Of a stretch of DNA of 64,000 nucleotides, positions 1 through 64,000 are shown one piece after another. The stretch's first letter is position 1. Every line of letters begins with the position of its first letter. The notes beneath the pieces were generated by a model that saw only the letters and a program-made list of their open reading frames with translations, was not told the origin of the DNA and made no database searches. A program made the translations under genes and the position numbers. The DNA is from a bacterium (GTDB taxonomy: Bacteria > SZUA-182 > DTGQ01): assembly GCA_040755755.1 (NCBI GenBank), contig JBFLZW010000061.1:62001-126000 (forward strand), written 5' to 3'.

Positions 1-465
1 TTCGGTTACTAACAGAGGGTCCCCGAATCCCTTGATGTAAAGAGGCCCCGAAACAACGCCCTCCGGAGACATCTGCCTGGCGTAGATAACGGTCGGAAAG
101 GAATAATCCGGTTTTAACCTGGCCAAGGCTGCGGCTGAAATGAACAGCTTTTGATTTGAGGCCGGAATAAACAGCTCGTCCGAGCACAGGTCAGCCAGTA
201 CCTGGCCGGTTGTCAGAGAGACAATATAGATGCCGGTCTTTATTTTCTTCATGGCCGGATGAGAGTAAAGGATAGACAAGACTTCATCCTGAAGGGGATG
301 GAGAATGGGCCTTCGTGCGGAACAGGAAGAGGTTTTGCCCTCTGCTTCTGCAGAGAGAGAAATACAGAACATAAGGCAGATAAAGACTGGAAGATAAGCA
401 AAAACCGGGAGAAAGAGCTTATTGAGAATTGGCTTTGTACATCGGTCAGTAGTTATAGGTTCCAT
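1..465 (-). CDS. dacB: D-alanyl-D-alanine carboxypeptidase/endopeptidase, PBP4 family (3'-truncated by window edge)
   Basis: The first 155 residues of a PBP4-type penicillin-binding protein, which trims peptidoglycan peptides in the periplasm. Reading down from an ATG at 463-465, the frame stays open to base 1. It shows a hydrophobic signal/anchor segment at about residues 17-37, then PASNQKL at about residues 102-108. This is the family's SxxK active-site motif with catalytic Ser and Lys. A GFGDPLL motif follows, also typical of PBP4. An in-frame ATG at 252 would remove the signal peptide, so the upstream start is preferred; an in-frame GTG lies two codons further up. The SxN and KTG motifs would lie beyond the window. 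It shares the strand of the redox operon but is separated from it by about 360 bases including a repeat, so it is probably transcribed separately. Confidence 0.85.
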   Translation of the reverse strand, partial: MEPITTDRCTKPILNKLFLPVFAYLPVFICLMFCISLSAEAEGKTSSCSARRPILHPLQDEVLSILYSHPAMKKIKTGIYIVSLTTGQVLADLCSDELFIPASNQKLFISAAALARLKPDYSFPTVIYARQMSPEGVVSGPLYIKGFGDPLLVTE

Positions 466-742
466 ATCCACGCAGGCTCCAATATCCGCAAGAAGTGATG
501 ATGACGACAGTATAAGTATTTACTATTTTGTGTATCACAACTGACCCTCGAAGGTCAAGAGAGATTATGGGATTTTCCACAAAAACCTTGACACTGCCTG
601 GATGATTTTTTATCCTTGAAATTTGAGGGTATATTCATTGAATAGATGAAAATAAGCCGAATAGCTGAAGGGATAGGAGGTTTTCGACCTGATGTCCGGA
701 AGGGATCGGATTTGCCTTGATTACAATCAAAAAGACAAAGGA

Positions 743-820
743 AAAAGCAAAGGACACCACAGAGACATAGAGGCACAGAGTTTTCACTCCGTGCCTTTGC
801 CCCCTCTGTGGACCTGAGCA
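743..820. repeat. Dispersed palindromic CACAGAG-type repeat, copy 1
   Basis: An imperfect inverted repeat. The left arm contains CCACAGAGACATAGAGGCA and the right arm GTGCCTTTGCCCCCTCTGTGG. Four related copies occur elsewhere in the window. It sits between the end of the cytochrome gene and the PBP4 gene. A 73-codon minus-strand frame starting inside it shows no family features and is not counted as a gene. Confidence 0.7.
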
Positions 821-823
821 GTT

Positions 824-1345
824 TTACGTCTCCTTAAATGAATTCGGATTATGGCATTCAGCGCAGTCTGTGCCGTTTTCTCCGTTATGCGCATCCTTAT
901 GACATTGAACACATTCATTCTTCGGTATCAGATAGCTGCCCTCTGGATGGCATGCCTGGCATTTCAGAAGGTTATGTTTTCCCTCCAGCGGCCATCCTGT
1001 CTTGCTGTGGTCGAACGATTCCTTGTCAAGATGAACAATCTGATACGAGCATCCGTGATGCTCTGAATGACAAAAGATGCACTGCCGGGAATTCTTGGAG
1101 TGAATCCCCGAATCCGCTTCGAGCTTGGCTTTGATTTCATCATGGCAGGCCAGGCATTTGGCCGTGTCGAGTCTTTTCCCCCTGGTGTGGCATGCATTGC
1201 AGTCACCTGTTGAATCAAGCTCCTGGTGTGCTGCCGAAAGGTCTCCGGGAGAAAACAACCTGGACCACCGGATATTGAAGCCAAAGTAAAAACTGAGGGC
1301 AAGGACAAGAATAATGAAAGCGGTAAATAAAAAAGTTCTCTTCAT
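824..1345 (-). CDS. Membrane-anchored hexaheme c-type cytochrome
   Basis: A 173-residue protein with an N-terminal membrane segment (about residues 5-24) and six CxxCH heme-binding motifs: CNACH, CLACH, CIFCH, CQACH, CVQCH and CAECH. The hemes would lie on the periplasmic side. Its ATG shares one base with the stop of the upstream membrane cytochrome gene (TAATG), which implies translational coupling; an in-frame ATG four codons earlier is less likely. As the last gene of a diaphorase operon it is the natural periplasmic electron acceptor or donor for the di-heme b subunit. The direction of electron flow and the final partner cannot be read from the sequence. Confidence 0.88.
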   Translation of the reverse strand: MKRTFLFTAFIILVLALSFYFGFNIRWSRLFSPGDLSAAHQELDSTGDCNACHTRGKRLDTAKCLACHDEIKAKLEADSGIHSKNSRQCIFCHSEHHGCSYQIVHLDKESFDHSKTGWPLEGKHNLLKCQACHPEGSYLIPKNECVQCHKDAHNGENGTDCAECHNPNSFKET

Positions 1346-2226
1346 TAGAATATCCACCTATATCCCCAATAAACGGTCACCATTATGTGAAGGGTTGCCA
1401 GGATAAATAACAGGTAACTACAAACCTTATGGATAATCTCCCATTTATTCAACGCGGACAGATATACATCGAGAACGGAAATGTAGCGCACTTCACGAAT
1501 CCTCTTGATAAGCTCATCCCCCCAGGTACGCAAGACCTTGTATTCTTCATGCTCGGCATCGGTATATCTGTCATTGATGAGGGTGAGCAGCTCTTCCGTC
1601 TCTCTTCGGATGAATCTCCACTGCTTGATGGCATCGATTATACCACAGGTACAGGGAAAACCGGGCGGCTTTACCTCCTGAATCCTCTTGATAATCGGTG
1701 AGATCTTACTGGCCTCTCGTAAATCCCTCTCGATGAGATGATCTATGGCATAGAGCGGTTCGTATATTTTGGATATTCCCCAAAAGCAGTAGCTGAAGAA
1801 TACCCTGCCGAAAATTCCCGAAATGACCGTCACCACCATCAGCCAGAAAGCAACACCCACCAGGCCCTTGGTGGCAAATCCAGAATGGAAGAAAATGAGG
1901 ACAGGTCCGAGAATACCAAAGAATATATGGACTTCGAGCCATAGGGAGAGCGGCCCCAGACATTCGAGCTTTTCCACCCTCTTGCGCAGAAAGTACAGGA
2001 TATAGGACAGAAACATTAAAATGGTTCCGATAATACCCAGGGCATGACCGACGGTTCCCGAGGGCTTAAGATCGGCATGGAGCAGGGAATGGAGGTGCTG
2101 CTCGTATTCGGAAACAGCAAGATAGGGCCGATAGAGCGTGAAAAGGTACCCTGCGATCAAACAAACCATTAAAATCCAGGTGATCTGAAAAATGGAGTTG
2201 AGGTTTTTAGTCGTTGATTCAGACAT
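1345..2226 (-). CDS. Di-heme b-type membrane cytochrome subunit
   Basis: A 293-residue membrane protein with about five transmembrane helices: roughly residues 14-34, 60-80, 96-118, 120-145 and 262-285. Two helices each carry a pair of histidines exactly 14 residues apart (VH...FH in the third, IH...LH in the fifth). This is the spacing used for two stacked b hemes in ferric-reductase-like cytochromes. A long cytoplasmic stretch of about 110 residues, with a CTC motif, separates helices 4 and 5. The start chosen (ATG at 2224-2226) overlaps the end of the iron-sulfur subunit gene by 8 bases; a start 9 codons upstream is also open. Inferred role: transmembrane electron conduit between the soluble NuoEFG-like module and the hexaheme cytochrome. 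No exact family name could be assigned. Confidence 0.75.
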   Translation of the reverse strand: MSESTTKNLNSIFQITWILMVCLIAGYLFTLYRPYLAVSEYEQHLHSLLHADLKPSGTVGHALGIIGTILMFLSYILYFLRKRVEKLECLGPLSLWLEVHIFFGILGPVLIFFHSGFATKGLVGVAFWLMVVTVISGIFGRVFFSYCFWGISKIYEPLYAIDHLIERDLREASKISPIIKRIQEVKPPGFPCTCGIIDAIKQWRFIRRETEELLTLINDRYTDAEHEEYKVLRTWGDELIKRIREVRYISVLDVYLSALNKWEIIHKVCSYLLFILATLHIMVTVYWGYRWIF

Positions 2227-3439
2227 TTTTTCCCTCTGCATTTGCTTCTTCAAGTGAATATTTTAAAAGGTCTCGTAATTCCACGTTAATAGATCCTTTA
2301 TTCTTGTCGAGGAATTCCTTGATGGTCATATCCTTGAGAGCACCGGTAGGACAATTGTTGACACAGGCCCGGTTATTATAACCCGCACAACTGTCACATT
2401 TCACGGCAACCCGTGCCAGGCGTTTTTTGCGAACCTTCTGATCGATATGATCCAGGGTAATGGCCTGAGTTGGACAGACCTTGGCGCACTCGGCACAACC
2501 GGTGCAGGCGTCGGTAAGTTCCATAAAGGGAGTACCGATTTTACGGTGAATGCCCCGGTGGGAAAATCCGATGGCATTGGCCCCGATTACCTCATCGCAA
2601 ACGCGGACGCACAGACCACACAGGATGCATTTGTCAGCCTCAAGCCTTATACTGAAGCGGGTCTTTTCGATTCCCAGAGATATGGCCATATCTCTGATTA
2701 CCTCGGCATCAGGGCATCTGGCCATGAGCAATTCCAGGATCATCTTGCGGACGTTTTTCACATTTTCCGTCGATGTTTTCACCACAATGCCCTCTTGTAT
2801 CGGGAACATGCACGAGGGGTGGAGGCGGGTCATCTTGCCAACGGTGATCTCGACCAGGCAGATGCGGCATGCACCCAACCGGCTTACGGAGGGGTGGTAG
2901 CACAGGGTGGGGATATAGATGCCATACCGTTTCGCCACATCCAGTACCGTCTCGTCTTTCCGCCCCACAACCGGCTGCCCATCGATCGTAAACCGTAAAA
3001 GCTCTTCCTGGGGCCGGTATTCGAGTATTACCCGCTCCTGCTGCTCATGAGGCCTGCGTTCGAGGCAATCATGAATAAGATGGGGAAGAATTGTCGTATA
3101 CTCTTCAGTTTTTATAAGGCAATTGGTTACCCCCTCCTTAAGGATATCTACGGCTTTTGCTTCATACTTTTGGCTCAGGAGCATAATTACCGGTTTTTTG
3201 AAATTATGCACCGTTTTAATAATTCGAAAAGCTTCAAGGCCATTCTTGCGAGGGAGGTCATAATTGATAACGATCAAGTCATAGACAGGAGCTTTTTCCA
3301 GGCAGCCAAAACCTTCCTCGGCAGACTGGACATGCTCTACGATGATAGATTCATCGAAATTATGCAATTCTCTTCTGATAAGCTTGGCATGAATTGGATC
3401 ATCCTCGATCAATAAAATCGTGGTCACAGGTTTTTCCAT
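2219..3439 (-). CDS. Receiver domain fused to HoxU/NuoG-like iron-sulfur subunit
   Basis: A 406-residue fusion. Residues 1-125 form a CheY-like receiver: acidic pocket E12-D13-D14, conserved Lys at K110 and Ser at S89. The position of the phosphorylated Asp holds Asn59 (motif VINYDLPRKNG), so normal phosphorylation is doubtful. Residues 145-225 form a plant-type 2Fe-2S domain with C180, C191, C194 and C210. Residues 268-365 carry three Cys-rich cluster motifs: C271/274/277/281, C312/315/318/322 and C348/351/359/363. The usual His-Cys3 cluster of NuoG is absent. It sits between the NuoF-like and b-type cytochrome genes and overlaps the latter by 8 bases, so it should carry electrons between them. 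The reading frame is continuous through the domain junction, so this is a true fusion in this sequence. Confidence 0.85.
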   Translation of the reverse strand: MEKPVTTILLIEDDPIHAKLIRRELHNFDESIIVEHVQSAEEGFGCLEKAPVYDLIVINYDLPRKNGLEAFRIIKTVHNFKKPVIMLLSQKYEAKAVDILKEGVTNCLIKTEEYTTILPHLIHDCLERRPHEQQERVILEYRPQEELLRFTIDGQPVVGRKDETVLDVAKRYGIYIPTLCYHPSVSRLGACRICLVEITVGKMTRLHPSCMFPIQEGIVVKTSTENVKNVRKMILELLMARCPDAEVIRDMAISLGIEKTRFSIRLEADKCILCGLCVRVCDEVIGANAIGFSHRGIHRKIGTPFMELTDACTGCAECAKVCPTQAITLDHIDQKVRKKRLARVAVKCDSCAGYNNRACVNNCPTGALKDMTIKEFLDKNKGSINVELRDLLKYSLEEANAEGKNV

Positions 3440-3460
3440 CCGTCATCACCCCTTCCCGTT

Positions 3461-5308
3461 CTACTCTACCCAAACAGCGTGCTTGGGGCAGGATTGGAAA
3501 CAAATCCCACACCGTATACACTTTGATTCATTAATTGTATGGACAGCTTTCTTCTCGCCGCTGATTGCCCCCTCAGGACACTGGCGGGCACACTTGGTGC
3601 AGCCGATGCATTTTTCCGGATCGATCCCGTATTTGATAAGGGCTTTACACACCTTGGCCGGACATCGCTTATCCTGAATGTGGGCCAGGTATTCATGCTC
3701 GAAATATCTCAAGGTAGCCAGGACAGGATTGGCAGATGTCTGACCGAGAGCGCATAGAGCGGAGCTTTTGATATTCGGGGCAAGCTCCCGCAGGAGCTGC
3801 AAATCCTCCATAGTCCCCTGCCCTTTGGTAAACCGGGTAACGATACTCAACATCTGGGTAATCCCCTCACGGCAGGGCACGCACTTGCCGCACGACTCAT
3901 CCTGAAGAAAAGTCAGGAAGTAGCGGGCCACATCCACCATGCAGGTATTTTCATCCATGACAATCATACCGCCGGAGCCCATCATGGAGCCGACTTCGGT
4001 AAGCTTGTCGAAGTCAATCGTCAGATCGAGCAACTGCTCGGGCAGACATCCCCCTGATGGACCGCCGGTTTGAACGGCTTTGAATTTTTTGTTGTTCGGT
4101 ATGCCGCCCCCGATATCAAAGATAATCTGCCGCAGCGTAGTTCCCATCGGAACTTCCACCAGTCCGGTGTTATTGATTTTCCCGACCAGGGAAAAAACCT
4201 TGGTGCCTTTACTGCCTTCGGTACCGAAACTCGTAAACCAGGTCGCCCCCCGGTCCATGATAATCGGAATGTTGGCATAGGTTTCCACATTGTTGATTAA
4301 GGTCGGCTTGCCCCAGAGTCCCTTTTGAGCCGGAAACGGGGGTTTGGGTTTTGGCGTGCCTTCACGGCCTTCGATGGACATGATCAAAGCTGTCTCCTCG
4401 CCGCAGACAAAGGCACCGCTCCCTTTACTGATAGCGATATCAAAAGAAAATCCTGATCCAAGAATATCTTCACCTAACAGGTTATGTTCACGGGTGCTCT
4501 TGAGGGCCAGATTGAGATGATGGACGGCCAGAGGATATTCCGCCCGGATATAGACATAGCCTTTGCTCGATCCTATTGCCCTGGCAGCTATGGTCATGCC
4601 TTCAATGACAGCGAAGGGATTGCCTTCCATGATGCTTCGATCCATGTAGGCACCGGGATCGCCTTCATCCGCATTGCAGACCACATATTTTTGATCCGCC
4701 TTGCTCTCCGAGGTGAATTTCCATTTTAATCCGGTCGGAAATCCGCCGCCGCCTCTCCCCCGGAGGCATGAGTCGATGACCTCTTTGATGATATCTTCCG
4801 GGCTCAGCTCGAACAGGCATTTCGACAGGGAAGCAAATCCATTGAAGGCAATGTAATCCTCGATCGAGGTGGGATCGATATGACCATTATTTTTCAGGAC
4901 GATCCGCTTCTGACCTTTGTAAAAAGGAATGTCCTTCTCATATACTATCTTATTCCCGGTGGCCGGATCTTTGTAGAGGAGCCGGTCGATAATGTTGCCC
5001 TTCTGGATAGTCTCTTCGATAATCTCTTTGGTATCCTCAGGGGTAATTCTATTGTAGAAAATCCCCTGCGGTCCGATAACCACCAAAGGTCCCAATTCAC
5101 AGAAGCCATGACATCCGGATACCAGGAGCCGTATCTTATCGGTAAGACCCAGTTGGGCCAGATTATCTTTAAAAGCCGCGATTACCTTCTCGCAACTATA
5201 CGCACGGCAGCCTGTCCCCCCGCAAACCGTGATCCGGGGCTGATTGTAATCAATCTTTTGATTAATACTTTTCCGCAAATCTCTCAAGTCTTTAGCTGAT
5301 CTTAACAC
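3461..5308 (-). CDS. NuoF/HndC-like NAD(P)H-binding flavoprotein subunit with C-terminal 2x[4Fe-4S]
   Basis: A 615-residue diaphorase subunit. The N-terminus (residues 25-80) is a thioredoxin-like 2Fe-2S domain with C29, C34, C66 and C70. The centre is the NuoF fold, with the Gly-rich FMN/NADH motif RGRGGGGFPTGLKW and later GAFVCGEETALI. An N3-type 4Fe-4S motif ESCGKCVPCREG follows. The C-terminus has two ferredoxin motifs, CIGCTKCARQCP and CIRCGICFQSCP. This layout is that of HndC/HydB subunits of NAD(P)-linked hydrogenases and formate dehydrogenases. It would oxidise NAD(P)H, or reduce NAD(P)+, through FMN in the cytoplasm. No hydrogenase or formate dehydrogenase catalytic subunit is adjacent; the downstream genes are membrane and periplasmic cytochromes instead. 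Confidence 0.93.
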   Translation of the reverse strand: MLRSAKDLRDLRKSINQKIDYNQPRITVCGGTGCRAYSCEKVIAAFKDNLAQLGLTDKIRLLVSGCHGFCELGPLVVIGPQGIFYNRITPEDTKEIIEETIQKGNIIDRLLYKDPATGNKIVYEKDIPFYKGQKRIVLKNNGHIDPTSIEDYIAFNGFASLSKCLFELSPEDIIKEVIDSCLRGRGGGGFPTGLKWKFTSESKADQKYVVCNADEGDPGAYMDRSIMEGNPFAVIEGMTIAARAIGSSKGYVYIRAEYPLAVHHLNLALKSTREHNLLGEDILGSGFSFDIAISKGSGAFVCGEETALIMSIEGREGTPKPKPPFPAQKGLWGKPTLINNVETYANIPIIMDRGATWFTSFGTEGSKGTKVFSLVGKINNTGLVEVPMGTTLRQIIFDIGGGIPNNKKFKAVQTGGPSGGCLPEQLLDLTIDFDKLTEVGSMMGSGGMIVMDENTCMVDVARYFLTFLQDESCGKCVPCREGITQMLSIVTRFTKGQGTMEDLQLLRELAPNIKSSALCALGQTSANPVLATLRYFEHEYLAHIQDKRCPAKVCKALIKYGIDPEKCIGCTKCARQCPEGAISGEKKAVHTINESKCIRCGICFQSCPKHAVWVE

Positions 5309-5358
5309 CAGAGATAACCCTCTTTCCTTATGAAATCAATACGCTCAAACTAGTATAA

Positions 5359-6237
5359 TCAATCAAATATTTTCAAAGTTGATTTCACTTTATCGGGAGT
5401 TAATTTTCCGAAATATTCACCATCAATGACCATTACCGGGCCGAGTGCACAGGCACCCAGGCAATTGACAACTTCCAGGGTGAATTTCAGATCCTCGGTT
5501 GTCTCACCTGCCTTTATTTTCAGGCATCGTTCCAGTTCCTCCAGAATCTTGCCTGATCCCCTGACGTGACAGGCCGTTCCCATACAGACGCTGATAATAT
5601 GGCGCCCTCGAGGAACAAGACTGAAGGCATTGTAAAAAGTTGCCACGTTGTAAATACGGCTTAAAGGAATTCGGGTCTTGTGAGCAACACTGATCAGCAC
5701 CTCTTTGGGAAGATAGTTGAACTCGACTTGGATATCCTGCAAAATGGCCATAAGGGCGCTTGAATTCCTGGGGTATCGATTGATTATCTCATCGACCTTA
5801 CTCTCGGAGAACGACCCTCCATCCCCTGAATCACCACCCCCGCCATTTCCCTGAGCCTCTTCCAGAGATTTTCGCCCCGGATTCAGGAAGCTCATCAATT
5901 TATCCCAAAATGAGTATTCCTGTTCCTGCTTCGAGAAAACAAGGATGGCGTTATAGGGACAGCTTCTCATGCAGAGTCCGCAGCCGACACAGTTGTCCGT
6001 TACGATGATATGCCCTTCGGCATCTCTTTCAACACCATGACGGTTGCAGGCTTCTATACATTTAGGGTTTCGACAGATTTTGCAAAGGTTGGGAATAAGA
6101 CTGATGCCGATGAGAGCGGACCGGTCTCTGACATGCCTTGAAACATCCTTGTGTCTTCTCTTGCAGGCATCGATGCAGTTACCGCAATTAAGGCATTGCT
6201 TGATATCACAGACAACTATTCTTTTCGTGTTTATCAT
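5359..6237 (-). CDS. Ferredoxin (4Fe-4S) - NuoE/HndA-like fusion subunit
   Basis: A 292-residue fusion. The first 105 residues resemble HycB/CooF-type polyferredoxins: C15/C18/C21/C25, a CKICRNPKCIEAC block and CVGCGLCMRSCP. A flexible Gly/Ser-rich linker (about residues 128-145) follows. The last 145 residues form a NuoE-like 24-kDa subunit, with helical IINRYP..., ATFYNAF and a thioredoxin-like 2Fe-2S site with paired cysteines in CMGTAC and CLGAC. It is the first large gene of the operon, 50 bases before the NuoF-like gene. The added ferredoxin part suggests a second electron entry or exit besides NAD(P)H, for example a soluble ferredoxin. That would be needed for bifurcation, but bifurcation itself is only a possibility. 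Confidence 0.9.
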   Translation of the reverse strand: MINTKRIVVCDIKQCLNCGNCIDACKRRHKDVSRHVRDRSALIGISLIPNLCKICRNPKCIEACNRHGVERDAEGHIIVTDNCVGCGLCMRSCPYNAILVFSKQEQEYSFWDKLMSFLNPGRKSLEEAQGNGGGGDSGDGGSFSESKVDEIINRYPRNSSALMAILQDIQVEFNYLPKEVLISVAHKTRIPLSRIYNVATFYNAFSLVPRGRHIISVCMGTACHVRGSGKILEELERCLKIKAGETTEDLKFTLEVVNCLGACALGPVMVIDGEYFGKLTPDKVKSTLKIFD

Positions 6238-6309
6238 GGCTCATATATTATCCTGAAAGATGAGTTAGAATGACGTTTTATATAAGGTTATACCTGGGGA
6301 CACGGTTTA

Positions 6310-6456
6310 TCATTGCTGATATAAAGGCCGAGCCAGGCTGCCGGAATATGGATTTAAGTATTTCAGATGTGCGAATGTCGTTTTTACGGGGAATGGTGCT
6401 GTGAAGGCGGATTTCTCTCTCTTTTCCCTATCGATAAAACAGCTTTCCTTAACCAT
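6310..6456 (-). CDS. Possible 48-residue leader protein of the redox operon
   Basis: A short frame beginning at an ATG at 6454-6456, preceded at good distance by GGAGAGAGGAG, a strong ribosome-binding site. It ends 72 bases before the first redox gene and lies downstream of a good promoter on the same strand. The product is basic and contains one Cys; no family is recognised. It could be a genuine small protein, a leader affecting translation, or chance. Confidence 0.3.
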   Translation of the reverse strand: MVKESCFIDREKREKSAFTAPFPVKTTFAHLKYLNPYSGSLARPLYQQ

Positions 6457-6554
6457 ACACACTCCTCTCTCCTCAACCTCTTCAGGTTTATTGCTGGGTT
6501 ACCGGCTCTTCTTTCCGAGCCTTGTCTTTAAGCTTTTCTTGAAAAGCGTCCCTT

Positions 6555-6583
6555 ATGATATCGAACCATAATGATTTTGTCAA
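6555..6583 (-). promoter_or_regulatory. Sigma-70-type promoter for the redox operon
   Basis: On the minus strand, TTGACA and TATCAT are separated by exactly 17 bases. The consensus matches are 6/6 and 5/6. It points at the ferredoxin-NuoE gene about 310 bases downstream and would give a long leader that includes the possible 48-residue frame. Confidence 0.5.
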
Positions 6584-6908
6584 ACTAAAAATAAAACGAA
6601 GTTATATTTTTTACGATCTGGTTATGATAAAGCGTTTAACGGCTTTCTATTCCCCATTCAGCAGTTATATTCAGCAGTTATATATCGTAATGGACTGTCT
6701 CCTGTTCAGATGTGTTACGAAATTAACCGATTTTTTACGCATGTTTCAATAAATATACACTGCTTTCCAGCCTGAAATTAGAGAAAAATTTATGAGTCTT
6801 GCCTGCCGGTTGCCCCTACTTTTCGGATAAACCGAGATATTTTCACGACTTTCAGTGATGGAAGTTATCACGGGGGGTGAGGAAGGGGAGGGCTTTCGAA
6901 TGGGCGAT
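6584..6908. other. Intergenic region, no gene seen
   Basis: AT-rich stretch between the promoter of the redox operon and the end of livF, both on the minus strand. A 65-codon plus-strand frame at 6555-6752 has no signal or motif and is not accepted. No clear terminator hairpin was found for livF. Confidence 0.4.
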
Positions 6909-7616
6909 TTACTCTCCCAGGTAAGCCTTGCGGACCTGTTGATTATTGGCCAGATTCCAGGCTGTATCAGCTAAAACGAGGCTGCCGGTTTCAAGAATAT
7001 ACCCCCGGTGAGAGATTTCCAGGGCTTTCTGGGCATTCTGTTCAACCAGCAGGATCGATAATCCCTCCTGATTGATTCTGGCAATAATCTGAAAGATATT
7101 TTCCACGATCCGGGGAGCGAGCCCCAGTGAGGGTTCGTCCAGCAGGATGAGCTTTCCTCCGGCCAAAAGAGCCCTGCCGATAGCCAGCATCTGCTGCTCT
7201 CCGCCGGAGAGGGTGGCTCCGTATTGCTTTTGCCGCTGGTGGAGTACGGGAAAAAGGGTGAAGACACGATCGAGGTCCTGTCTGATCGCTTTTTTGTCCC
7301 GCCGCAGAAAAGCTGCCATTTCCAGGTTTTCGATCACCTTCAGGTTGGCAAAGATTCCCCGGCCTTCCGGAACATGGACAATACCCAGTTTGACGATCTC
7401 ATGAGAAGCAAGGCGGGTGATATTTATTCCCTCAAAGAAAATTTCACCCCCGAAGGGGCGGATCAGGCCGGATATGGCCCGCAGGATGCTGCTTTTCCCG
7501 GCTCCGTTGGCACCGAGCAGGGCCACGGTTTCAGCCCCGGCCACCTCGAAGGAAAGGCCCTTGACCGCCTGAATCTGCTGGTAGCGAAGATCGAGATTGC
7601 AGACCTTAAGCATCAT
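6909..7616 (-). CDS. livF: Branched-chain amino acid ABC transporter, ATP-binding protein LivF
   Basis: A 235-residue ABC ATPase of the LivF type, which powers high-affinity uptake of leucine, isoleucine, valine or similar amino acids. Walker A is GANGAGKS, the signature is LSGGEQQ, Walker B is LILLDEPSLGLAP, and the switch region LLVEQN replaces the usual His, as is normal for LivF. An ATG at 7614-7616 is chosen because GGAGGAAG lies just upstream and it overlaps the livG stop by 11 bases. Longer in-frame starts would run deep into livG. It is the last gene of the livM-livG-livF block. Confidence 0.95.
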   Translation of the reverse strand: MMLKVCNLDLRYQQIQAVKGLSFEVAGAETVALLGANGAGKSSILRAISGLIRPFGGEIFFEGINITRLASHEIVKLGIVHVPEGRGIFANLKVIENLEMAAFLRRDKKAIRQDLDRVFTLFPVLHQRQKQYGATLSGGEQQMLAIGRALLAGGKLILLDEPSLGLAPRIVENIFQIIARINQEGLSILLVEQNAQKALEISHRGYILETGSLVLADTAWNLANNQQVRKAYLGE

Positions 7617-8409
7617 CCCCCTGGCTTCCTCCTTCATGCCCTTTTCCCCGGTTCCCTCCTCCAAGGTAAGCCTCGATGACTTTGGGATCTTTCTGAATCG
7701 CTTCGGGAGTGCCCTCGGCAATCTTTTCCCCGAAATTCAGGACAATGATCCTCTCGCTGATCTCCATGATCATCCTCATCTGATGTTCGATGAGCAGGAT
7801 GGTCAGAGGGAATTCCCTGCGGATCCACCGGATCAGACCCATCAACTCATCCGTCTCGACGCGGTTCATGCCTGCTGCCGGCTCATCCAGGAGAAGAAGC
7901 CGGGCACCGGTGGCTACCGCCCGGGCAATCTCGACCCTGCGCTGGAGCCCGTAGGGCAGCTCGCGGGCCAGCTTGTGCTGCTCTGCGGTTAAATCAAAGG
8001 TCTTGAGCAAAGAAAGACTCAGGCCGGTAATGCGCTCCTCCTCCTGCTGAAAGTTTTTGCTCCGGATAATGGCATCCACAAGGTTGTACTTTTTTTGCAG
8101 GTGAAAGGCAAGCCGGACATTATCGAGCACACTCATCCGGCCAAACAGCCGGATATTCTGGAAGGTGCGCGAAATGCCGGCAGCGGCGATGAGGTGGGGT
8201 TTCTGGCCGGCAATCTCCCGGCCGTGAAATTGAATGCTTCCGCCATCCGGTACATAGAATCCGGTCAGAAGATTAAAGATGGTCGTCTTCCCGGCACCAT
8301 TGGGCCCGATAAGGGAAACGATCTCCCCCTGCCTGATGCGGGTGGAAAAATCTGAAACCGCCTTCAACCCGCCAAAGGATTTGTGAAGGCCATCTACCAG
8401 AAGCACCAT
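7606..8409 (-). CDS. livG: Branched-chain amino acid ABC transporter, ATP-binding protein LivG
   Basis: A 267-residue LivG-type ABC ATPase, partner of LivF on the cytoplasmic face of LivHM. It has Walker A GPNGAGKTT, the characteristic AAAGISRTFQNIRLF segment after the Q-loop, a signature region in LPYGLQRRVEIARA (LivG normally deviates from LSGGQ here), Walker B LLLLDEPAAGMN and a switch His in LIEHQM. The start ATG at 8407-8409 follows AAAGGGA. It lies 28 bases after livM and overlaps livF. The C-terminal GGxxGKGHEGGSQ tail is unusually glycine-rich, probably because it also contains the livF ribosome-binding site. Confidence 0.95.
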   Translation of the reverse strand: MVLLVDGLHKSFGGLKAVSDFSTRIRQGEIVSLIGPNGAGKTTIFNLLTGFYVPDGGSIQFHGREIAGQKPHLIAAAGISRTFQNIRLFGRMSVLDNVRLAFHLQKKYNLVDAIIRSKNFQQEEERITGLSLSLLKTFDLTAEQHKLARELPYGLQRRVEIARAVATGARLLLLDEPAAGMNRVETDELMGLIRWIRREFPLTILLIEHQMRMIMEISERIIVLNFGEKIAEGTPEAIQKDPKVIEAYLGGGNRGKGHEGGSQGDDA

Positions 8410-8437
8410 GGTATCGATCCCTTTGAGAGGTCCCTTT

Positions 8438-9436
8438 TTACATATCCCTTTTGAATAACCCTTCGGGTTTTCTGAGCATGACCAGGATTAAAATCAATGG
8501 GTAAATCACCAGCCGCCATTGCTGGAGGTTGGCCATGCGTAAAAATTCCAGCAGGAAAGTCATCGATCCGGCAGCGATGATCGACCCCCACAGGCTGCCC
8601 ATCCCTCCCAGATACAGATACACCAGATATTCGATGGACTTGATAAAGTTAAAGTTATCCGGATGGATATAGCGCAGGGCATGGGCATACAGCCCGCCCC
8701 CGCAACCGGCAAAGAAGCTGGCTATGGCAAAGGAGAGCACCTTGTAGCGGGTAAGATCGACCCCCATCATTTCAGCGGCAATGTTATCTTCCCTCATGGA
8801 GAGAAATACGCGGCCATAGCTGGAATGCAGAAGCCGGTGGATAACCGAAACCGTCAGCAGCGTGAACGCTACTGCCCAGAAAATGTTGGTAAACCCCGGA
8901 ATCTGCCCGATCCCCCTGGGGCCGCCGAGTTTCTGGGCAATCCGGCTGAGGGCGGACAGGTGAACCTTATCGAGCGCCACAGCCAGCTCATCGGTGAGCT
9001 TGATGCCCGATCGCACTACCTCGACCAGAGCCAGGGTGACAATGGCCAGATAATCCCCCCGAAGCCGCAGGATGGGAAGCCCGACCAGATAGCCCAGGGC
9101 AAACGATATCAGCCCGCCCAGCATGACTGATGCCAGAAAAAGCGGAACCGACCACAGGCCCGGCCATCTGGCCGCAGAAAAAAGAATCGTCGTCACCAGA
9201 CATGAAGTGTAGGCCCCGATAGCCATAAAAGCCGCATGGCCAATGGAGAACTCTCCCGTAAAGCCATTGATCAGATTCAGGCTGACGGTCATGACGATAT
9301 TGATGCAGATAAACAGAAATATCTGCTGGTAGTACCGGCTCAGAATGTTGAAATGCACCAGCAGGCTGACGATGAGCCCGGCAGCGGTCAGGCCAAGATA
9401 AAAGGAGCGATAGGTTGTGGGGGGGGAGGTTTTCAT
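8438..9436 (-). CDS. livM: Branched-chain amino acid ABC transporter permease LivM
   Basis: A 332-residue inner-membrane permease with about eight to nine hydrophobic helices. LivM features include GEFSIGHAAFMAIGAY near the start, GDYLAIVTLALVE, the cytoplasmic coupling segment with REDNIAAEMMGVD, and GGMGSLWGSIIA near the end. It pairs with LivH, whose gene normally lies immediately upstream. Here livH is more than 6 kb away at 15731-16744, with foreign-looking genes between. Whether transcription from the livK promoter still reaches livM is unclear. Confidence 0.95.
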   Translation of the reverse strand: MKTSPPTTYRSFYLGLTAAGLIVSLLVHFNILSRYYQQIFLFICINIVMTVSLNLINGFTGEFSIGHAAFMAIGAYTSCLVTTILFSAARWPGLWSVPLFLASVMLGGLISFALGYLVGLPILRLRGDYLAIVTLALVEVVRSGIKLTDELAVALDKVHLSALSRIAQKLGGPRGIGQIPGFTNIFWAVAFTLLTVSVIHRLLHSSYGRVFLSMREDNIAAEMMGVDLTRYKVLSFAIASFFAGCGGGLYAHALRYIHPDNFNFIKSIEYLVYLYLGGMGSLWGSIIAAGSMTFLLEFLRMANLQQWRLVIYPLILILVMLRKPEGLFKRDM

Positions 9437-9460
9437 GGATAAATGTATATAATCCTCATT

Positions 9461-9766
9461 TCATTTCACTTCACTTCCTATGTATCCCCATTCCCTGAAT
9501 TTTGCCTGCAATTCTGGTTCGGGTTTGTTCTTAAATGCTTGAAAATATATATACTCTGGAGCCAAATCAGCTCCATTTGGCCAGGTAATAGTTTCAAGAA
9601 CTTCATCAACTTTCAGTTGAGAAAAAATTGACTTGTCTTTCAAGGGCTTGAAAACCGGCCCTTCCAAGGCATCTGATAAATCAGCCACTCCTTTCCGTCC
9701 ATCATTAAAGGATACTTCTACCTTATAATCTCCAATATAGAGGGCATTCGTAACGTGTAATATCAT
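9461..9766 (-). CDS. DUF2442 domain protein
   Basis: A 101-residue protein matching the DUF2442 pattern: VxVSFNDGxKGVADLSD, then LETITWPNGADLAPEYIY, the family's usual C-terminal signature. The function is unproven. The gene lies 3 bases after the DUF4160 gene; this pair is commonly found together in bacterial genomes and behaves like a mobile two-gene module, probably of toxin-antitoxin type. It sits immediately upstream of livM, at one edge of the accessory block that splits the liv operon. Confidence 0.85.
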   Translation of the reverse strand: MILHVTNALYIGDYKVEVSFNDGRKGVADLSDALEGPVFKPLKDKSIFSQLKVDEVLETITWPNGADLAPEYIYFQAFKNKPEPELQAKFREWGYIGSEVK

Positions 9767-9769
9767 TTT

Positions 9770-10045
9770 TTACTCCAATGGTTCTATTGGTTTTGGTTGT
9801 TCCTGCTTTTTACAAAGTTCCCAATCTTCCAGCAATTCATCTTTATGCAACTCGTACCACTCCAGAACATGTCCAAGTGCTCTTTTGGGAAACTTTCCTT
9901 CAATTACTCCATTGAGTATATTCACTATAATTTCATACCCTCCATATTTGGCGTGAAAATGCGGAGGTAAATGATCGTCCCAATACATTGCAATAATAAT
10001 TCCAAGAAATTTGCTGATTATTGGCATCTTTTTTATCTCATTCAC
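9770..10045 (-). CDS. DUF4160 domain protein
   Basis: A 91-residue protein with the DUF4160 hallmark IIIAMYWDDHLPPHFHAKYG, in which the PPHFH motif is strictly typical. The acidic C-terminal part includes ALGHVLEWYELHKDELLEDWE. The family is proposed to work with DUF2442, encoded 3 bases downstream, but its biochemical role is not established. The compact two-gene layout supports a toxin-antitoxin-like unit; which partner is toxic cannot be told from the sequence. Confidence 0.85.
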   Translation of the reverse strand: MNEIKKMPIISKFLGIIIAMYWDDHLPPHFHAKYGGYEIIVNILNGVIEGKFPKRALGHVLEWYELHKDELLEDWELCKKQEQPKPIEPLE

Positions 10046-10099
10046 TTATAATATATAACATACTGCCTGCCGAAGAAAGATCTTCGACCACCATTCAAA

Positions 10100-10160
10100 C
10101 CACAAAGCACACGAAAATCACAAAGGAAATACCTTGCTATGCCTTCGTGCTCTTCGTGGT
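10100..10160. repeat. Dispersed palindromic repeat, divergent copy 2
   Basis: An inverted repeat with arms ACCACAAAGCACACGAAAA and TTCGTGCTCTTCGTGGT. The architecture and sequence resemble the CACAGAG repeats seen elsewhere in the window but are more diverged. It lies in a 240-base gap with no gene. Confidence 0.5.
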
Positions 10161-10286
10161 AATTATCTCCCTCGGTTTAGACCGTCCCCGGATTTTCTCT
10201 TCGACAGACTGCTGGCAGGCCGATCAGTACGTGGCTTACCATCCGCCTTCTTTTAACTTTCGTTTTCGCCATCTTATATACGCCGT

Positions 10287-10603
10287 TCAATCATTCTGAA
10301 AGCCTATCTTCCTCTCTTGCTTCTCCGTTGGTTCCAATACTTGCCTTATGGCCTCAAAGACTACCTTGAACTGATAGTCGTACTTTTGTTCCATATCCTC
10401 TATTTTCTGTTTGACTTCTTCATAGTTCATGAGCGTTTCCCGCATCTTGGTAAAGGTTCTCATGATCTGAATATGGCTCCAGCTCAATTGTCGTGACAGT
10501 GTCGCGACAATTTCAAAATCTGGGAAGAGCTTAGTTCCCGCAAATCATGAGCAAGTACCGAAGTCTTATCATCCCCTTGCGGGGTCTGGATTTCTTTTGA
10601 CAT
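10287..10603 (-). pseudogene. Composite gene remnant: DUF1016 (PDDEXK nuclease family) fragments joined to an ORF6N-protein C-terminus
   Basis: From an ATG at 10601-10603 the first ~25 codons read like a DUF1016 N-terminus ending VLAHDLRELS. After a shift of frame the sequence reads LFPDFEIVATLSRQLSWSH, a near-perfect DUF1016 core motif. This runs without a break into IMRTFTKMRETLMNYEEV and QFKVVFEAIRQVLEP, the typical end of ORF6N-domain DNA-binding proteins. Most of both parent genes is missing. The 66-codon open frame 10287-10487 is therefore a remnant rather than an intact gene, though a short fusion product could still be made. Confidence 0.6.
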
Positions 10604-10696
10604 ATGTTTTAAACTTACGCTACCGGAAACTTTTTATTCCCTCTTTTATCTATATTCAATCTCCCTTCTCTTACGGGGCCTGAGCATCGGCTGTGA

Positions 10697-11467
10697 TCAG
10701 CCGTTCGCCGCTGCCGATTGTTCGGCAGGTTTCCTTGCCACGACCATGATTTCCATTTCGTCAAGATCGATGGTTCTCTGGCGTTTCCAGTTCCCTGCGG
10801 TTCCTCCCCAGATATCGAGCACATTCATGCCTGCCAGTTGGAAAAGCAGGACAAGTTCGGTCGGAACAAAGGCACGTTCTCTGACTCGCAAAGCAGGCAC
10901 CCCTTCCACGGGAGGAACTTCCGACACCGATGAAAGCGTCAGCGGATCGAAAATGGCCTTCCTTACGTCATCTTCGGTGTGATTTCGAATCATCCGAAAA
11001 CCATTGAGAACGGTAAAAAGCGTCTTGGCGTTCGGCTTGAGACACCTGCCGATATTGCGGAGAATCGCCAGTGGGTGCTCGATGGCGTCATCTTCGCTGC
11101 CAAGAAGCCCGAAAGACCCTTCGCACAGACAAATAGCAGCATCGAACCGATTTCCCAGCGAAAACCTGGCAGCATCCGCATGTATCCATTCTACCTGGAC
11201 ACCTGCTGCCCTGGCCTTGTCTTTTGCCTGAGCAAGCATACCGGAAGAAAGATCAATCCCTGTCACTGAATATCCTCTTCGGGCAAGCTCAACAGAGTGG
11301 CGTCCTGTACCGCATCCAACGTCAAGAACGGAATCGCCCGGCGAGAGATCCAATACATCAATCAGGAAATCAACTTCCTGCACCGTGTTCTTTGTATAGC
11401 ATAGGTTGTCATACCCAGGAGCCTCCAAGTCATGAAATTGCTCCCATGTGCTCTTATCTTTTTTCAT
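10697..11467 (-). CDS. Class I SAM-dependent methyltransferase
   Basis: A 256-residue methyltransferase. The SAM-binding motif VLDVGCGTGRHSVELARRGY (about residues 47-66) is followed by GIDLSSGMLAQAK (motif II) and the DAAICLCEGSFGLL segment, typical of UbiE/Tam-like class I enzymes. The substrate is unknown. The ATG at 11465-11467 with GGGAG close upstream is preferred over an in-frame TTG at 11512. The gene is flanked on both sides by short ORF6N-like remnants and sits inside the block that splits the liv operon, so it may have arrived with mobile DNA. Confidence 0.85.
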   Translation of the reverse strand: MKKDKSTWEQFHDLEAPGYDNLCYTKNTVQEVDFLIDVLDLSPGDSVLDVGCGTGRHSVELARRGYSVTGIDLSSGMLAQAKDKARAAGVQVEWIHADAARFSLGNRFDAAICLCEGSFGLLGSEDDAIEHPLAILRNIGRCLKPNAKTLFTVLNGFRMIRNHTEDDVRKAIFDPLTLSSVSEVPPVEGVPALRVRERAFVPTELVLLFQLAGMNVLDIWGGTAGNWKRQRTIDLDEMEIMVVARKPAEQSAAANG

Positions 11468-11495
11468 ATCTCCCGGCTTTCCATTTTTCTGCTGA

Positions 11496-11540
11496 TTGCC
11501 TTGTAATCTCAAAGACTACCTTAAATCTTTATTTTCATAT
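11496..11540 (-). pseudogene. Second short ORF6N C-terminal fragment
   Basis: On the minus strand the bases encode FKVVFE-TRQ, matching the ORF6N-type end at 10341-10370. The two 30-base stretches are identical at 25 positions. It overlaps only the upstream region of the methyltransferase gene. It is best read as a leftover of a second copy of the same gene family. Confidence 0.45.
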
Positions 11541-11606
11541 TATTTATCATATTCTTCTCTTAATTGAATTTGACTTTTTTATCTCGAATGAGATATAATC
11601 ATTTAC

Positions 11607-12836
11607 ATGAATATCAAACAAGTTAAAGACAAAACATATCATATATTGGCTATACTTACTGTATTCTTTACTTCTTGGGGCTCCGGATTGCAGCAGGCAG
11701 CCAGATTCGACTTATCAAAACTGTTTGTCTGGTGCTCAGTTATGCTCATCGTCTTTTGGCTTTTATTTAATCGCAAGGTCGTATTCCCAAGAGCTTTTAA
11801 TCTTTATATATCATTTGCTTTCCTGCATACGGTAATTACCTATCTGTTTGTATTTCCTGATGAATTAACTTTTGGATATGTAAATACTGTCAAGCTCCAT
11901 AGCGGGTTTTCAAAGCCAATAGAAGCGGCCGGTATGGGATTAATACGGATTTTTATTCTGGTTTTATTTGCATATGCCTTAGCTGCTTCTTTCAGGACAA
12001 AAAAAGACCTTGTAAACGTATGTATTGCATACGGAGCCGGATTTATCTGCTCGTTATCATTAAGTGGATATTGGCTCGAAGGAAGATTAACAGGTGGGTA
12101 TATGGACCCCAACTTTTTTGGATTGGCAGCAGCTACCGCTATTTTTCTTAACTTTTTTGTAATAATCATGCCAGTTTCTCAAAGGGTAAAAATTGTGTCT
12201 ACGACATGCATAGGTGTTGGTTTTCTTGGAATATGCCTATCAGGATCGAGAGGGGCCATGTTTGGAGTATTTACCGGAGTGCTGTTAGTTTTGGCGAATT
12301 TGCCAATAAAGTACAAGACAGCACTTACTGGTGCCTTAGTGGTAATCTTCTGCATTATTATACCATTTACTCCTTCAAATACCGCTCAGATGATCCATGA
12401 TCGAGTATCCATTGAAGAAATTCACCATAATCGGGGATCACACCGGATTGACATCTGGGCTGACTATCTTAACGTCCTTCCTGAACATCTTTTATTTGGA
12501 ACAGGATTAAGACGCTCACAAACTGCGCTAACCAATATCAGTGCATTTAAAATAACATATCCACATAATAATTATCTGGAAGTTATAATTGAGTTTGGGA
12601 TTGTTGGATTTATCCTCTACCTGCTCAGTATATTTACTCTTTTGAAAAATATATTATCGAAAAAGAAACCATCAAAAGCTATTATTCTTGGTCTCCTGTC
12701 CTCATGGCTGGTAATCAGCTTTTTCCTGGGTAACCATTGTGCAAGAGACACCTGGATTATCCTTGCCGTTGTGGCCTCCTATGGATATTCTCCCTGCTGT
12801 TCAGCGGTCCCAAAGGGAACAAAGGCTGGGGGGTGA
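11607..12836 (+). CDS. O-antigen ligase/polymerase-like membrane protein
   Basis: A 409-residue integral membrane protein with about ten helices. It has the Wzy/WaaL-type central motif: a loop containing HNRGSHRIDIWADYL, then LFGTGL, followed by PHNNYLEVIIEFGIVGF with the conserved His-Asn. Such proteins join or polymerise O-antigen or other lipid-linked sugars on the periplasmic face. It is the only plus-strand gene in the liv-splitting block and is visibly more AT-rich than the liv genes, so horizontal acquisition is likely. The last ~15 residues (CCSAVPKGTKAGG) do not look like a membrane protein end and may reflect a 3' rearrangement. Confidence 0.8.
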   Translation: MNIKQVKDKTYHILAILTVFFTSWGSGLQQAARFDLSKLFVWCSVMLIVFWLLFNRKVVFPRAFNLYISFAFLHTVITYLFVFPDELTFGYVNTVKLHSGFSKPIEAAGMGLIRIFILVLFAYALAASFRTKKDLVNVCIAYGAGFICSLSLSGYWLEGRLTGGYMDPNFFGLAAATAIFLNFFVIIMPVSQRVKIVSTTCIGVGFLGICLSGSRGAMFGVFTGVLLVLANLPIKYKTALTGALVVIFCIIIPFTPSNTAQMIHDRVSIEEIHHNRGSHRIDIWADYLNVLPEHLLFGTGLRRSQTALTNISAFKITYPHNNYLEVIIEFGIVGFILYLLSIFTLLKNILSKKKPSKAIILGLLSSWLVISFFLGNHCARDTWIILAVVASYGYSPCCSAVPKGTKAGG

Positions 12837-12937
12837 TATATGCCATTATTCGCGGCCTGGACTTCAGAAGATACCCCAGCGGAGAAAGGTAAAATATTCT
12901 GGTATCTTCCTGGTATCTTCGATAATCCTTTCACCTC

Positions 12938-13189
12938 TTAATTGATAATAACTACCGTTCCGCTCACTCTGATGAGCTTGCCGGTCTTTTTATCAACAAA
13001 TAACCAGCCGTCGCTGTTTTCTTCAGATATAACCTTTCCCGTTGACTCCCATTGCTCAACCAATCGCCCGCCACTATAGAGCTTGACAATGCCTGGTCTG
13101 CCGATGGTTATTGCATCTTTCATTTCAGCCTGTGTGCACCCTGCAATAAGAAGAATGGTAAGTAGGGGAATTGTCACCCTATATTTCAT
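12938..13189 (-). CDS. Small lipoprotein, hypothetical
   Basis: An 83-residue protein with a clear lipoprotein signal: a basic start, a hydrophobic stretch and lipobox LIAGC (Cys18 lipidated). The mature part contains VKLYSGGRLVEQWESTGKV and GWLFVDKKTGKLIRVSGTV, a small beta-rich domain. No named family is recognised. It is convergent with the O-antigen-ligase-like gene, and a decayed coiled-coil gene lies upstream on the same strand. Confidence 0.65.
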   Translation of the reverse strand: MKYRVTIPLLTILLIAGCTQAEMKDAITIGRPGIVKLYSGGRLVEQWESTGKVISEENSDGWLFVDKKTGKLIRVSGTVVIIN

Positions 13190-13226
13190 CTTGTTCCCTT
13201 TACTTTCGAAAGCATGATTGGATAGT

Positions 13227-13488
13227 TCACTTTAATAAAATAACGGAAATAATTGCCGCTGTTTGAGCAATGATAAGACTTACAACCCATTTGATTGTAC
13301 TTGATTTCGCCTGCTCTATTTCCTTGGTAAGTTTCAATTCAACTTCCCGAAGGTCGCCTTTTGTAGCCAGCTTTTGTTTTTCGGAGTCTATCATTTCCTC
13401 AATATCCTTCACGACTATCTGACCCTTATTCCTTGCCGAAGGACTCCGAGAAGATATCGAATAATTCCATTACCTGTGTACTTCTCAT
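13227..13488 (-). pseudogene. Frameshifted small coiled-coil membrane protein (DUF1640/CCDC90-like)
   Basis: The original gene probably began at the ATG at 13486-13488, preceded by AGGTGATATCGAA. It reads MRSTQVMELFDIFSESFGKE and then stops. A one-base shift restores KDIEEMIDSEKQKLATKGDL and a C-terminal membrane segment (WVVSLIIAQTAAIISVILL). The layout of short helix, coiled coil with ATKGDLREVELKLTKEIEQ and C-terminal anchor is that of DUF1640/CCDC90-like proteins. The downstream part (13227-13412, 61 codons) remains open and has a start codon. The total length is 3n+1, which supports a single-base indel. Confidence 0.55.
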
Positions 13489-13612
13489 TTCGATATCACC
13501 TTTTTTTCTTTCTGAGATTCAATCCATTATTCAATCTCGTCTCTCTTGACAATATCAAGTTTATGCCTCTGCATATACTAATAATTTGTATAATTTATCA
13601 CTCCATTACTAT

Positions 13613-13640
13613 CTTATACAATCCTTATCGGTCTCGTCAA
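13613..13640 (-). promoter_or_regulatory. Sigma-70-like promoter
   Basis: Minus strand TTGACG and TATAAG separated by 16 bases, about 125 bases upstream of the frameshifted coiled-coil gene. Two mismatches in total to the consensus. Confidence 0.35.
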
Positions 13641-13754
13641 ACGAATGCGCCGTAAATTGAGGTTGCGGATTTTGGGATAGAACCCACCTTGAGGTTGCTT
13701 CCCTAACGATCTATGTCGCCCTGCGTATCTCCTGTACGTTGACAGGTTTGTGCG

Positions 13755-14825
13755 CTATCTATTCTTTTTATGCTTCATGATTGATTTACACATTTTCCCA
13801 AACTGTTTATCTCTCTGTCTCTTCTCGAAATAGGACATCTCGTTATGGATAGATTCTTTCGTCATTTTCAGGTAATTCTGATATCGTTCCCGGGAAATCG
13901 TTCCCTCTTCTATTGCAGCCAATATTGCACAGCCTTCTTCCAGGGTGTGGGTGCAGTCATTATAGCGGCATTGGCCCGATAGCTCCGCTATCTCGGTAAA
14001 GGTATCATGAAGACCTGATTCTGCGGCCATTACCCCAAGCTCGCGCATGCCCGGTGTATCGATGATCATTGCGCCGTTTTCCAGAATAACCAGCTGACGG
14101 CGGGTAGTGGTATGTCTTCCCCTTCCATCTTTTTCCCTGACAGTCTGCGTTTCGAATAACTCTTCATCTATCAGGTTATTTAACAAAGTGGTCTTTCCAA
14201 CGCCTGATGAGCCGAGCAGGCAAAATGTCTGCCCGCAAATCAGCAGCTCTTTTACCCTCTCCAGACCTGCATTATCCTTGTTACTGAAAGCCACTATCGG
14301 GATATCCGGCATCACTTTCTGAATATCGGCTTTCTTTTCTTCGATTGCCTCAGGAGGCAGCAGATCGCTTTTACTCAATAACACAACAGGATGGATGTTG
14401 CTTTCGTTGATCATGACCAGATATCGTTCCAACCGTCTGAGATTATAATTGGAATCGAGCGACTGCATAATCATGGCCGTGTCGATGTTGGCCGCAATTA
14501 CTTGAAATTCTACTTTTTTCCCCGATGTCTTCCTTGTGAGCACCGACTTTCTTGGAACAATCTCATGAATGACAGCAAAGGATTCATCATCGACAAACTG
14601 CGCATATACCCAGTCACCCGCTGCGGGATAATCCAGCGGGGAATCGGCATCGAACATGAGTTTTCCGGTTATTTCCGCAAATATATCATGCTTTCCATTT
14701 GAAACGATATAACTGTTCTTATTGACGGCAATTACTCTGGCTATCTGAAAAGCAGCCAGCTTTGCAGGATCGATCCTGTCCTGAAACCCTGGATTAAAGC
14801 CTAATTTTTGGATATCCATTGCCAT
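13755..14825 (-). CDS. rsgA: Ribosome small-subunit-dependent GTPase A (RsgA)
   Basis: A 356-residue circularly permuted GTPase that checks late 30S subunit maturation. It has an N-terminal OB fold (about residues 25-95). The G4-type motif comes first (LLSKSDL; Ser replaces the usual Asn of NKxD). It is followed by P-loop GSSGVGKTTL, G2-region TT and G3 DTPGMREL. The zinc motif CRYNDCTHTLEEGC fits the family's C-x5-C-x-H-x5-C pattern. The tail is basic. The SKSD substitution might weaken guanine specificity. Its position inside the liv-splitting block is unusual for a housekeeping-type gene, and a second rsgA may exist elsewhere in the genome. Confidence 0.93.
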   Translation of the reverse strand: MAMDIQKLGFNPGFQDRIDPAKLAAFQIARVIAVNKNSYIVSNGKHDIFAEITGKLMFDADSPLDYPAAGDWVYAQFVDDESFAVIHEIVPRKSVLTRKTSGKKVEFQVIAANIDTAMIMQSLDSNYNLRRLERYLVMINESNIHPVVLLSKSDLLPPEAIEEKKADIQKVMPDIPIVAFSNKDNAGLERVKELLICGQTFCLLGSSGVGKTTLLNNLIDEELFETQTVREKDGRGRHTTTRRQLVILENGAMIIDTPGMRELGVMAAESGLHDTFTEIAELSGQCRYNDCTHTLEEGCAILAAIEEGTISRERYQNYLKMTKESIHNEMSYFEKRQRDKQFGKMCKSIMKHKKNR

Positions 14826-14829
14826 ATTT

Positions 14830-14994
14830 TTACCCGAAAAGCGGCCTGTTACATAACTTCAAGGATAGGTTTTCTGTACAGGATTTCCGCAGCTTATCGA
14901 CAATGCGTCCTTCTCCGGGCTGACCGAAGGCCCGGTTGTTGACGGTGCGTACTTCATCACAGTCTTTTGGGTGTTCCCTGCGAATCTCAATCAC
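14830..14994 (-). pseudogene. N-terminal fragment of a GNAT acetyltransferase
   Basis: From a GTG at 14992-14994 the frame reads IEIRREHPKDCDEVRTVNNRAFGQPGEGRIVDKLRK, the characteristic opening of YhbS-like GNAT N-acetyltransferases. It then degenerates and stops after 54 residues, whereas intact proteins are about 160-170. It is directly upstream of rsgA, whose start probably truncated or replaced the rest. Confidence 0.6.
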
Positions 14995-15019
14995 CGTTTT
15001 TCTCCTCCGGCAAGCGACC

Positions 15020-15349
15020 TTAAGGTCTTATAAGCCTTTGAAACAGGATATCTTCGATATTTTGCCGACAATCGAGGACAGCTACAATGTATACATTCTC
15101 TTCTGATATTCTATACATAATTCTCCAGGGAGGGATAATAAGCTCACGATATTGATAGATACCCTGTTTCTGGAGCTCCGGTATAATGCGGCATCGTTGG
15201 GGAAAGTGGCAGAGACTCGCTGTTTTTTGGTGTAATTCCTGGAAAATTTCCCGGGCATGAGATGGGTTATCATTGGAGATATATTCAATAATACCTGCCA
15301 AATCATATTTGGCAGGATTGACCCATATCACTTTATAATTTACGTTCAT
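15020..15349 (-). CDS. RelE/ParE-family toxin
   Basis: A 109-residue toxin-like protein. The N-terminus VIWVNPAKYDLAGIIEYISNDNP and the C-terminal core YRELIIPPWRIMYRISEENVYIVAVLDCRQN match the ParE/RelE fold (beta-hairpin, central Arg, final strand with DCRQ). Such toxins act on DNA gyrase (ParE) or on ribosome-bound mRNA (RelE); the sequence alone does not decide. It overlaps the upstream antitoxin gene by 17 bases, as expected of a co-translated pair. Confidence 0.88.
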   Translation of the reverse strand: MNVNYKVIWVNPAKYDLAGIIEYISNDNPSHAREIFQELHQKTASLCHFPQRCRIIPELQKQGIYQYRELIIPPWRIMYRISEENVYIVAVLDCRQNIEDILFQRLIRP

Positions 15350-15620
15350 GTTCCTTGATTATGTTTTCCAGATATTCAAACACTTCCTCTTGAGTTGTAA
15401 CATTATTGTCTTTTATCGCTTCTTCTCCGATGGAGACAAGCTTTAATATCCCCAGGGCATTGCGCATGTCTTCATAACTTTGCGGGTCTTGCAGAACCGC
15501 TTTGGGCTCTCCATTTTGCGTGATAATGACAGGACGATGGGTTTCGTTAACCTGTTTTAATAGATCTGCAGCTCGTGACTTAAGATAGGTTATCGGTTTT
15601 ATATCTTTTGAAATATTCAT
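15333..15620 (-). CDS. Phd/YefM-family antitoxin
   Basis: A 95-residue antitoxin. The start is set by GGAGGTGATATAC directly before the ATG at 15618-15620; longer in-frame readings lack a binding site. The N-terminal DNA-binding Phd/YefM domain includes KPITYLKSRAADLLKQVNETHRPVIITQNGEPKAVLQ split over residues 7-43. The acidic C-terminus would wrap the toxin. It neutralises the ParE/RelE-like protein encoded next and probably represses the shared promoter. Confidence 0.9.
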   Translation of the reverse strand: MNISKDIKPITYLKSRAADLLKQVNETHRPVIITQNGEPKAVLQDPQSYEDMRNALGILKLVSIGEEAIKDNNVTTQEEVFEYLENIIKEHERKL

Positions 15621-15730
15621 GTATATCACCTCCGATCTTTTTATGATACCAAATTCGGACCGCATGTCAAGTGGAGAATTCAGAAGCCTGATGTTCCTCA
15701 TGTCTCTTCACCCCCACCCAGTCTCCGTCC

Positions 15731-16744
15731 TCAAATCTTCTCCGCATAGGGTGAGCCCAGAAGTCCTGTCGGTCTGACCAGGAGGACCAGGATCAGGATC
15801 AGAAAGGTGACTCCGTAGCCGAGATTCGAATTAACGCTGATGGCCAGGGTTTCCACGATGCCCATCAGGAACCCGCCCAGCATGGCTCCGGGGATATTGC
15901 CGATTCCGCCAACTACTGCAGCGACAAAGGCCACGATACCAGGCCACATGCCAAGACAGGGAGACTGAAGCACCCCGTAGGTAAGGCCGTAGAGAATGCC
16001 GGCGCATCCGGCCAGGGCACCGCCCAGAGCGAAGGTAAAGGTGATGACCCGGTTGACGTTGATGCCCATCAGTCTGGCCACATCCATGTTATAGGATACG
16101 GCCCGCATGGCTTTGCCCATTTTGGTCTTCTTGACGATATATTCGAGCAGAACCATCAGCATGAGGGCAGTGACAAGATCAATGATCTTGATGTTACTGA
16201 CTGTCAGGCCTCCCGCCAGCGGATAGGCCCTTTCCCTGATCAGGGTCGGGAAGGAGCGAAAGTGAGGTCCGAACACCAGGTAATTGAGGGGGAAGGAAAC
16301 CTGGTGAGGATCAAGGGACAGAAAATTCTCCAGGAATAATGACACGCCGATGGAGGTGATGAGCATGGTCAGGCGGGGTTTATCTCTCAGGGGGCGGTAG
16401 GCAATTGCCTCGATCAGGATATTGATCAGCAGGCAGCCGATCATGGCCATGATCATTGCTATCCAAAAGGGGAGTCCTACTCCTCTGCTCAGCAGGAAAT
16501 TCCCGGCGAAGCAGGAAAGGTAGACGCCCACCATGAATACATCCCCGTGGGCGAAATTGATGAGCCTGATAATGCCATAGACCAGCGTATACCCCAGGGC
16601 GATCAGGGCATACATGCTTCCTTTCTGGAGGCCGTTGATAACTTGCTGGGCCAGAACCTGCCAGCCATAATGCCAGAGGTAGAACCCACCAGCAGCCAGG
16701 AGAACGCCGGGCAGAATAATGTCAGCAGGCTTTACTCTTCTCAA
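15731..16744 (-). CDS. livH: Branched-chain amino acid ABC transporter permease LivH
   Basis: A 337-residue permease with about eight to nine transmembrane helices. LivH signatures include QQVINGLQKGSMYALIALGYTL split around residues 30-50, INFAHGDVFMVG, and AFVAAVVGGIGNIPGAMLGG near the end. It partners LivM to form the membrane channel. livK lies 61 bases upstream on the same strand. The gene that normally follows (livM) is displaced by more than 6 kb of unrelated DNA. Confidence 0.95.
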   Translation of the reverse strand: MRRVKPADIILPGVLLAAGGFYLWHYGWQVLAQQVINGLQKGSMYALIALGYTLVYGIIRLINFAHGDVFMVGVYLSCFAGNFLLSRGVGLPFWIAMIMAMIGCLLINILIEAIAYRPLRDKPRLTMLITSIGVSLFLENFLSLDPHQVSFPLNYLVFGPHFRSFPTLIRERAYPLAGGLTVSNIKIIDLVTALMLMVLLEYIVKKTKMGKAMRAVSYNMDVARLMGINVNRVITFTFALGGALAGCAGILYGLTYGVLQSPCLGMWPGIVAFVAAVVGGIGNIPGAMLGGFLMGIVETLAISVNSNLGYGVTFLILILVLLVRPTGLLGSPYAEKI

Positions 16745-16805
16745 TGAGTCCGCTTGTCCTTCTTATTTTCATTGATTTAAGGATTAACGCTCAGTGGAGC
16801 GCCCC

Positions 16806-17978
16806 TTACGGGTTGATCCTCTGATAGAAAACCTGACGGCCATTTTCAATCTTGACAATGACTGCGCCCTTGATCGGGTTTCGCTGGGCATCGAAGGTAA
16901 TCTGGCCGGATACGGCTGCAAAGTTCCTGATGTTTTTCAGAGCATCCCGGATATCTTCACCCTTCAGGCTCCTGGCCGTGCGAAGGGCCTCGAATAAAAT
17001 GAGACAGGCATCATAGGCCAGAGCGGCCAGGGCATCAGGGTCCTGCTGATACTTTTCGGCATAGGACTTGACGAACTTCTGGACCTGCGGGCTGGGATCA
17101 TCTTTGGAAAAATGCGTGCTGAAAAAATTCCCCTCCACCGCTTCCTTGCCCAGAACCATCAGCTGCGGCGAGTCCCAGCCGTCACCGCCGATCATGGGAA
17201 CATCAATACCCATAGCCCGTGCCTGCTTGGCAATCAGGGCCACTGAGCTGTAGTAATTGGGGAGGAACAGAATGTCCGGCCCCGCTGCCTTGATTTTAGT
17301 CAACTGCGCGCTGAAATCCTGGGTCTTGTCCTCATCGGTGAAGGCCTCATAGGCCACGATCTCTCCGCCAAGCTCCGTAAACCGGACCTTGAAGAACTCA
17401 GCCAGCCCTTTATTGTAATCGTTGCCATTATCAAACAGGACCGCGGCCCTTCTCTTTCCCAGACTGGTAAAGGCAAAATTGGCCATGATCCTTCCCTGGA
17501 ATGGATCGATAAAGCATGCCCGGAAGATATAGTCGCCGACCAGTGTCACCTGCGGGTTGGTGGAGGCATTGCTGATCATGGGAACATGGGCCTCCTGAGC
17601 AATCGGGGCCCCGGCCAGGGAGCATTTACTCATGACTGTTCCAACAATGGCCGCTACTCCATCCTGGTCGATGAGCTTTCGATAGGCATTGGCGGCAGAC
17701 TCCGGCCTTCCTTCGTCATCCTCGAAGATCAGGTCAATCTTGTATTTCTTCCCTCCAGCTTCGATTCCGCCCTGCCGGTTGATCTCCTCTACAGCCATTC
17801 GGCAGGCATTGCGGGTGGATATCCCATAGGTGGCTGCTCCGCCGGTCACCGGCCCGACACCGCCGATCTTGATGGTATTTTCTTTTTGCGCACAGCCGGA
17901 CTGCATGATAAGTAATCCGCAGATAAGAATCACTGATACGGCATACCTTTGAAGGTAGTTACAAATTCTCTCCGCCAT
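16806..17978 (-). CDS. livK: Branched-chain amino acid-binding lipoprotein LivK
   Basis: A 390-residue periplasmic binding protein of the Leu/Ile/Val-binding type I fold. The signal peptide ends at lipobox MQSGC (Cys29), so it is a lipoprotein. Family segments include IKIGGVGPVTGGAATYG, DDEGRPESAANAYRKLI and VPMISNASTNPQV, where Ser/Thr residues contact the ligand. It delivers amino acids to LivHM. A promoter with TTGAAA-16-TATAAT lies about 75 bases upstream. It is divergent from the PilB gene. Confidence 0.95.
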   Translation of the reverse strand: MAERICNYLQRYAVSVILICGLLIMQSGCAQKENTIKIGGVGPVTGGAATYGISTRNACRMAVEEINRQGGIEAGGKKYKIDLIFEDDEGRPESAANAYRKLIDQDGVAAIVGTVMSKCSLAGAPIAQEAHVPMISNASTNPQVTLVGDYIFRACFIDPFQGRIMANFAFTSLGKRRAAVLFDNGNDYNKGLAEFFKVRFTELGGEIVAYEAFTDEDKTQDFSAQLTKIKAAGPDILFLPNYYSSVALIAKQARAMGIDVPMIGGDGWDSPQLMVLGKEAVEGNFFSTHFSKDDPSPQVQKFVKSYAEKYQQDPDALAALAYDACLILFEALRTARSLKGEDIRDALKNIRNFAAVSGQITFDAQRNPIKGAVIVKIENGRQVFYQRINP

Positions 17979-18051
17979 AGTCTCCCTTTGCTCCTTTCAT
18001 GTTAAGGCCTTACAGATCGAGTCATCGTAATATTTTTCAAATTCATCGGTT

Positions 18052-18079
18052 ATTATAAGAAATTTTCCTTTTTTTTCAA
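18052..18079 (-). promoter_or_regulatory. Sigma-70-type promoter of livKH
   Basis: Minus strand TTGAAA and TATAAT separated by 16 bases (consensus matches 5/6 and 6/6), positioned for livK. It lies in the divergent gap shared with the PilB gene. Confidence 0.6.
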
Positions 18080-18158
18080 GTGCTATTGTTCCCCAGGCCC
18101 CAAATATAATATGTGCTCCCTTACGAGGAGCAGGAACTTTTCTTTCGATAAAATATTT

Positions 18159-20468
18159 ATGGGAATTTTTACCAAGAGAAGTAAAGAAGAAGAGATCCAA
18201 TCCCTGGAAAAGGCCCTGGCCTATAAGGACCGGCTGCTGAATATTACTCACCAGATTCACTCTGCCCACAATCTGGACGAGATTTTTTTGCGCCTCCAAA
18301 AGCCGATTCTCGAGCTGTTCGAGGCTGACCGCATTACCATTTATGCTGTGGATGATGAAAAGGGAGAGCTTTTTTCCCGTTTTAAGGTCGGAGAAGAAAT
18401 CGGAGAAATCCGCATACCGATCAGCCCGGCCAGTATTGCAGGGTTTGCGGCCTATTCCAAAGAGCCGATCACGATTAAAGATGCCTATGACGCAGCGGAG
18501 CTGGAACGGATCAATCCGCAGCTTCACTTCAATCAATCCTATGACCAGAAGAGCGGATACCGGACCAGGCAGGTTCTGGCCTCGCCGATAATGTTTCAGG
18601 GAACCCTGCAGGGAGTCATCCAGCTCATTAATAAAAAGGATAGCCAGCAGTTTGCTGCCAAGGATATCGATTCGGTCCGCGAAATTGCCAAAATCATCGG
18701 TATCGCCTTTCATAATCAGGCCCTGCGCCAAAAGAAGATGCCCAGCAAGTTTCAGATGCTGGTCCAGCAAAATATCCTGTCCGAGAAAGAGCTGCAGGAA
18801 GCCATCCGAAGGTCCCGCGAAAGCAATAAGGCCATTGAGCAGATATTGATGCGGGAATACAAGGTGGCTAAAAAAAACATCCTGGATTCCCTGTCCGATT
18901 TCTATCAATGCCCCTTTATCGAATTTGATCCTGAATATAAGATCGATGAGGGAATTTTGGGCCGCCTGAGTCCGAATTACCTGAACAAGCATTTCTGGAT
19001 GCCCCTGCGAAAGAGTGGCGAAACCATCGAGGTGCTGGTGGATGATCCCCGGGATATTCAAAAAATCGATGAAATCAAGCTCACCCTGAATCAGCAGAAA
19101 ATTACCCTTATCGGCGCATTGCGGGAGGATATCGTAAAGTTCATCAATGCGGTCAGTAACCCCGTGGACAAAACCGTTCTGAAGGTGGATGAGCTTTTGT
19201 CGGAGCTTGATCTTGAGCAGGTCGCTGAAGAGCAGGTGGATGAAGAAGTCGATGATGCGCTCAATGAATCGGACAATACGATCATCAAACTGACCAATCA
19301 GCTTATCCGTGAAGCCTATAACCGGGGGGCCTCGGACATCCACATCGAGCCTTACCCCGGAAAGCAGCCGACAATAGTCCGCTACCGCATTGACGGCGAT
19401 TGCCGAAAATATCTGGAAATTCCGGCAAGCTACCGCCGGGCCATCGTTGCCCGGCTCAAGATCATGTCTCAATTGAATATTGCCGAACGAAGGCTTCCGC
19501 AGAGCGGCAAGATAAAGTTCCGGCACAACCAGCGGGAGATCGAGCTGCGGGTGGAAGTAACCCCAACCGTCGGGGACCAGGAGGATGTGGTGCTCCGGGT
19601 GCTGGCCTCCAGCGAGCCGATCCCTCTGGACAGACTCAATCTGGCCCCCTACAACCTGAAAAACCTGAAGCATATTATCAGCCAGCCCTATGGCCTGGTT
19701 CTGGTGGTCGGCCCCACCGGATCGGGAAAGACCACGACCCTGCACTCTGCCCTGGCCCATATCAATACCCCGGAAAAAAAAATCTGGACAGCGGAAGACC
19801 CGGTTGAGATCACCCAATACGGATTGCGGCAGGTGCAGGTGAGAAGTCAGATAGGGCTGACTTTCGCCAGTGCCATGCGCTCCTTCCTGCGGGCTGATCC
19901 CGATGTGGTCATGGTGGGAGAGATGCGGGACAAGGAGACGGCGGCCATCGGCATCGAGGCTTCCCTGACCGGCCATCTGGTTTTCAGCACCCTCCATACC
20001 AACAGTGCCCCGGAAACCGTTGTCCGCCTCCTGGACATGGGCATGGACCCCTACAATTTCGCCAATGCCCTGCTGGGGGTGCTGGCCCAGCGTCTGGTCA
20101 AGACCTTGTGTAAATCCTGCAAGACGGCCTATCACCCCACCCCGGAAGAATTCCAGGAGCTGCGCGCCGAATATGGCGAAGATGCTTTTGACCGGAACGG
20201 ATTCCGCTACACCGATGACCTGCAGCTCTACCGGCCTCAAGGGTGTCAGGAATGCGGTCAGACAGGATACCGGGGCAGGACCGGGATTCATGAGCTTTTA
20301 ATGGGCTCGGATACAGTCCGGCATCTGATTATTCAGAGGTCAACCATCGAGGCGATCCGGGACGCCGGGTTGAATCAGGGCATGACCACTCTGAAGCAGG
20401 ATGGAATCGCCAAGGTCCTTTTGGGGATCACGGATTTAAACCAGGTGCGCAAGGTGTGCATCAAGTAA
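18159..20468 (+). CDS. GAF-domain PilB/GspE-type assembly ATPase
   Basis: A 769-residue secretion or pilus extension ATPase. A GAF sensor domain occupies about residues 20-185. A MshEN/GspE-N domain (about 200-330) is of the kind that can bind c-di-GMP. The T2SS ATPase core has Walker A GPTGSGKTTT, an Asp box, Walker B RADPDVVMVGEMRD, a His box TGHLVFSTLHTN and a C-terminal zinc tetracysteine (CKSC...CQEC). It would polymerise type IV pili or a type II pseudopilus. No other pilus genes are adjacent. The ATG at 18159 gives MGIFTKRSK, a natural start; an in-frame ATG at 18111 lacks a ribosome-binding site. A long antisense frame over this gene is only a shadow. Confidence 0.9.
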   Translation: MGIFTKRSKEEEIQSLEKALAYKDRLLNITHQIHSAHNLDEIFLRLQKPILELFEADRITIYAVDDEKGELFSRFKVGEEIGEIRIPISPASIAGFAAYSKEPITIKDAYDAAELERINPQLHFNQSYDQKSGYRTRQVLASPIMFQGTLQGVIQLINKKDSQQFAAKDIDSVREIAKIIGIAFHNQALRQKKMPSKFQMLVQQNILSEKELQEAIRRSRESNKAIEQILMREYKVAKKNILDSLSDFYQCPFIEFDPEYKIDEGILGRLSPNYLNKHFWMPLRKSGETIEVLVDDPRDIQKIDEIKLTLNQQKITLIGALREDIVKFINAVSNPVDKTVLKVDELLSELDLEQVAEEQVDEEVDDALNESDNTIIKLTNQLIREAYNRGASDIHIEPYPGKQPTIVRYRIDGDCRKYLEIPASYRRAIVARLKIMSQLNIAERRLPQSGKIKFRHNQREIELRVEVTPTVGDQEDVVLRVLASSEPIPLDRLNLAPYNLKNLKHIISQPYGLVLVVGPTGSGKTTTLHSALAHINTPEKKIWTAEDPVEITQYGLRQVQVRSQIGLTFASAMRSFLRADPDVVMVGEMRDKETAAIGIEASLTGHLVFSTLHTNSAPETVVRLLDMGMDPYNFANALLGVLAQRLVKTLCKSCKTAYHPTPEEFQELRAEYGEDAFDRNGFRYTDDLQLYRPQGCQECGQTGYRGRTGIHELLMGSDTVRHLIIQRSTIEAIRDAGLNQGMTTLKQDGIAKVLLGITDLNQVRKVCIK

Positions 20469-20590
20469 TGAGATAAACTTTCCTGCTTTTTTATCTTGAC
20501 ATTGGAGAAGCGATACCCGATCATGTAATCGATATTCGCCCCGACTATTGGGGTAAGGTATTTTAAACCGATTCTCCGAATGGAAGAAAA

Positions 20591-21430
20591 ATGGAAATCA
20601 TAACCGACATCAGTCAGATGCACAGCACTGCCAATGCCGTGCGGGAAGCGGGGAAAAGCATCGGCTTTGTCCCGACCATGGGTTTTTTTCATGCCGGTCA
20701 CCTCTCGCTGATGGAGGCTGCCCGGCAGGATGGGCATACGGTCGTAGTCAGCATTTTTGTCAACCCCATCCAGTTTGGCCCCCAGGAGGATTTGTCCGCC
20801 TATCCGCGTGATCTTGCCGCCGACAGCCGGATGGCCAGAGATGCAGGGGTGGATATCCTGTTCGTTCCGGAGGCAGGCGCGATGTATCCTGATCAGTATC
20901 AGACCTCGGTTGTGGTCAAGGGCCTGACCGAAAACCTGTGCGGGAGGTTTCGTCCCGGCCATTTCGAGGGAGTGGCCACGGTCGTGGCCAAACTCTTTTC
21001 CATTGTCAAGCCGCACGTTGCCTATTTTGGCCAGAAGGACTTTCAGCAGCTTGCGGTTATCCGGAGAATGGTGCTGGACCTCAACCTGGACATCCGGATC
21101 GAGGGATTGCCTACTGTCCGCGAAAAGGACGGCCTGGCCATGAGCTCCAGAAACACCTATCTGAGCGGAGAGGAAAGACAGGCTGCCCTGTGCCTCTACC
21201 GCTCAATCTGCCGGGCACGGCAAATGAGAGGGGAAGGGGTTGTGCGGGCTGAAAAAATAATCACCGAGATCCAGCGGATCATGGCTCTTGAGCCTCTGGT
21301 CAGGCCGCAATACATCCAGATATGTCATCCCGAAACCCTGCTGGATGTGGATTATATCGACGGTCAGGCACTTCTGGCCATGGCCATATATGTTGGAAAA
21401 ACCAGGCTGATTGATAATTGCCTGCTGTAA
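20591..21430 (+). CDS. panC: Pantothenate synthetase (pantoate-beta-alanine ligase)
   Basis: A 279-residue enzyme that joins pantoate and beta-alanine using ATP, the last step of vitamin B5 synthesis. The nucleotidyl-transferase motif PTMGFFHAGHLSL (HxGH) is near residue 28, NPIQFGPQEDL follows, YFGQKDFQQL is in the middle and LAMSSRNTYL is the KMSKS equivalent. Length and order match PanC. GGAAG precedes the ATG. panD follows after 47 bases; panB is not in the window. Confidence 0.97.
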   Translation: MEIITDISQMHSTANAVREAGKSIGFVPTMGFFHAGHLSLMEAARQDGHTVVVSIFVNPIQFGPQEDLSAYPRDLAADSRMARDAGVDILFVPEAGAMYPDQYQTSVVVKGLTENLCGRFRPGHFEGVATVVAKLFSIVKPHVAYFGQKDFQQLAVIRRMVLDLNLDIRIEGLPTVREKDGLAMSSRNTYLSGEERQAALCLYRSICRARQMRGEGVVRAEKIITEIQRIMALEPLVRPQYIQICHPETLLDVDYIDGQALLAMAIYVGKTRLIDNCLL

Positions 21431-21477
21431 AAATTAACAAAGTCTTTTTGCAGGAAAGGTTCTTTAAGGAGAAGATA

Positions 21478-21834
21478 ATGCAACGGATTATCTTAAAATC
21501 GAAAATTCATCGGGCCGTGGTTACCGATACCTGTCTTCACTACGAGGGAAGCATCGGCATCAGTGCCGACCTTCTTGAGGCTGCCAATATCCTGGAGGGA
21601 GAACAGGTTCATATCTATAACCTGAATACCGGAGGCCGATTTGAAACTTACGCTATCAGGGAAGCGCCCGATTCAGGCCGGATCATCCTGAATGGAGCGG
21701 CCTCGAGACTGGCTGCTCCGGGGGACCTTGTTATCATTGCCACCTATGTCCTCATGACCGATGCCGAATACCGGAACTTTCAGCCCATCAAGCTGAAGGT
21801 GGACCACCTGAACCGGATCGTCCGGGAACAATGA
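21478..21834 (+). CDS. panD: Aspartate 1-decarboxylase proenzyme
   Basis: A 118-residue pyruvoyl enzyme that makes beta-alanine from aspartate, feeding PanC encoded just upstream. The self-cleavage site is Gly24-Ser25 in YEGSIGIS; Ser25 becomes the pyruvoyl group. NGAASRLAAPGD is the family's substrate-site segment. The start is fixed by AAGGAG a few bases before the ATG at 21478; a longer in-frame start at 21418 has no support. Confidence 0.97.
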   Translation: MQRIILKSKIHRAVVTDTCLHYEGSIGISADLLEAANILEGEQVHIYNLNTGGRFETYAIREAPDSGRIILNGAASRLAAPGDLVIIATYVLMTDAEYRNFQPIKLKVDHLNRIVREQ

Positions 21835-21846
21835 CGAGGGAAAATC

Positions 21847-22638
21847 GTGACATCGATAGCCAAAATCCAGGAAAATATTTTTGTTCATGTTCCTTTCTGC
21901 TCTTTCCCTGAGTACCGGTCCAGAATCGCGGACCACCGGCTCAATGTGGAAATCCTGATTACGGCTGATGACCTGGACAGGGAACCCCATGCCTCCATCA
22001 GGGAAATAGGCCGTTTTCTCAGCGCACATCAGCTTTCCTGCACTATTCACGGTCCATTCCTCGACCTTGATCCCGGATCGTCCGACAGCCGTATCCGGAT
22101 GGTTTCACGGGAGCGGTATCAGCAACTGCTGGCCCTCATACCCCCTCTGGCCCCCAGGATCGTTGTCTTTCACGCTGACTTTGATCCTCTTTTCTATGGG
22201 GACCGGGCCGAGATCTGGCTGAAGCGGAGCATCGAAACCTGGCTGTCGGTGGCAGAAGCAGCCAAAAAGGCAGGGACCAGAATCGCTCTTGAAAATGTTC
22301 TTGAGAAGACACCGCAGATAATTCAGGAACTTATCCAGAAAGTCGATTCCCCTTCATTGGGGATGTGCCTTGATATCGGACATGCGCATATTTTTTCCCC
22401 GGTCCCTCTGCCTGACTGGGTCAGCAGCCTGGGATCGAGGATTTTCGAGCTTCACCTTCACGACAATCACGGCCAGGAGGACGAGCACCTTGCTCTGGGA
22501 GAAGGAACAATCGATGTTCAGGGCGTGCTGAAAGCGATTCAGCATGAGGGCATATTCCCGGCCCTGACCATCGAAGCCCTGAATGAAGAGCATGTCATGC
22601 TCAGTCTCCAGAGATTATCTTCCTGTCTGTCAAGGTAA
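21847..22638 (+). CDS. Sugar phosphate isomerase/epimerase-like TIM barrel protein
   Basis: A 263-residue protein of the xylose-isomerase-like/AP endonuclease 2 superfamily. The metal-binding strand motifs are visible: CTIHGPFLDLDPGS, IVVFHADFD, IALENV (Glu ligand), GMCLDIGHAHI and ELHLHDNHGQEDEHLALGEG. These His/Glu/Asp residues bind divalent metals. The start is a GTG after GAGGG, 12 bases behind panD, so it is probably co-transcribed with the pantothenate genes. The specific substrate is unknown. Confidence 0.82.
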   Translation: MTSIAKIQENIFVHVPFCSFPEYRSRIADHRLNVEILITADDLDREPHASIREIGRFLSAHQLSCTIHGPFLDLDPGSSDSRIRMVSRERYQQLLALIPPLAPRIVVFHADFDPLFYGDRAEIWLKRSIETWLSVAEAAKKAGTRIALENVLEKTPQIIQELIQKVDSPSLGMCLDIGHAHIFSPVPLPDWVSSLGSRIFELHLHDNHGQEDEHLALGEGTIDVQGVLKAIQHEGIFPALTIEALNEEHVMLSLQRLSSCLSR

Positions 22639-22653
22639 GGTTTTTTCAGTTTG

Positions 22654-23877
22654 TCACCTCATGTCACTGGCCGCTGCCGCTTCCTGGAATGACAGGCTCG
22701 TCGTGTTCCCCGGCAGGGTGATGTGGAACTCGGTTCCCTTCCCGTTCCCCGAAGATACGGTAATCGTCCCCTGGTATTCCTCGACGATATTCTTGACGAT
22801 AAAAAGACCAAGGCCGGTTCCCTTATCCTTGCTTTTGGTCGTGAAGAAGGGATTAAAAATCATGTCGGCTATTTTTCCGGGTATGCCGGGACCATTGTCC
22901 GTAATCCTGATATCGATTTGATTATCAACGGCAGAGGCCTGTATGGTTATTTTCCCCCCGGCATTCTCTTCCATCGCATCACAGGCGTTATCAATAAGAT
23001 TGATGAAAATCTGGGAGATTTTTTGCTGATCCCCATATATCGCCAGATCCCGGGGGACAGTTGCATCAACTGTTATACCAAGAAACTTGAGCTTATGCAT
23101 GACGACATGAAGAGCGTCATTGATGATATCGATCAGCGGGTAGTTTTCTTTTTGAGCATTGCTTTGCCGGGAATAGGTTCGCAGGCTGTTGGTAAGCCGG
23201 GATATGCGATAGCAGCCATCGAGGAGACTGGTTAGCGCTCCATCCATACTCCGCATATCTTCCCGGATCCTTTCTCCTTCGGTATTCTTACCGGCATGCC
23301 CCTCCACCAGCGGCTTGAGCGAATTCCACAGTAACTGGAGCAGCTTGGCATTCCCCAGGACATGGGACAGGGGATTATTGATTTCATGCACAATGGCAGC
23401 GGAAAAGGTACCAAGGGTAGCCAGCCGGTCTGCATGGACAAGCTGGCGGGTTCTTTCTTCGACCATCTGCTCCAGCCTGGTCGCATAACTTCGTATGGTC
23501 AGGTGGGTCTTGACGCGGGCCAGGACTTCCTGGACATCAAAAGGTTTGGTGATATAATCGACGGCTCCAAGCTCAAATCCTCTGGTTTTGTCCGCTGTCT
23601 CCCCCTTGGCGGTAATGAAAATGACCGGGATATCCTTTTTCCTCCTGTCCTCTTTTAACCGTGCACAGACATCGTAGCCGTCAATCTCCGGCATCATGAT
23701 ATCCAGGAGAATCAAATCGAACTGGGTGGAATCGGTGTGAGCAAGGGCGGTTTTGGCGTCCTTGGCAAATCCCATCTGATAACCGGCTTCTTTCAGGATA
23801 TTAGCCAGTACCTGGATATTCTGGGGGACGTCATCAACGATCAATATCCGGGAACTGGTTTTGCTGTCATTGACCAT
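22654..23877 (-). CDS. Response regulator receiver - histidine kinase hybrid
   Basis: A 407-residue protein. The receiver domain (residues 10-125) has DD in [10 protein letters not shown], phosphoacceptor Asp in [11 protein letters not shown] and Lys in DYITKPF. A coiled linker leads to a kinase core with H-box [13 protein letters not shown] (about residue 165), N-box [20 protein letters not shown] and TGLGLFIV. It thus lacks its own sensor and takes its input by phosphorylation. It overlaps the preceding sensor kinase gene by 11 bases and is the last gene of the TonB/YfiR/kinase operon. Confidence 0.92.
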
Positions 23878-25834
23878 TGCATTTCTCCTTGCATCTGCCC
23901 TGGGGTAATGATTTGAGTCTGGTAATCAATCCGGGATAAGAATCCAATATGCTCATCATTTTATCGATATCAAAGGTACTCACCTGCAAGATCAAATCAT
24001 CGCCAAACTGCTGAAGGACCTTGAGTGAATGCCTGTCGCCATATTCTTTTATCCGATGACCAAAACCGGCAATATCGTCAAAAAGGCCATTCTGACGGGC
24101 TCTCTTCCATGAATTCATATGCTCGTTTTCCAGTTTGCCGATGATCTCCGGGAGCATGGCCAGAGTTTCAGGCGAGAGACTTTCCGGCTCTTCATTTTTT
24201 ACCTCCTTATTTTCCACCTTTTTTCCTGCCGTGTCAAATGAGCTGTCTTGAGAGGCTGATAATCTCCCGTGTGGATGCTGCACCCCGGCTGGTGCAATCG
24301 ATACGCCATGAAGGGTAATCTCAAAAGTGCTCCCTCTATTCACCTGGCTTTTAACCGAGATTGTTCCCCCCATCATTTCCGCCAGACGTTTCGAGATGGT
24401 CAACCCCAGTCCGGTCCCTCCGTACTTTTTGGTGCTCTGGCCATCCTGCTGCCTGAAGGCCTCGAATATCTTGCCGTGAGATTCAGGGTCGATGCCGATG
24501 CCGGTGTCCTCTACGGCAATGATTAAATCGATTGTCTTCGGATCGTTCTGGTGCAGGGTTTTCCTGGCCGAGAGTTTGATCTGCCCCCGCTCCGTAAATT
24601 TGACGGCATTCCCGACGAGATTAAAAAGTATCTGCCGCAGCCGGACATCATCCAAGAGCAGGCTTTCGGGAATGTCAGGAGCTATGTTCATGACAAATTC
24701 AAGTCCTTTGCGGGATACGCTCAGGGAAAAGATATCCTTGATCTCATGAAACAGGGGATAGGGATTGACCGGCTCATAGTGGAGCTCCATTTTCCCGGCT
24801 TCGATCTTGGAAAGGTCAAGGATATCATTGATTAAGGTCAAAAGACTCTTCCCGCTCGATTTAATGGTTTCAAGGTAGTTTTTCTGTTTTTTATCGGCGA
24901 TGAGAGAGTCCAGTAATTCGGTAAGCCCTAAAATGGCATTCATCGGGGTGCGGATTTCGTGGCTCATATTGGCCAGAAATTCACTCTTGGCGCTGTTAGC
25001 CGCCTCGGCCTCGACGGCCAGTCGTTCGGCGCGGTTCAGGGCGTCCTGCAATGCCTGACGCTGACTTTCCAGCTCGGCTGTGCGCTTGACCACCTCCTCT
25101 TCCAGATGTTCCTTATGGCACTTCAATTCGTTGTCCCGGTCCTGAATTTCAGCCAGCATCTCGTTAAATCCGTCAATGAGGGTCCCGATTTCGTCATGAC
25201 TCTGCTTTCTTGCTCTGACCGAATAATCTTTCTGCTGTGAAATGGTTCTGGCTGTCTGCGCCAGATTCAAAATCGGCTCGGAAATGATGCGCTGGAGCAG
25301 AATCGAGAGCAGCATGGCCAGTAAAAAAGCCGCAGATATGATCACGGCCACGATACCGGCTGACTGTTTCATCCGGGAGCGGATCTCGGCCAGGTCATAT
25401 TGGATAAAAACCGTGCCGATCATTTCTTCTTCCAGATATATCTGATGAAACAGGAAAAGATACTTGTCTTTGAAATAATATCCGGTTTTCTGCGGTTTCG
25501 GCGGTACGAGATCCGGACCGGGGCTGCCGGGATGATAGGTAGCGAATACTTTTCCGTCCCGGTTGTAAATGCAGGCAAAGAACACATGCGGCTTGGCATG
25601 AAGGGCTGACAGGTTTTTTTCCGCTGCCCTGCGGTCATCGAAAACCAGAGCGCCGGAGCTGTTTGTCCCGATAACCTGGGCCAGGCTGGAGGTATCGTTG
25701 ATCAGCGTCTGACGAAAGGTTATCGTGTCCTTGGCCATGAAAGCTATCGAAGCAGCCAGCAGGGTGGTCCAACTGGTGAAGGTAATGATCAGATTCAGCT
25801 TCTGCTTAATCGAGATATGGCTGAAGAAGGGCAT
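23867..25834 (-). CDS. Membrane sensor histidine kinase (dCACHE-like, HAMP, HisKA, HATPase)
   Basis: A 655-residue sensor kinase. Two membrane helices (about residues 12-35 and 155-180) bracket a periplasmic domain resembling the CHASE8-type sensor region found with YfiR partners ([20 protein letters not shown]). A HAMP domain, coiled coil and kinase core follow: H-box [46 protein letters not shown]-terminal helical extension may be an HPt-like remnant without an obvious phospho-His. The ATG at 25832-25834 lies just after the YfiR stop with GGGAGCAGAAG before it. It probably reports on the YfiR/TonB proteins encoded upstream. Confidence 0.9.
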
Positions 25835-25835
25835 G

Positions 25836-26435
25836 TCACTTCTGCTCCCTGGCGATGATCTCGGCAGATACAAGAAGCTGTGAGCCCAGCTTCAGCCCGC
25901 AGCGCCTGGCAGCATCCAGATTCACTTCAAACCTGAGTCTGCCTTCCTCGATAAAAAAGTTGATGATTCCCCCTTGCTGAGTAAATCCTTTGATATGGCT
26001 TATGGTTAAGACACTGCGGTCCCTGACTGTTTTTAACCCTTCCTGGATAAGGGTTTTATCTATCGAATCAAGGAAAAGAATATGGCAGGTTCCGATGTCT
26101 TTCATATCTTCGTATTTTCTTACCTGTATTTTCCTGCCCCCGACGGTCTTGCTGTTCAGGGAGAAAAAAACATCGCTCTCAGGATTATTGGAGACAATAC
26201 AGAGAATAAGCGGGTCATTATCATGATTAAAGGTGCCCTGCGGCCATTCGACGAATTTGGCAAAATTATAAATGAAACCAGCCTTGACCTGATACTCCGA
26301 ACCGGATAAGGCGCGGGTCTGGGCACTCAGGCCGGCGGGTACGGCAAGCAGTCCGGTGAGCAGCAGTATAGTACATGCTGCGATCACGGCTTTCAGGGAA
26401 AGCCTTTGAGCTGGTTTCATGGTTAGAATCGGCAT
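25836..26435 (-). CDS. YfiR family periplasmic protein (DUF4154)
   Basis: A 199-residue secreted protein with a signal peptide ending at about GLSAQT. The YfiR pattern is [18 protein letters not shown], then [10 protein letters not shown], followed by [13 protein letters not shown] and CHILFLDSI, with [19 protein letters not shown] near the end. YfiR in other bacteria holds an inner-membrane signalling enzyme in check. Here the adjacent partner is a histidine kinase rather than a diguanylate cyclase. It overlaps the end of the TonB receptor gene by 13 bases; a second in-frame ATG at 26420 is equally possible. Confidence 0.9.
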
Positions 26436-28588
26436 GTTATTTTCCAGTAGATGCTTCGCTCAACTTCTATATTAACCCCGGCTGAGTCGGGTATATATCC
26501 CATATACACAAATTCAGAATGACGGTTATTCAGCAGATTCCGTCCCACGACGGATAACTCCAGGTTTTTCCTCAAGTTCCATCCAAGGCGGGCATCCGCT
26601 TCCAGGTAACTTTCGGTATAGCTGCCGAGGTTGTCAACATATCGCAGGTCCATATCGAATTCCAGGTCCCGGAGAAGGTCCACAGATGAGTGGACCACCA
26701 CCTGGTGGTCAGGGCTGATACCTTCCAGAAAAATATTCGGGAGATCCGCTCCAGGTCCCTTCCTGGGATGTCCGGCATCTTCATCAACGCTGGTGTGTAC
26801 CCGCAGGAAAGTGTAGGAAAAGCGAAGAGCCCAGTATTTTGTTACATCCCAGTTGGCAGCCAGTTCTAAACCATAGGATTCCCCCTGCCCAATATTCTCC
26901 TTACCCACAATAAGTTGATCATAATCATTGTAGAATATCGCCGAATCCAGAGAAAAATACTCTTCAGGCTGAATGCGGTATCCAAGCTCGCAGGCAATCA
27001 GCTCTTCCGGCTGAACGTGCTTGTCCTCTTTCAGCTCCAAAATTACCGGAGATTTTTGCTTGTCGTTCGGATACTGTGGCTTGCCGGACGTCGATGACGT
27101 TGATGACGATGACGGCGATGACGGCGATGACGATGACGGCGGCGGCGGCGGCGCGGGCTGGCTGGTATCCTGTTCATACAGGGATGGCGTCCTGAGAGCA
27201 CGGGACACGGAAGCCCAGATATTCTGGTTTTGGGGGATCTTATACAGCATTCTGATACTCGGCTGGAATTGAAATCCGCTGTAATCGGTATGCTCAAATT
27301 TAGATCCCAGCGTCAATTGCAGCCTGTTCCTGACCACGTCTATTTCATCCTGAAGAAAGGCGCTTACAATATGAGTGTCATGATTTTTGTCTTCCGGCAC
27401 AAAGATGGGATTATCCCCGCCAAAGTTAAGGCGATCTTGTATCAGGCGGTAGCCAAGCCCCCAGACAATTTCCTGCGGCGCTCCGGAGATGAGCCTGAAG
27501 TTGTGCTGAAAGTCGAGGTCAAAGGTATCGAAGCTCTCGGTATGGCTGGGAGCATGGCAAAGCTGTTTCTCCTGCTCTGTCCGGTCATAGTATACCTGCA
27601 AAGCCATTCCAGACGAATTGGAAAAAGTGTGAGCCCAACGGCCTAATACATTGCTCCCGGAAAAATTATTGTTAATATTTATGCTCTTTTCTTTTGATCC
27701 GGGCCAGACAAAAACCACCTCCCGCTCGCCGTTTTCGCCGTCATAGATATCACCTTGCAGGGTAAGTGAGTCGCTGCCTGAAAGAGACCAGTCAATTCGT
27801 CCACCCCCCCGGAGTGAATTCCAGTCATCATTCCCGTGGTCACCGGATTTATTGACAAAGCCATCCCGCAGGAAATATTTCAGGTAAAATCTGCCATAGG
27901 CGCTCTCTCCCAATCTGGCACCATAGCGGAAGGCACCAATTCCCAGTTCCTCTTTACCCGATCCTATTACATGCAGTCCTCCCTGGGTATCTTTGGCCTT
28001 TTTAGTGATAATGTTAATCACCCCGTTGACCGCATTCGCTCCCCATAAGGTCGCGCCCGGCCCCCGAATCACTTCAATTCGTTCGATATCCTCAAAGAGC
28101 GTATCCTGGACATTCCAATAGACACCGGAAAAAGAGGGCGTATAAAGACACCTGCCATCCATGAGCACCAAAAGCTTGTTGGCGAATCGGTGATTGAATC
28201 CCCGTGCGCTTACCGCCCAGGTGCTGGAGTTGATCTGCGCTACCTGAAGACCGGGCAACCCCCGCAGCAGCTCAGGAATGCTCGTGGCACCGGACCTGCG
28301 AATATCGTCCTGGGTTATGACCGAGATCGCCGAGGTTGCTTCAGAGAGTTTTTGCGGTTTTTTCAATATCGAAACAATCATGACCTGCTTCAGCTCTTCC
28401 AGGCTCAACGAAGTGAAGTCAATCGGCTCCTCCTGGGCCTTTTCCTGGCCATCCGGTCCCTGGTCATCAGCACGGCAGATTGGCGCTGTGAACCAGGACA
28501 GCAGAAAGCAGATGGCAATGGCGGCAGTTATGAATATTCCTCCATAGCTCCACCGAGTGTCATTACGATTCCACGACCGATATTTCAT
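26423..28588 (-). CDS. TonB-dependent outer membrane receptor
   Basis: A 721-residue outer-membrane receptor. The signal peptide ends near ICRADD. The plug domain includes SAISVITQDDIRRSGATSI, LRGLPGLQVAQ, RGFNHRFANKLLVLMDGR and VIRGPGATLWGANAVNGVINI. A beta-barrel follows, ending ...[12 protein letters not shown] with the terminal aromatic residue. No TonB box is obvious. An extracellular loop carries a Pro/Ser-rich tract encoded by a short-unit repeat. GGGAGGAATAC before the ATG at 28586-28588 sets the start. It is the first gene of a four-gene operon with YfiR and two kinases, which suggests a sensing role as much as import. The ligand is unknown. Confidence 0.92.
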   Translation of the reverse strand: MKYRSWNRNDTRWSYGGIFITAAIAICFLLSWFTAPICRADDQGPDGQEKAQEEPIDFTSLSLEELKQVMIVSILKKPQKLSEATSAISVITQDDIRRSGATSIPELLRGLPGLQVAQINSSTWAVSARGFNHRFANKLLVLMDGRCLYTPSFSGVYWNVQDTLFEDIERIEVIRGPGATLWGANAVNGVINIITKKAKDTQGGLHVIGSGKEELGIGAFRYGARLGESAYGRFYLKYFLRDGFVNKSGDHGNDDWNSLRGGGRIDWSLSGSDSLTLQGDIYDGENGEREVVFVWPGSKEKSININNNFSGSNVLGRWAHTFSNSSGMALQVYYDRTEQEKQLCHAPSHTESFDTFDLDFQHNFRLISGAPQEIVWGLGYRLIQDRLNFGGDNPIFVPEDKNHDTHIVSAFLQDEIDVVRNRLQLTLGSKFEHTDYSGFQFQPSIRMLYKIPQNQNIWASVSRALRTPSLYEQDTSQPAPPPPPSSSSPSSPSSSSTSSTSGKPQYPNDKQKSPVILELKEDKHVQPEELIACELGYRIQPEEYFSLDSAIFYNDYDQLIVGKENIGQGESYGLELAANWDVTKYWALRFSYTFLRVHTSVDEDAGHPRKGPGADLPNIFLEGISPDHQVVVHSSVDLLRDLEFDMDLRYVDNLGSYTESYLEADARLGWNLRKNLELSVVGRNLLNNRHSEFVYMGYIPDSAGVNIEVERSIYWKITCRF
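27085..27165. repeat. Short-unit repeat tract inside the TonB receptor gene
   Basis: GATGAC/GACGGC-type trinucleotide and hexanucleotide units followed by a run of GGC. On the coding strand it gives PAPPPPPSSSSPSSPSSSS. All units are multiples of three, so slippage would change loop length without breaking the frame. Confidence 0.8.
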
Positions 28589-29094
28589 GTATTCCTCCCG
28601 GGAAAATTCAGCGAGCATTCCTTCCGTAAGGTTCTGCTGGCAGTCATTATTATCGAAGATTATCAGATAATGCGGCAAGACACTTTACCACAGATACATG
28701 ATAATTTTAAGATATAAAACCTGCAAAAAGAATGCCCGTAGCTCCGGCTCAGTACACGGCGCGATAAATCCGCGGCCAGTTAGGATCGACCAGGAGATCG
28801 CGTGCGGTATTGGGTGGGGCAAAAAAGCAGCCCCACCCTCCATGTGGTCGATGCCTTTCTCAGGGGGGAATAGCTCATCGGCGATGTGGAGTCTTTTTGT
28901 CTCGCCCATTTGGTCGAAGCATTGAGAATCTTTGCTCTTCCGTCTATTGTCAATTTGGATGAATAGTGATATCTTAGGCTCGATGAGCCGCCTGGCACAG
29001 TTTTTGATATATTCTTACAGTAAATAAGATTAGCTTATCCCATCACCTGGTGAAATCAACTTTCAATAATACGGATAAAATAAGGATCCCCTGT
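28589..29094. other. Divergent intergenic region between the TonB receptor and the NtrC-type regulator
   Basis: About 500 bases with short overlapping frames on both strands (28685-28998), none with recognisable family features. It should contain the promoters for both divergent transcripts. No convincing box could be singled out by eye. Confidence 0.4.
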
Positions 29095-30471
29095 ATGACG
29101 ATGCAGTTAACGGTTTTACTCATAGATGATGAAGACCAGCAGCTCAAATTATTACACACCTTTTTGACCCGGCAGGGCCATAAGGTCTTCACTGCCGACA
29201 ATGGGCAAACCGGATGTGAGATCGCCCAGAAAAATATCATCGATCTGGTAGTATCGGATTTCCGTATGCCCGGGGGCGACGGTCTCATGGTCTTAAAAAA
29301 GGTCAAAGAGCTGAATCCTGACATCGAGGTAGTCATCATGACTGCTTTCGGAAGTGTTGAAGATGCCGTGGGGATCATGAAGGCCGGGGCCTACGATTAT
29401 CTGCCCAAACCCGTTGACCTTGATGAATTTGATCACCTTATCAAGCGGATCCAGGAAAAGCGATTACTGGTTGCTGAAAATCGGCTCTTGAAGCAGCAAC
29501 TCCAGGAAAAAATCAAGTTCGACGGCATTTTTTCCCAGAGTGGCGACATGGACGAAGTAATGAATATGGCAGCTCGCGTCGCACCGAGCAAGACGACCGT
29601 CCTGGTGCGGGGGGAAAGCGGCACCGGAAAGGAACTGATCGCCCGGGCCATCCATTATGCCAGTCCCCGGAAGAACAGGCCCTGGGTGGTGGTAAACGTT
29701 GCCGCGTTATCCGAGAGTTTGCTGGAAAGTGAATTGTTCGGTCATGAGCGGGGTGCCTTCACCGGAGCGATGCAGCAGAGAATCGGACGTTTTGAACAGG
29801 CCGATGGAGGAACCCTGTTTATCGACGAAGTCGGGGATATTCCTTTATCCGTTCAGGTAAAGTTATTGAGAGCCATTCAATTCGGACAGATCGAGCGGCT
29901 GGGTGGAAACAAAACCATTCAGGTCGATGTACGCATACTTGCCGCCACGAACCGAAATCTCGAAGAAATGATCAGGAACGGAGAATTCCGGGAAGACCTG
30001 TATTACCGGCTCAACGTGGTCACCATAGTGCTTCCTCCCCTGCGGCGTCGGAAAAGAGATATCCCCATCCTGATCGATCAGTTCATCAGGAAGTTTTCGA
30101 TGGAAAACAATAAAAAGATCAAAGGCATTACCCGCGAAGCACTGGATCAGTTAATGAGGTATGATTACCGGGGGAATGTCCGCGAACTGGAGAATATCAT
30201 CGAACGGGCCGTGGTTCTCTGCAGAACCGAATATATCACCCAACAGGATTTACCCATACAAATACAGATTGTTTCCGGAAAAGAGATCTTAGACCCCTCC
30301 AATGTATCGGGCAACTATGAAGCGAAGATGAAAGCCTTTGAGACTGAAATGATCCAGGAGGCAATGAAACTCAATAACGGAAACCAAAGTGCAGCCGCCA
30401 GAATGCTCGGTATCACCGAAAGGCATCTTCGCTCCCGCCTGGAAAAATTAGGGTTAAAAAGCAAACCGTAA
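29095..30471 (+). CDS. Sigma-54-dependent response regulator, NtrC family
   Basis: A 458-residue activator. The N-terminal receiver has DDED in LLIDDEDQQ, phosphoacceptor in VVSDFRMPGGDG and a YDYLPKP Lys. The AAA+ domain has Walker A GESGTGKE, the sigma-54-contacting loop GAFTGAM, Walker B GTLFIDEVGDIP and R-fingers. The Fis-type helix-turn-helix is NGNQSAAARMLGITERHLRS. The ATG at 29095 follows AAGGA. It is divergent from the TonB/YfiR/kinase operon, so those kinases are its likely phosphodonors. Three sigma-54-like boxes occur in the next 8 kb. Confidence 0.95.
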   Translation: MTMQLTVLLIDDEDQQLKLLHTFLTRQGHKVFTADNGQTGCEIAQKNIIDLVVSDFRMPGGDGLMVLKKVKELNPDIEVVIMTAFGSVEDAVGIMKAGAYDYLPKPVDLDEFDHLIKRIQEKRLLVAENRLLKQQLQEKIKFDGIFSQSGDMDEVMNMAARVAPSKTTVLVRGESGTGKELIARAIHYASPRKNRPWVVVNVAALSESLLESELFGHERGAFTGAMQQRIGRFEQADGGTLFIDEVGDIPLSVQVKLLRAIQFGQIERLGGNKTIQVDVRILAATNRNLEEMIRNGEFREDLYYRLNVVTIVLPPLRRRKRDIPILIDQFIRKFSMENNKKIKGITREALDQLMRYDYRGNVRELENIIERAVVLCRTEYITQQDLPIQIQIVSGKEILDPSNVSGNYEAKMKAFETEMIQEAMKLNNGNQSAAARMLGITERHLRSRLEKLGLKSKP

Positions 30472-30651
30472 CTGCCTGCCCATTGCCGTTCTTCATCAGG
30501 GAGTGGCAACGAATTCTTCCAGAATTCGACCTTTCAATTCGACCTTTCAGTCTAAGAAAGTCGTCCACCAGGTCTGATTCGATAAACAACCTTCTTCTGG
30601 CGGTCCATATTATCTGTTGATTTTAAATAACTTATTTTAATTGGCATAATC
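30472..30651. other. Intergenic, leader to sigma-54-like box
   Basis: Gap behind the NtrC-type gene. No terminator with a T-run was found. The region becomes AT-rich toward 30640, as expected for a promoter-upstream or activator-binding stretch. Confidence 0.3.
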
Positions 30652-30667
30652 TGGCACAATAGTTGAA
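30652..30667 (+). promoter_or_regulatory. Sigma-54-like -24/-12 box 1
   Basis: TGGCACAATAGTTGAA fits TGGCAC-N5-TTGC except for A in place of C at the -12 GC. The same deviation is found in boxes 2 and 3. It lies 173 bases before the three-repeat secreted protein gene and just downstream of an NtrC-type activator gene. A GGTATTGC/GCAATACC hairpin follows the expected start. Confidence 0.5.
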
Positions 30668-30756
30668 CAGGGTATTGCCGTGAATGGCCACAGCAAGCAA
30701 TACCAGGGATCGATCCCGTTGCTTGAAGCACAGCCATCGCCCGGAAAGGAGGTGGA

Positions 30757-30783
30757 ATGCAATTATTTGAAAAATTAAGCTGA
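30757..30783 (+). CDS. Possible 8-residue leader peptide MQLFEKLS
   Basis: ATG followed by seven sense codons and TGA, preceded by the near-perfect Shine-Dalgarno AAAGGAGGTGGA. It lies in the leader of the three-repeat protein gene, 56 bases before that start. Such a strong binding site with so short a frame suggests a leader peptide or a residue of a lost gene. Confidence 0.3.
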   Translation: MQLFEKLS

Positions 30784-30839
30784 TGTTATCATTTTCAGAG
30801 AAAATGTCCATGAGATAATAATAAACTGGAGAAAAGATT

Positions 30840-31592
30840 ATGAAATTTTACCGTAGATTAAGCGTTATCGTTCTATTGTTCGTTTTCGTTTTTGGCGTAA
30901 CACGTGCTTTTGCTCTGCAGAGCAGGAAAGCTGGACAATCCCCTGCCAATACCGCGGGAAAAGCGTCTCTCTGGCAAATAAACCAGGCGGCACCTGCCAG
31001 GCAGGTATCTCAGCCCAGGCTCACTTCCACACTACCCCAGGCGAATTTTCCCTCCAGGCAACAGCCGCCGTTTGGCAAACGACAGGGTGGTGGAGCTGGC
31101 CACGCCGATGTCTGTACAGACGGAACCTACCTCTATGCCGTTCAAGGTCCCCTGATTCATCAGTATGCTATCCTTGACTTGAGTCTGGTGAAGAGCATAG
31201 AATTACCCCAGACGGCAGTTTCTTCAGATACCGAAAACAGCACTGCCACCCTGCCTCCGCCGCCCGGACCAGGACCGTCTGCTGTCTGCACGGATGTAAG
31301 TTACCTGTATGTTCTGCAAGGGTCCCTGATGCATCAGTATGCTCTCCCTGACATGGCATTCATTAAGACTGTGGAATTACCCCAGCCGGAAGTGGCGGCG
31401 GATACTGAAGATACAACCCCTATCCTGCCTCCGCCGCCCGGCCCCCGTCCATCCAGCATCTGTACAAATGGAAGTTTCCTCTCCGTGGTTCAAGGTCACA
31501 TGGTGCTTCAATACACGCTCCCTGACTTTACTCTCGTAAAGACCGTGGAATTACCCGTGCCGGAATCTCTATCTACAGCCGGGCAGGAATGA
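30840..31592 (+). CDS. Secreted protein with three tandem repeats, unknown function
   Basis: A 250-residue protein with a signal peptide (cleavage near AFALQS). After a Gln/Pro-rich spacer it carries three repeats of about 57 residues, each beginning near VCTDGTYLYAVQG and running through HQYA-LDLSLVKSIELPQ. They are joined by linkers containing LPPPPGPGPS. The G-x-L-x-Q-Y / LVKTVEL pattern resembles one blade of a beta-propeller, but only three units are present, so it could be incomplete or form a multimer. No named family is recognised. It is the first of three extracellular-protein genes behind sigma-54-like boxes. Confidence 0.7.
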   Translation: MKFYRRLSVIVLLFVFVFGVTRAFALQSRKAGQSPANTAGKASLWQINQAAPARQVSQPRLTSTLPQANFPSRQQPPFGKRQGGGAGHADVCTDGTYLYAVQGPLIHQYAILDLSLVKSIELPQTAVSSDTENSTATLPPPPGPGPSAVCTDVSYLYVLQGSLMHQYALPDMAFIKTVELPQPEVAADTEDTTPILPPPPGPRPSSICTNGSFLSVVQGHMVLQYTLPDFTLVKTVELPVPESLSTAGQE

Positions 31593-31671
31593 ACAGCTCC
31601 CTGACCGAAGATAGGATGCAACAGTAATTGTCATCCTGGCCGCAAACCTTTGTCCCCGATAGAACACAAGG

Positions 31672-31716
31672 GGGGTCAGAATCCAGAATACAGGATTTTT
31701 TCTGGATTCTGACCCC
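31672..31716. repeat. 16-bp perfect inverted repeat (GGGGTCAGAATCCAGA)
   Basis: The arms at 31672-31687 and 31701-31716 are exact reverse complements with a 13-base loop. It lies after the three-repeat gene. There is no T-run, so it is not a typical intrinsic terminator; it may act as a transcript-end stabiliser or be a dispersed palindrome. Confidence 0.7.
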
Positions 31717-31900
31717 TGAATGGCTATAATATCATCGTTCACCCTTTTATCAATGGTTCTTCCGGCAGTTCACCATCAATCCCGATTCGACCGCGCGGTT
31801 TTATAAATCGCCCGTACAGTCGAGTTTTAAACTTAGCCGGTTCCTCTGACGATCTCCTAATATTTATTGATCTCAACACGTTATATTGATACGGATAATT

Positions 31901-31916
31901 TGGCATGATAATTGAG
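31901..31916 (+). promoter_or_regulatory. Sigma-54-like -24/-12 box 2
   Basis: TGGCATGATAATTGAG has the same spacing and the same A at the -12 position as boxes 1 and 3. It lies 115 bases before the double lamin-tail lipoprotein gene. Confidence 0.45.
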
Positions 31917-32030
31917 CAACAGAATAGTAAGCTCACGGAAATCCTGCTCCGCGAGAGTAAGGTGTCATGATGGATCGGAAGAAAACAGCACCAAAACAAT
32001 TCAGCCTGGTGATACAGTAGAGGTTAGCCG

Positions 32031-32990
32031 GTGGTCAAAGAATTCAGGCACACAGGATTAATCCTTCTCCTTACAGGGATACTATTCCTCTCGGCATGTG
32101 GTGCCGGCGACCCGGGCAAAGCCAGGGACGGTTCGGGGAAACTGGCAGTCAACGAGATCATGGCCGAGGACGCTGATGGCGGACCTGATTGGATTGAGCT
32201 GTATGCCATTGGTCAGGAGCCTGTTTACCTGGGTGATTACTCACTGGCTGACGATAATCCGGGGCGGAAGCCTGAACCCCTGCCCGACATTGTCCTGAAG
32301 CCCGGTGAATTTATCGTTGTCCAGGCTACTGAGCAGGAACCTGGGGATGGCTCCATTTCCGTGCCATTCAAGCTGGGCTCCGATGACAGCGTGAGCCTCT
32401 ATTATTTGAACGCTGAAGTTGTAGATGAGCTGGATTGGAAAGCAGGGGATGTGCCGGCCGGCTCCAGTTATGGCCGTCTGCCCGACGGTACGGGTGCGGC
32501 CCGCACACTGACCCCGACCCCGAACACCGTGAACAGGGCGGCTGAGGATTCCCCTGCGGAGGTGGTTCCAAAACCTTCTCTGGTTATTAATGAAATTGTG
32601 GCCGCAGATGCTGGCGGCGGCCCTGACTGGATCGAGCTGTATGTCCTCGGCGAAGATTCCGTTCATCTGAATGATTATGCCTTGATTGACGACAGCACCG
32701 ATCGTGAGCACGCATTCTTGCCTGATATTACCTTACAGCCCGGTGAATTTTTCATTGTCCTGGCCACTGATCAGGAGCCCGAAGACGGCTCCTTCTCCGT
32801 GCCCTTCAAACTGGGCTCTGATGACTGCGTCAGCCTTTACTATCAGGATACCAACATTATCGATGTGCTGGACTGGGGAGCAGGAGATGCACCTTCGGGC
32901 GCGAGCTATGGCCGCCTGCCCGATGGCACCGGCAAACCCCGGACACTCACTCCAACCCCTGGCGGGGTAAACTCAGGGGGTGGATCATGA
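32031..32990 (+). CDS. Lipoprotein with two lamin-tail domains
   Basis: A 319-residue protein with lipobox LSACG (Cys23), so it is anchored in a membrane. It contains two lamin-tail (LTD) domains in tandem, about residues 38-165 and 185-312. Each begins VNEIMAEDADGGPDWIELY or the like and ends YGRLPDGTG-RTLTPTP. The two halves are close duplicates. LTD domains in bacteria occur in surface and secreted proteins, including CotH-type proteins such as the next gene. The start is a GTG with AGAGG upstream. Function: probably surface adhesion or assembly; substrate unknown. Confidence 0.85.
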   Translation: MVKEFRHTGLILLLTGILFLSACGAGDPGKARDGSGKLAVNEIMAEDADGGPDWIELYAIGQEPVYLGDYSLADDNPGRKPEPLPDIVLKPGEFIVVQATEQEPGDGSISVPFKLGSDDSVSLYYLNAEVVDELDWKAGDVPAGSSYGRLPDGTGAARTLTPTPNTVNRAAEDSPAEVVPKPSLVINEIVAADAGGGPDWIELYVLGEDSVHLNDYALIDDSTDREHAFLPDITLQPGEFFIVLATDQEPEDGSFSVPFKLGSDDCVSLYYQDTNIIDVLDWGAGDAPSGASYGRLPDGTGKPRTLTPTPGGVNSGGGS

Positions 32991-33382
32991 TGAGGTAATG
33001 CAAAATGGGCCCTCACTCTACTCAAAAAATTTTCAGCCCTGCGCAACTCAAAGTCAAGCTTTTCCCTTTCAAAAACTCCTTACTCAGGGGACTCTTTTTA
33101 AGGGTTTTTGAAAGAAAACGGAGTGGGGGCCTTTTCATACAACAGACAACAAGAAGAGAAAGGGGACAGCATGGGAATGTGATGCATGCAATTATCAGCT
33201 TAAGGACAGCGATTTTCTCCCTCTCCCCTTCGGGGAGAGGGCTGGCAGGTGAGGGGGGTATCTAACCGTCCGCGTAATTCCTGCACCGTGTACTTGGTTC
33301 TGAATTTCATGCTATTGGATGAAGAGAATTTTAAGGATCTTTTGAGTTCCGGCAATTTGTCCGGGTTAGGGAAGATAAGACA
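32991..33382. other. Intergenic region with two hairpins
   Basis: It contains CTTTCAAAAAC...GTTTTTGAAAG (about 33064-33112), an 11-bp stem that may end lipoprotein-gene transcription. It also contains CCCTCTCCCCTTCGGGGAGAGGG (about 33219-33241), a very strong short hairpin of a kind widely scattered in bacterial genomes. No gene is supported. Confidence 0.5.
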
Positions 33383-36300
33383 ATGAAGAACATTAAGCAC
33401 CGCATATACATAACCTTAGCAGCATCATTGGCTGTACTTTACACAGCAGCGATGTATGCTGGAGGCATCCAGGCAGCAATGACCGGGTCGGCAGCGACCG
33501 GTGAAACGGTTGTTGGCAAGCCTGTGGCCGCCTCCGGCCTGTATGACGAGACGATATTACGGACCATATACCTTGAATTCGCCCAGAAAGACTGGTGGCA
33601 GCAGTTAATTACTAACCACAATGCAGGCAGGGACGAGAATCTTGTCGCCGATCTTATCATGGATGGGGTTACTTACCCTGGCGTCGGGGTCAGATTCAAG
33701 GGCATGACATCATATCAGATGACAGGAAATTCCCAGAAGAAATCCTTCAATATCGAGCTGGATGCAACAAATCCCGATCAAAGGTTGATGGGGTATAAAA
33801 CCCTGAATTTGAACAATGCCAGTATGGACCCCTCGTTCATCCGCGAAGTGCTCTATTTCAATATCATGAGAAAATATGTACCCTGTCCTCAGGCGAATTT
33901 CGTCAAGCTCATCATCAACGGCGAAAATTGGGGAATTTACGTTAATGCGCAGCAAAACAACTCGGACCTCATCGAAGAGTGGTTCCAGAGCAGTGATGGT
34001 GATCGATGGAAGGTAGGAGGAGGAATGGGCGGAGCTTTTACCATCGGCACGGGAGGCCCGCAGCGGCAAACATTTGCAGAATGGGCAGCCAGCACTGCGG
34101 CAAAGGACATGAACGGTGATGGCCAGATTACGGAAGAGGATTATGTTTCCTTTCTGAACTCCCAGCGGCCGACTGGCGGCAGGACACAACAGCCGACATT
34201 TGGAGAATGGATGGCCAGTCCTGAGGCGAAAGACCTGAATGGGGATGGCCAGATTACGGCGGAAGATTTCAATACCATTGTCAGCCCCTGGAGAATACCC
34301 TTGGGTACCACTCAACAGGCTCCTCCCGCTGGCATACTCCCTGGGGGGACCCCTCCGGTAATGCCCTTTGGGGATCCTAACATGGTTCCTGGCGGGATGC
34401 CGTGGATGATGCCATTCGGTGATCCTAACACGGCTGCTGCCGGTGGAATGTTTGTTGCTGGTGGCATGCCTCCCGGTGGTATGTTTGATCCTAACATGGT
34501 TCCTGGCGGGATGCCGTGGATGATGCCATTCGGTGATCCTAACACGGCTGCTTTTACATGGGGAGGCAGGGGTGGTTTTGGTGGCATGGCTGTTGATCCT
34601 AACAGGGTTGCTGCTGGCGGCAATATGATGTTTGGTGGCGGCGGCGGTATGATGATGTTCGGCGGTGGTAACGGCGCTTTGACCTGGCTGGGAACTGACA
34701 GCGCTCAATACGAACAGGCGTATGAATTAAAGTCAGGGAAAACATCCGATCCGTGGGCAAATCTGATTACAACCTGCGACATCTTAAACAACACGCCCCT
34801 GGAGCAACTGCCGGACACCCTGGAGTCTGTCCTGGCTGTCGATCGGTGGCTGTGGTTCCTGGCACTGGAGAACATCTTCACGGACGAGGATAGTTATCTG
34901 ACCAAGGGCTGGGATTACCAGATCTATTATGAAGTGGAAACCGGGCAAATTCACCCCTTGGAACATGATGGCAATGAGACTTTCAATTCCCGTGATGTCA
35001 ACCTCGATCCGTTTTCAGGCGAGAACAGCACGAGCCGTCCGGTGATAAGCAGGCTTCTGGCTGTCCCGCAGTTCCGTCAGCGCTACCTGGCACACCTGAG
35101 AACCATCATCAACGAGTGTCTCGATTGGAACATCCTGGCACCGCAGGTCGAAGCCTATAAAGCGCTCATTGCCGATGAAGTCAGGCTGGATACCAAGAAG
35201 CTGTATTCGAATGATCAATTTGAAAAAAGTTTCACCGATCTTGAGAATTTTGTGAAAAATCGCCGGAATTACCTGCTTAACCACGAGGAAATAAACAGAG
35301 CGGCTCCTCAGATTTCTTCGGTTGCCCGCACGGTATCGCAGGGAGATAGTGCTTCCCCCCTCCCTGGTCAATCCGTAAGAATAACGGCTCAGGTTGAGGG
35401 AGAGGCTGGCATCGGAGATGTTACCCTCTATTATGCCGCAGGAGCCGTCGGATCCTTTACCCGTGTGTCCATGTTCGATGATGGTGCTCATGGGGATGGG
35501 AGAAAAGGTGATGGCATGTATGGCGGGGAAATCCCTCCCTGCCCTGCGGGCAGCCTGGTCCGTTATTATATTGAAGCCAGGAGCGCTGATACGGTACAAA
35601 GCACCTCTTTTGCACCTTCGGGTGCCGAACATCGGGTTTTCACGTACAGCGTGTTCATCCCCGTTGCGGTAAATACTCCTGTTGTTATCAACGAGTTAAT
35701 GGCAAAAAACGAGGCGACTATTCAGGATCCCCAGGGAGAGTACGAGGACTGGATCGAGCTTTTGAATGTCAGCAATCGGCAGGCAGACCTTTCGGGAATG
35801 TATCTGAGTGACAGGGAAGACAGCCCCCTCAAGTGGAAAATACCGGAGGGAACGGTGATTGCTCCGGGAGGTTATCTGCTGATTTGGGCTGATGAAGATG
35901 GGAGTGATCAGCCAGGGCTCCATGCCAATTTCAAGCTCTCGACCGATGGGGAAAGTGTCATGCTCGTGGATACGGACGAGCGGGGAAATGCCATTCTCGA
36001 TTCCGTGGTGTTTGGAAAACAGGAGGCGGATGTATCGTTCGGGAGGTTCCCGAATGGCACTGGCCAGCTTCAGTCCATGTCCCCGACTCCCAATGGCGAG
36101 AATCTCTCCTTTGTTTCCGGTGGAGGCATTTCCGGTAATCAGACATTGGATTCGGATAAAGATGTGGATGGATACGAAACCGGCGAAGGAGACTGTGCTG
36201 ATAATAACCCGGCTGTACATCCAGCGGCCCAGGAAGCTTGTGACGGCATAGATAATGACTGCGATGGCCAGGTGGATGAAAATCTGACCAGAGCTTGTTC

Positions 36301-37858
36301 CAGCGCCTGCGGCATCGGAACGGAGACCTGCCGGAATGGCCGGTGGGCCGGGTGCACTGCGCTTCAACCCCAGGCCGAAGTCCGGGATGGCAAAGATAAT
36401 GATTGTGACGGCCAGGTGGATGAGGCAGAGCCTCTGGCATCGCTCATTGAAAAGGTTTCACCTTCGCAGGCAAAACAGGGGGATAAGAATGTAACCGTTG
36501 CCATAACCTTAAGCCAGCAGGCAGCCATGCTTCCTGCCGGGATTACTCCAGTCAGCGTGAAGATTGCTACCCTGACGGGAAGAGATATGAACCGCAACGG
36601 ACTTCAGATAACAGCCGTATTTGACATTCCGGCAGATGAGCCGCCTGGGATGAAGGACATTTCCATCGAGTTTCCTGCATCGGGGGGCACTGCGCCAGGC
36701 GGTGGAGCCCAGTTCCCAGGCGGATTTCAGCCTCCGGCAGGGACCCAGCTTCCGGCTGGATTTCAACTCCCGACTGGATCACAACCCCCAGCCGGATTCC
36801 AGCCGCCAGCCGGGTTCCAACCCCCTGCCGGATTTCAGCCTCCGGCTGGAATGCAGCTTCCAGCAGGGGCTCAGCCTCCGGCAGGGGCTCAGCCTCCGGC
36901 AGGACAGGGTATGCCCATAGCCATGCCTCCCAGTGGTCAGAATATGATCTTCACCAGGTCAGCCGCATTTGAAATCCTGGCAAGTAATGCCATTAACCCC
37001 GGACTCCAGCCGCTGGATGAGCTCCCCCCCCGGCTTTACCTCAACGAGTTCATGGCTGATAATACCGGCACGATTGAGGACCCCGACGAGCCGGGAAAGT
37101 TTGAGGACTGGATCGAAATCTACAATTCAGGCAATTCGGCTGTCAATATGGCCGGTATGTATCTGACCGATGATTTGACCAGGCCGACCAAATGGCAGAT
37201 TCCGGAGGGAGTGAGTATTCCGGCCAAAGGTTACCTGCTTTTCTGGGCTGATGAAAATAAAGGGCAGGGGAATACTCATGCCAACTTCAAGCTCAGTAAA
37301 AGCGGGGAAGCGATCGGTCTGTTCGACACCGATGCCAGAGGAAATGCGGCTATCGATACCCTGACCTTCGCAGCGCAGACCACAAATGTTTCGCAGGGAA
37401 GGGCGCACGATGGTGGAGAGCCCTGGGTGTCGTTCGATAAACCTACCCCCGGCTCTGCAAATTCCATAACCCAGGCGGGAACCATGACCGATACTGATTC
37501 TGACGGTGTGCCTGATCAGAGGGACAACTGTCCGGCTGTTTCAAACAGGGACCAGCTTGATCCCGATGGTGACGGCATTGGGGATGCATGTGATGCCTGC
37601 TTCAACGATCCGGCCAATGATGCTGATGGGGATGGAATCTGCGCTGATGAAGATCCCTGCCCGAATAATCCCATTCATGGAGACCTGAATGGAGATGGAA
37701 ACGTTTCTCCGGCAGACGCTCTCAGTGCGTTTCGGTGTTACCTCAGCCTGGCCGCCTGTCCTGATTGTGCTGATGTAGATATGAACGGCAGTGTTACTCC
37801 AGCGGATGCGCTGTGCATTTTTAAAAAATATCTAGGACTGCCAGGTTGTCTGGATTGA
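33383..37858 (+). CDS. CotH-kinase multidomain surface protein with LTD, MopE-type, TSP3 and dockerin modules
   Basis: A 1491-residue secreted protein with an N-terminal signal. A CotH kinase-like domain (about residues 50-640) includes GVRFKGMTSY and IHPLEHDGNETF, the Asp-containing end motif. An insertion at 235-440 carries two EF-hand-like loops, DMNGDGQITEEDY and DLNGDGQITAEDF, and a Gly/Met/Pro-rich low-complexity stretch. Then come an LTD (about 767-910), a MopE-like calcium motif DGIDNDCDGQVDEN occurring in two versions (925-990), a PPAGFQ repeat tract (about 1112-1174), a second LTD (1218-1360), thrombospondin type-3 repeats (1370-1410) and a C-terminal dockerin-like pair (1433-1491). 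CotH proteins phosphorylate spore-coat or surface proteins. The dockerin suggests docking to a cohesin elsewhere. Confidence 0.9.
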   Translation: MKNIKHRIYITLAASLAVLYTAAMYAGGIQAAMTGSAATGETVVGKPVAASGLYDETILRTIYLEFAQKDWWQQLITNHNAGRDENLVADLIMDGVTYPGVGVRFKGMTSYQMTGNSQKKSFNIELDATNPDQRLMGYKTLNLNNASMDPSFIREVLYFNIMRKYVPCPQANFVKLIINGENWGIYVNAQQNNSDLIEEWFQSSDGDRWKVGGGMGGAFTIGTGGPQRQTFAEWAASTAAKDMNGDGQITEEDYVSFLNSQRPTGGRTQQPTFGEWMASPEAKDLNGDGQITAEDFNTIVSPWRIPLGTTQQAPPAGILPGGTPPVMPFGDPNMVPGGMPWMMPFGDPNTAAAGGMFVAGGMPPGGMFDPNMVPGGMPWMMPFGDPNTAAFTWGGRGGFGGMAVDPNRVAAGGNMMFGGGGGMMMFGGGNGALTWLGTDSAQYEQAYELKSGKTSDPWANLITTCDILNNTPLEQLPDTLESVLAVDRWLWFLALENIFTDEDSYLTKGWDYQIYYEVETGQIHPLEHDGNETFNSRDVNLDPFSGENSTSRPVISRLLAVPQFRQRYLAHLRTIINECLDWNILAPQVEAYKALIADEVRLDTKKLYSNDQFEKSFTDLENFVKNRRNYLLNHEEINRAAPQISSVARTVSQGDSASPLPGQSVRITAQVEGEAGIGDVTLYYAAGAVGSFTRVSMFDDGAHGDGRKGDGMYGGEIPPCPAGSLVRYYIEARSADTVQSTSFAPSGAEHRVFTYSVFIPVAVNTPVVINELMAKNEATIQDPQGEYEDWIELLNVSNRQADLSGMYLSDREDSPLKWKIPEGTVIAPGGYLLIWADEDGSDQPGLHANFKLSTDGESVMLVDTDERGNAILDSVVFGKQEADVSFGRFPNGTGQLQSMSPTPNGENLSFVSGGGISGNQTLDSDKDVDGYETGEGDCADNNPAVHPAAQEACDGIDNDCDGQVDENLTRACSSACGIGTETCRNGRWAGCTALQPQAEVRDGKDNDCDGQVDEAEPLASLIEKVSPSQAKQGDKNVTVAITLSQQAAMLPAGITPVSVKIATLTGRDMNRNGLQITAVFDIPADEPPGMKDISIEFPASGGTAPGGGAQFPGGFQPPAGTQLPAGFQLPTGSQPPAGFQPPAGFQPPAGFQPPAGMQLPAGAQPPAGAQPPAGQGMPIAMPPSGQNMIFTRSAAFEILASNAINPGLQPLDELPPRLYLNEFMADNTGTIEDPDEPGKFEDWIEIYNSGNSAVNMAGMYLTDDLTRPTKWQIPEGVSIPAKGYLLFWADENKGQGNTHANFKLSKSGEAIGLFDTDARGNAAIDTLTFAAQTTNVSQGRAHDGGEPWVSFDKPTPGSANSITQAGTMTDTDSDGVPDQRDNCPAVSNRDQLDPDGDGIGDACDACFNDPANDADGDGICADEDPCPNNPIHGDLNGDGNVSPADALSAFRCYLSLAACPDCADVDMNGSVTPADALCIFKKYLGLPGCLD
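36719..36905 (+). repeat. PPAGFQ-coding tandem repeat
   Basis: Imperfect 18-21 base units encode (Q)PPAGFQ/PPAGAQ about ten times inside the CotH gene, between the MopE-like region and the second LTD. It forms a Pro-rich stalk and is prone to unit gain or loss without frameshift. Confidence 0.8.
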
Positions 37859-37870
37859 TTTTTATCAGTA

Positions 37871-37912
37871 AGAGAGGGCAAAGTCAGCCATGACTTTGCC
37901 CTCTCTTGCATT
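37871..37912 (+). terminator. Intrinsic terminator after the CotH gene
   Basis: A perfect 16-bp stem AGAGAGGGCAAAGTCA / TGACTTTGCCCTCTCT with loop GCCA, followed by TTGCATTTTT, 13 bases past the stop codon. Confidence 0.85.
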
Positions 37913-38102
37913 TTTCCTCTGCGGTTCATTCACTTCGCGCCTGCCTTCGCTATCATAATTTCCATAAAGCTGTATTCAATATGCAACCCATTCGTCCGTC
38001 CCGGCTGATAGATCGTCCGGATGGGCGAATTAATAATGAGGAACAGGCTCATAACAAGCAGGTAAGATCAATTTTCCAATGGGTTACGAAGTGAAACACC
38101 CT
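37913..38102. other. Intergenic, no gene seen
   Basis: Stretch between the CotH terminator and the third sigma-54-like box. Short frames here have no supporting features. Confidence 0.3.
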
Positions 38103-38118
38103 TGGCATGATATTTGAG
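38103..38118 (+). promoter_or_regulatory. Sigma-54-like -24/-12 box 3
   Basis: TGGCATGATATTTGAG, nearly identical to box 2 and with the same spacing. It lies about 90 bases upstream of the decayed CotH-like fragment, so it may be a leftover promoter of a lost paralog. Confidence 0.4.
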
Positions 38119-38189
38119 TTATCATGATAGTGAATTCAGAAGCCATACAGCAGCATCTCGATCGTTATTACGAATAAATCCAATTCCCG

Positions 38190-38452
38190 TTCTGAATCAA
38201 TCGAGTTTCCTGCACCGCAACTTCCCGGGGCGGATGGTGGAGTTCAGCCTCCGGGTGGATTCCAACCTCCAGGTGGATTTCCGTCCCCTGGCGGAATCCA
38301 ACCCCAGCAGGATTCCCGCCACCGGGCGGATTTCCGACGGGCGGGGGCCAACCACCCGGCGGATTTCCGCCATCTGGTGAGTTCCCGGCCCAGGATGGTC
38401 AGAACCTGACTTTTACCAGGGCTCAAGGATTCGAAATTCAGCCCATGGGGTA
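38190..38452 (+). pseudogene. Decayed fragment of a CotH-protein paralog
   Basis: Begins IEFPAPQLPG and runs through PPGGFQPPGGF units, then ends GQNLTFTRAQGFEIQ and a TAG. This parallels the CotH protein at 36660-36980 (IEFPASGG..., PPAGFQ units, GQNMIFTRSAAFEI). The frame shifts once near 38310, and everything on either side of the segment is missing. The repeat unit (PPGGF) differs from the intact gene's (PPAGF), so it derives from a related but distinct copy. Confidence 0.65.
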
Positions 38453-38637
38453 GGAGGAAGTAAGTAATAGTCAGGTAATAGTGTCTATAAGGAGTACGGA
38501 AATTCGATTTTATCCTCTACCGGCCTCCCTGCTACCGGAGGCCGGTAGACCCGTGATGACAATCCACCAGGTATTTTATTTGCAATAGTATTTGAGCTCC
38601 TCGATGAGGAGCTCGATTATAATAGTAGGGAGGACTT

Positions 38638-41610
38638 ATGGAAGTTAAAAGGAAAATTATTTTTCGTACCGCTCTTTTTATTCTCCTGGATTTTTTGGCT
38701 GTAGTGGCCATCAGAGAGATGGCCCATCTGTACGGGGAGCTTCTCTGGTTTAAATCTCTGCACTATTCCCCGGTATTCTGGACTATTTTCCTGACCAAGT
38801 GGTCAGTGTGGTTCATTTTTGGAATGGCCTTTGTTCTGGTGGCCGGCATCAACATATACCTGGCCAGGAAAATCGGGGCTCCCAAAAATCACTGGGAGTT
38901 GTCTTACCGGACTCAGGAGCCGGGCGGGGTAAAGGTTATTCCCCTTCAACCGGAGCAGGTCGATAAGCTGCTGATCGTGGCCTGTCTTCTCCTTGGCGGG
39001 CTCATGGGACTGTGGCCTGCTCTTCGCTCCTGGGACTCATTCCTGCGCTTCCTGTATCAGAAGCCCTTCGCCCAGGTGGACCCGATTTTCCATCGGGATA
39101 TCGGATTTTTCGTGTTCACGTATCCAATTTATGTTTTCTTGCAGCAATGGCTTTTTTGTGCACTCCTGATAACCAGTGTGCTGGTGGGCTATATCTATGT
39201 CAAAGATAAGGCCATGAACCTTAAGCCGGGCGAGATCAGCTTCACTCGGAGGGCCAAGGTTCACCTGTCGGTGCTGAATGGTTTTATCCTGCTTCTCATA
39301 GCCTGGGACAGCAGGCTGAAATTGCTGGGACTTCTGTATTCCAACCGCGGGGTGGTTTTCGGTGCCGGCTATACGGACATGAATGCTCAACTGATTGCTT
39401 ATTGGGTCTTTATCGTTATTGCTGCGGTGTGTGCACTGGTATTCTGGTTCAATACCTCGGCTGAAGGATGGAAGTGGCCGCTCATCGGTCTGGCCACGCT
39501 CTTTGCCCTGTCCATCCTGGGAAATAATTTTTATCCCTGGGTGTTTCAGAAACTTGTTGTTCAGCCAAATGAATTAACCAAAGAGGAGCCATATATCCAG
39601 CGTAATATCCAGTATACCCGGGCCGGATACAATCTGGATAAGATTGAAGAGAGAGACTTTCAGGCTTCGGCGAACCTGACTCTCGAAGACATCCGGAAAA
39701 ATTCCCCGACCCTGAAGAATGTCAAATTGTGGGATAAAAGTCCCCTGAAACAAACCTACCGTGAACTGCAGGAGATGCGCTTATACTACAGCTTTGTCAG
39801 CGTGGATGAGGACCGCTACCTCCTGGATGGGAAAAAAACCCAGATCATGCTCTCCGTCCGTGAATTGGACCAAAATAACCTCCCCCCTCAGGCTCAGACA
39901 TTTGAAAACAGATATTTCAAGTATACCCACGGTTATGGCCTGTGTATGAACCTTGTCAATGATGTAACCGAAAAGGGATTGCCCAACCTGATTGTCAAAG
40001 ATATTCCTCCGGCCAGTCAATCACTGCTCAATATTTCCCGGCCTGAGATTTACTATGGTGAAAAAACCAAAGACTTTGTTATTGTCAATACAAAATCCCA
40101 GGAATTCGATTATCCCAAGGGAGACACCAATGTCTACACGAAATATCGAGAGAAAAGCAGCGTTCCCATCGGTTCTTTTTTTAACCGGCTGGTTTTTTCA
40201 ATCAAATACCTGGAGCCCAGGATTTTGTTTACCAACTACCTCACGCCGCAAAGCCGGATACTGATCCACCGTCAAATCAAGGACCGGGTCAAGACCCTGG
40301 CGCCTTTTTTGACCTACGACCGGGACCCCTATGTAGTGGTGTCGGATGCCGGGCGCATCTTCTGGATTCTCGATGCATATACCACTACCGATATGTATCC
40401 TTATTCCGAGCGAATCGCCCTGGCCTCGGATTCCGACCTTTCCTCTCCGGTGATGTCGGCTCTTTCGGCAGACCGCAAGGCCGGGATGAAGATGATCAAT
40501 TATATCCGCAATTCGGTGAAAATAACCATCGATGCCTATAGCGGGGAAACTACCTTTTATATGGTGGATGAGGAAGAGCCGATTATCCGGACCTACCGGA
40601 GAATATACCCCCGGCTTTTTAAACACTTCTCCAGAATGCCGCAGGACTTGCGGGCTCACATCCGCTACCCCCGGGACCTGTTTGAAATTCAGGCTCACAT
40701 GTACCGGCTCTACCATATGAGTAATGCCCAGGTATTTTACAATAAGGAAGATTTATGGGACCTGCCGCTGCAGCGAGGAGTTACCGGGCAGACTGGTTCA
40801 CCGATGCGGGGGTATTACCTGACCATGCGCCTGCCGGACTATCAGGAAGAGGAATTTTTGCTCATGGTTCCGTTTACTCCTGACAGTAAAAGCAACATGA
40901 TTGCCTGGATGTGCGCCCGGTGCGATGGACCGGATTATGGCAAGCTGTTGGTATATAAGCTGCCCAAGGAAAAGCTGATTTACGGCCCCCGTCAGATCGA
41001 AGCCCGTATCGACCAGCAGACCGAGATCTCCAGCCAATTGACCTTATGGAGCCAGCAAGGGTCTGATGTCTTCAGGGGGGATTTACTGGTAATTCCCATT
41101 GAAGAATCCATTCTCTATGTCGAGCCGGTTTATCTTCTGGCCAATGATCGAAGCAACGTACCCGAGCTGAAGCGGGTTATTGTCGCCTATGGGGAAAAAA
41201 TAGAGATGAAGCAAACGCTGTCTGAGGCTTTGCAGGAGATATTCGGTCAGGAAACTGCCCAGGTTCCTTCTCTGACGGCGTCACAAGATCCGCATCTCCT
41301 GGAAGAGCATGATCTGTGCCAGATCCAACCGGCAGGACACCGGATGGCCAATCAGTCGATTATCGATCTGGCCAGAAGGGTGACCCAATGTTTTCAAGCT
41401 TCTACAGACAGCTTCCGGAAAGGTGACTGGGCTGGATATGGACGGCACCAGGAACAATTGGGACAGGTCATTCGAGATCTGTCGGCAGCTTTACAGGAGA
41501 GTGATAAAATGCGGCACACCCTTACCGATCATCAATCCGATCATCAATCTCAACCCCATAACCCTCTCTCCGACAGTAATTTTTCGAGCAGGCTGGCACA
41601 CCGGCAATAG
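38638..41610 (+). CDS. UPF0182 family large membrane protein
   Basis: A 990-residue protein of the UPF0182 (COG1615) family. The N-terminal third has seven or so membrane helices, starting RTALFILLDFLAVVAI and including ELLWFKSLHYSPVFW, a family hallmark (LWF-s-gy-xvFwt). The remaining two thirds form a large extracytoplasmic domain with YTRAGYNLDKIEERDF, PRILFTNYLTPQSRILIHR and MRLPDYQEEEFLLMVPFTP, all typical of the family. Function is not established. TAGGGAGGACTT before the ATG sets the start. It stands alone, with the phosphate-transport operon downstream. Confidence 0.92.
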   Translation: MEVKRKIIFRTALFILLDFLAVVAIREMAHLYGELLWFKSLHYSPVFWTIFLTKWSVWFIFGMAFVLVAGINIYLARKIGAPKNHWELSYRTQEPGGVKVIPLQPEQVDKLLIVACLLLGGLMGLWPALRSWDSFLRFLYQKPFAQVDPIFHRDIGFFVFTYPIYVFLQQWLFCALLITSVLVGYIYVKDKAMNLKPGEISFTRRAKVHLSVLNGFILLLIAWDSRLKLLGLLYSNRGVVFGAGYTDMNAQLIAYWVFIVIAAVCALVFWFNTSAEGWKWPLIGLATLFALSILGNNFYPWVFQKLVVQPNELTKEEPYIQRNIQYTRAGYNLDKIEERDFQASANLTLEDIRKNSPTLKNVKLWDKSPLKQTYRELQEMRLYYSFVSVDEDRYLLDGKKTQIMLSVRELDQNNLPPQAQTFENRYFKYTHGYGLCMNLVNDVTEKGLPNLIVKDIPPASQSLLNISRPEIYYGEKTKDFVIVNTKSQEFDYPKGDTNVYTKYREKSSVPIGSFFNRLVFSIKYLEPRILFTNYLTPQSRILIHRQIKDRVKTLAPFLTYDRDPYVVVSDAGRIFWILDAYTTTDMYPYSERIALASDSDLSSPVMSALSADRKAGMKMINYIRNSVKITIDAYSGETTFYMVDEEEPIIRTYRRIYPRLFKHFSRMPQDLRAHIRYPRDLFEIQAHMYRLYHMSNAQVFYNKEDLWDLPLQRGVTGQTGSPMRGYYLTMRLPDYQEEEFLLMVPFTPDSKSNMIAWMCARCDGPDYGKLLVYKLPKEKLIYGPRQIEARIDQQTEISSQLTLWSQQGSDVFRGDLLVIPIEESILYVEPVYLLANDRSNVPELKRVIVAYGEKIEMKQTLSEALQEIFGQETAQVPSLTASQDPHLLEEHDLCQIQPAGHRMANQSIIDLARRVTQCFQASTDSFRKGDWAGYGRHQEQLGQVIRDLSAALQESDKMRHTLTDHQSDHQSQPHNPLSDSNFSSRLAHRQ

Positions 41611-41705
41611 GCATCATAAAAGTGCCGGGATTACCCTGTTCAGGAGTGCTGATAGCGGGACTGTCGAAGGTGGCTGGGGATAGAACACGCAAAATTCTTG
41701 GACGG

Positions 41706-41735
41706 TTGACCAATAACCTTATACTCGGTTATAAT
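41706..41735 (+). promoter_or_regulatory. Sigma-70-type promoter of the pst operon
   Basis: TTGACC and TATAAT separated by 18 bases (5/6 and 6/6 to consensus), ending 31 bases before the pstS start. This excludes the longer in-frame start at 41734. No clear PHO-box direct repeats were seen upstream. Confidence 0.7.
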
Positions 41736-41766
41736 GGTCAATTATGGAAGCAGGCAAGGAGCCAGG

Positions 41767-42603
41767 ATGGAATACATTCAAGCAGATATTCGCCGATCTT
41801 TAATCCTCTTTCTTTTTCTTTTGGTTATGGCCATAAGCGCATGTAATAGTAACTCTAACGGCAATCCAAATCGAAAAAATCATATAATTACTATTGCCGG
41901 TTCTACTTCTGTTATGCCTTTCACGGAAAAATTGGCTGAATATTTTATGATCGATCATTCAAATTATTCAATTAATGTTCAGGGTGGCGGTTCAACCGCC
42001 GGTATTCAGTCCTGCCTTAACAAAACCTCGGATATAGGTATGTCTTCCCGAGAGCTTAAAGAGGATGAAAAAGAGCTCAACGAGATTGTGATATGCTATG
42101 ACGGTATTGCCCTCGTGGTCAACCCAAATAATTCAGTAGAGGCTCTTTCTCTTCAACAGGTAAAAGATATCTTTAATGGGAAGATCACTAACTGGAAAGA
42201 GTTAGGTTGGATCGACCGTAAAATAGATGTCGTAACTCGCGAGGAAGGCTCCGGGACCCGAGGCAGTTTTGAAGATTTGGTTATGCAAAAAGATAGCATT
42301 GATGATAGTATTATGGTTCAGGATTCTAACGGATCAGTAAAGGAGGTTGTGGCGACTGATCCTTATGCCATAGGGTATATCTCTCTTGGATTAGTGGACA
42401 AAAGGGTTAAAGCAGTTATCATAGATGGCGTTTCCCCTTCAATAACTAATATTAAACAAAAAAAATATAAAATTGTCCGTCCTTTTCTGTATTTAACCAA
42501 TGCTGATCCTCAAGATGGAGCAAAAAAATTTATCGAATATGTCCTTTCTCATGAAGGACAGAGTATCCTGAAAAAAGAAGGTCTGGTTTCCATACATGAT
42601 TGA
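41767..42603 (+). CDS. pstS: Phosphate-binding lipoprotein PstS
   Basis: A 278-residue periplasmic binding protein with lipobox AISAC. Phosphate-site segments are present: ITIAGSTSVMPF, GGGSTAGIQS, DIGMSSREL, VTREEGSGTRGSFED and DPYAIGYISLGL. AAGGAG lies five bases before the ATG. It captures phosphate for PstCA and is the first gene of a five-gene operon, with its stop overlapping the presumed pstC start. Confidence 0.95.
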   Translation: MEYIQADIRRSLILFLFLLVMAISACNSNSNGNPNRKNHIITIAGSTSVMPFTEKLAEYFMIDHSNYSINVQGGGSTAGIQSCLNKTSDIGMSSRELKEDEKELNEIVICYDGIALVVNPNNSVEALSLQQVKDIFNGKITNWKELGWIDRKIDVVTREEGSGTRGSFEDLVMQKDSIDDSIMVQDSNGSVKEVVATDPYAIGYISLGLVDKRVKAVIIDGVSPSITNIKQKKYKIVRPFLYLTNADPQDGAKKFIEYVLSHEGQSILKKEGLVSIHD

Positions 42604-43531
42604 GAAATCTGTTTCACAAGATAGATATATGAGGGGCCTTTTCATGGAGCTTGCGTCTTCATTCCATATGACCGAAAATGGCATTCCCCGAGAACGGTAT
42701 ATTAAATGGGTTTTGACGATGTTTGCCTTTTCGTCAATTCTGTTTTTATTTCTCATTTTTATATTTATCTTTATCGAAGGATTACCATTATTCAGCAAAG
42801 TTGGCTTCAATAAAATCATTTTTGGCTTCAAGTGGGCACCTACGAAAGGTTTTTTCGGTATTTTCCCTATGATCATTTCTTCCTTCTTGGTGACCATTGG
42901 TGCGTTAATAATCGGTGCCCAACTGGGGCTTTCCTGTGCTATCTATCTTTCTGAATATGCAGGGAAAAAAATGAAAATATTCCTCAAACCAGGGCTGGAG
43001 CTTCTGGCCAGTATTCCTTCGGTGGTTTATGGGTTTTTAGGGTTGATCTACATCGTCCCCTTGATAAGAAACTATCTCGGAGGTTCCGGTTTCTGTCTTC
43101 TTACCACATCAATGGTCTTGGGTATAATGATTTTACCGACCATTATCAGTATCTCATATGATTCTCTGCAAAGTGTACCTAAGACTTATCGGGATGGTTC
43201 ATTGGCTATGGGAGCAACCAAATGGCAAACTATACGTATGGTGGTCGTTCCTTCTGCCAGTTCGGGTATCCTGGCCAGTTTCATTTTAGGAATGGGCAGG
43301 GCCATCGGTGAAACTATGGCTGTGATCATGGTTGCAGGAAATGCCCTCAAGATTCCTGCCGGCCCTCTGGAACCATTACGGACACTAACGAGTAACATTG
43401 CCCTGGAACTTGCCTATGCCAACGGTGATCATCGTAAGGGATTATTTGCTACCGGGGTTGTTCTGCTTATTATTATCATGATTCTTAACTATATAGCTAA
43501 TTTTATCTTTAAAAATAAAATAATTAAATAA
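42596..43531 (+). CDS. pstC: Phosphate ABC transporter permease PstC
   Basis: A 311-residue permease with six membrane helices. The coupling motif region DSLQSVPKTYRDGSLAMGATKWQT lies split over residues 198-222, where the EAA-like loop contacts the ATPase. SIPSVVYGFLGL and GRAIGETMAVIMVAGNA are PstC signatures. The ATG at 42596 overlaps the pstS stop by 8 bases. ATGs at 42629 and 42644 (the latter after GAGGGG) are alternatives. Confidence 0.93.
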   Translation: MIEKSVSQDRYMRGLFMELASSFHMTENGIPRERYIKWVLTMFAFSSILFLFLIFIFIFIEGLPLFSKVGFNKIIFGFKWAPTKGFFGIFPMIISSFLVTIGALIIGAQLGLSCAIYLSEYAGKKMKIFLKPGLELLASIPSVVYGFLGLIYIVPLIRNYLGGSGFCLLTTSMVLGIMILPTIISISYDSLQSVPKTYRDGSLAMGATKWQTIRMVVVPSASSGILASFILGMGRAIGETMAVIMVAGNALKIPAGPLEPLRTLTSNIALELAYANGDHRKGLFATGVVLLIIIMILNYIANFIFKNKIIK

Positions 43532-43540
43532 GATAATTAC

Positions 43541-44377
43541 ATGAGAATCAATCCGCGGATTACCGATAAGCTCGTTCAAATAGTTTTTAATTTGCAGGCA
43601 TTCTTTGCCGTAAGCGTTTTAGTCGTTATTATTGTCATCATCTTTGTCAAGGGTTTTGCCAATTTCAACCTGGAGTTTATTCTTTATCCTCCAGGGAATA
43701 TGGGGAGACAGGGAGGAATATTCCCTTCGATTATCAGCACATTTTTTTTGGCCATGCTTTCTATACTTTTGGCAACTCCATTGGGGGTTGGTACGGCGAT
43801 TTTTCTCACCGAGTATATCAAAGAATCCACCTTGACCAGGATAATCCGCTTTGGTGTAGAGTCCTTGGCCGGTATTCCATCCATTATCTATGGCCTGTTC
43901 GGATTTATATTTTTTGTTATAAAATTAAAGATGGGCTGGTCATTGTTAGCCGGTTCTCTGACCGTAACTATCATGATACTCCCAACTGTTATCCGTACCA
44001 GTGAGGAGGCGATCAAATCTATCCCCAATAACTTACGCAAGGTCAGCTACTCATTGGGAGCAACCAAGTGGGAGACCATAACCAAAGTAGTTCTTCCCTC
44101 AGCCACACCGGGAATTTTAACCGGGATTATGCTGAGTATAGGGAGGGTGGTTGGTGAGACGGCAGCGGTTATTTTTACTATGGGCAGTTCCCTCCGCTTG
44201 CCCGCTTCATTAATGGAATCCGGCCGGACTATGTCAGTACATTTCTATATTCTGGCCAGAGAAGGAATATCCATGGAAAAGGCTTATGGTACAGCCTGGA
44301 TTCTCGTTCTCAGTATTCTGACCATTAATGTGATAGCTTACTATTTTATGCATAAAATTATTGCCAAATATTCATAA
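43541..44377 (+). CDS. pstA: Phosphate ABC transporter permease PstA
   Basis: A 278-residue permease with six helices. It shows GIFPSIISTFFLAMLSILLA in the first half, ESLAGIPSIIYGLFGFIFF, the EAA-like loop SIPNNLRKVSYSLGATKWET and GRVVGETAAVIFTMG. It pairs with PstC. It starts 9 bases behind pstC and ends 17 bases before the first of two pstB genes. Each EAA loop would touch a different ATPase if the two PstB proteins form a heterodimer. Confidence 0.95.
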   Translation: MRINPRITDKLVQIVFNLQAFFAVSVLVVIIVIIFVKGFANFNLEFILYPPGNMGRQGGIFPSIISTFFLAMLSILLATPLGVGTAIFLTEYIKESTLTRIIRFGVESLAGIPSIIYGLFGFIFFVIKLKMGWSLLAGSLTVTIMILPTVIRTSEEAIKSIPNNLRKVSYSLGATKWETITKVVLPSATPGILTGIMLSIGRVVGETAAVIFTMGSSLRLPASLMESGRTMSVHFYILAREGISMEKAYGTAWILVLSILTINVIAYYFMHKIIAKYS

Positions 44378-44394
44378 ATGCCAAATATTCATAG

Positions 44395-45156
44395 ATGAGT
44401 ATGGACATAAAAATAAAAATAGAGAACCTCAGAGCCTTTTTTAAAAAAAATGAGGTCTTAAAGGGGATAAACCTGGAGATTTATCGAAATACTATTACCG
44501 GTATCATGGGGCCTGCCGGTAGTGGAAAATCAACTCTTATTTCGGTGATCAACAGGATGATAAGCTTTGAAGATGGGTTTTCGGTTGAAGGGAAAATATT
44601 TATTGATAATGAAAATATCCTGGAAGAGAAAGTAAATGAAGTAAATTTGAGAAGACGGGTAGGGACAGTGTTTGCTGTTCCCATCCCGCTGCCCCGTTCT
44701 ATTTACGAAAATGTGGCCTATGGCCCCAGGCTTAAGGGTATTAATAAAAAGCTCCAACTGAACGAAATAGTGAGAGAAAGCCTGAAAAAAGCCTTTCTCT
44801 GGGAAGAAGTCAAAGACAGACTTTTAACATCTGCCTTGAAACTCTCTGGAGGGCAGCAACAAAGGCTCTGTTTGGCCAGGACTCTGGCCCTGAAACCCGA
44901 AATAATCCTTTTAGACGAACCTTGTTCAGGCTTGGACCCGATATCCACAGCCAAGATTGAAGAAGCCTTAAATATGTTGAAACAGGAATATACAATAATC
45001 CTGGTCTCGAACAACACCAAGCAGATTGCCAGGTCTACCGATTACACAATCTTTTTTTATATGGGAGAGCTGATCGAATATTCCAGTACGGAAAAAATGT
45101 TTACCAATCCTTCTCTGAAAAAGACTGAAGATTATATCTTGGGAAGATTCGGCTGA
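44395..45156 (+). CDS. PstB-like ATPase 1, degenerate Q-loop and switch but intact signature
   Basis: A 253-residue PstB homologue. Walker A GPAGSGKS (39-46), signature LSGGQ (150-154) and Walker B with Glu175 (LLDEPCSGLDP) are intact. The Q-loop reads VFAVPIPLP, with Ala94 in place of the Gln seen in VFQRPNPFP, and the switch region reads LVSNN, with Asn206 in place of His. The ATP site built on its own Walker A is therefore expected to be weak or inactive. It keeps the family ending EDYILGRFG. The following pstB starts at the last base of its stop codon region (TGATGG). It probably pairs with that protein instead of forming a homodimer. Confidence 0.93.
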   Translation: MSMDIKIKIENLRAFFKKNEVLKGINLEIYRNTITGIMGPAGSGKSTLISVINRMISFEDGFSVEGKIFIDNENILEEKVNEVNLRRRVGTVFAVPIPLPRSIYENVAYGPRLKGINKKLQLNEIVRESLKKAFLWEEVKDRLLTSALKLSGGQQQRLCLARTLALKPEIILLDEPCSGLDPISTAKIEEALNMLKQEYTIILVSNNTKQIARSTDYTIFFYMGELIEYSSTEKMFTNPSLKKTEDYILGRFG

Positions 45157-45905
45157 TGGAAAACATTGCTCTGAAAACAAAAGATCTGGATCTCTATTAT
45201 GGCAAATTTCATGCTTTGAAAAAGATAAATTTTTCTGTCTATGAGAAAAGCATTACTGCCTTAATAGGTCCTTCCGGCTGCGGCAAATCCACGCTTCTGC
45301 GCTGCTTTAATCGGCTTAATGAATTGATTGACGAGGTGAAGATAACCGGCCTTTTGGAAATTAACGGCAAAAGTATCAAAGATATTGATTTAGTTGAATT
45401 AAGACGCAAAGTCGGTATGGTTTTTCAGCGTCCTAATCCCTTCCCCTTATCAGTCTACGATAATATGGTCTATGGGTTGAAAGTACACGGTGAAAATAAG
45501 AAAAAATATAAAGATGCGGTAGAAAAATGCCTCATGGCTGTCGGTCTCCTGGATGAGCTGAAAGATAAACTCAACACCCCGGCTCTTAACCTTTCGGAAG
45601 AAACAAAACAACGCCTGTGCATCGCTCGTCTTCTCACCATTGAGCCGGAAATAATACTTCTGGATGAGCCATGTTCTGCTCTTGATCCCATTGCCACTCT
45701 GAGGGTTGAAGAGCTGATGATAGAGCTTAAGAAAGATTACACCATCATTATCGTTACTCATAACATGCAACAGGCTGCCAGGGTTTCGGATTATACCGGT
45801 TTTATGCTCTTGGGCGAATTGATAGAGTTCGATGAAACGTCAAAGATTTTCACCTCACCAAAAGATGAACGGACAGAAGGATACATTACCGGGAGATTCG
45901 GATAA
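45156..45905 (+). CDS. pstB: PstB-like ATPase 2, intact Q-loop and switch but degenerate signature
   Basis: A 249-residue PstB. Walker A GPSGCGKS (38-45), Q-loop Gln91 in VFQRPNPFP, Walker B Glu171 in LLDEPCSALDP and switch His202 in VTHNMQQAARVSD are all canonical. The signature is LSEET (146-150) where LSGGQ is expected. The losses are exactly complementary to PstB-like 1. In an ABC dimer each ATP site uses the Walker A of one subunit and the signature of the other, so the pair would give one fully canonical and one degenerate site. One-base overlap with the preceding gene supports 1:1 synthesis. Confidence 0.95.
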   Translation: MENIALKTKDLDLYYGKFHALKKINFSVYEKSITALIGPSGCGKSTLLRCFNRLNELIDEVKITGLLEINGKSIKDIDLVELRRKVGMVFQRPNPFPLSVYDNMVYGLKVHGENKKKYKDAVEKCLMAVGLLDELKDKLNTPALNLSEETKQRLCIARLLTIEPEIILLDEPCSALDPIATLRVEELMIELKKDYTIIIVTHNMQQAARVSDYTGFMLLGELIEFDETSKIFTSPKDERTEGYITGRFG

Positions 45906-46039
45906 AACCCTTTTGGCTATTCTGTCTTGCAGAAGAAGTGTGAAAATAGGCATCGTAAACAATCAGGTAATGCTCCCCTGAATAGTTTTACGATATTTTC
46001 CTCTTGCTTTTTTTTAACCCGTCTGTTTATAATAAAAAC

Positions 46040-46072
46040 AGCCTGGTTGAGTTGTAATGAAACAGGCTCTTT
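46040..46072 (+). terminator. Possible weak terminator
   Basis: AGCCTG/CAGGCT stem with a 17-base loop, followed by CTTTT, downstream of the pst operon. Weaker than the following hairpin. Confidence 0.3.
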
Positions 46073-46106
46073 TATGTTATGGAATCAGATAAGTTGTCCC
46101 CCCCAG

Positions 46107-46136
46107 CCGCCAGAAATTTATTCTGGTGGTTTTTTT
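46107..46136 (+). terminator. Intrinsic terminator of the pst operon
   Basis: 9-bp stem CCGCCAGAA / TTCTGGTGG (one G-T pair), five-base loop, followed by TTTTTTT. It lies about 200 bases after the second pstB. Confidence 0.8.
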
Positions 46137-46187
46137 ATTTTTCCGGGGGTATGGTTAATTGTGTGGGGTGTAAAGGGAGATTAAAAC

Positions 46188-46274
46188 ATGCTGAGATACC
46201 TTGTGCCGACTTCGCTTATCTTCGTTCTGTACTATGTTACACTCATTATGCATTATGTACTTCACCTTATGTAG
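46188..46274 (+). CDS. Possible 28-residue single-helix membrane protein
   Basis: ATG preceded by AAAGGGAGATTAAAAC. The product is almost entirely hydrophobic (TSLIFVLYYVTLIMHYVLHL) and could span the membrane once. It lies alone between the pst terminator and the ABC-F gene. It is too short for family assignment and may be chance. Confidence 0.3.
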   Translation: MLRYLVPTSLIFVLYYVTLIMHYVLHLM

Positions 46275-46490
46275 TAGCCGCTGTTAAGGATTATCGCCCC
46301 TTTGAAAGTCAGTTGCACGGCAGAAGCAGTCGCTAAGTCCCGGCCGTGTGGCAGAACATGCCGAGCTGATGCAGAAGCCCGAGAGCGGATGCATCAGCTA
46401 TGTGCATCTCCATGCAGTTGGTGGGTGTCGATAATAGGGAAAGCCGCCCCTTGGTTCAGGGGGAGGGAAGGGGGGAGTGTATGGTCAAAT
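46275..46490. other. Intergenic, no gene seen
   Basis: Gap between the possible small membrane protein and the end of the ABC-F gene. Several short palindromic words (CTGATGCAGA/GATGCATCAGC) are present, but no feature could be named. Confidence 0.3.
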
Positions 46491-48461
46491 CTATCCTTCC
46501 TCCGCCAATTCCCGCTCAACGGCTTCAATCTGCTCTTCCAGTTCGGTCCAGCGGTGGGTAAGTTCCTCGTTTCTGGCCTCAAGCTCCTTATATTCATACA
46601 ATTTTCTGGAGAATTCAGGCTGCTGGTAGTAATTTGGATCGGCAAACAGTCTGTCGAGCTGGTCCATTTTTTCCAGCACAAGGTTTAATTCCTCCTGCAC
46701 TTTTCCCGACTCTTTCCTGAGCGGGTCCAGGCGGCGGAATTTCTGGTTTCTTTTCTCGGCTTCAAGCCGCTTTTGCTCCCGGCTCCTGACTTTTCCATCC
46801 CTGCTGCTGCCGGGCTCTGCCGAAGGAGAGAGCAGCGGGGAGGCGGCGAGTTTTTCCTTCCTCTGCTCCATCTGTTCGAGATAGTCATCATAATTGCCGA
46901 GAAAAACCTCCAGACGTCCATCCTGAATATGGATGATTTTATTAACCAGGTGATTGATGAACAGCCGGTCGTGAGAGATCATGCACAGGGTGCCGGGATA
47001 CTGGCTGAGGGCTTCCTGCAGGCAATCCAGGGAGGGAATATCGAGATGGTTGGTCGGCTCATCCAGCAGGAGGAAATTGGGCTTTTGGGCGATCATTTTT
47101 GCCAGCACCAGACGGCTTTTCTCTCCTCCGCTCAGGACAGCAATTTTTTTAAATACATCATCTCCCCGGAAGAGAAAGGCCCCCAGAAAGGAGCGGGCAG
47201 AGACGGGCGAGCCCGGCCCGAAACAGGGATCGATTTCTTCGAGGACCGTATGCTCCGGATCGAGAATCTCAAGCTGGTGCTGGGCAAAATAGGCCCTGGC
47301 GACATTATAGCCTACCACTGCCTCACCGCCTTCTATGTCCAGCACCCCGGCCATGATTTTCAGCAGGGTTGACTTTCCCGATCCATTGGGGCCAACCAGG
47401 GCAACCCTGTCCCCCCGGTGCAAAACCAGGTTCAGCCCGTGATAGACTGTCCGGTCACCGTACCGCTTGTGCACATTTTTTAACCGCATAACCTCCTTTC
47501 CCGACACAGGAGGCGGGGGAATAGTGATTGAAAACTGACTGGCCTTCTGGTCAAGCTCGATCCTGTCCATCTTCTCCAGAGACTTGATCCGGCTTTGCAC
47601 CTGACGGGCTTTGGTGGCTTTGTAGCGGAACCGCTCGATGAACCGCTCGGTGGCTTCGATCTTTTTTTGCTGATTCCTGTAAGAAGCCTCAAGGATTTCC
47701 TGCCGGAGCTGCTTTTGATCCAGAAAATCATCATAGTTTCCCGTATACTGCTGAAGGGTTTTCTGGTCGATCTCCACGATGCGGGTAACGATATTATTGA
47801 GAAATCTCCGGTCGTGGGAAATGAGGATCATGGCCCCCTGGTATCCTTTGAGGAAATCCTCCAGCCAGATGATGGACTCCAGGTCGAGGTGGTTGGTCGG
47901 CTCATCCAGCAGCAGGAGGTCGGGCTCCTGAAGGAGCAGTTTGGCCAGAGAAATGCGCATCCGCCACCCTCCGCTGAATTCGCGGATCGGACGGTTCAGG
48001 TCCTGGTCCCGAAATCCCAGGCCGAAGAGGATGCGCTTGGCCTGGTGCTCCAGGTCCCACCCGCCGCGGGCTTCAAATTCAGCCTGATACTCGCCGATTT
48101 TCTGGACATAGTCCTGTATTTTTTCCGGGTCATCCTCGTGGGCCATTTCTTCCTGCCACAGGTCAATCCGCTCCCTGATGCGGTTCAGATGGGGACAGAT
48201 ATCGGTGGCTTCCTCCAGCAGAGGGCGGGATGTGTCTTCCACCACCTCCTGCTTCAGGCAGCCGATAACCATGTTCTTATTTCTCTCGATCTGACCGGAA
48301 TCTGGCATTTGCTCGTCCAGAATCAGCGAGAAGATAGTCGTCTTTCCTGATCCGTTCGGTCCGATCAGACCAATCCGGTCGTTCAGACTGACCTGAAGAT
48401 CTACATCCTGAAATAATACCTGCGGCCCGAACTGTTTTGATACTTTCCGTAATGCAAGCAT
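46491..48461 (-). CDS. ABC-F family ATPase (Uup/YheS-like)
   Basis: A 656-residue soluble protein with two ABC domains and no membrane segment. The first has GPNGSGKTTI, then FSGGWRMRISLAKLLLQEPD with LLLLDEPTNHLDLES. The second has GPNGSGKSTL, LSGGEKSRLVLAKM and LLLDEPTNHLDIPS. Between them is the P-site-tRNA interaction linker (about residues 235-315, with RNQQKKIEATERFIERFRYKATKARQVQSR in pieces). A charged coiled coil closes the C-terminus. ABC-F proteins act on the ribosome to relieve stalling or protect it from antibiotics. The C-terminal coiled coil favours the Uup/YheS branch. The ATG at 48459-48461 is used; a TTG two codons earlier is less likely. Confidence 0.93.
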   Translation of the reverse strand: MLALRKVSKQFGPQVLFQDVDLQVSLNDRIGLIGPNGSGKTTIFSLILDEQMPDSGQIERNKNMVIGCLKQEVVEDTSRPLLEEATDICPHLNRIRERIDLWQEEMAHEDDPEKIQDYVQKIGEYQAEFEARGGWDLEHQAKRILFGLGFRDQDLNRPIREFSGGWRMRISLAKLLLQEPDLLLLDEPTNHLDLESIIWLEDFLKGYQGAMILISHDRRFLNNIVTRIVEIDQKTLQQYTGNYDDFLDQKQLRQEILEASYRNQQKKIEATERFIERFRYKATKARQVQSRIKSLEKMDRIELDQKASQFSITIPPPPVSGKEVMRLKNVHKRYGDRTVYHGLNLVLHRGDRVALVGPNGSGKSTLLKIMAGVLDIEGGEAVVGYNVARAYFAQHQLEILDPEHTVLEEIDPCFGPGSPVSARSFLGAFLFRGDDVFKKIAVLSGGEKSRLVLAKMIAQKPNFLLLDEPTNHLDIPSLDCLQEALSQYPGTLCMISHDRLFINHLVNKIIHIQDGRLEVFLGNYDDYLEQMEQRKEKLAASPLLSPSAEPGSSRDGKVRSREQKRLEAEKRNQKFRRLDPLRKESGKVQEELNLVLEKMDQLDRLFADPNYYQQPEFSRKLYEYKELEARNEELTHRWTELEEQIEAVERELAEEG

Positions 48462-48499
48462 GGTCAACTTTCAGATAGGGTTAATGAAGTTATTGTGCT

Positions 48500-48552
48500 T
48501 TTCTCTGTGCTCCTCTGTGCCTCTTGTGTCTCTGTGGTGTCCTTTTGCTTTT
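48500..48552. repeat. Dispersed CACAGAG-type repeat, copy 3 (one arm)
   Basis: Reads TTCTCTGTGCTCCTCTGTGCCTCTTGTGTCTCTGTGGTGTCC, i.e. the reverse complement of the arm in copies 1 and 5. It lies between the ABC-F gene and the IspH-UbiA gene. Confidence 0.6.
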
Positions 48553-48700
48553 CTCCGTTTTTTCTCCCGGCTCTCTTTTATCTTCTTCATTGTATTGGAA
48601 TACCGGATTCCCGTCAACTGGAAATCTTCATCCCGCTCATTCCTGATTCTGGTCAAACCCCTTGAATCCTGGTCGGAAAGAAGGTAATATATGAAATACC

Positions 48701-50440
48701 ATGGAGATCAAGATTGCCAAAACTGCCGGTTTCTGTACGGGTGTCCAGCGGGCGATGAATATCCTTCTGGATACAGCCCGTCTGGGAGACCCGCCGATTT
48801 ATACCTTTGGACCGCTCATCCATAACCCGCAGGTCATAGCCCTGCTTGAGAGCCGGGGAATTACCGCTTTGTCGGATCCTGACTCCGCTCCTTCCGGCAC
48901 TCTGGTTATCCGGGCGCACGGCATTGCGCCAAAGACCAGGCAGTTTTTGAAAAAAAAGGGATTCAAGCTCTGCGACGCTACCTGCCCTCATGTGGCTCAG
49001 GTGCAATCCATCGTCAAATCCCACAGCCGCAGGGGGTACCATGTCATCATCATCGGTGATAAGGGGCATGCCGAGGTGACCGGCATTCTGGGTTTTGCGC
49101 AAAACCGGGGGACCGTGGTCAGCAGCCTGCCGGAAATTGATCTTTTGCCGAATATGGACCAGGTCTGCGTGGTAGCACAAACCACCCAGAATGTCGAGGA
49201 TTTCCAGCGGATCGCGGATAAAATCCGCAGCCGCTTTCCCCAGGCCGAAATCTTCAATACCATCTGCTCCTCGACCCAAAAGCGGCAGGATGAAGCCATG
49301 CAGATAGCCCAGCAGGTCGAAGCCATGGTCATCGTGGGCGGGAAAAACAGCGCCAATACCATCCGCCTGGCCAATATGGTCCGCGCTCTCGGCAAACCCA
49401 CCTTTCATATCGAGGTCCCGAAGGAACTGCCGGTTAAAGAGCTTGAAAAGTTCGACCGTATCGGCGTGACAGCCGGAGCATCCACTCCCAACTGGATCAT
49501 CGACGGGGTAGTGGAAAAGCTGAATTCCATCAGGCAGCGCAAGGCCAATTTTCTCATGCGCCTCCTGCTTCGAATGTTCCAGTTTCTGGATAGCAGCGAC
49601 CTTTTTGTAGCCATCGGTGCTTTCAGCATCAGTTATGCAGCCAGCCTCCTGCAGGGAATCGATCCGGATTTTCCCCTGCTGATCATTCCCGCCCTGTACG
49701 TGTTTGCCATGTATCTTGTCAACCACCTGATAGACCGGCACGACCCCGAAGGTCGTGATCCGAACATACTGCACGGGATATCCCGCTACACTGCTCTGCG
49801 CCTCGCGCTGGCCCTTGTTTCGGCTGCTCTGGCCCTCTCGCTCTCCCTGCATCTGGGTTTTTATCCATTTCTGTTTCTTCTCCTGGCCAGTATAGCCGGT
49901 ATTATTTACAGTATTCCGCTGATTCCCCACAGGTGGAAGGTTTATGTCCAGTTCAGACGGCTGAAAGACATTCCGGCCTCCAAGGATATCTTCCTGGCTG
50001 CATCCTGGGCGAGTGTCGCCGTTGGGATTCCACTCCTCTATGGGGTGGATTCAGCAGGAATTGATACTGCGGTCTGCTTTATTTTTATCGCCACCCTGGT
50101 TTTTATCCGCTCCGTGCTGCAGGATATTCGCAATATCCAGGCAGATCGGATTGTGGGCAGGGAAACCCTGCCGATAATTCTCGGCCAGAAGCGGATTGAG
50201 CGGCTTTTGTTTGCCATTTCCCTGCCGTCGCTTGCTCTTCTGACCGCAGCCGCATATTTCGGCTGGACTACTTCGCTGGGATTTGCTCTTTCCCTGTGCA
50301 TACTTTTTACCTGGATCTTTATGTTTCTTTCTCACCGCAACGCGCTCCCGAAAGGGATCGCATCCAAGTTGACTATTGACAGCAATTTCATTGTGAGCGG
50401 CCTTGTAGCCATGTTCTGGAAAATTTTTCATTACCATTAA
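48701..50440 (+). CDS. IspH (HMB-PP reductase) - UbiA prenyltransferase fusion
   Basis: A 579-residue two-domain protein. Residues 1-285 are a complete IspH: Cys12 in GFCTGV, Cys in CDATCPHV and Cys in NTICSSTQKRQ hold the 4Fe-4S cluster, with RAHG, GHAEVTG (catalytic Glu) and VAQTTQN also present. This enzyme makes IPP and DMAPP in the MEP pathway. Residues 300-579 are a membrane UbiA-type prenyltransferase with eight or so helices and two Asp-rich motifs: NHLIDRHDPEGRD and DIRNIQADRIVGRETLPIILG. UbiA enzymes move a prenyl chain onto a ring acceptor. The fusion would link isoprenoid supply with its use at the membrane. Frame and spacing show a single uninterrupted gene. Confidence 0.9.
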   Translation: MEIKIAKTAGFCTGVQRAMNILLDTARLGDPPIYTFGPLIHNPQVIALLESRGITALSDPDSAPSGTLVIRAHGIAPKTRQFLKKKGFKLCDATCPHVAQVQSIVKSHSRRGYHVIIIGDKGHAEVTGILGFAQNRGTVVSSLPEIDLLPNMDQVCVVAQTTQNVEDFQRIADKIRSRFPQAEIFNTICSSTQKRQDEAMQIAQQVEAMVIVGGKNSANTIRLANMVRALGKPTFHIEVPKELPVKELEKFDRIGVTAGASTPNWIIDGVVEKLNSIRQRKANFLMRLLLRMFQFLDSSDLFVAIGAFSISYAASLLQGIDPDFPLLIIPALYVFAMYLVNHLIDRHDPEGRDPNILHGISRYTALRLALALVSAALALSLSLHLGFYPFLFLLLASIAGIIYSIPLIPHRWKVYVQFRRLKDIPASKDIFLAASWASVAVGIPLLYGVDSAGIDTAVCFIFIATLVFIRSVLQDIRNIQADRIVGRETLPIILGQKRIERLLFAISLPSLALLTAAAYFGWTTSLGFALSLCILFTWIFMFLSHRNALPKGIASKLTIDSNFIVSGLVAMFWKIFHYH

Positions 50441-50453
50441 AGGAGTTACTCGT

Positions 50454-51911
50454 ATGGAGCCACTTTCTGACATCATCAACGGATTGCCCAATTTCTGCGG
50501 ATATGAATCATCGGTCGAAGAGACCATGTCCCGCAGCCTGCCGGTCTTTCTCGATCGCACGCCGGTAATTCTCAGCCAGGTCGAGTCATCGTTCGGTATT
50601 GCCCTTCATATGCACCAGCCGCTGATCCCGGCAGGGGGACCAAACCTTAAAAATGCAGCCATTATTGGCAATCTTCAGTATATGATGGAAAATCAGCACA
50701 TTCACGATAATCACAATGCCCCGGTTTTTGCCCGATGTTATGCCCGCATGGCCGATTTCATCAAGGAACTGGTCGATGAGGGCAAAAGTCCCCGGGTGAT
50801 GCTGGACTACTCCGGCAACCTTTTCTATGGGCTCCGTCAGATGGGCCGGGGTGATATTCTGGAGAAGTTTAAAAACGTCATGTCCCGGGAGCCTTACAGC
50901 CGCTGCATCGAATGGCTGGGAACCATGTGGTCCCATGCCGTGGCTTCCTCTACACCGCCTCCGGATCTCAAACTGCACATCCAGGCATGGCAGCAGCACT
51001 TTGCCTCCATCTTCGGCTGGGATGCCCTGGCCAGGGTCAGGGGATTTTCACCCCCGGAGATGCATCTTCCGATCCATCCCGATGTCTGCCATGAATACGT
51101 CAAGACTCTGAAAGCCTGCGGGTTTCGCTGGCTCATGGTTCAGGAGCACACCGTCGAGAACCTGGACGGCGGCCGTATCAGAAATCCTCATGTTCCTCAC
51201 CTTCTGACAGCCAGAAATTCCCGGGGCGAGGAGGTATCCATGACCGCCCTGGTAAAGACCAAGGGGTCTGATACCAAGCTGGTGGCACAGATGCAGCCGT
51301 ATGCTGAAGCCAGGGGGCTTCGTCGGCAGGAGTTTGGAGGAAAAAGCATCCCGCCTTTTGTCCTTCAGATCGGAGATGGGGAAAACGGCGGGGTGATGAT
51401 GAACGAATTCCCGGAAGCTTTCAAGAGTGCCTTCCGACAGATCGGCACATCAGGCACTGTCAGCCTGTGCGCCAGCGAGTATCTTGAGCTTCTTGAGGCC
51501 GAAGGAATCGATGTTGAAAAATCCGCCCTTCCCGTGCAGCCGGTGGGACAGAAGAGAATCTGGGACCGTGTTTCACATCCCAGTCCTGATGCGGTCAGAC
51601 AGGCCATTTCCGATCTCGAGAAACAGGACCGCAGCTTTCACCTGGATATGGGCTCCTGGACCAATGACCGCAGTTGGGTCAAGGGCTATGAAGGGGTTTT
51701 GAGTGCCATGGAGCACTTAAGTGCCCTGTTCCATCAGAAGATCGATCAGAATGCGGCTGTTGACAGGAAAAGCCCGGCCTATCAGCAGGCCCTTTTCTAC
51801 CTTCTGGTCAGCCAGACCAGTTGCTACCGCTACTGGGGACAGGGAGCATGGACTGACTACGGGCTTGAAATATGCCGAAGAGGCAGGGAATTTCTGGAAC
51901 GCGAGTTTTAA
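50454..51911 (+). CDS. Glycoside hydrolase family 57-like protein
   Basis: A 485-residue protein with GH57-like motifs: IALHMHQPLIPAG (first motif, HQP), a GTMWSHAVA segment, GFSPPEMHLP (position of the catalytic Glu) and LQIGDGENGGVMMNEFP (position of the acid Asp). GH57 enzymes cut or rearrange alpha-glucans. With the alpha-glucan phosphorylase at the end of the window this hints at glycogen metabolism, though the two genes are 11 kb apart. AAAGGAG precedes the ATG. It lies 13 bases behind the IspH-UbiA gene, so it is probably co-transcribed. Confidence 0.82.
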   Translation: MEPLSDIINGLPNFCGYESSVEETMSRSLPVFLDRTPVILSQVESSFGIALHMHQPLIPAGGPNLKNAAIIGNLQYMMENQHIHDNHNAPVFARCYARMADFIKELVDEGKSPRVMLDYSGNLFYGLRQMGRGDILEKFKNVMSREPYSRCIEWLGTMWSHAVASSTPPPDLKLHIQAWQQHFASIFGWDALARVRGFSPPEMHLPIHPDVCHEYVKTLKACGFRWLMVQEHTVENLDGGRIRNPHVPHLLTARNSRGEEVSMTALVKTKGSDTKLVAQMQPYAEARGLRRQEFGGKSIPPFVLQIGDGENGGVMMNEFPEAFKSAFRQIGTSGTVSLCASEYLELLEAEGIDVEKSALPVQPVGQKRIWDRVSHPSPDAVRQAISDLEKQDRSFHLDMGSWTNDRSWVKGYEGVLSAMEHLSALFHQKIDQNAAVDRKSPAYQQALFYLLVSQTSCYRYWGQGAWTDYGLEICRRGREFLEREF

Positions 51912-51954
51912 AACCAAAACGCTCATATTGGTAAGACAACACAGTAATATTTCT

Positions 51955-52025
51955 CCCGCAGAGACGCAGAGGCGCAGAGGTAAAAAAGACAAATTATTTT
52001 CTCTGCGCCTCTGCGTCTCTGCGGG
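51955..52025. repeat. Dispersed palindromic repeat, copy 4 (25-bp perfect arms)
   Basis: CCCGCAGAGACGCAGAGGCG... and its exact 25-base reverse complement, separated by a 21-base AT-rich loop. It is the best preserved palindrome of the family in this window and lies between the GH57-like and TPR genes. Confidence 0.85.
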
Positions 52026-52118
52026 AAATCATCTCTATAGGATTTTCACTCCGCTCAAGGCATCAGATACTAAGCAGTGTGATGGCTACCATATATGAGC
52101 AAACCAAAAAGCGAAATG

Positions 52119-52192
52119 CAAAGGAAACCACAGAGACACAGAGACACAGAGAGAAGCATGGTCTTACTGCTGCCTCTGTGTCTTTGTGGGTG
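52119..52192. repeat. Dispersed palindromic repeat, copy 5, overlapping a gene start
   Basis: Left arm AACCACAGAGACACAGAGAC and right arm CTGCCTCTGTGTCTTTGTGGG. The loop and right arm form the start codon and signal-peptide codons of the TPR protein gene. Confidence 0.8.
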
Positions 52193-53492
52193 GCTGCTCA
52201 TGTCCGCCATCTATCCAGGCCGGGCAGTTGCCAGCGGGGCTGACTGCACCAAAGCAGGGGAGTGGTACCAGAAGGGACTCGCCCTCAGCGACAACTCTGC
52301 GCAAGAGATCGCCTGCTATCAAAAAGCAGTGGAGCTTTGTCCGGAGCACGCACCATCTCACGAGCGGTTGGGCAACATTTATAAGGCCCGCAGGCAGTGG
52401 GACATGGCGGTCCGGGAGCTGCAACTGGCCTGCGAAGGGAGCGACTCCTCCGATCCTCACACCAGCCTGGGCGAGATTTACCGGATGCAGGGTGAATACG
52501 AGCTGGCCATCCGCGAGTTTCATACCGCGCTCGATATCAGGGAGGAAGACAAGCGCGCCCAGGCTAACCTGGAATATATCCAGCGGATGATGGGACGCGA
52601 TGATGCCGGTGGTGAAGAGCGATCGATGGTCCCTGTCCCGATTTTCAGCCGGGAGCCGGGGCTTACTCTGTCACAGGGAATAACTTCGGTCAGTTTGACC
52701 CTGGGATCCATGACGATCAGACGGGAATGGATATCTCCGCAAGAGCGGCCAGTCGATGTCTGGAGGCTGGCTCTGGGTATTCGATACGGCCTGACCGATG
52801 ATCTTACCCTGGGGATTATCCCGAAGATGTTCTGGAAAAAGGCTTACATTCGTACCTGGGAGGGGGAGTCTCAGCCCTCGGTCCATGGCCTTGGAGACAC
52901 GGTCGTTTTGCTCAAATACTGCCTCTGGTCCCGCAGGCATACCAGTTTTGCCGCATCCCTGGCCACCAGTGTGCCTACCGGAGATGAGCATAAGACCGCC
53001 TGGTACGGATGGACCAGCTATACCATCCCCCTGGGCTCCGGCAGATATGAATTCATGCCGGGACTTGCTTTCAGCACCAGCTTTCGCGACCTGGGGTATC
53101 TCCATACCAATGTTTCCTATTTTTTTCCCCGCCAGAGAGAGAACGGACTTGATCCCGGAGACGAGCTCAGCTATAATCTGGCTCTGTGCCGGCCGATTCC
53201 TCTGATCGGCGAGCCCTATTTTTTCTCCCTGCCTGTCACCAGCCTGGTGGGGCAGATAGAGCTGAACGGTGTCTATCGAGGGGAGGGCAGAGGGCCAAAA
53301 ATAGTAGATGGACAAGAATCTCGCGTCACCTTTTCAGGAGGAAACATGCTTTCCTGGTCTCCCGGAATCCAGTTCCTGTTCCAGGGCAATATGATGTTCG
53401 AGGCAGGGGTTCAGATACCGCTCTTTGTTCCTGATAACCCCTGGTGTACTGAACCTGTTTATCAAATCGGATGGACGAGGTCCTTTTTTTGA
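52158..53492 (+). CDS. TPR-repeat protein with outer-membrane beta-barrel-like C-terminus
   Basis: A 444-residue exported protein. The signal peptide MVLLLPLCLCGWLLMSAIYP... (cleavage near AVA-SG) is encoded by repeat copy 5, and AGAGAGAAG within that repeat serves as ribosome-binding site. A start 21 codons earlier has no binding site and would spoil the signal. Residues 30-145 hold about three TPR units (WYQKGLALSDNSAQEIACYQKA; HERLGNIYKARRQWDMAVREL; LGEIYRMQGEYELAIREFHTAL). The C-terminal 270 residues alternate polar and apolar strands with GLTDDLTLGIIPK and end in RSFF, as in outer-membrane porin-like proteins. Its stop shares a base with the next gene's start. Confidence 0.8.
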   Translation: MVLLLPLCLCGWLLMSAIYPGRAVASGADCTKAGEWYQKGLALSDNSAQEIACYQKAVELCPEHAPSHERLGNIYKARRQWDMAVRELQLACEGSDSSDPHTSLGEIYRMQGEYELAIREFHTALDIREEDKRAQANLEYIQRMMGRDDAGGEERSMVPVPIFSREPGLTLSQGITSVSLTLGSMTIRREWISPQERPVDVWRLALGIRYGLTDDLTLGIIPKMFWKKAYIRTWEGESQPSVHGLGDTVVLLKYCLWSRRHTSFAASLATSVPTGDEHKTAWYGWTSYTIPLGSGRYEFMPGLAFSTSFRDLGYLHTNVSYFFPRQRENGLDPGDELSYNLALCRPIPLIGEPYFFSLPVTSLVGQIELNGVYRGEGRGPKIVDGQESRVTFSGGNMLSWSPGIQFLFQGNMMFEAGVQIPLFVPDNPWCTEPVYQIGWTRSFF

Positions 53493-54922
53493 TGAGATAC
53501 CCGCACATGCAATGGATGATCTCTCGGAGAACGGTGATGCTCAGTTTCGCCAGCGCCGCTATTCTCTTTCTTATCCTTTCCTTTGGATTCAGACTCCCGG
53601 CCCGCTTCGCTCCAGCCAAAGCCCTGGCTCAGGCCCCGGCCCCCCGGCCAGCCGGACAAAAAGAGCGGCAGAAGCAGCCCCCACAGGAAGAGCCAGCCGG
53701 AATTGTCATTCAGGACAATGATTTTTACGATAATAATGTCTCGGCCTTGCATATCCGGGGCAGCAGAGTTCTGGTTGAAAAGTGCAGTATCCATCGAAAC
53801 GGCAATGCAGGCCTGGTCGTGGATAACGACGCTCAGGTTCTGGTTCAGGATAATCAAATCTATGGCCAGGAAGGTGCAGGCATCACGGTCATGGGTAAAG
53901 GCTCGGCCAGGGCAAGCATCACCGGAAACCAGATATACCAGAATACCATGGCTGGCGTGCAATTGGGGGCCCAAGACCGGCTGGAGGTGGCGGTGCGGGA
54001 AAGTTTCAGAAAAAATCCCTCTGCCGGATTTGCCGGCAAGAAGGATAATACCACTGGTAAGAAGGTCATAGTTGCCAGGGTCCACAATAACCGAATTTAC
54101 CGCAATGGAGAGAGTGGCATAAAATGCCAGTCAGAATATCCGAACCATGCTGTCCATCTGACCGCCACTCAGAACAAGATCTTTCGGAACCAGAAAGGGG
54201 GCATTTTTCTGGCCAGTGCAGCCACTGTGGTTTTGCAGCATAATTCCATCTGTGATAACCACAAAGCCGGGGTTTCAGCCAATGAATTGAAAGAGATTTC
54301 CCCCCAGGTGGATATCTATCAGAACGTCATCCGGGGAAATGAGGAGGCCGGGCTTGAGATCACCGCTGCCAAATGCGGGCCGGTCGGAGTGTGCAATAAC
54401 CTCATCTTCAATAACGGCGGATCGGGGATTCGCTTCAAGACCATGCCCATGCGGATCATCAACAATACCATCGCTTCCAACGGCAACCTTGCCGAAGGGT
54501 CGGGCATCGACCAGCAGGGGAGAGGCACTCCCCTGATTGCCAGCAATATCCTGGCCTATAATTTTAAAACCGGCCTCAATGTAGCCAGGACGAAAGGCTG
54601 CTCCTATAACCTGCTCTTTGCCAATGGCGGATCAGGCACCTGCTGTGACGACTGCACATCCTCTTCCAAAGCGATCGAAAGCAAAGAGCTGGGCGGACAC
54701 AGCCGAAGCAGGGGGGACCTGATCTGCGATCCGATGTTCAGTAATCCTGACCTGTTCGATTACCGGCTCAAGCAATACTCTCCAGCCATCGATGCCGGAT
54801 TTCCCTCCCGCGAGTTTCATGACCGGCATTTTCCTCCCTCCCAGGGAGGAAGCTCCAATGACCTTGGATTTACCGGAGGCCCGCTGGCTGTCTCGTGGGA
54901 TCCGAATGATCTGGCTCCATAA
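53492..54922 (+). CDS. Secreted parallel beta-helix repeat protein (NosD/PbH1-like)
   Basis: A 476-residue exported protein with an N-terminal signal or anchor (about residues 10-40), an Ala/Pro-rich linker and about ten PbH1-type repeats of N-x-I-x-x-N-x-x-G-I form: DNQIYGQEGAGITV, GNQIYQNTMAGVQL, NNRIYRNGESGIKC, HNSICDNHKAGVSA and NNLIFNNGGSGIRF among others. These build a right-handed parallel beta-helix typical of pectate-lyase-like or NosD-like proteins. No catalytic motif is evident. The ATG overlaps the TPR gene's stop (TGATG); an ATG 21 bases upstream is also in frame. The tight coupling suggests joint function at the cell surface. Confidence 0.85.
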   Translation: MRYPHMQWMISRRTVMLSFASAAILFLILSFGFRLPARFAPAKALAQAPAPRPAGQKERQKQPPQEEPAGIVIQDNDFYDNNVSALHIRGSRVLVEKCSIHRNGNAGLVVDNDAQVLVQDNQIYGQEGAGITVMGKGSARASITGNQIYQNTMAGVQLGAQDRLEVAVRESFRKNPSAGFAGKKDNTTGKKVIVARVHNNRIYRNGESGIKCQSEYPNHAVHLTATQNKIFRNQKGGIFLASAATVVLQHNSICDNHKAGVSANELKEISPQVDIYQNVIRGNEEAGLEITAAKCGPVGVCNNLIFNNGGSGIRFKTMPMRIINNTIASNGNLAEGSGIDQQGRGTPLIASNILAYNFKTGLNVARTKGCSYNLLFANGGSGTCCDDCTSSSKAIESKELGGHSRSRGDLICDPMFSNPDLFDYRLKQYSPAIDAGFPSREFHDRHFPPSQGGSSNDLGFTGGPLAVSWDPNDLAP

Positions 54923-54929
54923 AGATAGG

Positions 54930-56939
54930 TCATTCAGGCGAGAGGAGCTCGACCGCTTTATCCAGGGCCGCGTGGTTTCCCATCATCACCAGGGTGTCTC
55001 CCGACTCGATGGCAGTGTCTGCACCAGGGCTTGGGATCGGCTCACTGCCTCTGATAATGGCAATGACCGTAACCCCGGTTTTCAGCCGCAGGTCCAGGGC
55101 TCCCAGGGTCCTGCCGACTGCCGGGGACTCGGCAAGCACCAGGAAGGTTTCGGTCAGCGTTTCGGCAATAAGGTGCTGGATATTTTTAAATCTCATATCC
55201 GGGAGCTTTAATCCGCGCAGCATGCTGTAGCCTTCTCCCCGGACAAGCTGAACCTGAAGCTCGATCATGTTCCGAGGGATATGGTACTGCCGCAGAACAC
55301 GGGCAAAAATCTCTACCGAAGTTTCAAATTCTTCCGGGATCACCTGACTGGCCCCTAAATGGTACAGCTCCTCGATCTCGGCAATATGCCGGGTCCGGAC
55401 CAGAAGAAAAACCTCCGGGTTCATGCTCCGGATCAGCCATATGACCCTGCGGTTCACCGAAGGGTCTGAAATGGCAAGTACGGCCATGCGGGCGCGGGGG
55501 ATACCAAGTTGTTTCAATATTTCGGTGCTGCTTGCGTCGCCATAGAAAACCGGGTGTCCCTTTTCCCTTCCCTGCCGGATATTCATAATATCCAAATCAA
55601 CAATAACATAGGGAATTGCCGTGGCCTCCAAAACCCTGGCCAGATTGCGGCCATTTTCTCCATAGCCGACAATTACCACATGGTCGTGCCAGGAACGTTT
55701 TCCGTCATTCAGAGATCCGGCTTGAGATTTCACCCCCAGCACGGCATCCAGCCAGCAGAGGAATGGTTGCAGGCGAAAGCCTGCTTTTGGCGCAAGGAGT
55801 ATCAGAAAGGGGGTTGCCATCATGCTGATAATGGCGGAAGCTAAAAACTGCTGGTACGTGACCGATGAAATCAGATGAAAGCGAAGCCCTGTCTGGGCCA
55901 GCAGCAGGGAGAATTCGCCAATCTGGGCCAGTCCGAAAGCGGCGCTGAGGGAAGTGCGGGCGGAAAGTCGGAGCATGAGCGCCACGATAAAGACAACCGC
56001 CATCTTACTCCCGAAAATGAGGACCACCAGCCCCAGAACACGCACAGGATCGTTCGAAATGGTCCGAAGGTTTGCCAGCATGCCGATCGAAATGAAGAAA
56101 AGCCCGGCAAAGCTGTCCCGTAAGGGGAGCATATTGGCCAAAGCCTGGTGGCTGTATTCCGATTCGGACAAAAGCAGCCCGGCAATAAAGGCCCCCAGGG
56201 CCAGGGAAAGGCCAAACTGTGAAGTCAGCCAGGCAGTGCTCAGACAGAGCAGAATAATGAACAGGGTAAAGATTTCCTGACTTTTCATCCTCACGATATG
56301 ATCGATGAGTTTTGGCAAAAGAAACCTGGCTGAGATAAAAACCGCACCAACGGCTGCCAGACCGATGAGCAAGGGTGAGAGGATATTCGCCCATGATTGC
56401 ATTCCCTGTGCAGCGAGCACCGGAGTCAGCAACATCATGGGGACAATGCAAAGATCCTGAAACAGGAGCACACCGACAGCAAAATTTCCGTGAAGAGTTG
56501 ACAACTCTCCCCGTGCTCCATACACTTTCAGGACAATAGCTGTGCTGCTCAGGGAGAAGAGAAAGCCGAAGAAAATCGCCTCCTGCACGGTATGGCCGGA
56601 AAGAGAGGCTACCCCCGTCACCAGGGCGGCAGTCAGGAGGACCTGCAGGATCCCTCCCCCAACTATATAGCGCCGGATTTCCTTCATCCGATTGAAAGAA
56701 AATTCCAGCCCGATGGTAAAAAGGAGCAGAACCACGCCGATTTCAGCCAGGATCTCAATCTGGTGAACCTCGTGGATTACTCCCAGGACCGATGGCCCGA
56801 TAATGATTCCAGCCAGCAAAAAGCCCACCACCGGGGGCATGTGGATCCGGTTGACCAGATTGACCGTTACAACGGCCACGGCCAGGAGAATGACCAGGTC
56901 CAGTAATATCGGTATCTGTGGTGTTAGAGTCGGGTTCAT
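54930..56939 (-). CDS. Kef-type monovalent cation:proton antiporter (CPA2) with TrkA-N and TrkA-C domains
   Basis: A 669-residue antiporter. About twelve membrane helices fill residues 5-390, with PPVVGFLLAGIIIGPSVLG, EIGVVLLLFTIGLEFS and FQDLCIVPMMLL, the helix carrying the conserved Asp. A Rossmann-type TrkA-N domain (about 415-530) has VVIVGYGENGRNLARVLE and FYGDASS. A TrkA-C domain closes the protein (about 575-669). It exchanges K+ or Na+ for H+ and is gated by nucleotide binding. It is convergent with the beta-helix gene, with only 7 bases between the stops, and stands alone. Confidence 0.95.
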   Translation of the reverse strand: MNPTLTPQIPILLDLVILLAVAVVTVNLVNRIHMPPVVGFLLAGIIIGPSVLGVIHEVHQIEILAEIGVVLLLFTIGLEFSFNRMKEIRRYIVGGGILQVLLTAALVTGVASLSGHTVQEAIFFGFLFSLSSTAIVLKVYGARGELSTLHGNFAVGVLLFQDLCIVPMMLLTPVLAAQGMQSWANILSPLLIGLAAVGAVFISARFLLPKLIDHIVRMKSQEIFTLFIILLCLSTAWLTSQFGLSLALGAFIAGLLLSESEYSHQALANMLPLRDSFAGLFFISIGMLANLRTISNDPVRVLGLVVLIFGSKMAVVFIVALMLRLSARTSLSAAFGLAQIGEFSLLLAQTGLRFHLISSVTYQQFLASAIISMMATPFLILLAPKAGFRLQPFLCWLDAVLGVKSQAGSLNDGKRSWHDHVVIVGYGENGRNLARVLEATAIPYVIVDLDIMNIRQGREKGHPVFYGDASSTEILKQLGIPRARMAVLAISDPSVNRRVIWLIRSMNPEVFLLVRTRHIAEIEELYHLGASQVIPEEFETSVEIFARVLRQYHIPRNMIELQVQLVRGEGYSMLRGLKLPDMRFKNIQHLIAETLTETFLVLAESPAVGRTLGALDLRLKTGVTVIAIIRGSEPIPSPGADTAIESGDTLVMMGNHAALDKAVELLSPE

Positions 56940-57050
56940 TGTATACTGCCTCCACTGAATGAATTACCATTATATACCAATTTCCAATAAGGTAAAAATT
57001 TTATGAGGCCAACTTCCCCCTGGGCCACCGCAATAAGCTATCGTGTGTCA

Positions 57051-57087
57051 TTGACAAATACACCTTGATGGGATAATTTAGGTGTAT
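57051..57087 (+). promoter_or_regulatory. Promoter and operator of vapBC
   Basis: TTGACA at 57051-57056 is followed by GATAAT (15-base spacer) or TAATTT (17). An inverted repeat ATACACCT (57058-57065) / AGGTGTAT (57080-57087) brackets the -10 region, as expected for an operator bound by the VapBC complex. Confidence 0.5.
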
Positions 57088-57142
57088 GATGTATTGGTGT
57101 ATTAAATGATATGAACGTCGGTAATACTGAGAGGCTTATAAA

Positions 57143-57352
57143 ATGAAACGAACGAATGTAAATTTAGATGAAGAGCTTGTTAAAGAAGGATTGGAGCTGA
57201 CTCATTTTAAGACTATAAAAGAACTGGTTAATCATGCTCTTAAGGAATTTATCGCCTGGAAGAAGAGAAGCCTGCTGTTAGAATGGGAGGGAAAAGTAGA
57301 ATTTTTTGAGGATTATGACTATAAAGATCTTCGCCAAAGGCACTCTTCATGA
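57143..57352 (+). CDS. vapB: VapB-family antitoxin
   Basis: A 69-residue antitoxin with a ribbon-helix-helix-like start: MKRTNVNLDEELVKEGLELTH, then TIKELVNHALKEFIAWKKR. The acidic C-terminus (EFFEDYDYKDLRQ) would bind the toxin. GAGAGG lies before the ATG. It overlaps vapC by 4 bases and likely represses its own promoter through the operator upstream. Confidence 0.9.
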   Translation: MKRTNVNLDEELVKEGLELTHFKTIKELVNHALKEFIAWKKRSLLLEWEGKVEFFEDYDYKDLRQRHSS

Positions 57353-57744
57353 TTTTGATTGATACCAGTATCTGGATCAGCTATTTCAGCAAGGAACCTG
57401 ATAAGCATAAAGATGCGGTCAGGTCTTTGATCACTGATAATCGACCGATTGTATTGACTGGGGTCATAGTTACAGAAATTCTTCAGGGAATCAGGGAGGA
57501 ATCTGTTCTGGCTAAAATTAAAGAAATTCTCCTCTCATTTCCTCTCTTGAACTTCGAAATGGAGGATTACCTTCTGGCAGCCGATATCTACCGTCAGGGG
57601 AGAAGGAGAGGAATTACTATTCGCAGCACTATTGATTGCCTTATTGCTGCTATCTCAATAAATAAAAAATTGGTTTTGTACCATAATGATAAAGACTACC
57701 AACAAATTCATACGTTCACTCCTCTTATATTTTTCGACGGCTGA
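57349..57744 (+). CDS. vapC: VapC-family PIN-domain toxin
   Basis: A 131-residue PIN-domain ribonuclease. The acidic metal-binding residues are visible: Asp5 in ILIDTSIWI, Glu44 in VIVTEILQGI, Asp in STIDCLIAA and Asp near HNDKDYQQI. VapC toxins cleave tRNA or rRNA. It is translationally coupled to vapB (ATGA overlap). It ends with a hypothetical gene convergent behind it. Confidence 0.92.
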   Translation: MILIDTSIWISYFSKEPDKHKDAVRSLITDNRPIVLTGVIVTEILQGIREESVLAKIKEILLSFPLLNFEMEDYLLAADIYRQGRRRGITIRSTIDCLIAAISINKKLVLYHNDKDYQQIHTFTPLIFFDG

Positions 57745-57792
57745 CCTCCTCTCAGATGTTCCTCATCTTGTAGAGAAGCATCCGCTCTTAAT

Positions 57793-58350
57793 TCATTTCT
57801 GTTCCTTGCGGCTTCGTTCGGCCTCCAAAATCTTCCGCCGAAGGTTACTGATAGGCTCATTTAATCCAATTGACACACCCATAGCCTGTATCTTTTGGGA
57901 GAAAGCCTGCTCACATTCCAACTTGCATTTCTTCTTATACTCGTTCATCAAATTATTGACCACCTCATGGAGTGTAAGGGCTACGGCCTTGAGATTCCTG
58001 CCGCCGCTCTCCCCAAGAGCAGCCTCCCAGTGATCATGGAAATATGCAACGCTCAAGCGGCCGCTGTATTCTTCCTGCGCAATGCCTTCCAGTTTTTCCA
58101 GATAAAAACCTATCTCCTGGTGCGCTCCTTTGGCCTTTTTCAGGAGCTCCTGAGCCCGTGGATAATCGCCACAAGCCCCTGGCTGCCCGCCGTTGCATGT
58201 GACGCAGGAAAAATCTTCAGACTCGCCCGTTTCCGGATCGGTTTGCCGACACCCGCCGGGAATAACCTCTCTGGTATAATTTTCAAAAGGATACTGATCG
58301 TTTGATAGCAAGATTCTTTCACTCCTGTTGCTGGTGAATAATACTATCAC
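57793..58350 (-). CDS. Hypothetical cysteine-containing protein
   Basis: A 185-residue protein starting at GTG (58348-58350) with GAGG nearby. No family is recognised. The N-terminal 60 residues hold five cysteines, including CVTCNGGQPGAC, a possible metal site. The rest is helical and charged, with ALTLHEVVNNLMNEYKKKCKLECEQAF in pieces. There is no signal peptide or membrane segment. It is convergent with vapC and divergent from the HEAT-repeat gene. It could be a small cytoplasmic accessory protein. Confidence 0.55.
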   Translation of the reverse strand: MIVLFTSNRSERILLSNDQYPFENYTREVIPGGCRQTDPETGESEDFSCVTCNGGQPGACGDYPRAQELLKKAKGAHQEIGFYLEKLEGIAQEEYSGRLSVAYFHDHWEAALGESGGRNLKAVALTLHEVVNNLMNEYKKKCKLECEQAFSQKIQAMGVSIGLNEPISNLRRKILEAERSRKEQK

Positions 58351-58550
58351 ACTTTAGCCTCAAGAGCATAAAAAAATGTAGCTACTCAGGCACAAAGCCT
58401 TGCCCCTCTGAACCTGATGAAATGTTACCATTTTTCTCTCCTTTCTTCCGAAGAAAAGATAGTAACTCATAACCTGTACGGTAAACGGCCTGCACAGGTA
58501 TGCGGATGCTTTTGGGCATTCGAGCGCAGAGAGAGTTAAGGAGAGGAATT

Positions 58551-59282
58551 ATGAAAAGGTTAATAACAGTTCTTACTTCGTTGGTTGTGATGATCATTAT
58601 AACGAGCATACCAGGTTCTGTCGCCAAGGTGACCGAGGGGGCAAAGCTGGAAACAGGTATATTGCACACCATTCCCTGTCTGAGGGAAAAGTCCCTGCCA
58701 GCCAGGGAAATCGTACCGGCTTCGGAAAAGATAATCAGCCACCCTGTTAATGCTGTAGAGCCCCTCATTGCTGATCTTAAGGATCAGGATCCGCAGGTAC
58801 GGGAAGATGCTGCCGAGGCATTGGGAAAGATCAAAAATGTCCGGGCAGTGGAGCCTTTGATTGCAGCCCTGAAGGATGAAAGTCCGAAAGTGCGGGAAAA
58901 TGCTGCCGAAGCACTGGGGAGAATCAGGGATGCCGGTGCAGTGAATTCTCTGATCGTTGCCCTTCAGGATGAGGATCGTAATGTGCGGGAGGAGGCGGCC
59001 GAGGCACTGGGAAGGATAGGCAAGGCCGGTGCTGCGGTGGAGCCCTTGATTGCCGCCCTGAGGGATGAAGACCAGGAAGTACGGGAGGAGGCAGCCGAGG
59101 CACTGGGGAAGATCAAGGACTTGCGGGCTGTAGAACCGCTGATCGCTGCCCTGAAGGATGAGGAACCGGAGGTGAAGGAGAATGCTGCCAGGGCGCTTCG
59201 GAAAATAACCGGAGAAGATTTTGGCCAGGACCCTGCGAATTGGGAGAAATGGCTGGAGCAGGAGAAGAAATCTCCTTTGTAA
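58551..59282 (+). CDS. Exported HEAT-like (PBS lyase) repeat protein
   Basis: A 243-residue protein. AAGGAGAGGAATT before the ATG at 58551 sets the start; an ATG at 58500 is less likely. A hydrophobic signal segment (about residues 5-22) suggests export. From residue 65 there are five near-identical 31-residue HEAT-type repeats of the form [27 protein letters not shown]. They form a superhelical protein-binding scaffold. PBS-lyase-like repeats are used in many contexts, so no specific partner can be named. The high identity between repeats points to recent expansion. Confidence 0.88.
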
Positions 59283-59313
59283 CTCAGGTTGTTGAGGCTG
59301 TTCCCTGAGAAGT

Positions 59314-59376
59314 CAGGAGCCAGAAGTCAGGAGCCAGAAGAAAAGCGTTTCTCCTGACTTCTGACTCCTGTTTTTT
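59314..59376 (+). terminator. Intrinsic terminator after the HEAT-repeat gene
   Basis: A 20-bp stem with one mismatch: CAGGAGCCAGAAGTCAGGAG against CTCCTGACTTCTGACTCCTG, followed by TTTTTT. Confidence 0.8.
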
Positions 59377-59382
59377 CCATCT

Positions 59383-59423
59383 GTTCATTCCCCTCATACT
59401 GGAGAGGTATGAGGGGAATGAAC
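59383..59423. terminator. 17-bp perfect palindrome in convergent gap
   Basis: GTTCATTCCCCTCATAC and its exact reverse complement with a 7-base loop, between convergent genes. There is no T-run directly behind on either strand, so its role may be RNA stability or transcript separation. Confidence 0.5.
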
Positions 59424-59444
59424 GAGTTAAAGAGAGAGATTAAA

Positions 59445-60314
59445 TTAAATAACCGCCGGCGTCAATGCCGCCGTGAAAGAGCCATTTGAAGCAACGGACG
59501 AGCCTTGGGTCATGGTAAAGGTACCGAACATCGCGGTGGACGAAGTCAGCGTACAGGCTACATCGAGCCGGATAGTCTGACCGGCAGCGTTAAGACCGGT
59601 TCCGGAAAGGATTACCTGATTGTTGAGCACCGTTCCGGTCACATCGATCGCTGATCCGAGAATCGGATGGTTGACGAGCTGAACAAACCCGGTCACGTTG
59701 CTCACGAGTACCGGATCCTGAACGATATTGATGGTTATGGGTCCATTGGCTACAACCACCGCCCCTTTGGTGAAGATATTGGACCATGTGCCATCCCACG
59801 TTCCAAACTGTTCGGCCAGACCGTATCGTAAACCGCCCAGGCCGCCATAGAGTCCCAGGCCGCCATACAGACCGCTCAGTCCATAGAGCCCGCCAAGACC
59901 GCCATACAGACCGAAACCATAGAGGCCGCCGCCATAGAGCCCGCCAAGACCGCCATACAGACCATACAGCCCGCCGCCATAGAGGCTTCCGTAGAGCCCT
60001 CCGCCGTAGATACTGCCAAGACCGCCATACAGCCCGCCAAGCCCGTAGAAGCTTCCGCCATAGAGCCCGCCGCCGTAAAGGCCGCCATAAGCACCACCAT
60101 ATAACCCAATACCACCATATAAACCGCTTAAACCGCCATAATAGACGCTGCCCAAAGAGGTTCCGCTGCCCGCGTAGCTGCCGATGCCATAGAGACCACC
60201 ATAATAAGCTTGAGCAGTTTTCTGAGGAAGAATCAGAGCCAACCCGACCAGGAACGAGGAAACAACCATCAAGAGCCGAGAATGAGAAGGAGAACCTGAA
60301 ATCCGCATATTCAT
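59445..60314 (-). CDS. Secreted Gly/Tyr/Leu-repeat protein, paralog A
   Basis: A 289-residue protein with signal peptide (cleavage near AQA-YY). Residues about 40-160 are made of GGLYGG/GLYGG/GGSFYGLGG units in near-continuous array. A C-terminal domain of about 125 residues begins GTWDGTWSN, contains GPITINIVQDPVLVSNVTGF and ends GSFTAALTPAVI. The second gene upstream has the same three-part plan. The repeat is aromatic- and glycine-rich like structural or adhesive proteins; the C-terminal domain looks beta-stranded. Function unknown. The ATG at 60312-60314 follows a GTG codon in the same frame. Confidence 0.75.
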   Translation of the reverse strand: MNMRISGSPSHSRLLMVVSSFLVGLALILPQKTAQAYYGGLYGIGSYAGSGTSLGSVYYGGLSGLYGGIGLYGGAYGGLYGGGLYGGSFYGLGGLYGGLGSIYGGGLYGSLYGGGLYGLYGGLGGLYGGGLYGFGLYGGLGGLYGLSGLYGGLGLYGGLGGLRYGLAEQFGTWDGTWSNIFTKGAVVVANGPITINIVQDPVLVSNVTGFVQLVNHPILGSAIDVTGTVLNNQVILSGTGLNAAGQTIRLDVACTLTSSTAMFGTFTMTQGSSVASNGSFTAALTPAVI

Positions 60315-60481
60315 CACCGTACCAATCTGAACCTTTATGGAAAAAGCTGTTTTTACCTATTGCCAGGAGAGCGATATCTCATCCTGCCTGTTTAAATTCC
60401 AGAACTCATCGTCTTACCAGAACGCATACCGGTTTCCCCGGAACTGCACGCTCGACGGCCAGATCCATAGGGAATTATCCG

Positions 60482-61294
60482 CTAAATTACCGGTGTTGTC
60501 AGGCTGGCGGTAAAAGACCCTGTTTCAAGTACAAGTGTCCCGCTCTTGCCCAGGGTGTAATTGCCCTGCATCTCGGTGGAAGAAACCAGGTTTGCGACAA
60601 TATCAAGGATGACCGCGCCGCCAGTCCCGGCATAGGAACCGTTCAGGTATACCTGGTTGTTCAGTACCGTGCCGGTGACTTCCACCAGCGCAGGCAGGAC
60701 AGCATTGCCAAGCAACTGGACATATCCGTACACGTTACTCGTCAATACCGGATCCAGGATAATGTTTATGGTGATGGGACCACTGGCGATGGAAGAATAC
60801 CAGAGACCTTCCCAGGTTCCGGCTTGTTCAGCCAGGCCATACCGTAAGCCACCGAGTCCGGACAGGCCGTAGAGCCCGCCAAGACCGCCATACAGGCCGC
60901 CGAGGCCATAGAGGCCATAAAGGCCATAAAGGCTGCTGCCATAAAGCCCACCATAGAGCCCGCCATATAAGCCATACAGGCCGCCGCCATAGAGGCTGCC
61001 GTAGAGTCCTCCGCCGTAGATACTGCCAAGACCATAGAGGCCCCCATAGAGCCCACCATATAAACCGCCCAAACCGCCATAATAGACGCTGCCAAGGGTA
61101 CTTCCGCTGCCCGTGAAGCTGCCGATGCCATACAGGCCGCCGCCGTAGAGCCCGCCATACAGTCCACCGTAGCCGTAGCCATAGTAAGCCCAGGCATTCC
61201 CCTGAAGTGAAATCATACTCAAAGTAAATAAAAATACGAAAGAAATAACCAAAAGTTGAAATCTGGAAGGGAAATTCATAATCCTCTTTTCCAT
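60482..61294 (-). CDS. Secreted Gly/Tyr/Leu-repeat protein, paralog B
   Basis: A 270-residue protein of the same plan as paralog A: signal peptide ending near AWAYYG, GGLYGG repeats over about residues 40-135, and a C-terminal domain starting GTWEGLWYS with GPITINIILDPVLTSNVYGY and ending GSFTASLTTPVI. AGGAGTGCA precedes the ATG at 61292-61294. Paralogs A and B are 167 bases apart on the same strand, so they form a tandem duplication. Their repeat arrays share nucleotide units (CCGCCATAGAG and variants on the plus strand), which would favour recombination between them. Confidence 0.75.
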   Translation of the reverse strand: MEKRIMNFPSRFQLLVISFVFLFTLSMISLQGNAWAYYGYGYGGLYGGLYGGGLYGIGSFTGSGSTLGSVYYGGLGGLYGGLYGGLYGLGSIYGGGLYGSLYGGGLYGLYGGLYGGLYGSSLYGLYGLYGLGGLYGGLGGLYGLSGLGGLRYGLAEQAGTWEGLWYSSIASGPITINIILDPVLTSNVYGYVQLLGNAVLPALVEVTGTVLNNQVYLNGSYAGTGGAVILDIVANLVSSTEMQGNYTLGKSGTLVLETGSFTASLTTPVI

Positions 61295-61884
61295 TGCACT
61301 CCTAGCCTCTTTATGTAATTCTCGCCACATCCGCTGGTTGTTAACCGAAAACCCGTTCTGCATTCTGAAGTCCTGCCACTAACCACCTCTCTTCTGAAAT
61401 CCGGCTGTATGCACCTCCCTTCATTACACCAATGAGGCAATCTTTTTTGGCTTCAATATCCATCGAGAAAGTCCTGGAGCGGCAATACCGGATTCTGCCA
61501 CCGGCAGCCCTCCTTCCAGATAGACTTCGGGCACCTTCAGCATGAGCCGAATCTGCCTGCCTTTTAAGATCAGCAATATTGATACCAGGTCATATAAGGA
61601 CAGTGTCATTACTGAGGACAGCGCCTTTCCCCTCGCCACCTTGGGGTGGGATGGCTGGCATGGAGCCCCTGGGGCAAGTGAGGGGCGTTTGTGGTGGATA
61701 GTCCTTAACTTAATGGCATTGAACCACAAAATGAAGGATGCCAGGTTAGCTGGCCTTGAAAAGGATACTTTTTGTCATAAAAAGTATAAACAATCTGTAT
61801 ATAATCTATTCCGAGGTCAAATGGAGGCCACACGAGAAGCGTGGAGGCGAGACATTCCATGTTCGCCTCCACGGCACTGTATCC
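61295..61884. other. Intergenic region upstream of the Gly-rich pair, no gene accepted
   Basis: About 590 bases. A 101-codon minus-strand frame (61424-61729) contains RQIRLMLKVPEVYLEGGLPV but has no recognisable family or good start and is left out. The promoter of the Gly-rich genes should lie here. Confidence 0.4.
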
Positions 61885-62301
61885 TTAGAGTTGCAGTGAC
61901 GACAGCAGCCTGTTGCAGGCATCTTCGCACTGTCGGCAATAGTCAGCGCACATTCGACAGTGATCGTATTTACTGGCGTGTTCCTGACACTCCTGCCTGC
62001 ATCCCTGACAGGCCATCGCACATGCCTGAAGCTGGCTGCGGAGCAGGCTCATGGGCGGTTCCGTCTGACGGCAAAGCAAGGTGCCGGTCAGATTACAGAC
62101 ATCGGCACAGTCCAGATTTATCCGGATGCAGCGGATCAGCGATTGGATGTCCTTTTCGCCGATGCAGGCATCGGCGCAACTGCTGCATGCCTGGGCCGCA
62201 TTGCTGGTAGCCTGGATGCATGAAATCAGCGCATCCCTGTCCATCTTCATCTGTGACATGCGGGGGTGCACCTTGAGCATATCTTGCATATGATGGCTCA
62301 T
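61885..62301 (-). CDS. Cytosolic copper-storage-like four-helix bundle protein (Csp3-like)
   Basis: A 138-residue protein with 17 cysteines, mostly in CxxxC and CxxC spacing along predicted helices: CSSCADAC, CADVC, CAMACQGCRQEC, CRMCADYCRQCEDAC. This is the arrangement of Csp-type and DUF326 four-helix bundles, which bind many Cu(I) ions inside the bundle. No signal peptide is present, so it is the cytosolic (Csp3) type. The His-rich start (MSHHMQDM) could also bind metal. It stands alone between the Gly-rich pair and the phosphorylase gene. Confidence 0.85.
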   Translation of the reverse strand: MSHHMQDMLKVHPRMSQMKMDRDALISCIQATSNAAQACSSCADACIGEKDIQSLIRCIRINLDCADVCNLTGTLLCRQTEPPMSLLRSQLQACAMACQGCRQECQEHASKYDHCRMCADYCRQCEDACNRLLSSLQL

Positions 62302-62482
62302 TGTTTATCTCCTTCCACGTTATGGAAACTCGACTCCTTCCATATAATTCCTGTTTCCGATCACCTCATGATCCGTTCCATTATTCTTACAGGATCAATC
62401 TTACTGTCTCAAAATTACCTTCCAACCTACTATTTCGGCTTCCAGGAATTCTCCTCCCTACCACGTCATGCTGAATTGATGG

Positions 62483-64000
62483 TCATCGAGAGGCTTGGTT
62501 ATTGTGGTTATGATCGGCGCTGATGAGATAAGCGTTTTCCAGGTACTGGAGCACCATGCGCTGAGCATTGAAAAACGATGCATTCAGGGCAATAGCCGAG
62601 CGCATGACCCCGGCAAAGGCATTCTGCCGTCCATAGAACATGGGAATGATAATATGTTCCAGCTTATTGTAGAGAAATACATAATCCTTGGAAGGATTGC
62701 TTTCAAGATCCCAATCATCTCCGATGGACCATCCGGTGACTCCCTCCACATGTCCCTCGATCCACCAGCCATCCAGAATACTCAAGCTGGGAACACCATT
62801 CAGCGCGGCTTTCATACCGCTTGTACCGGAAGCCTCCTGTGGCTTCTTGGGGGTATTTACCCATAAGTCCACCCCGGCACACATCAGCCTCGCCAGCGCC
62901 ATATCATATTCCTCAAGGTACACCACCGGCACAATTCCTTTCAGCGCATTGGCAGCCTCGAAGATGCGCCTGATCAGTGCCTTGCCGCTCTCATCGCGCG
63001 GATGCGCCTTGCCTCCATAAATTATCTGCAGAGGGCCAATTTGCTGAGCTATCATTTTCAGCCGGTCCATATTGGAAAACAACAGGTCCGAACGTTTGTA
63101 TGCCGTGGCCCTGCGGGCAAAGCCGAGGGTCATGACCGAGGGATTCAAACGTACGCCGCTGCGGCGATCCACCTCAGCCAGAAGCTCCCGCTTGGCCTCG
63201 ATATGGGCTTCCCTGATCTTTTCAAGGGGGATGCTGATGGCATAGCGCAGATAGAGATTATCATGACGCCATTCGGTGATATAATGGTCATACAGATTGC
63301 AGAAAGGCATCGATGTCCAGGTGCCGGCATGAACCCCGTTGGTGATGGAGTTAATGGGGTAGTTGGGGAACATGCTCCGGGAGATTTCCTCATGGCGCAT
63401 GGAGACTCCATTGATATAGCGTGAAAAAAAGAGAGCCAGATATGACATGTTCAGGGTGTCGTTTGTACAGCAGCGGGTATTCTGCAGGAAAGAGGCCGCT
63501 TCCTCTCCCAATACCCGGCGGGCCATTTCCATGGGAAAGATATCATGCCCGGCTGGTACCGGTGTGTGAGTCGTGAACACACATCTATGCCGGATCGCTT
63601 CGATGTCGGCAGCGGCAATAGTATGGAGGCCGTTCCCTTTATGGCGTTCCTCCAGGAGGGCCAGGGTAAGGAGAGCCGAGTGACCCTCGTTCATATGGTA
63701 AGCCTGCACTCTCCGGTGCCCCAGGGCACGGAGCATGGCTACACCACCCAGCCCCAGCACCGCCTCCTGACACAGGCGATAAAAGTCGTCACCGCCATAC
63801 AGGGAGTCGGTAAGGGTTCTATCCCATTCACTGTTTTCATCCAGTAACGTATCCAGAAAGTAGACAGGCACAATATGGCCTGACAGCCCATGCAGGGTAT
63901 AGCGCCAGGCGCGGATATTCACCGTTCGGCCCTCGATATTGATCGATACCCGGGCTGAGAGAGGTTCCAGGAATTCCTCCGGTGACCAGACAGCAGGGCT
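62483..64000 (-). CDS. Alpha-glucan (glycogen/maltodextrin) phosphorylase, 5'-truncated by window edge
   Basis: 506 residues of a GT35 phosphorylase that releases glucose-1-phosphate from alpha-glucans. The frame stays open to base 64000, so the N-terminus is missing. Visible motifs include YHMNEGHSALL, FTTHTPVPAGHD, SITNGVHAGTW and EASGTSGMKAALNG, in which the Lys binds pyridoxal phosphate. LDGWWIEGH follows. The short C-terminal half and the SGTSGMKAALNGVPSLSILDGWW-type sequence (given here in parts) place it in the bacterial/archaeal MalP-like subgroup rather than the longer E. coli GlgP type. An internal ATG at 63922 is not the real start. Confidence 0.95.
   Translation of the reverse strand, partial: SPAVWSPEEFLEPLSARVSINIEGRTVNIRAWRYTLHGLSGHIVPVYFLDTLLDENSEWDRTLTDSLYGGDDFYRLCQEAVLGLGGVAMLRALGHRRVQAYHMNEGHSALLTLALLEERHKGNGLHTIAAADIEAIRHRCVFTTHTPVPAGHDIFPMEMARRVLGEEAASFLQNTRCCTNDTLNMSYLALFFSRYINGVSMRHEEISRSMFPNYPINSITNGVHAGTWTSMPFCNLYDHYITEWRHDNLYLRYAISIPLEKIREAHIEAKRELLAEVDRRSGVRLNPSVMTLGFARRATAYKRSDLLFSNMDRLKMIAQQIGPLQIIYGGKAHPRDESGKALIRRIFEAANALKGIVPVVYLEEYDMALARLMCAGVDLWVNTPKKPQEASGTSGMKAALNGVPSLSILDGWWIEGHVEGVTGWSIGDDWDLESNPSKDYVFLYNKLEHIIIPMFYGRQNAFAGVMRSAIALNASFFNAQRMVLQYLENAYLISADHNHNNQASR

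Follow-up and report, generated by a model that had tools for sequence, protein, structure and literature searches.

The window, the whole stretch of 64,000 nucleotides of bacterial DNA analysed here, carries a gene in which IspH is followed, in frame, by a UbiA-fold membrane domain, and this gene is predicted to encode the only HMBPP reductase of its cell, on one chain with that domain. We favour, with a probability of roughly 55%, the reading that the protein combines an active IspH with a repurposed UbiA membrane module, which in most members of the family is probably not an ordinary Mg-dependent prenyltransferase, because residues needed by normal UbiA enzymes have usually been lost. IspH, which catalyses the final step of the isoprenoid pathway in bacteria, is of interest as a drug target and forms a bottleneck when isoprenoid production is engineered. 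Its attachment, as the sole copy, to a modified UbiA membrane domain in a widespread lineage raises the questions of why the supply of isoprenoids would be bound to the membrane and whether regulation takes place at that site.

The IspH-UbiA architecture itself is already known. In 2015, 47 such sequences were described, "all in sulfate-reducing bacteria", with a UbiA part that was given as of unknown function, assigned to the CDD type PT_UbiA_5 and credited with two DXXXD repeats (Rao et al, 2015; PMC4746011). Culturable carriers in that set include Desulfobacterium autotrophicum and Desulfobacca acetoxidans. Expression of the full-length protein failed in that study, and its authors proposed a local supply of IPP and DMAPP combined with membrane localisation (PMC4746011). 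In the open-access literature, we found no later work on these fusions, and one 2025 paper merely cites the 2015 study. New in our analysis are the wider spread of the fusion, the single-copy rule, the grouping of the fused proteins in one clade and the finding that most members have lost key UbiA residues.

Architecture and integrity of the fusion gene

The gene and its two halves are as follows:

48701–50440, + strand: ispH-ubiA fusion gene, 579 aa, with an ATG start and a TAA stop; three relatives share this in-frame fusion
48701–49540, + strand: IspH (LytB, HMBPP reductase) domain, residues 1–280; Pfam LYTB 2e-92, TIGR00216 above its cut-off, 3DNF 8e-66 and a fold match to IspH structures
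49541–50437, + strand: UbiA-fold membrane domain, residues 281–579, helical throughout in the AlphaFold2 model; Pfam UbiA 3.3e-15, Foldseek matches to AfUbiA (4TQ4/4TQ3) and ApUbiA (4OD4)

The open reading frames of the window place both domains in one uninterrupted frame without an internal stop. Pfam assigns LYTB to residues 3–274 (309.7 bits against a cut-off of 24.5) and UbiA to residues 326–542 (56.5 against 34.2 bits), an order of domains that corresponds to the IspH-UbiA fusions of Rao et al (2015), which likewise consist of IspH and a C-terminal UbiA-like domain and come from genomes with separate UbiA/MenA genes. Three further genomes of the same family contain the fusion in frames of 580–620 aa with 69–84% identity; a read or assembly error is therefore excluded, and a frameshift or chimera can be ruled out, the frame being common to four genomes of the family and to many lineages. 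The in-frame fusion put forward in the preliminary description is thus borne out, and the stop or frameshift that might have separated two genes was not found. The AlphaFold2 model (with 28 fusions) has a mean pLDDT of 84.9, falling below 50 in the loop after motif I (346–361), and Foldseek recovers two folds from it, IspH (3DNF, 3SZU) and UbiA (4TQ4, 4OD4). A plasmid search with the fusion returned matches to the IspH part only. The fusions of IspH with RPS1 (NF000907; PMC4746011) resemble the window protein in carrying a C-terminal domain fused to IspH, and its IspH half scores well against the IspH portion of their model; however, the window protein reaches 325 bits against a cut-off of 624 and features UbiA instead of S1 repeats.

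The IspH half is complete and is the only copy

The IspH half scores 279.8 bits against the NCBIfam model ispH_lytB (TIGR00216; cut-off 187.85). It contains the three [4Fe-4S] ligands C12, C95 and C189, as the preliminary description had noted, together with the other conserved active-site residues H41, H73, H123, E125, T161/T162, S217, N219 and S261, so that both the cluster cysteines and the substrate-binding His, Glu, Thr, Ser and Asn residues of IspH are present. Across 74 distinct fusions, sampled from what genome collections contain (mostly MAGs), the catalytic residues are invariant except for one gap (C12 is kept in 73) and one T/S change.

At 97.6% completeness, the genome of the window carries a single ispH, namely the fusion. 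Asked for in the preliminary description, a separate ispH was found neither there nor in any of the fusion-bearing genomes checked, all 45 of which have a single ispH gene (a complete fusion in 44). The remaining one, G321, an apparent unfused case, has its ispH and ubiA parts on two contigs and is uninformative because its ispH piece stops at the contig end. From the active-site residues and the sole-copy status, we infer that the IspH half works normally, as an active [4Fe-4S] enzyme that reduces HMBPP to IPP and DMAPP. The same genome has four other UbiA-family loci, including MqnP/UbiA-like and decaprenyl-phosphate phosphoribosyltransferase-like genes.

Distribution and origin of the fusion

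The fusion is widespread, which answers a further question of the preliminary description: it occurs in MAGs labelled, as deposited, Planctomycetota, Nitrospinota, Nitrospirota, Sumerlaeota, Zixiibacteriota, Fibrobacterota and "Deltaproteobacteria". In contrast to the 2015 set of 47 sequences from sulfate reducers with two DXXXD repeats, the present 74 fusions thus cover more labelled phyla and fall into one clade. A scan of the genome collection gave 29 loci, 28 of them fused and the remaining one cut by a contig end. When a profile of the UbiA half was searched against 290 genomes, the strongest 26 hits all lay in frames of 558–637 aa, and the best unfused hit (E 2e-13) was far weaker; these weaker unfused hits proved to be ordinary UbiA paralogs rather than members of the subfamily. 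An unfused member of the fused UbiA subfamily was found neither in the 290 genomes nor in the genome-collection scan. Within the small phylum of the window (9 genomes), the fusion is found in family f1, whereas in five genomes from other families the ispH frame is ordinary or cut by a contig end. A second small phylum has matches to the fused UbiA half in 15 of 17 genomes, and the frames concerned all measure 526–671 aa.

A tree of IspH domains, 56 of them fused and 34 unfused, places the fused domains on one side of a branch with an SH-aLRT of 100, and after the addition of 40 more IspHs, the fused set and the divergent fusions L180 and L186 group together at 99. The fused clade contains none of the 71 unfused IspHs that were sampled. 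The UbiA halves are likewise separated from 31 unfused paralogs at an SH-aLRT of 100, with long-branch warnings; the phylogeny, which the preliminary description had called for as a guide to the subfamily, thus sets the UbiA half apart as a clade of its own, distinct from the other UbiA-family genes of the genome. The single clade of fused IspHs fits a single origin of the fusion followed by spread, which would be the simplest account.

The unfused IspHs of the window's phylum fall on the opposite side of the tree from the fused ones, which suggests a horizontal gain or replacement by the window's family; we do not claim this, since an AU test does not reject a tree that keeps the phylum together (p 0.0955). 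As a separate observation, two genomes of one genus (G250 and G110; family f94, genus g105) differ in that one has the fusion, in a 590 aa frame, and the other an unfused ispH of 287 aa, pointing to a recent replacement of one ispH form by the other.

Key residues of the UbiA half are lost in most fusions

The UbiA half matches AfUbiA 4TQ4 in Foldseek with an E-value of 7.5e-06 and a probability of 1.00; a PDB profile search with this half gave no match, and the fold search alone succeeded. The best NCBIfam model is PRK13591, an uncharacterised prenyltransferase, at 3e-13 and far below its cut-off. In common with UbiA prenyltransferases (AfUbiA 4TQ3/4TQ4, ApUbiA 4OD4, MenA and the DGGGP synthase 6M31), the UbiA half has the fold, the conserved tyrosine and asparagine and the motif II aspartate; unlike them, it is joined to IspH, does not conserve the TM1 Arg/Lys or the motif I aspartates, and shares about 16–20% identity in fold alignments.

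GPP binding by AfUbiA is abolished when R22, N68, D72 or K146 is replaced by alanine, and is weakened 45-fold in D198A and 21-fold in D202A; E. coli MenA depends for its function on the residues equivalent to N68, D72, D198 and D202 and on the conserved tyrosine (PMC4106721). For comparison, the UbiA halves of 74 distinct fusions were aligned with 32 unfused paralogs taken from genomes that carry a fusion, and equivalence to AfUbiA residues was assigned by sequence alignment at about 20% identity. The positions concerned lie in the window at:

49589–49591, + strand: conserved Arg/Lys position of TM1 (treated as equivalent to AfUbiA R22, whose role is from PMC4106721), Asp297 in the window, from the alignment
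49721–49747, + strand: motif I remnant N341-HLI-D345-RHD-P349 (canonical NDxxDxxxD), with the N68 and D72 equivalents kept and the last Asp lost
49979–49987, + strand: S427-K428-D429 of the fusion-specific loop motif (R)RLKDIPxSKD, from the alignment
50132–50146, + strand: motif II N478-IQA-D482 (canonical DxxxD); the first Asp is Asn in the window's genus, the second is Asp in 74 of 74 fusions

By this alignment, the window protein lacks the basic TM1 residue of UbiA prenyltransferases. One of the 74 fusions has such a residue at the aligned column, compared with 29 of 31 unfused paralogs; the residue could be misplaced by one column in 30 fusions, and the counts become 31 of 74 and 30 of 31 when a shift of two columns is allowed. 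Motif I retains its full set of N, D and D in 2 of 74 fusions compared with 26 of 32 paralogs, and the window does not carry the complete NDxxDxxxD. We did not treat the missing last aspartate of motif I as decisive, because UBIAD1 also lacks it. Motif II has both aspartates in 57 of 74 fusions and reads NIQAD in the window. The preliminary description had credited the UbiA half with both Asp-rich motifs; the asparagine and first aspartate of motif I and the second aspartate of motif II are indeed there, whereas the last aspartate of motif I is gone and the first of motif II is an asparagine.

Counted residue by residue over the 74 fusions, N68 is retained in 54, D72 in 33, D198 in 57 and D202 in all; the four are intact together in 19, or in 31 when D and E count as equivalent. 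In the window, N341, D345 and D482 are retained, and the residue corresponding to D198 is Asn. Given that D198A is comparatively mild for GPP binding in AfUbiA, this change need not abolish binding. Mapped on the IspH tree, the states of D72 and D198 changed at least 10 times each, that of N68 at least four times and that of D202 never. Unlike in the 2015 description, key UbiA residues are thus lost in most fusions, and in the window, motif II has an Asp-to-Asn change; judged from the aligned residues, these losses qualify the "two DXXXD" description.

A short form of the fusion occurs in G101 (L186 / L220, contig C13, at about 104–105 kb), with a UbiA tail of 222 aa where about 297 is usual. 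The motif I region is absent from it, profile matches begin only with the motif II half, and its sister in the tree is a fusion of ordinary length, which makes it a useful natural variant for probing the role of the UbiA half.

The UbiA half is not junk but under purifying selection: compared with its closest relative, the window gene has a dN/dS of 0.128 in this half and of 0.090 in the IspH half. Among 303 columns ranked by conservation, D482 is first, K428 third, Y403 ninth, N341 twelfth and the D198 column fourteenth, and the D72 and R22 columns rank 91st and 176th. The cavity is therefore partly kept and partly free to drift, unlike in the paralogs. K428, in the fusion-specific loop, is Lys in 70 of 74 fusions and did not align with the lysine of the paralogs.

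Possible roles of the UbiA half

We propose that the UbiA half descends from a UbiA prenyltransferase and that remodelling has altered the site where it bound prenyl diphosphates: the TM1 Arg/Lys would have been lost, and in many lineages the motif I aspartate as well, whereas the last aspartate of motif II, a tyrosine, an asparagine and the fusion-specific lysine loop remain among the most conserved positions. It would now act as a repurposed anchoring module that keeps IspH at the cytoplasmic face of the membrane, with transferase activity probably lost in most lineages, and its conserved lysine loop and motif II may serve to bind a protein partner or else a ligand, either a lipid or a prenyl compound. 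Anchoring was one of two options in the preliminary description, and the analysis supports it, with tethering in vivo as the probable arrangement. The other, that new IPP and DMAPP pass to a membrane acceptor, loses ground for most members, because it assumes a working prenyltransferase and the key GPP-binding residues are often lost (basic residue at the R22 column in 1, N68 in 54 and D72 in 33 of 74). Against the repurposed module speak the fusions that keep all four key residues, strictly or with D/E swaps, the high conservation of several cavity residues, the comparatively mild effect of D198A, and the limits of the alignment (low identity, the possible shift at the TM1 column and the placing of K428).

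Those intact fusions also favour the "Rosetta stone" reading of 2015, by which the UbiA half functions as a prenyltransferase, its metal site being altered, and receives IPP and DMAPP locally from the adjoining IspH. Its published form (PMC4746011) agrees with the confirmed UbiA fold, the purifying selection and the conservation of Y403, N341, D482 and the D198 column. Still, the TM1 Arg/Lys is lost at the aligned column in 73 of 74 fusions and D72 in 41, the motif I region is missing in G101, and no acceptor-pathway neighbour recurs among the 48 flanking genes. In addition, the products of IspH are C5 units, and many enzymes of the UbiA family take longer prenyl chains made by a separate synthase. 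On balance, we hold this reading to be unlikely; the survey makes the 2015 proposal sharply testable, because it includes natural variants that carry or lack each of the key residues.

A further analogy is offered by UBIAD1, which senses GGpp and controls the stability of HMG-CoA reductase, an enzyme of the mevalonate pathway (PMC9314443), and whose complex with that enzyme (8DJK) is among the fold hits. By this analogy, the UbiA half might sense prenyl diphosphates or lipids and, by feedback, adjust IspH to the amounts of isoprenoids further down the pathway; the fusion would then be a bacterial equivalent on a single chain, one that arose once and serves many phyla as their only IspH. In both systems a UbiA-family protein is physically tied to an enzyme of isoprenoid supply, the cavity of the fusion is conserved but remodelled, and the sampled fused clade holds no unfused IspH. 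However, UBIAD1–HMGCR involves another enzyme and pathway and two chains, and UBIAD1 is an active MK-4 synthase; the resemblance is of a functional and hypothetical kind, regulation of IspH is itself putative, by analogy with UBIAD1, and the GPP-binding residues of AfUbiA are missing in many members. We consider such a sensor improbable. We give still less credence to a decaying UbiA half of which only the helices matter, a passive anchor to which the repeated changes at D72 and D198 and the shortened G101 form would lend themselves; its dN/dS lies close to that of the IspH half, D482 is kept in 74 and K428 in 70 of 74 fusions, and the presence of cavity residues among the most conserved columns is more than a purely passive anchor would need. 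The repurposed module, which may still bind a ligand or a partner, is the reading that we retain.

Neighbouring genes and other features of the window

A set of 48 flanking ORFs yielded just scattered families (for example response regulator 5, RNase HII 4, ParA/ParB 3, UbiD 2), and no acceptor pathway emerged among them. One neighbour is conserved in the family:

50454–51911, + strand: 485-aa ORF that starts 13 bases after the stop of the fusion; conserved in G002 and G001, no Pfam match

This ORF is probably co-transcribed with the fusion and lies outside the proposed mechanism; the sequence LHMHQPLIPAGG within it is reminiscent of GH57-type glycoside hydrolases, to which it may be related. 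A dispersed repeat like CTCTGTGTCTCTGTGGT occurs at window positions 756, 48522, 51955, 52009, 52127, 52135 and 52174, that is, with 7 matches (at most 3 mismatches) against 0.08 expected, several of which flank ispH-ubiA and its downstream neighbour.

Further upstream, two tandem PstB-like ABC ATPases (44395–45156 and 45156–45905, + strand) overlap by one base, downstream of a PstA-like permease. The first has the usual signature LSGGQ and the second a degenerate one, LSEET; because of this degenerate signature, the two proteins may function together as an asymmetric heterodimer.
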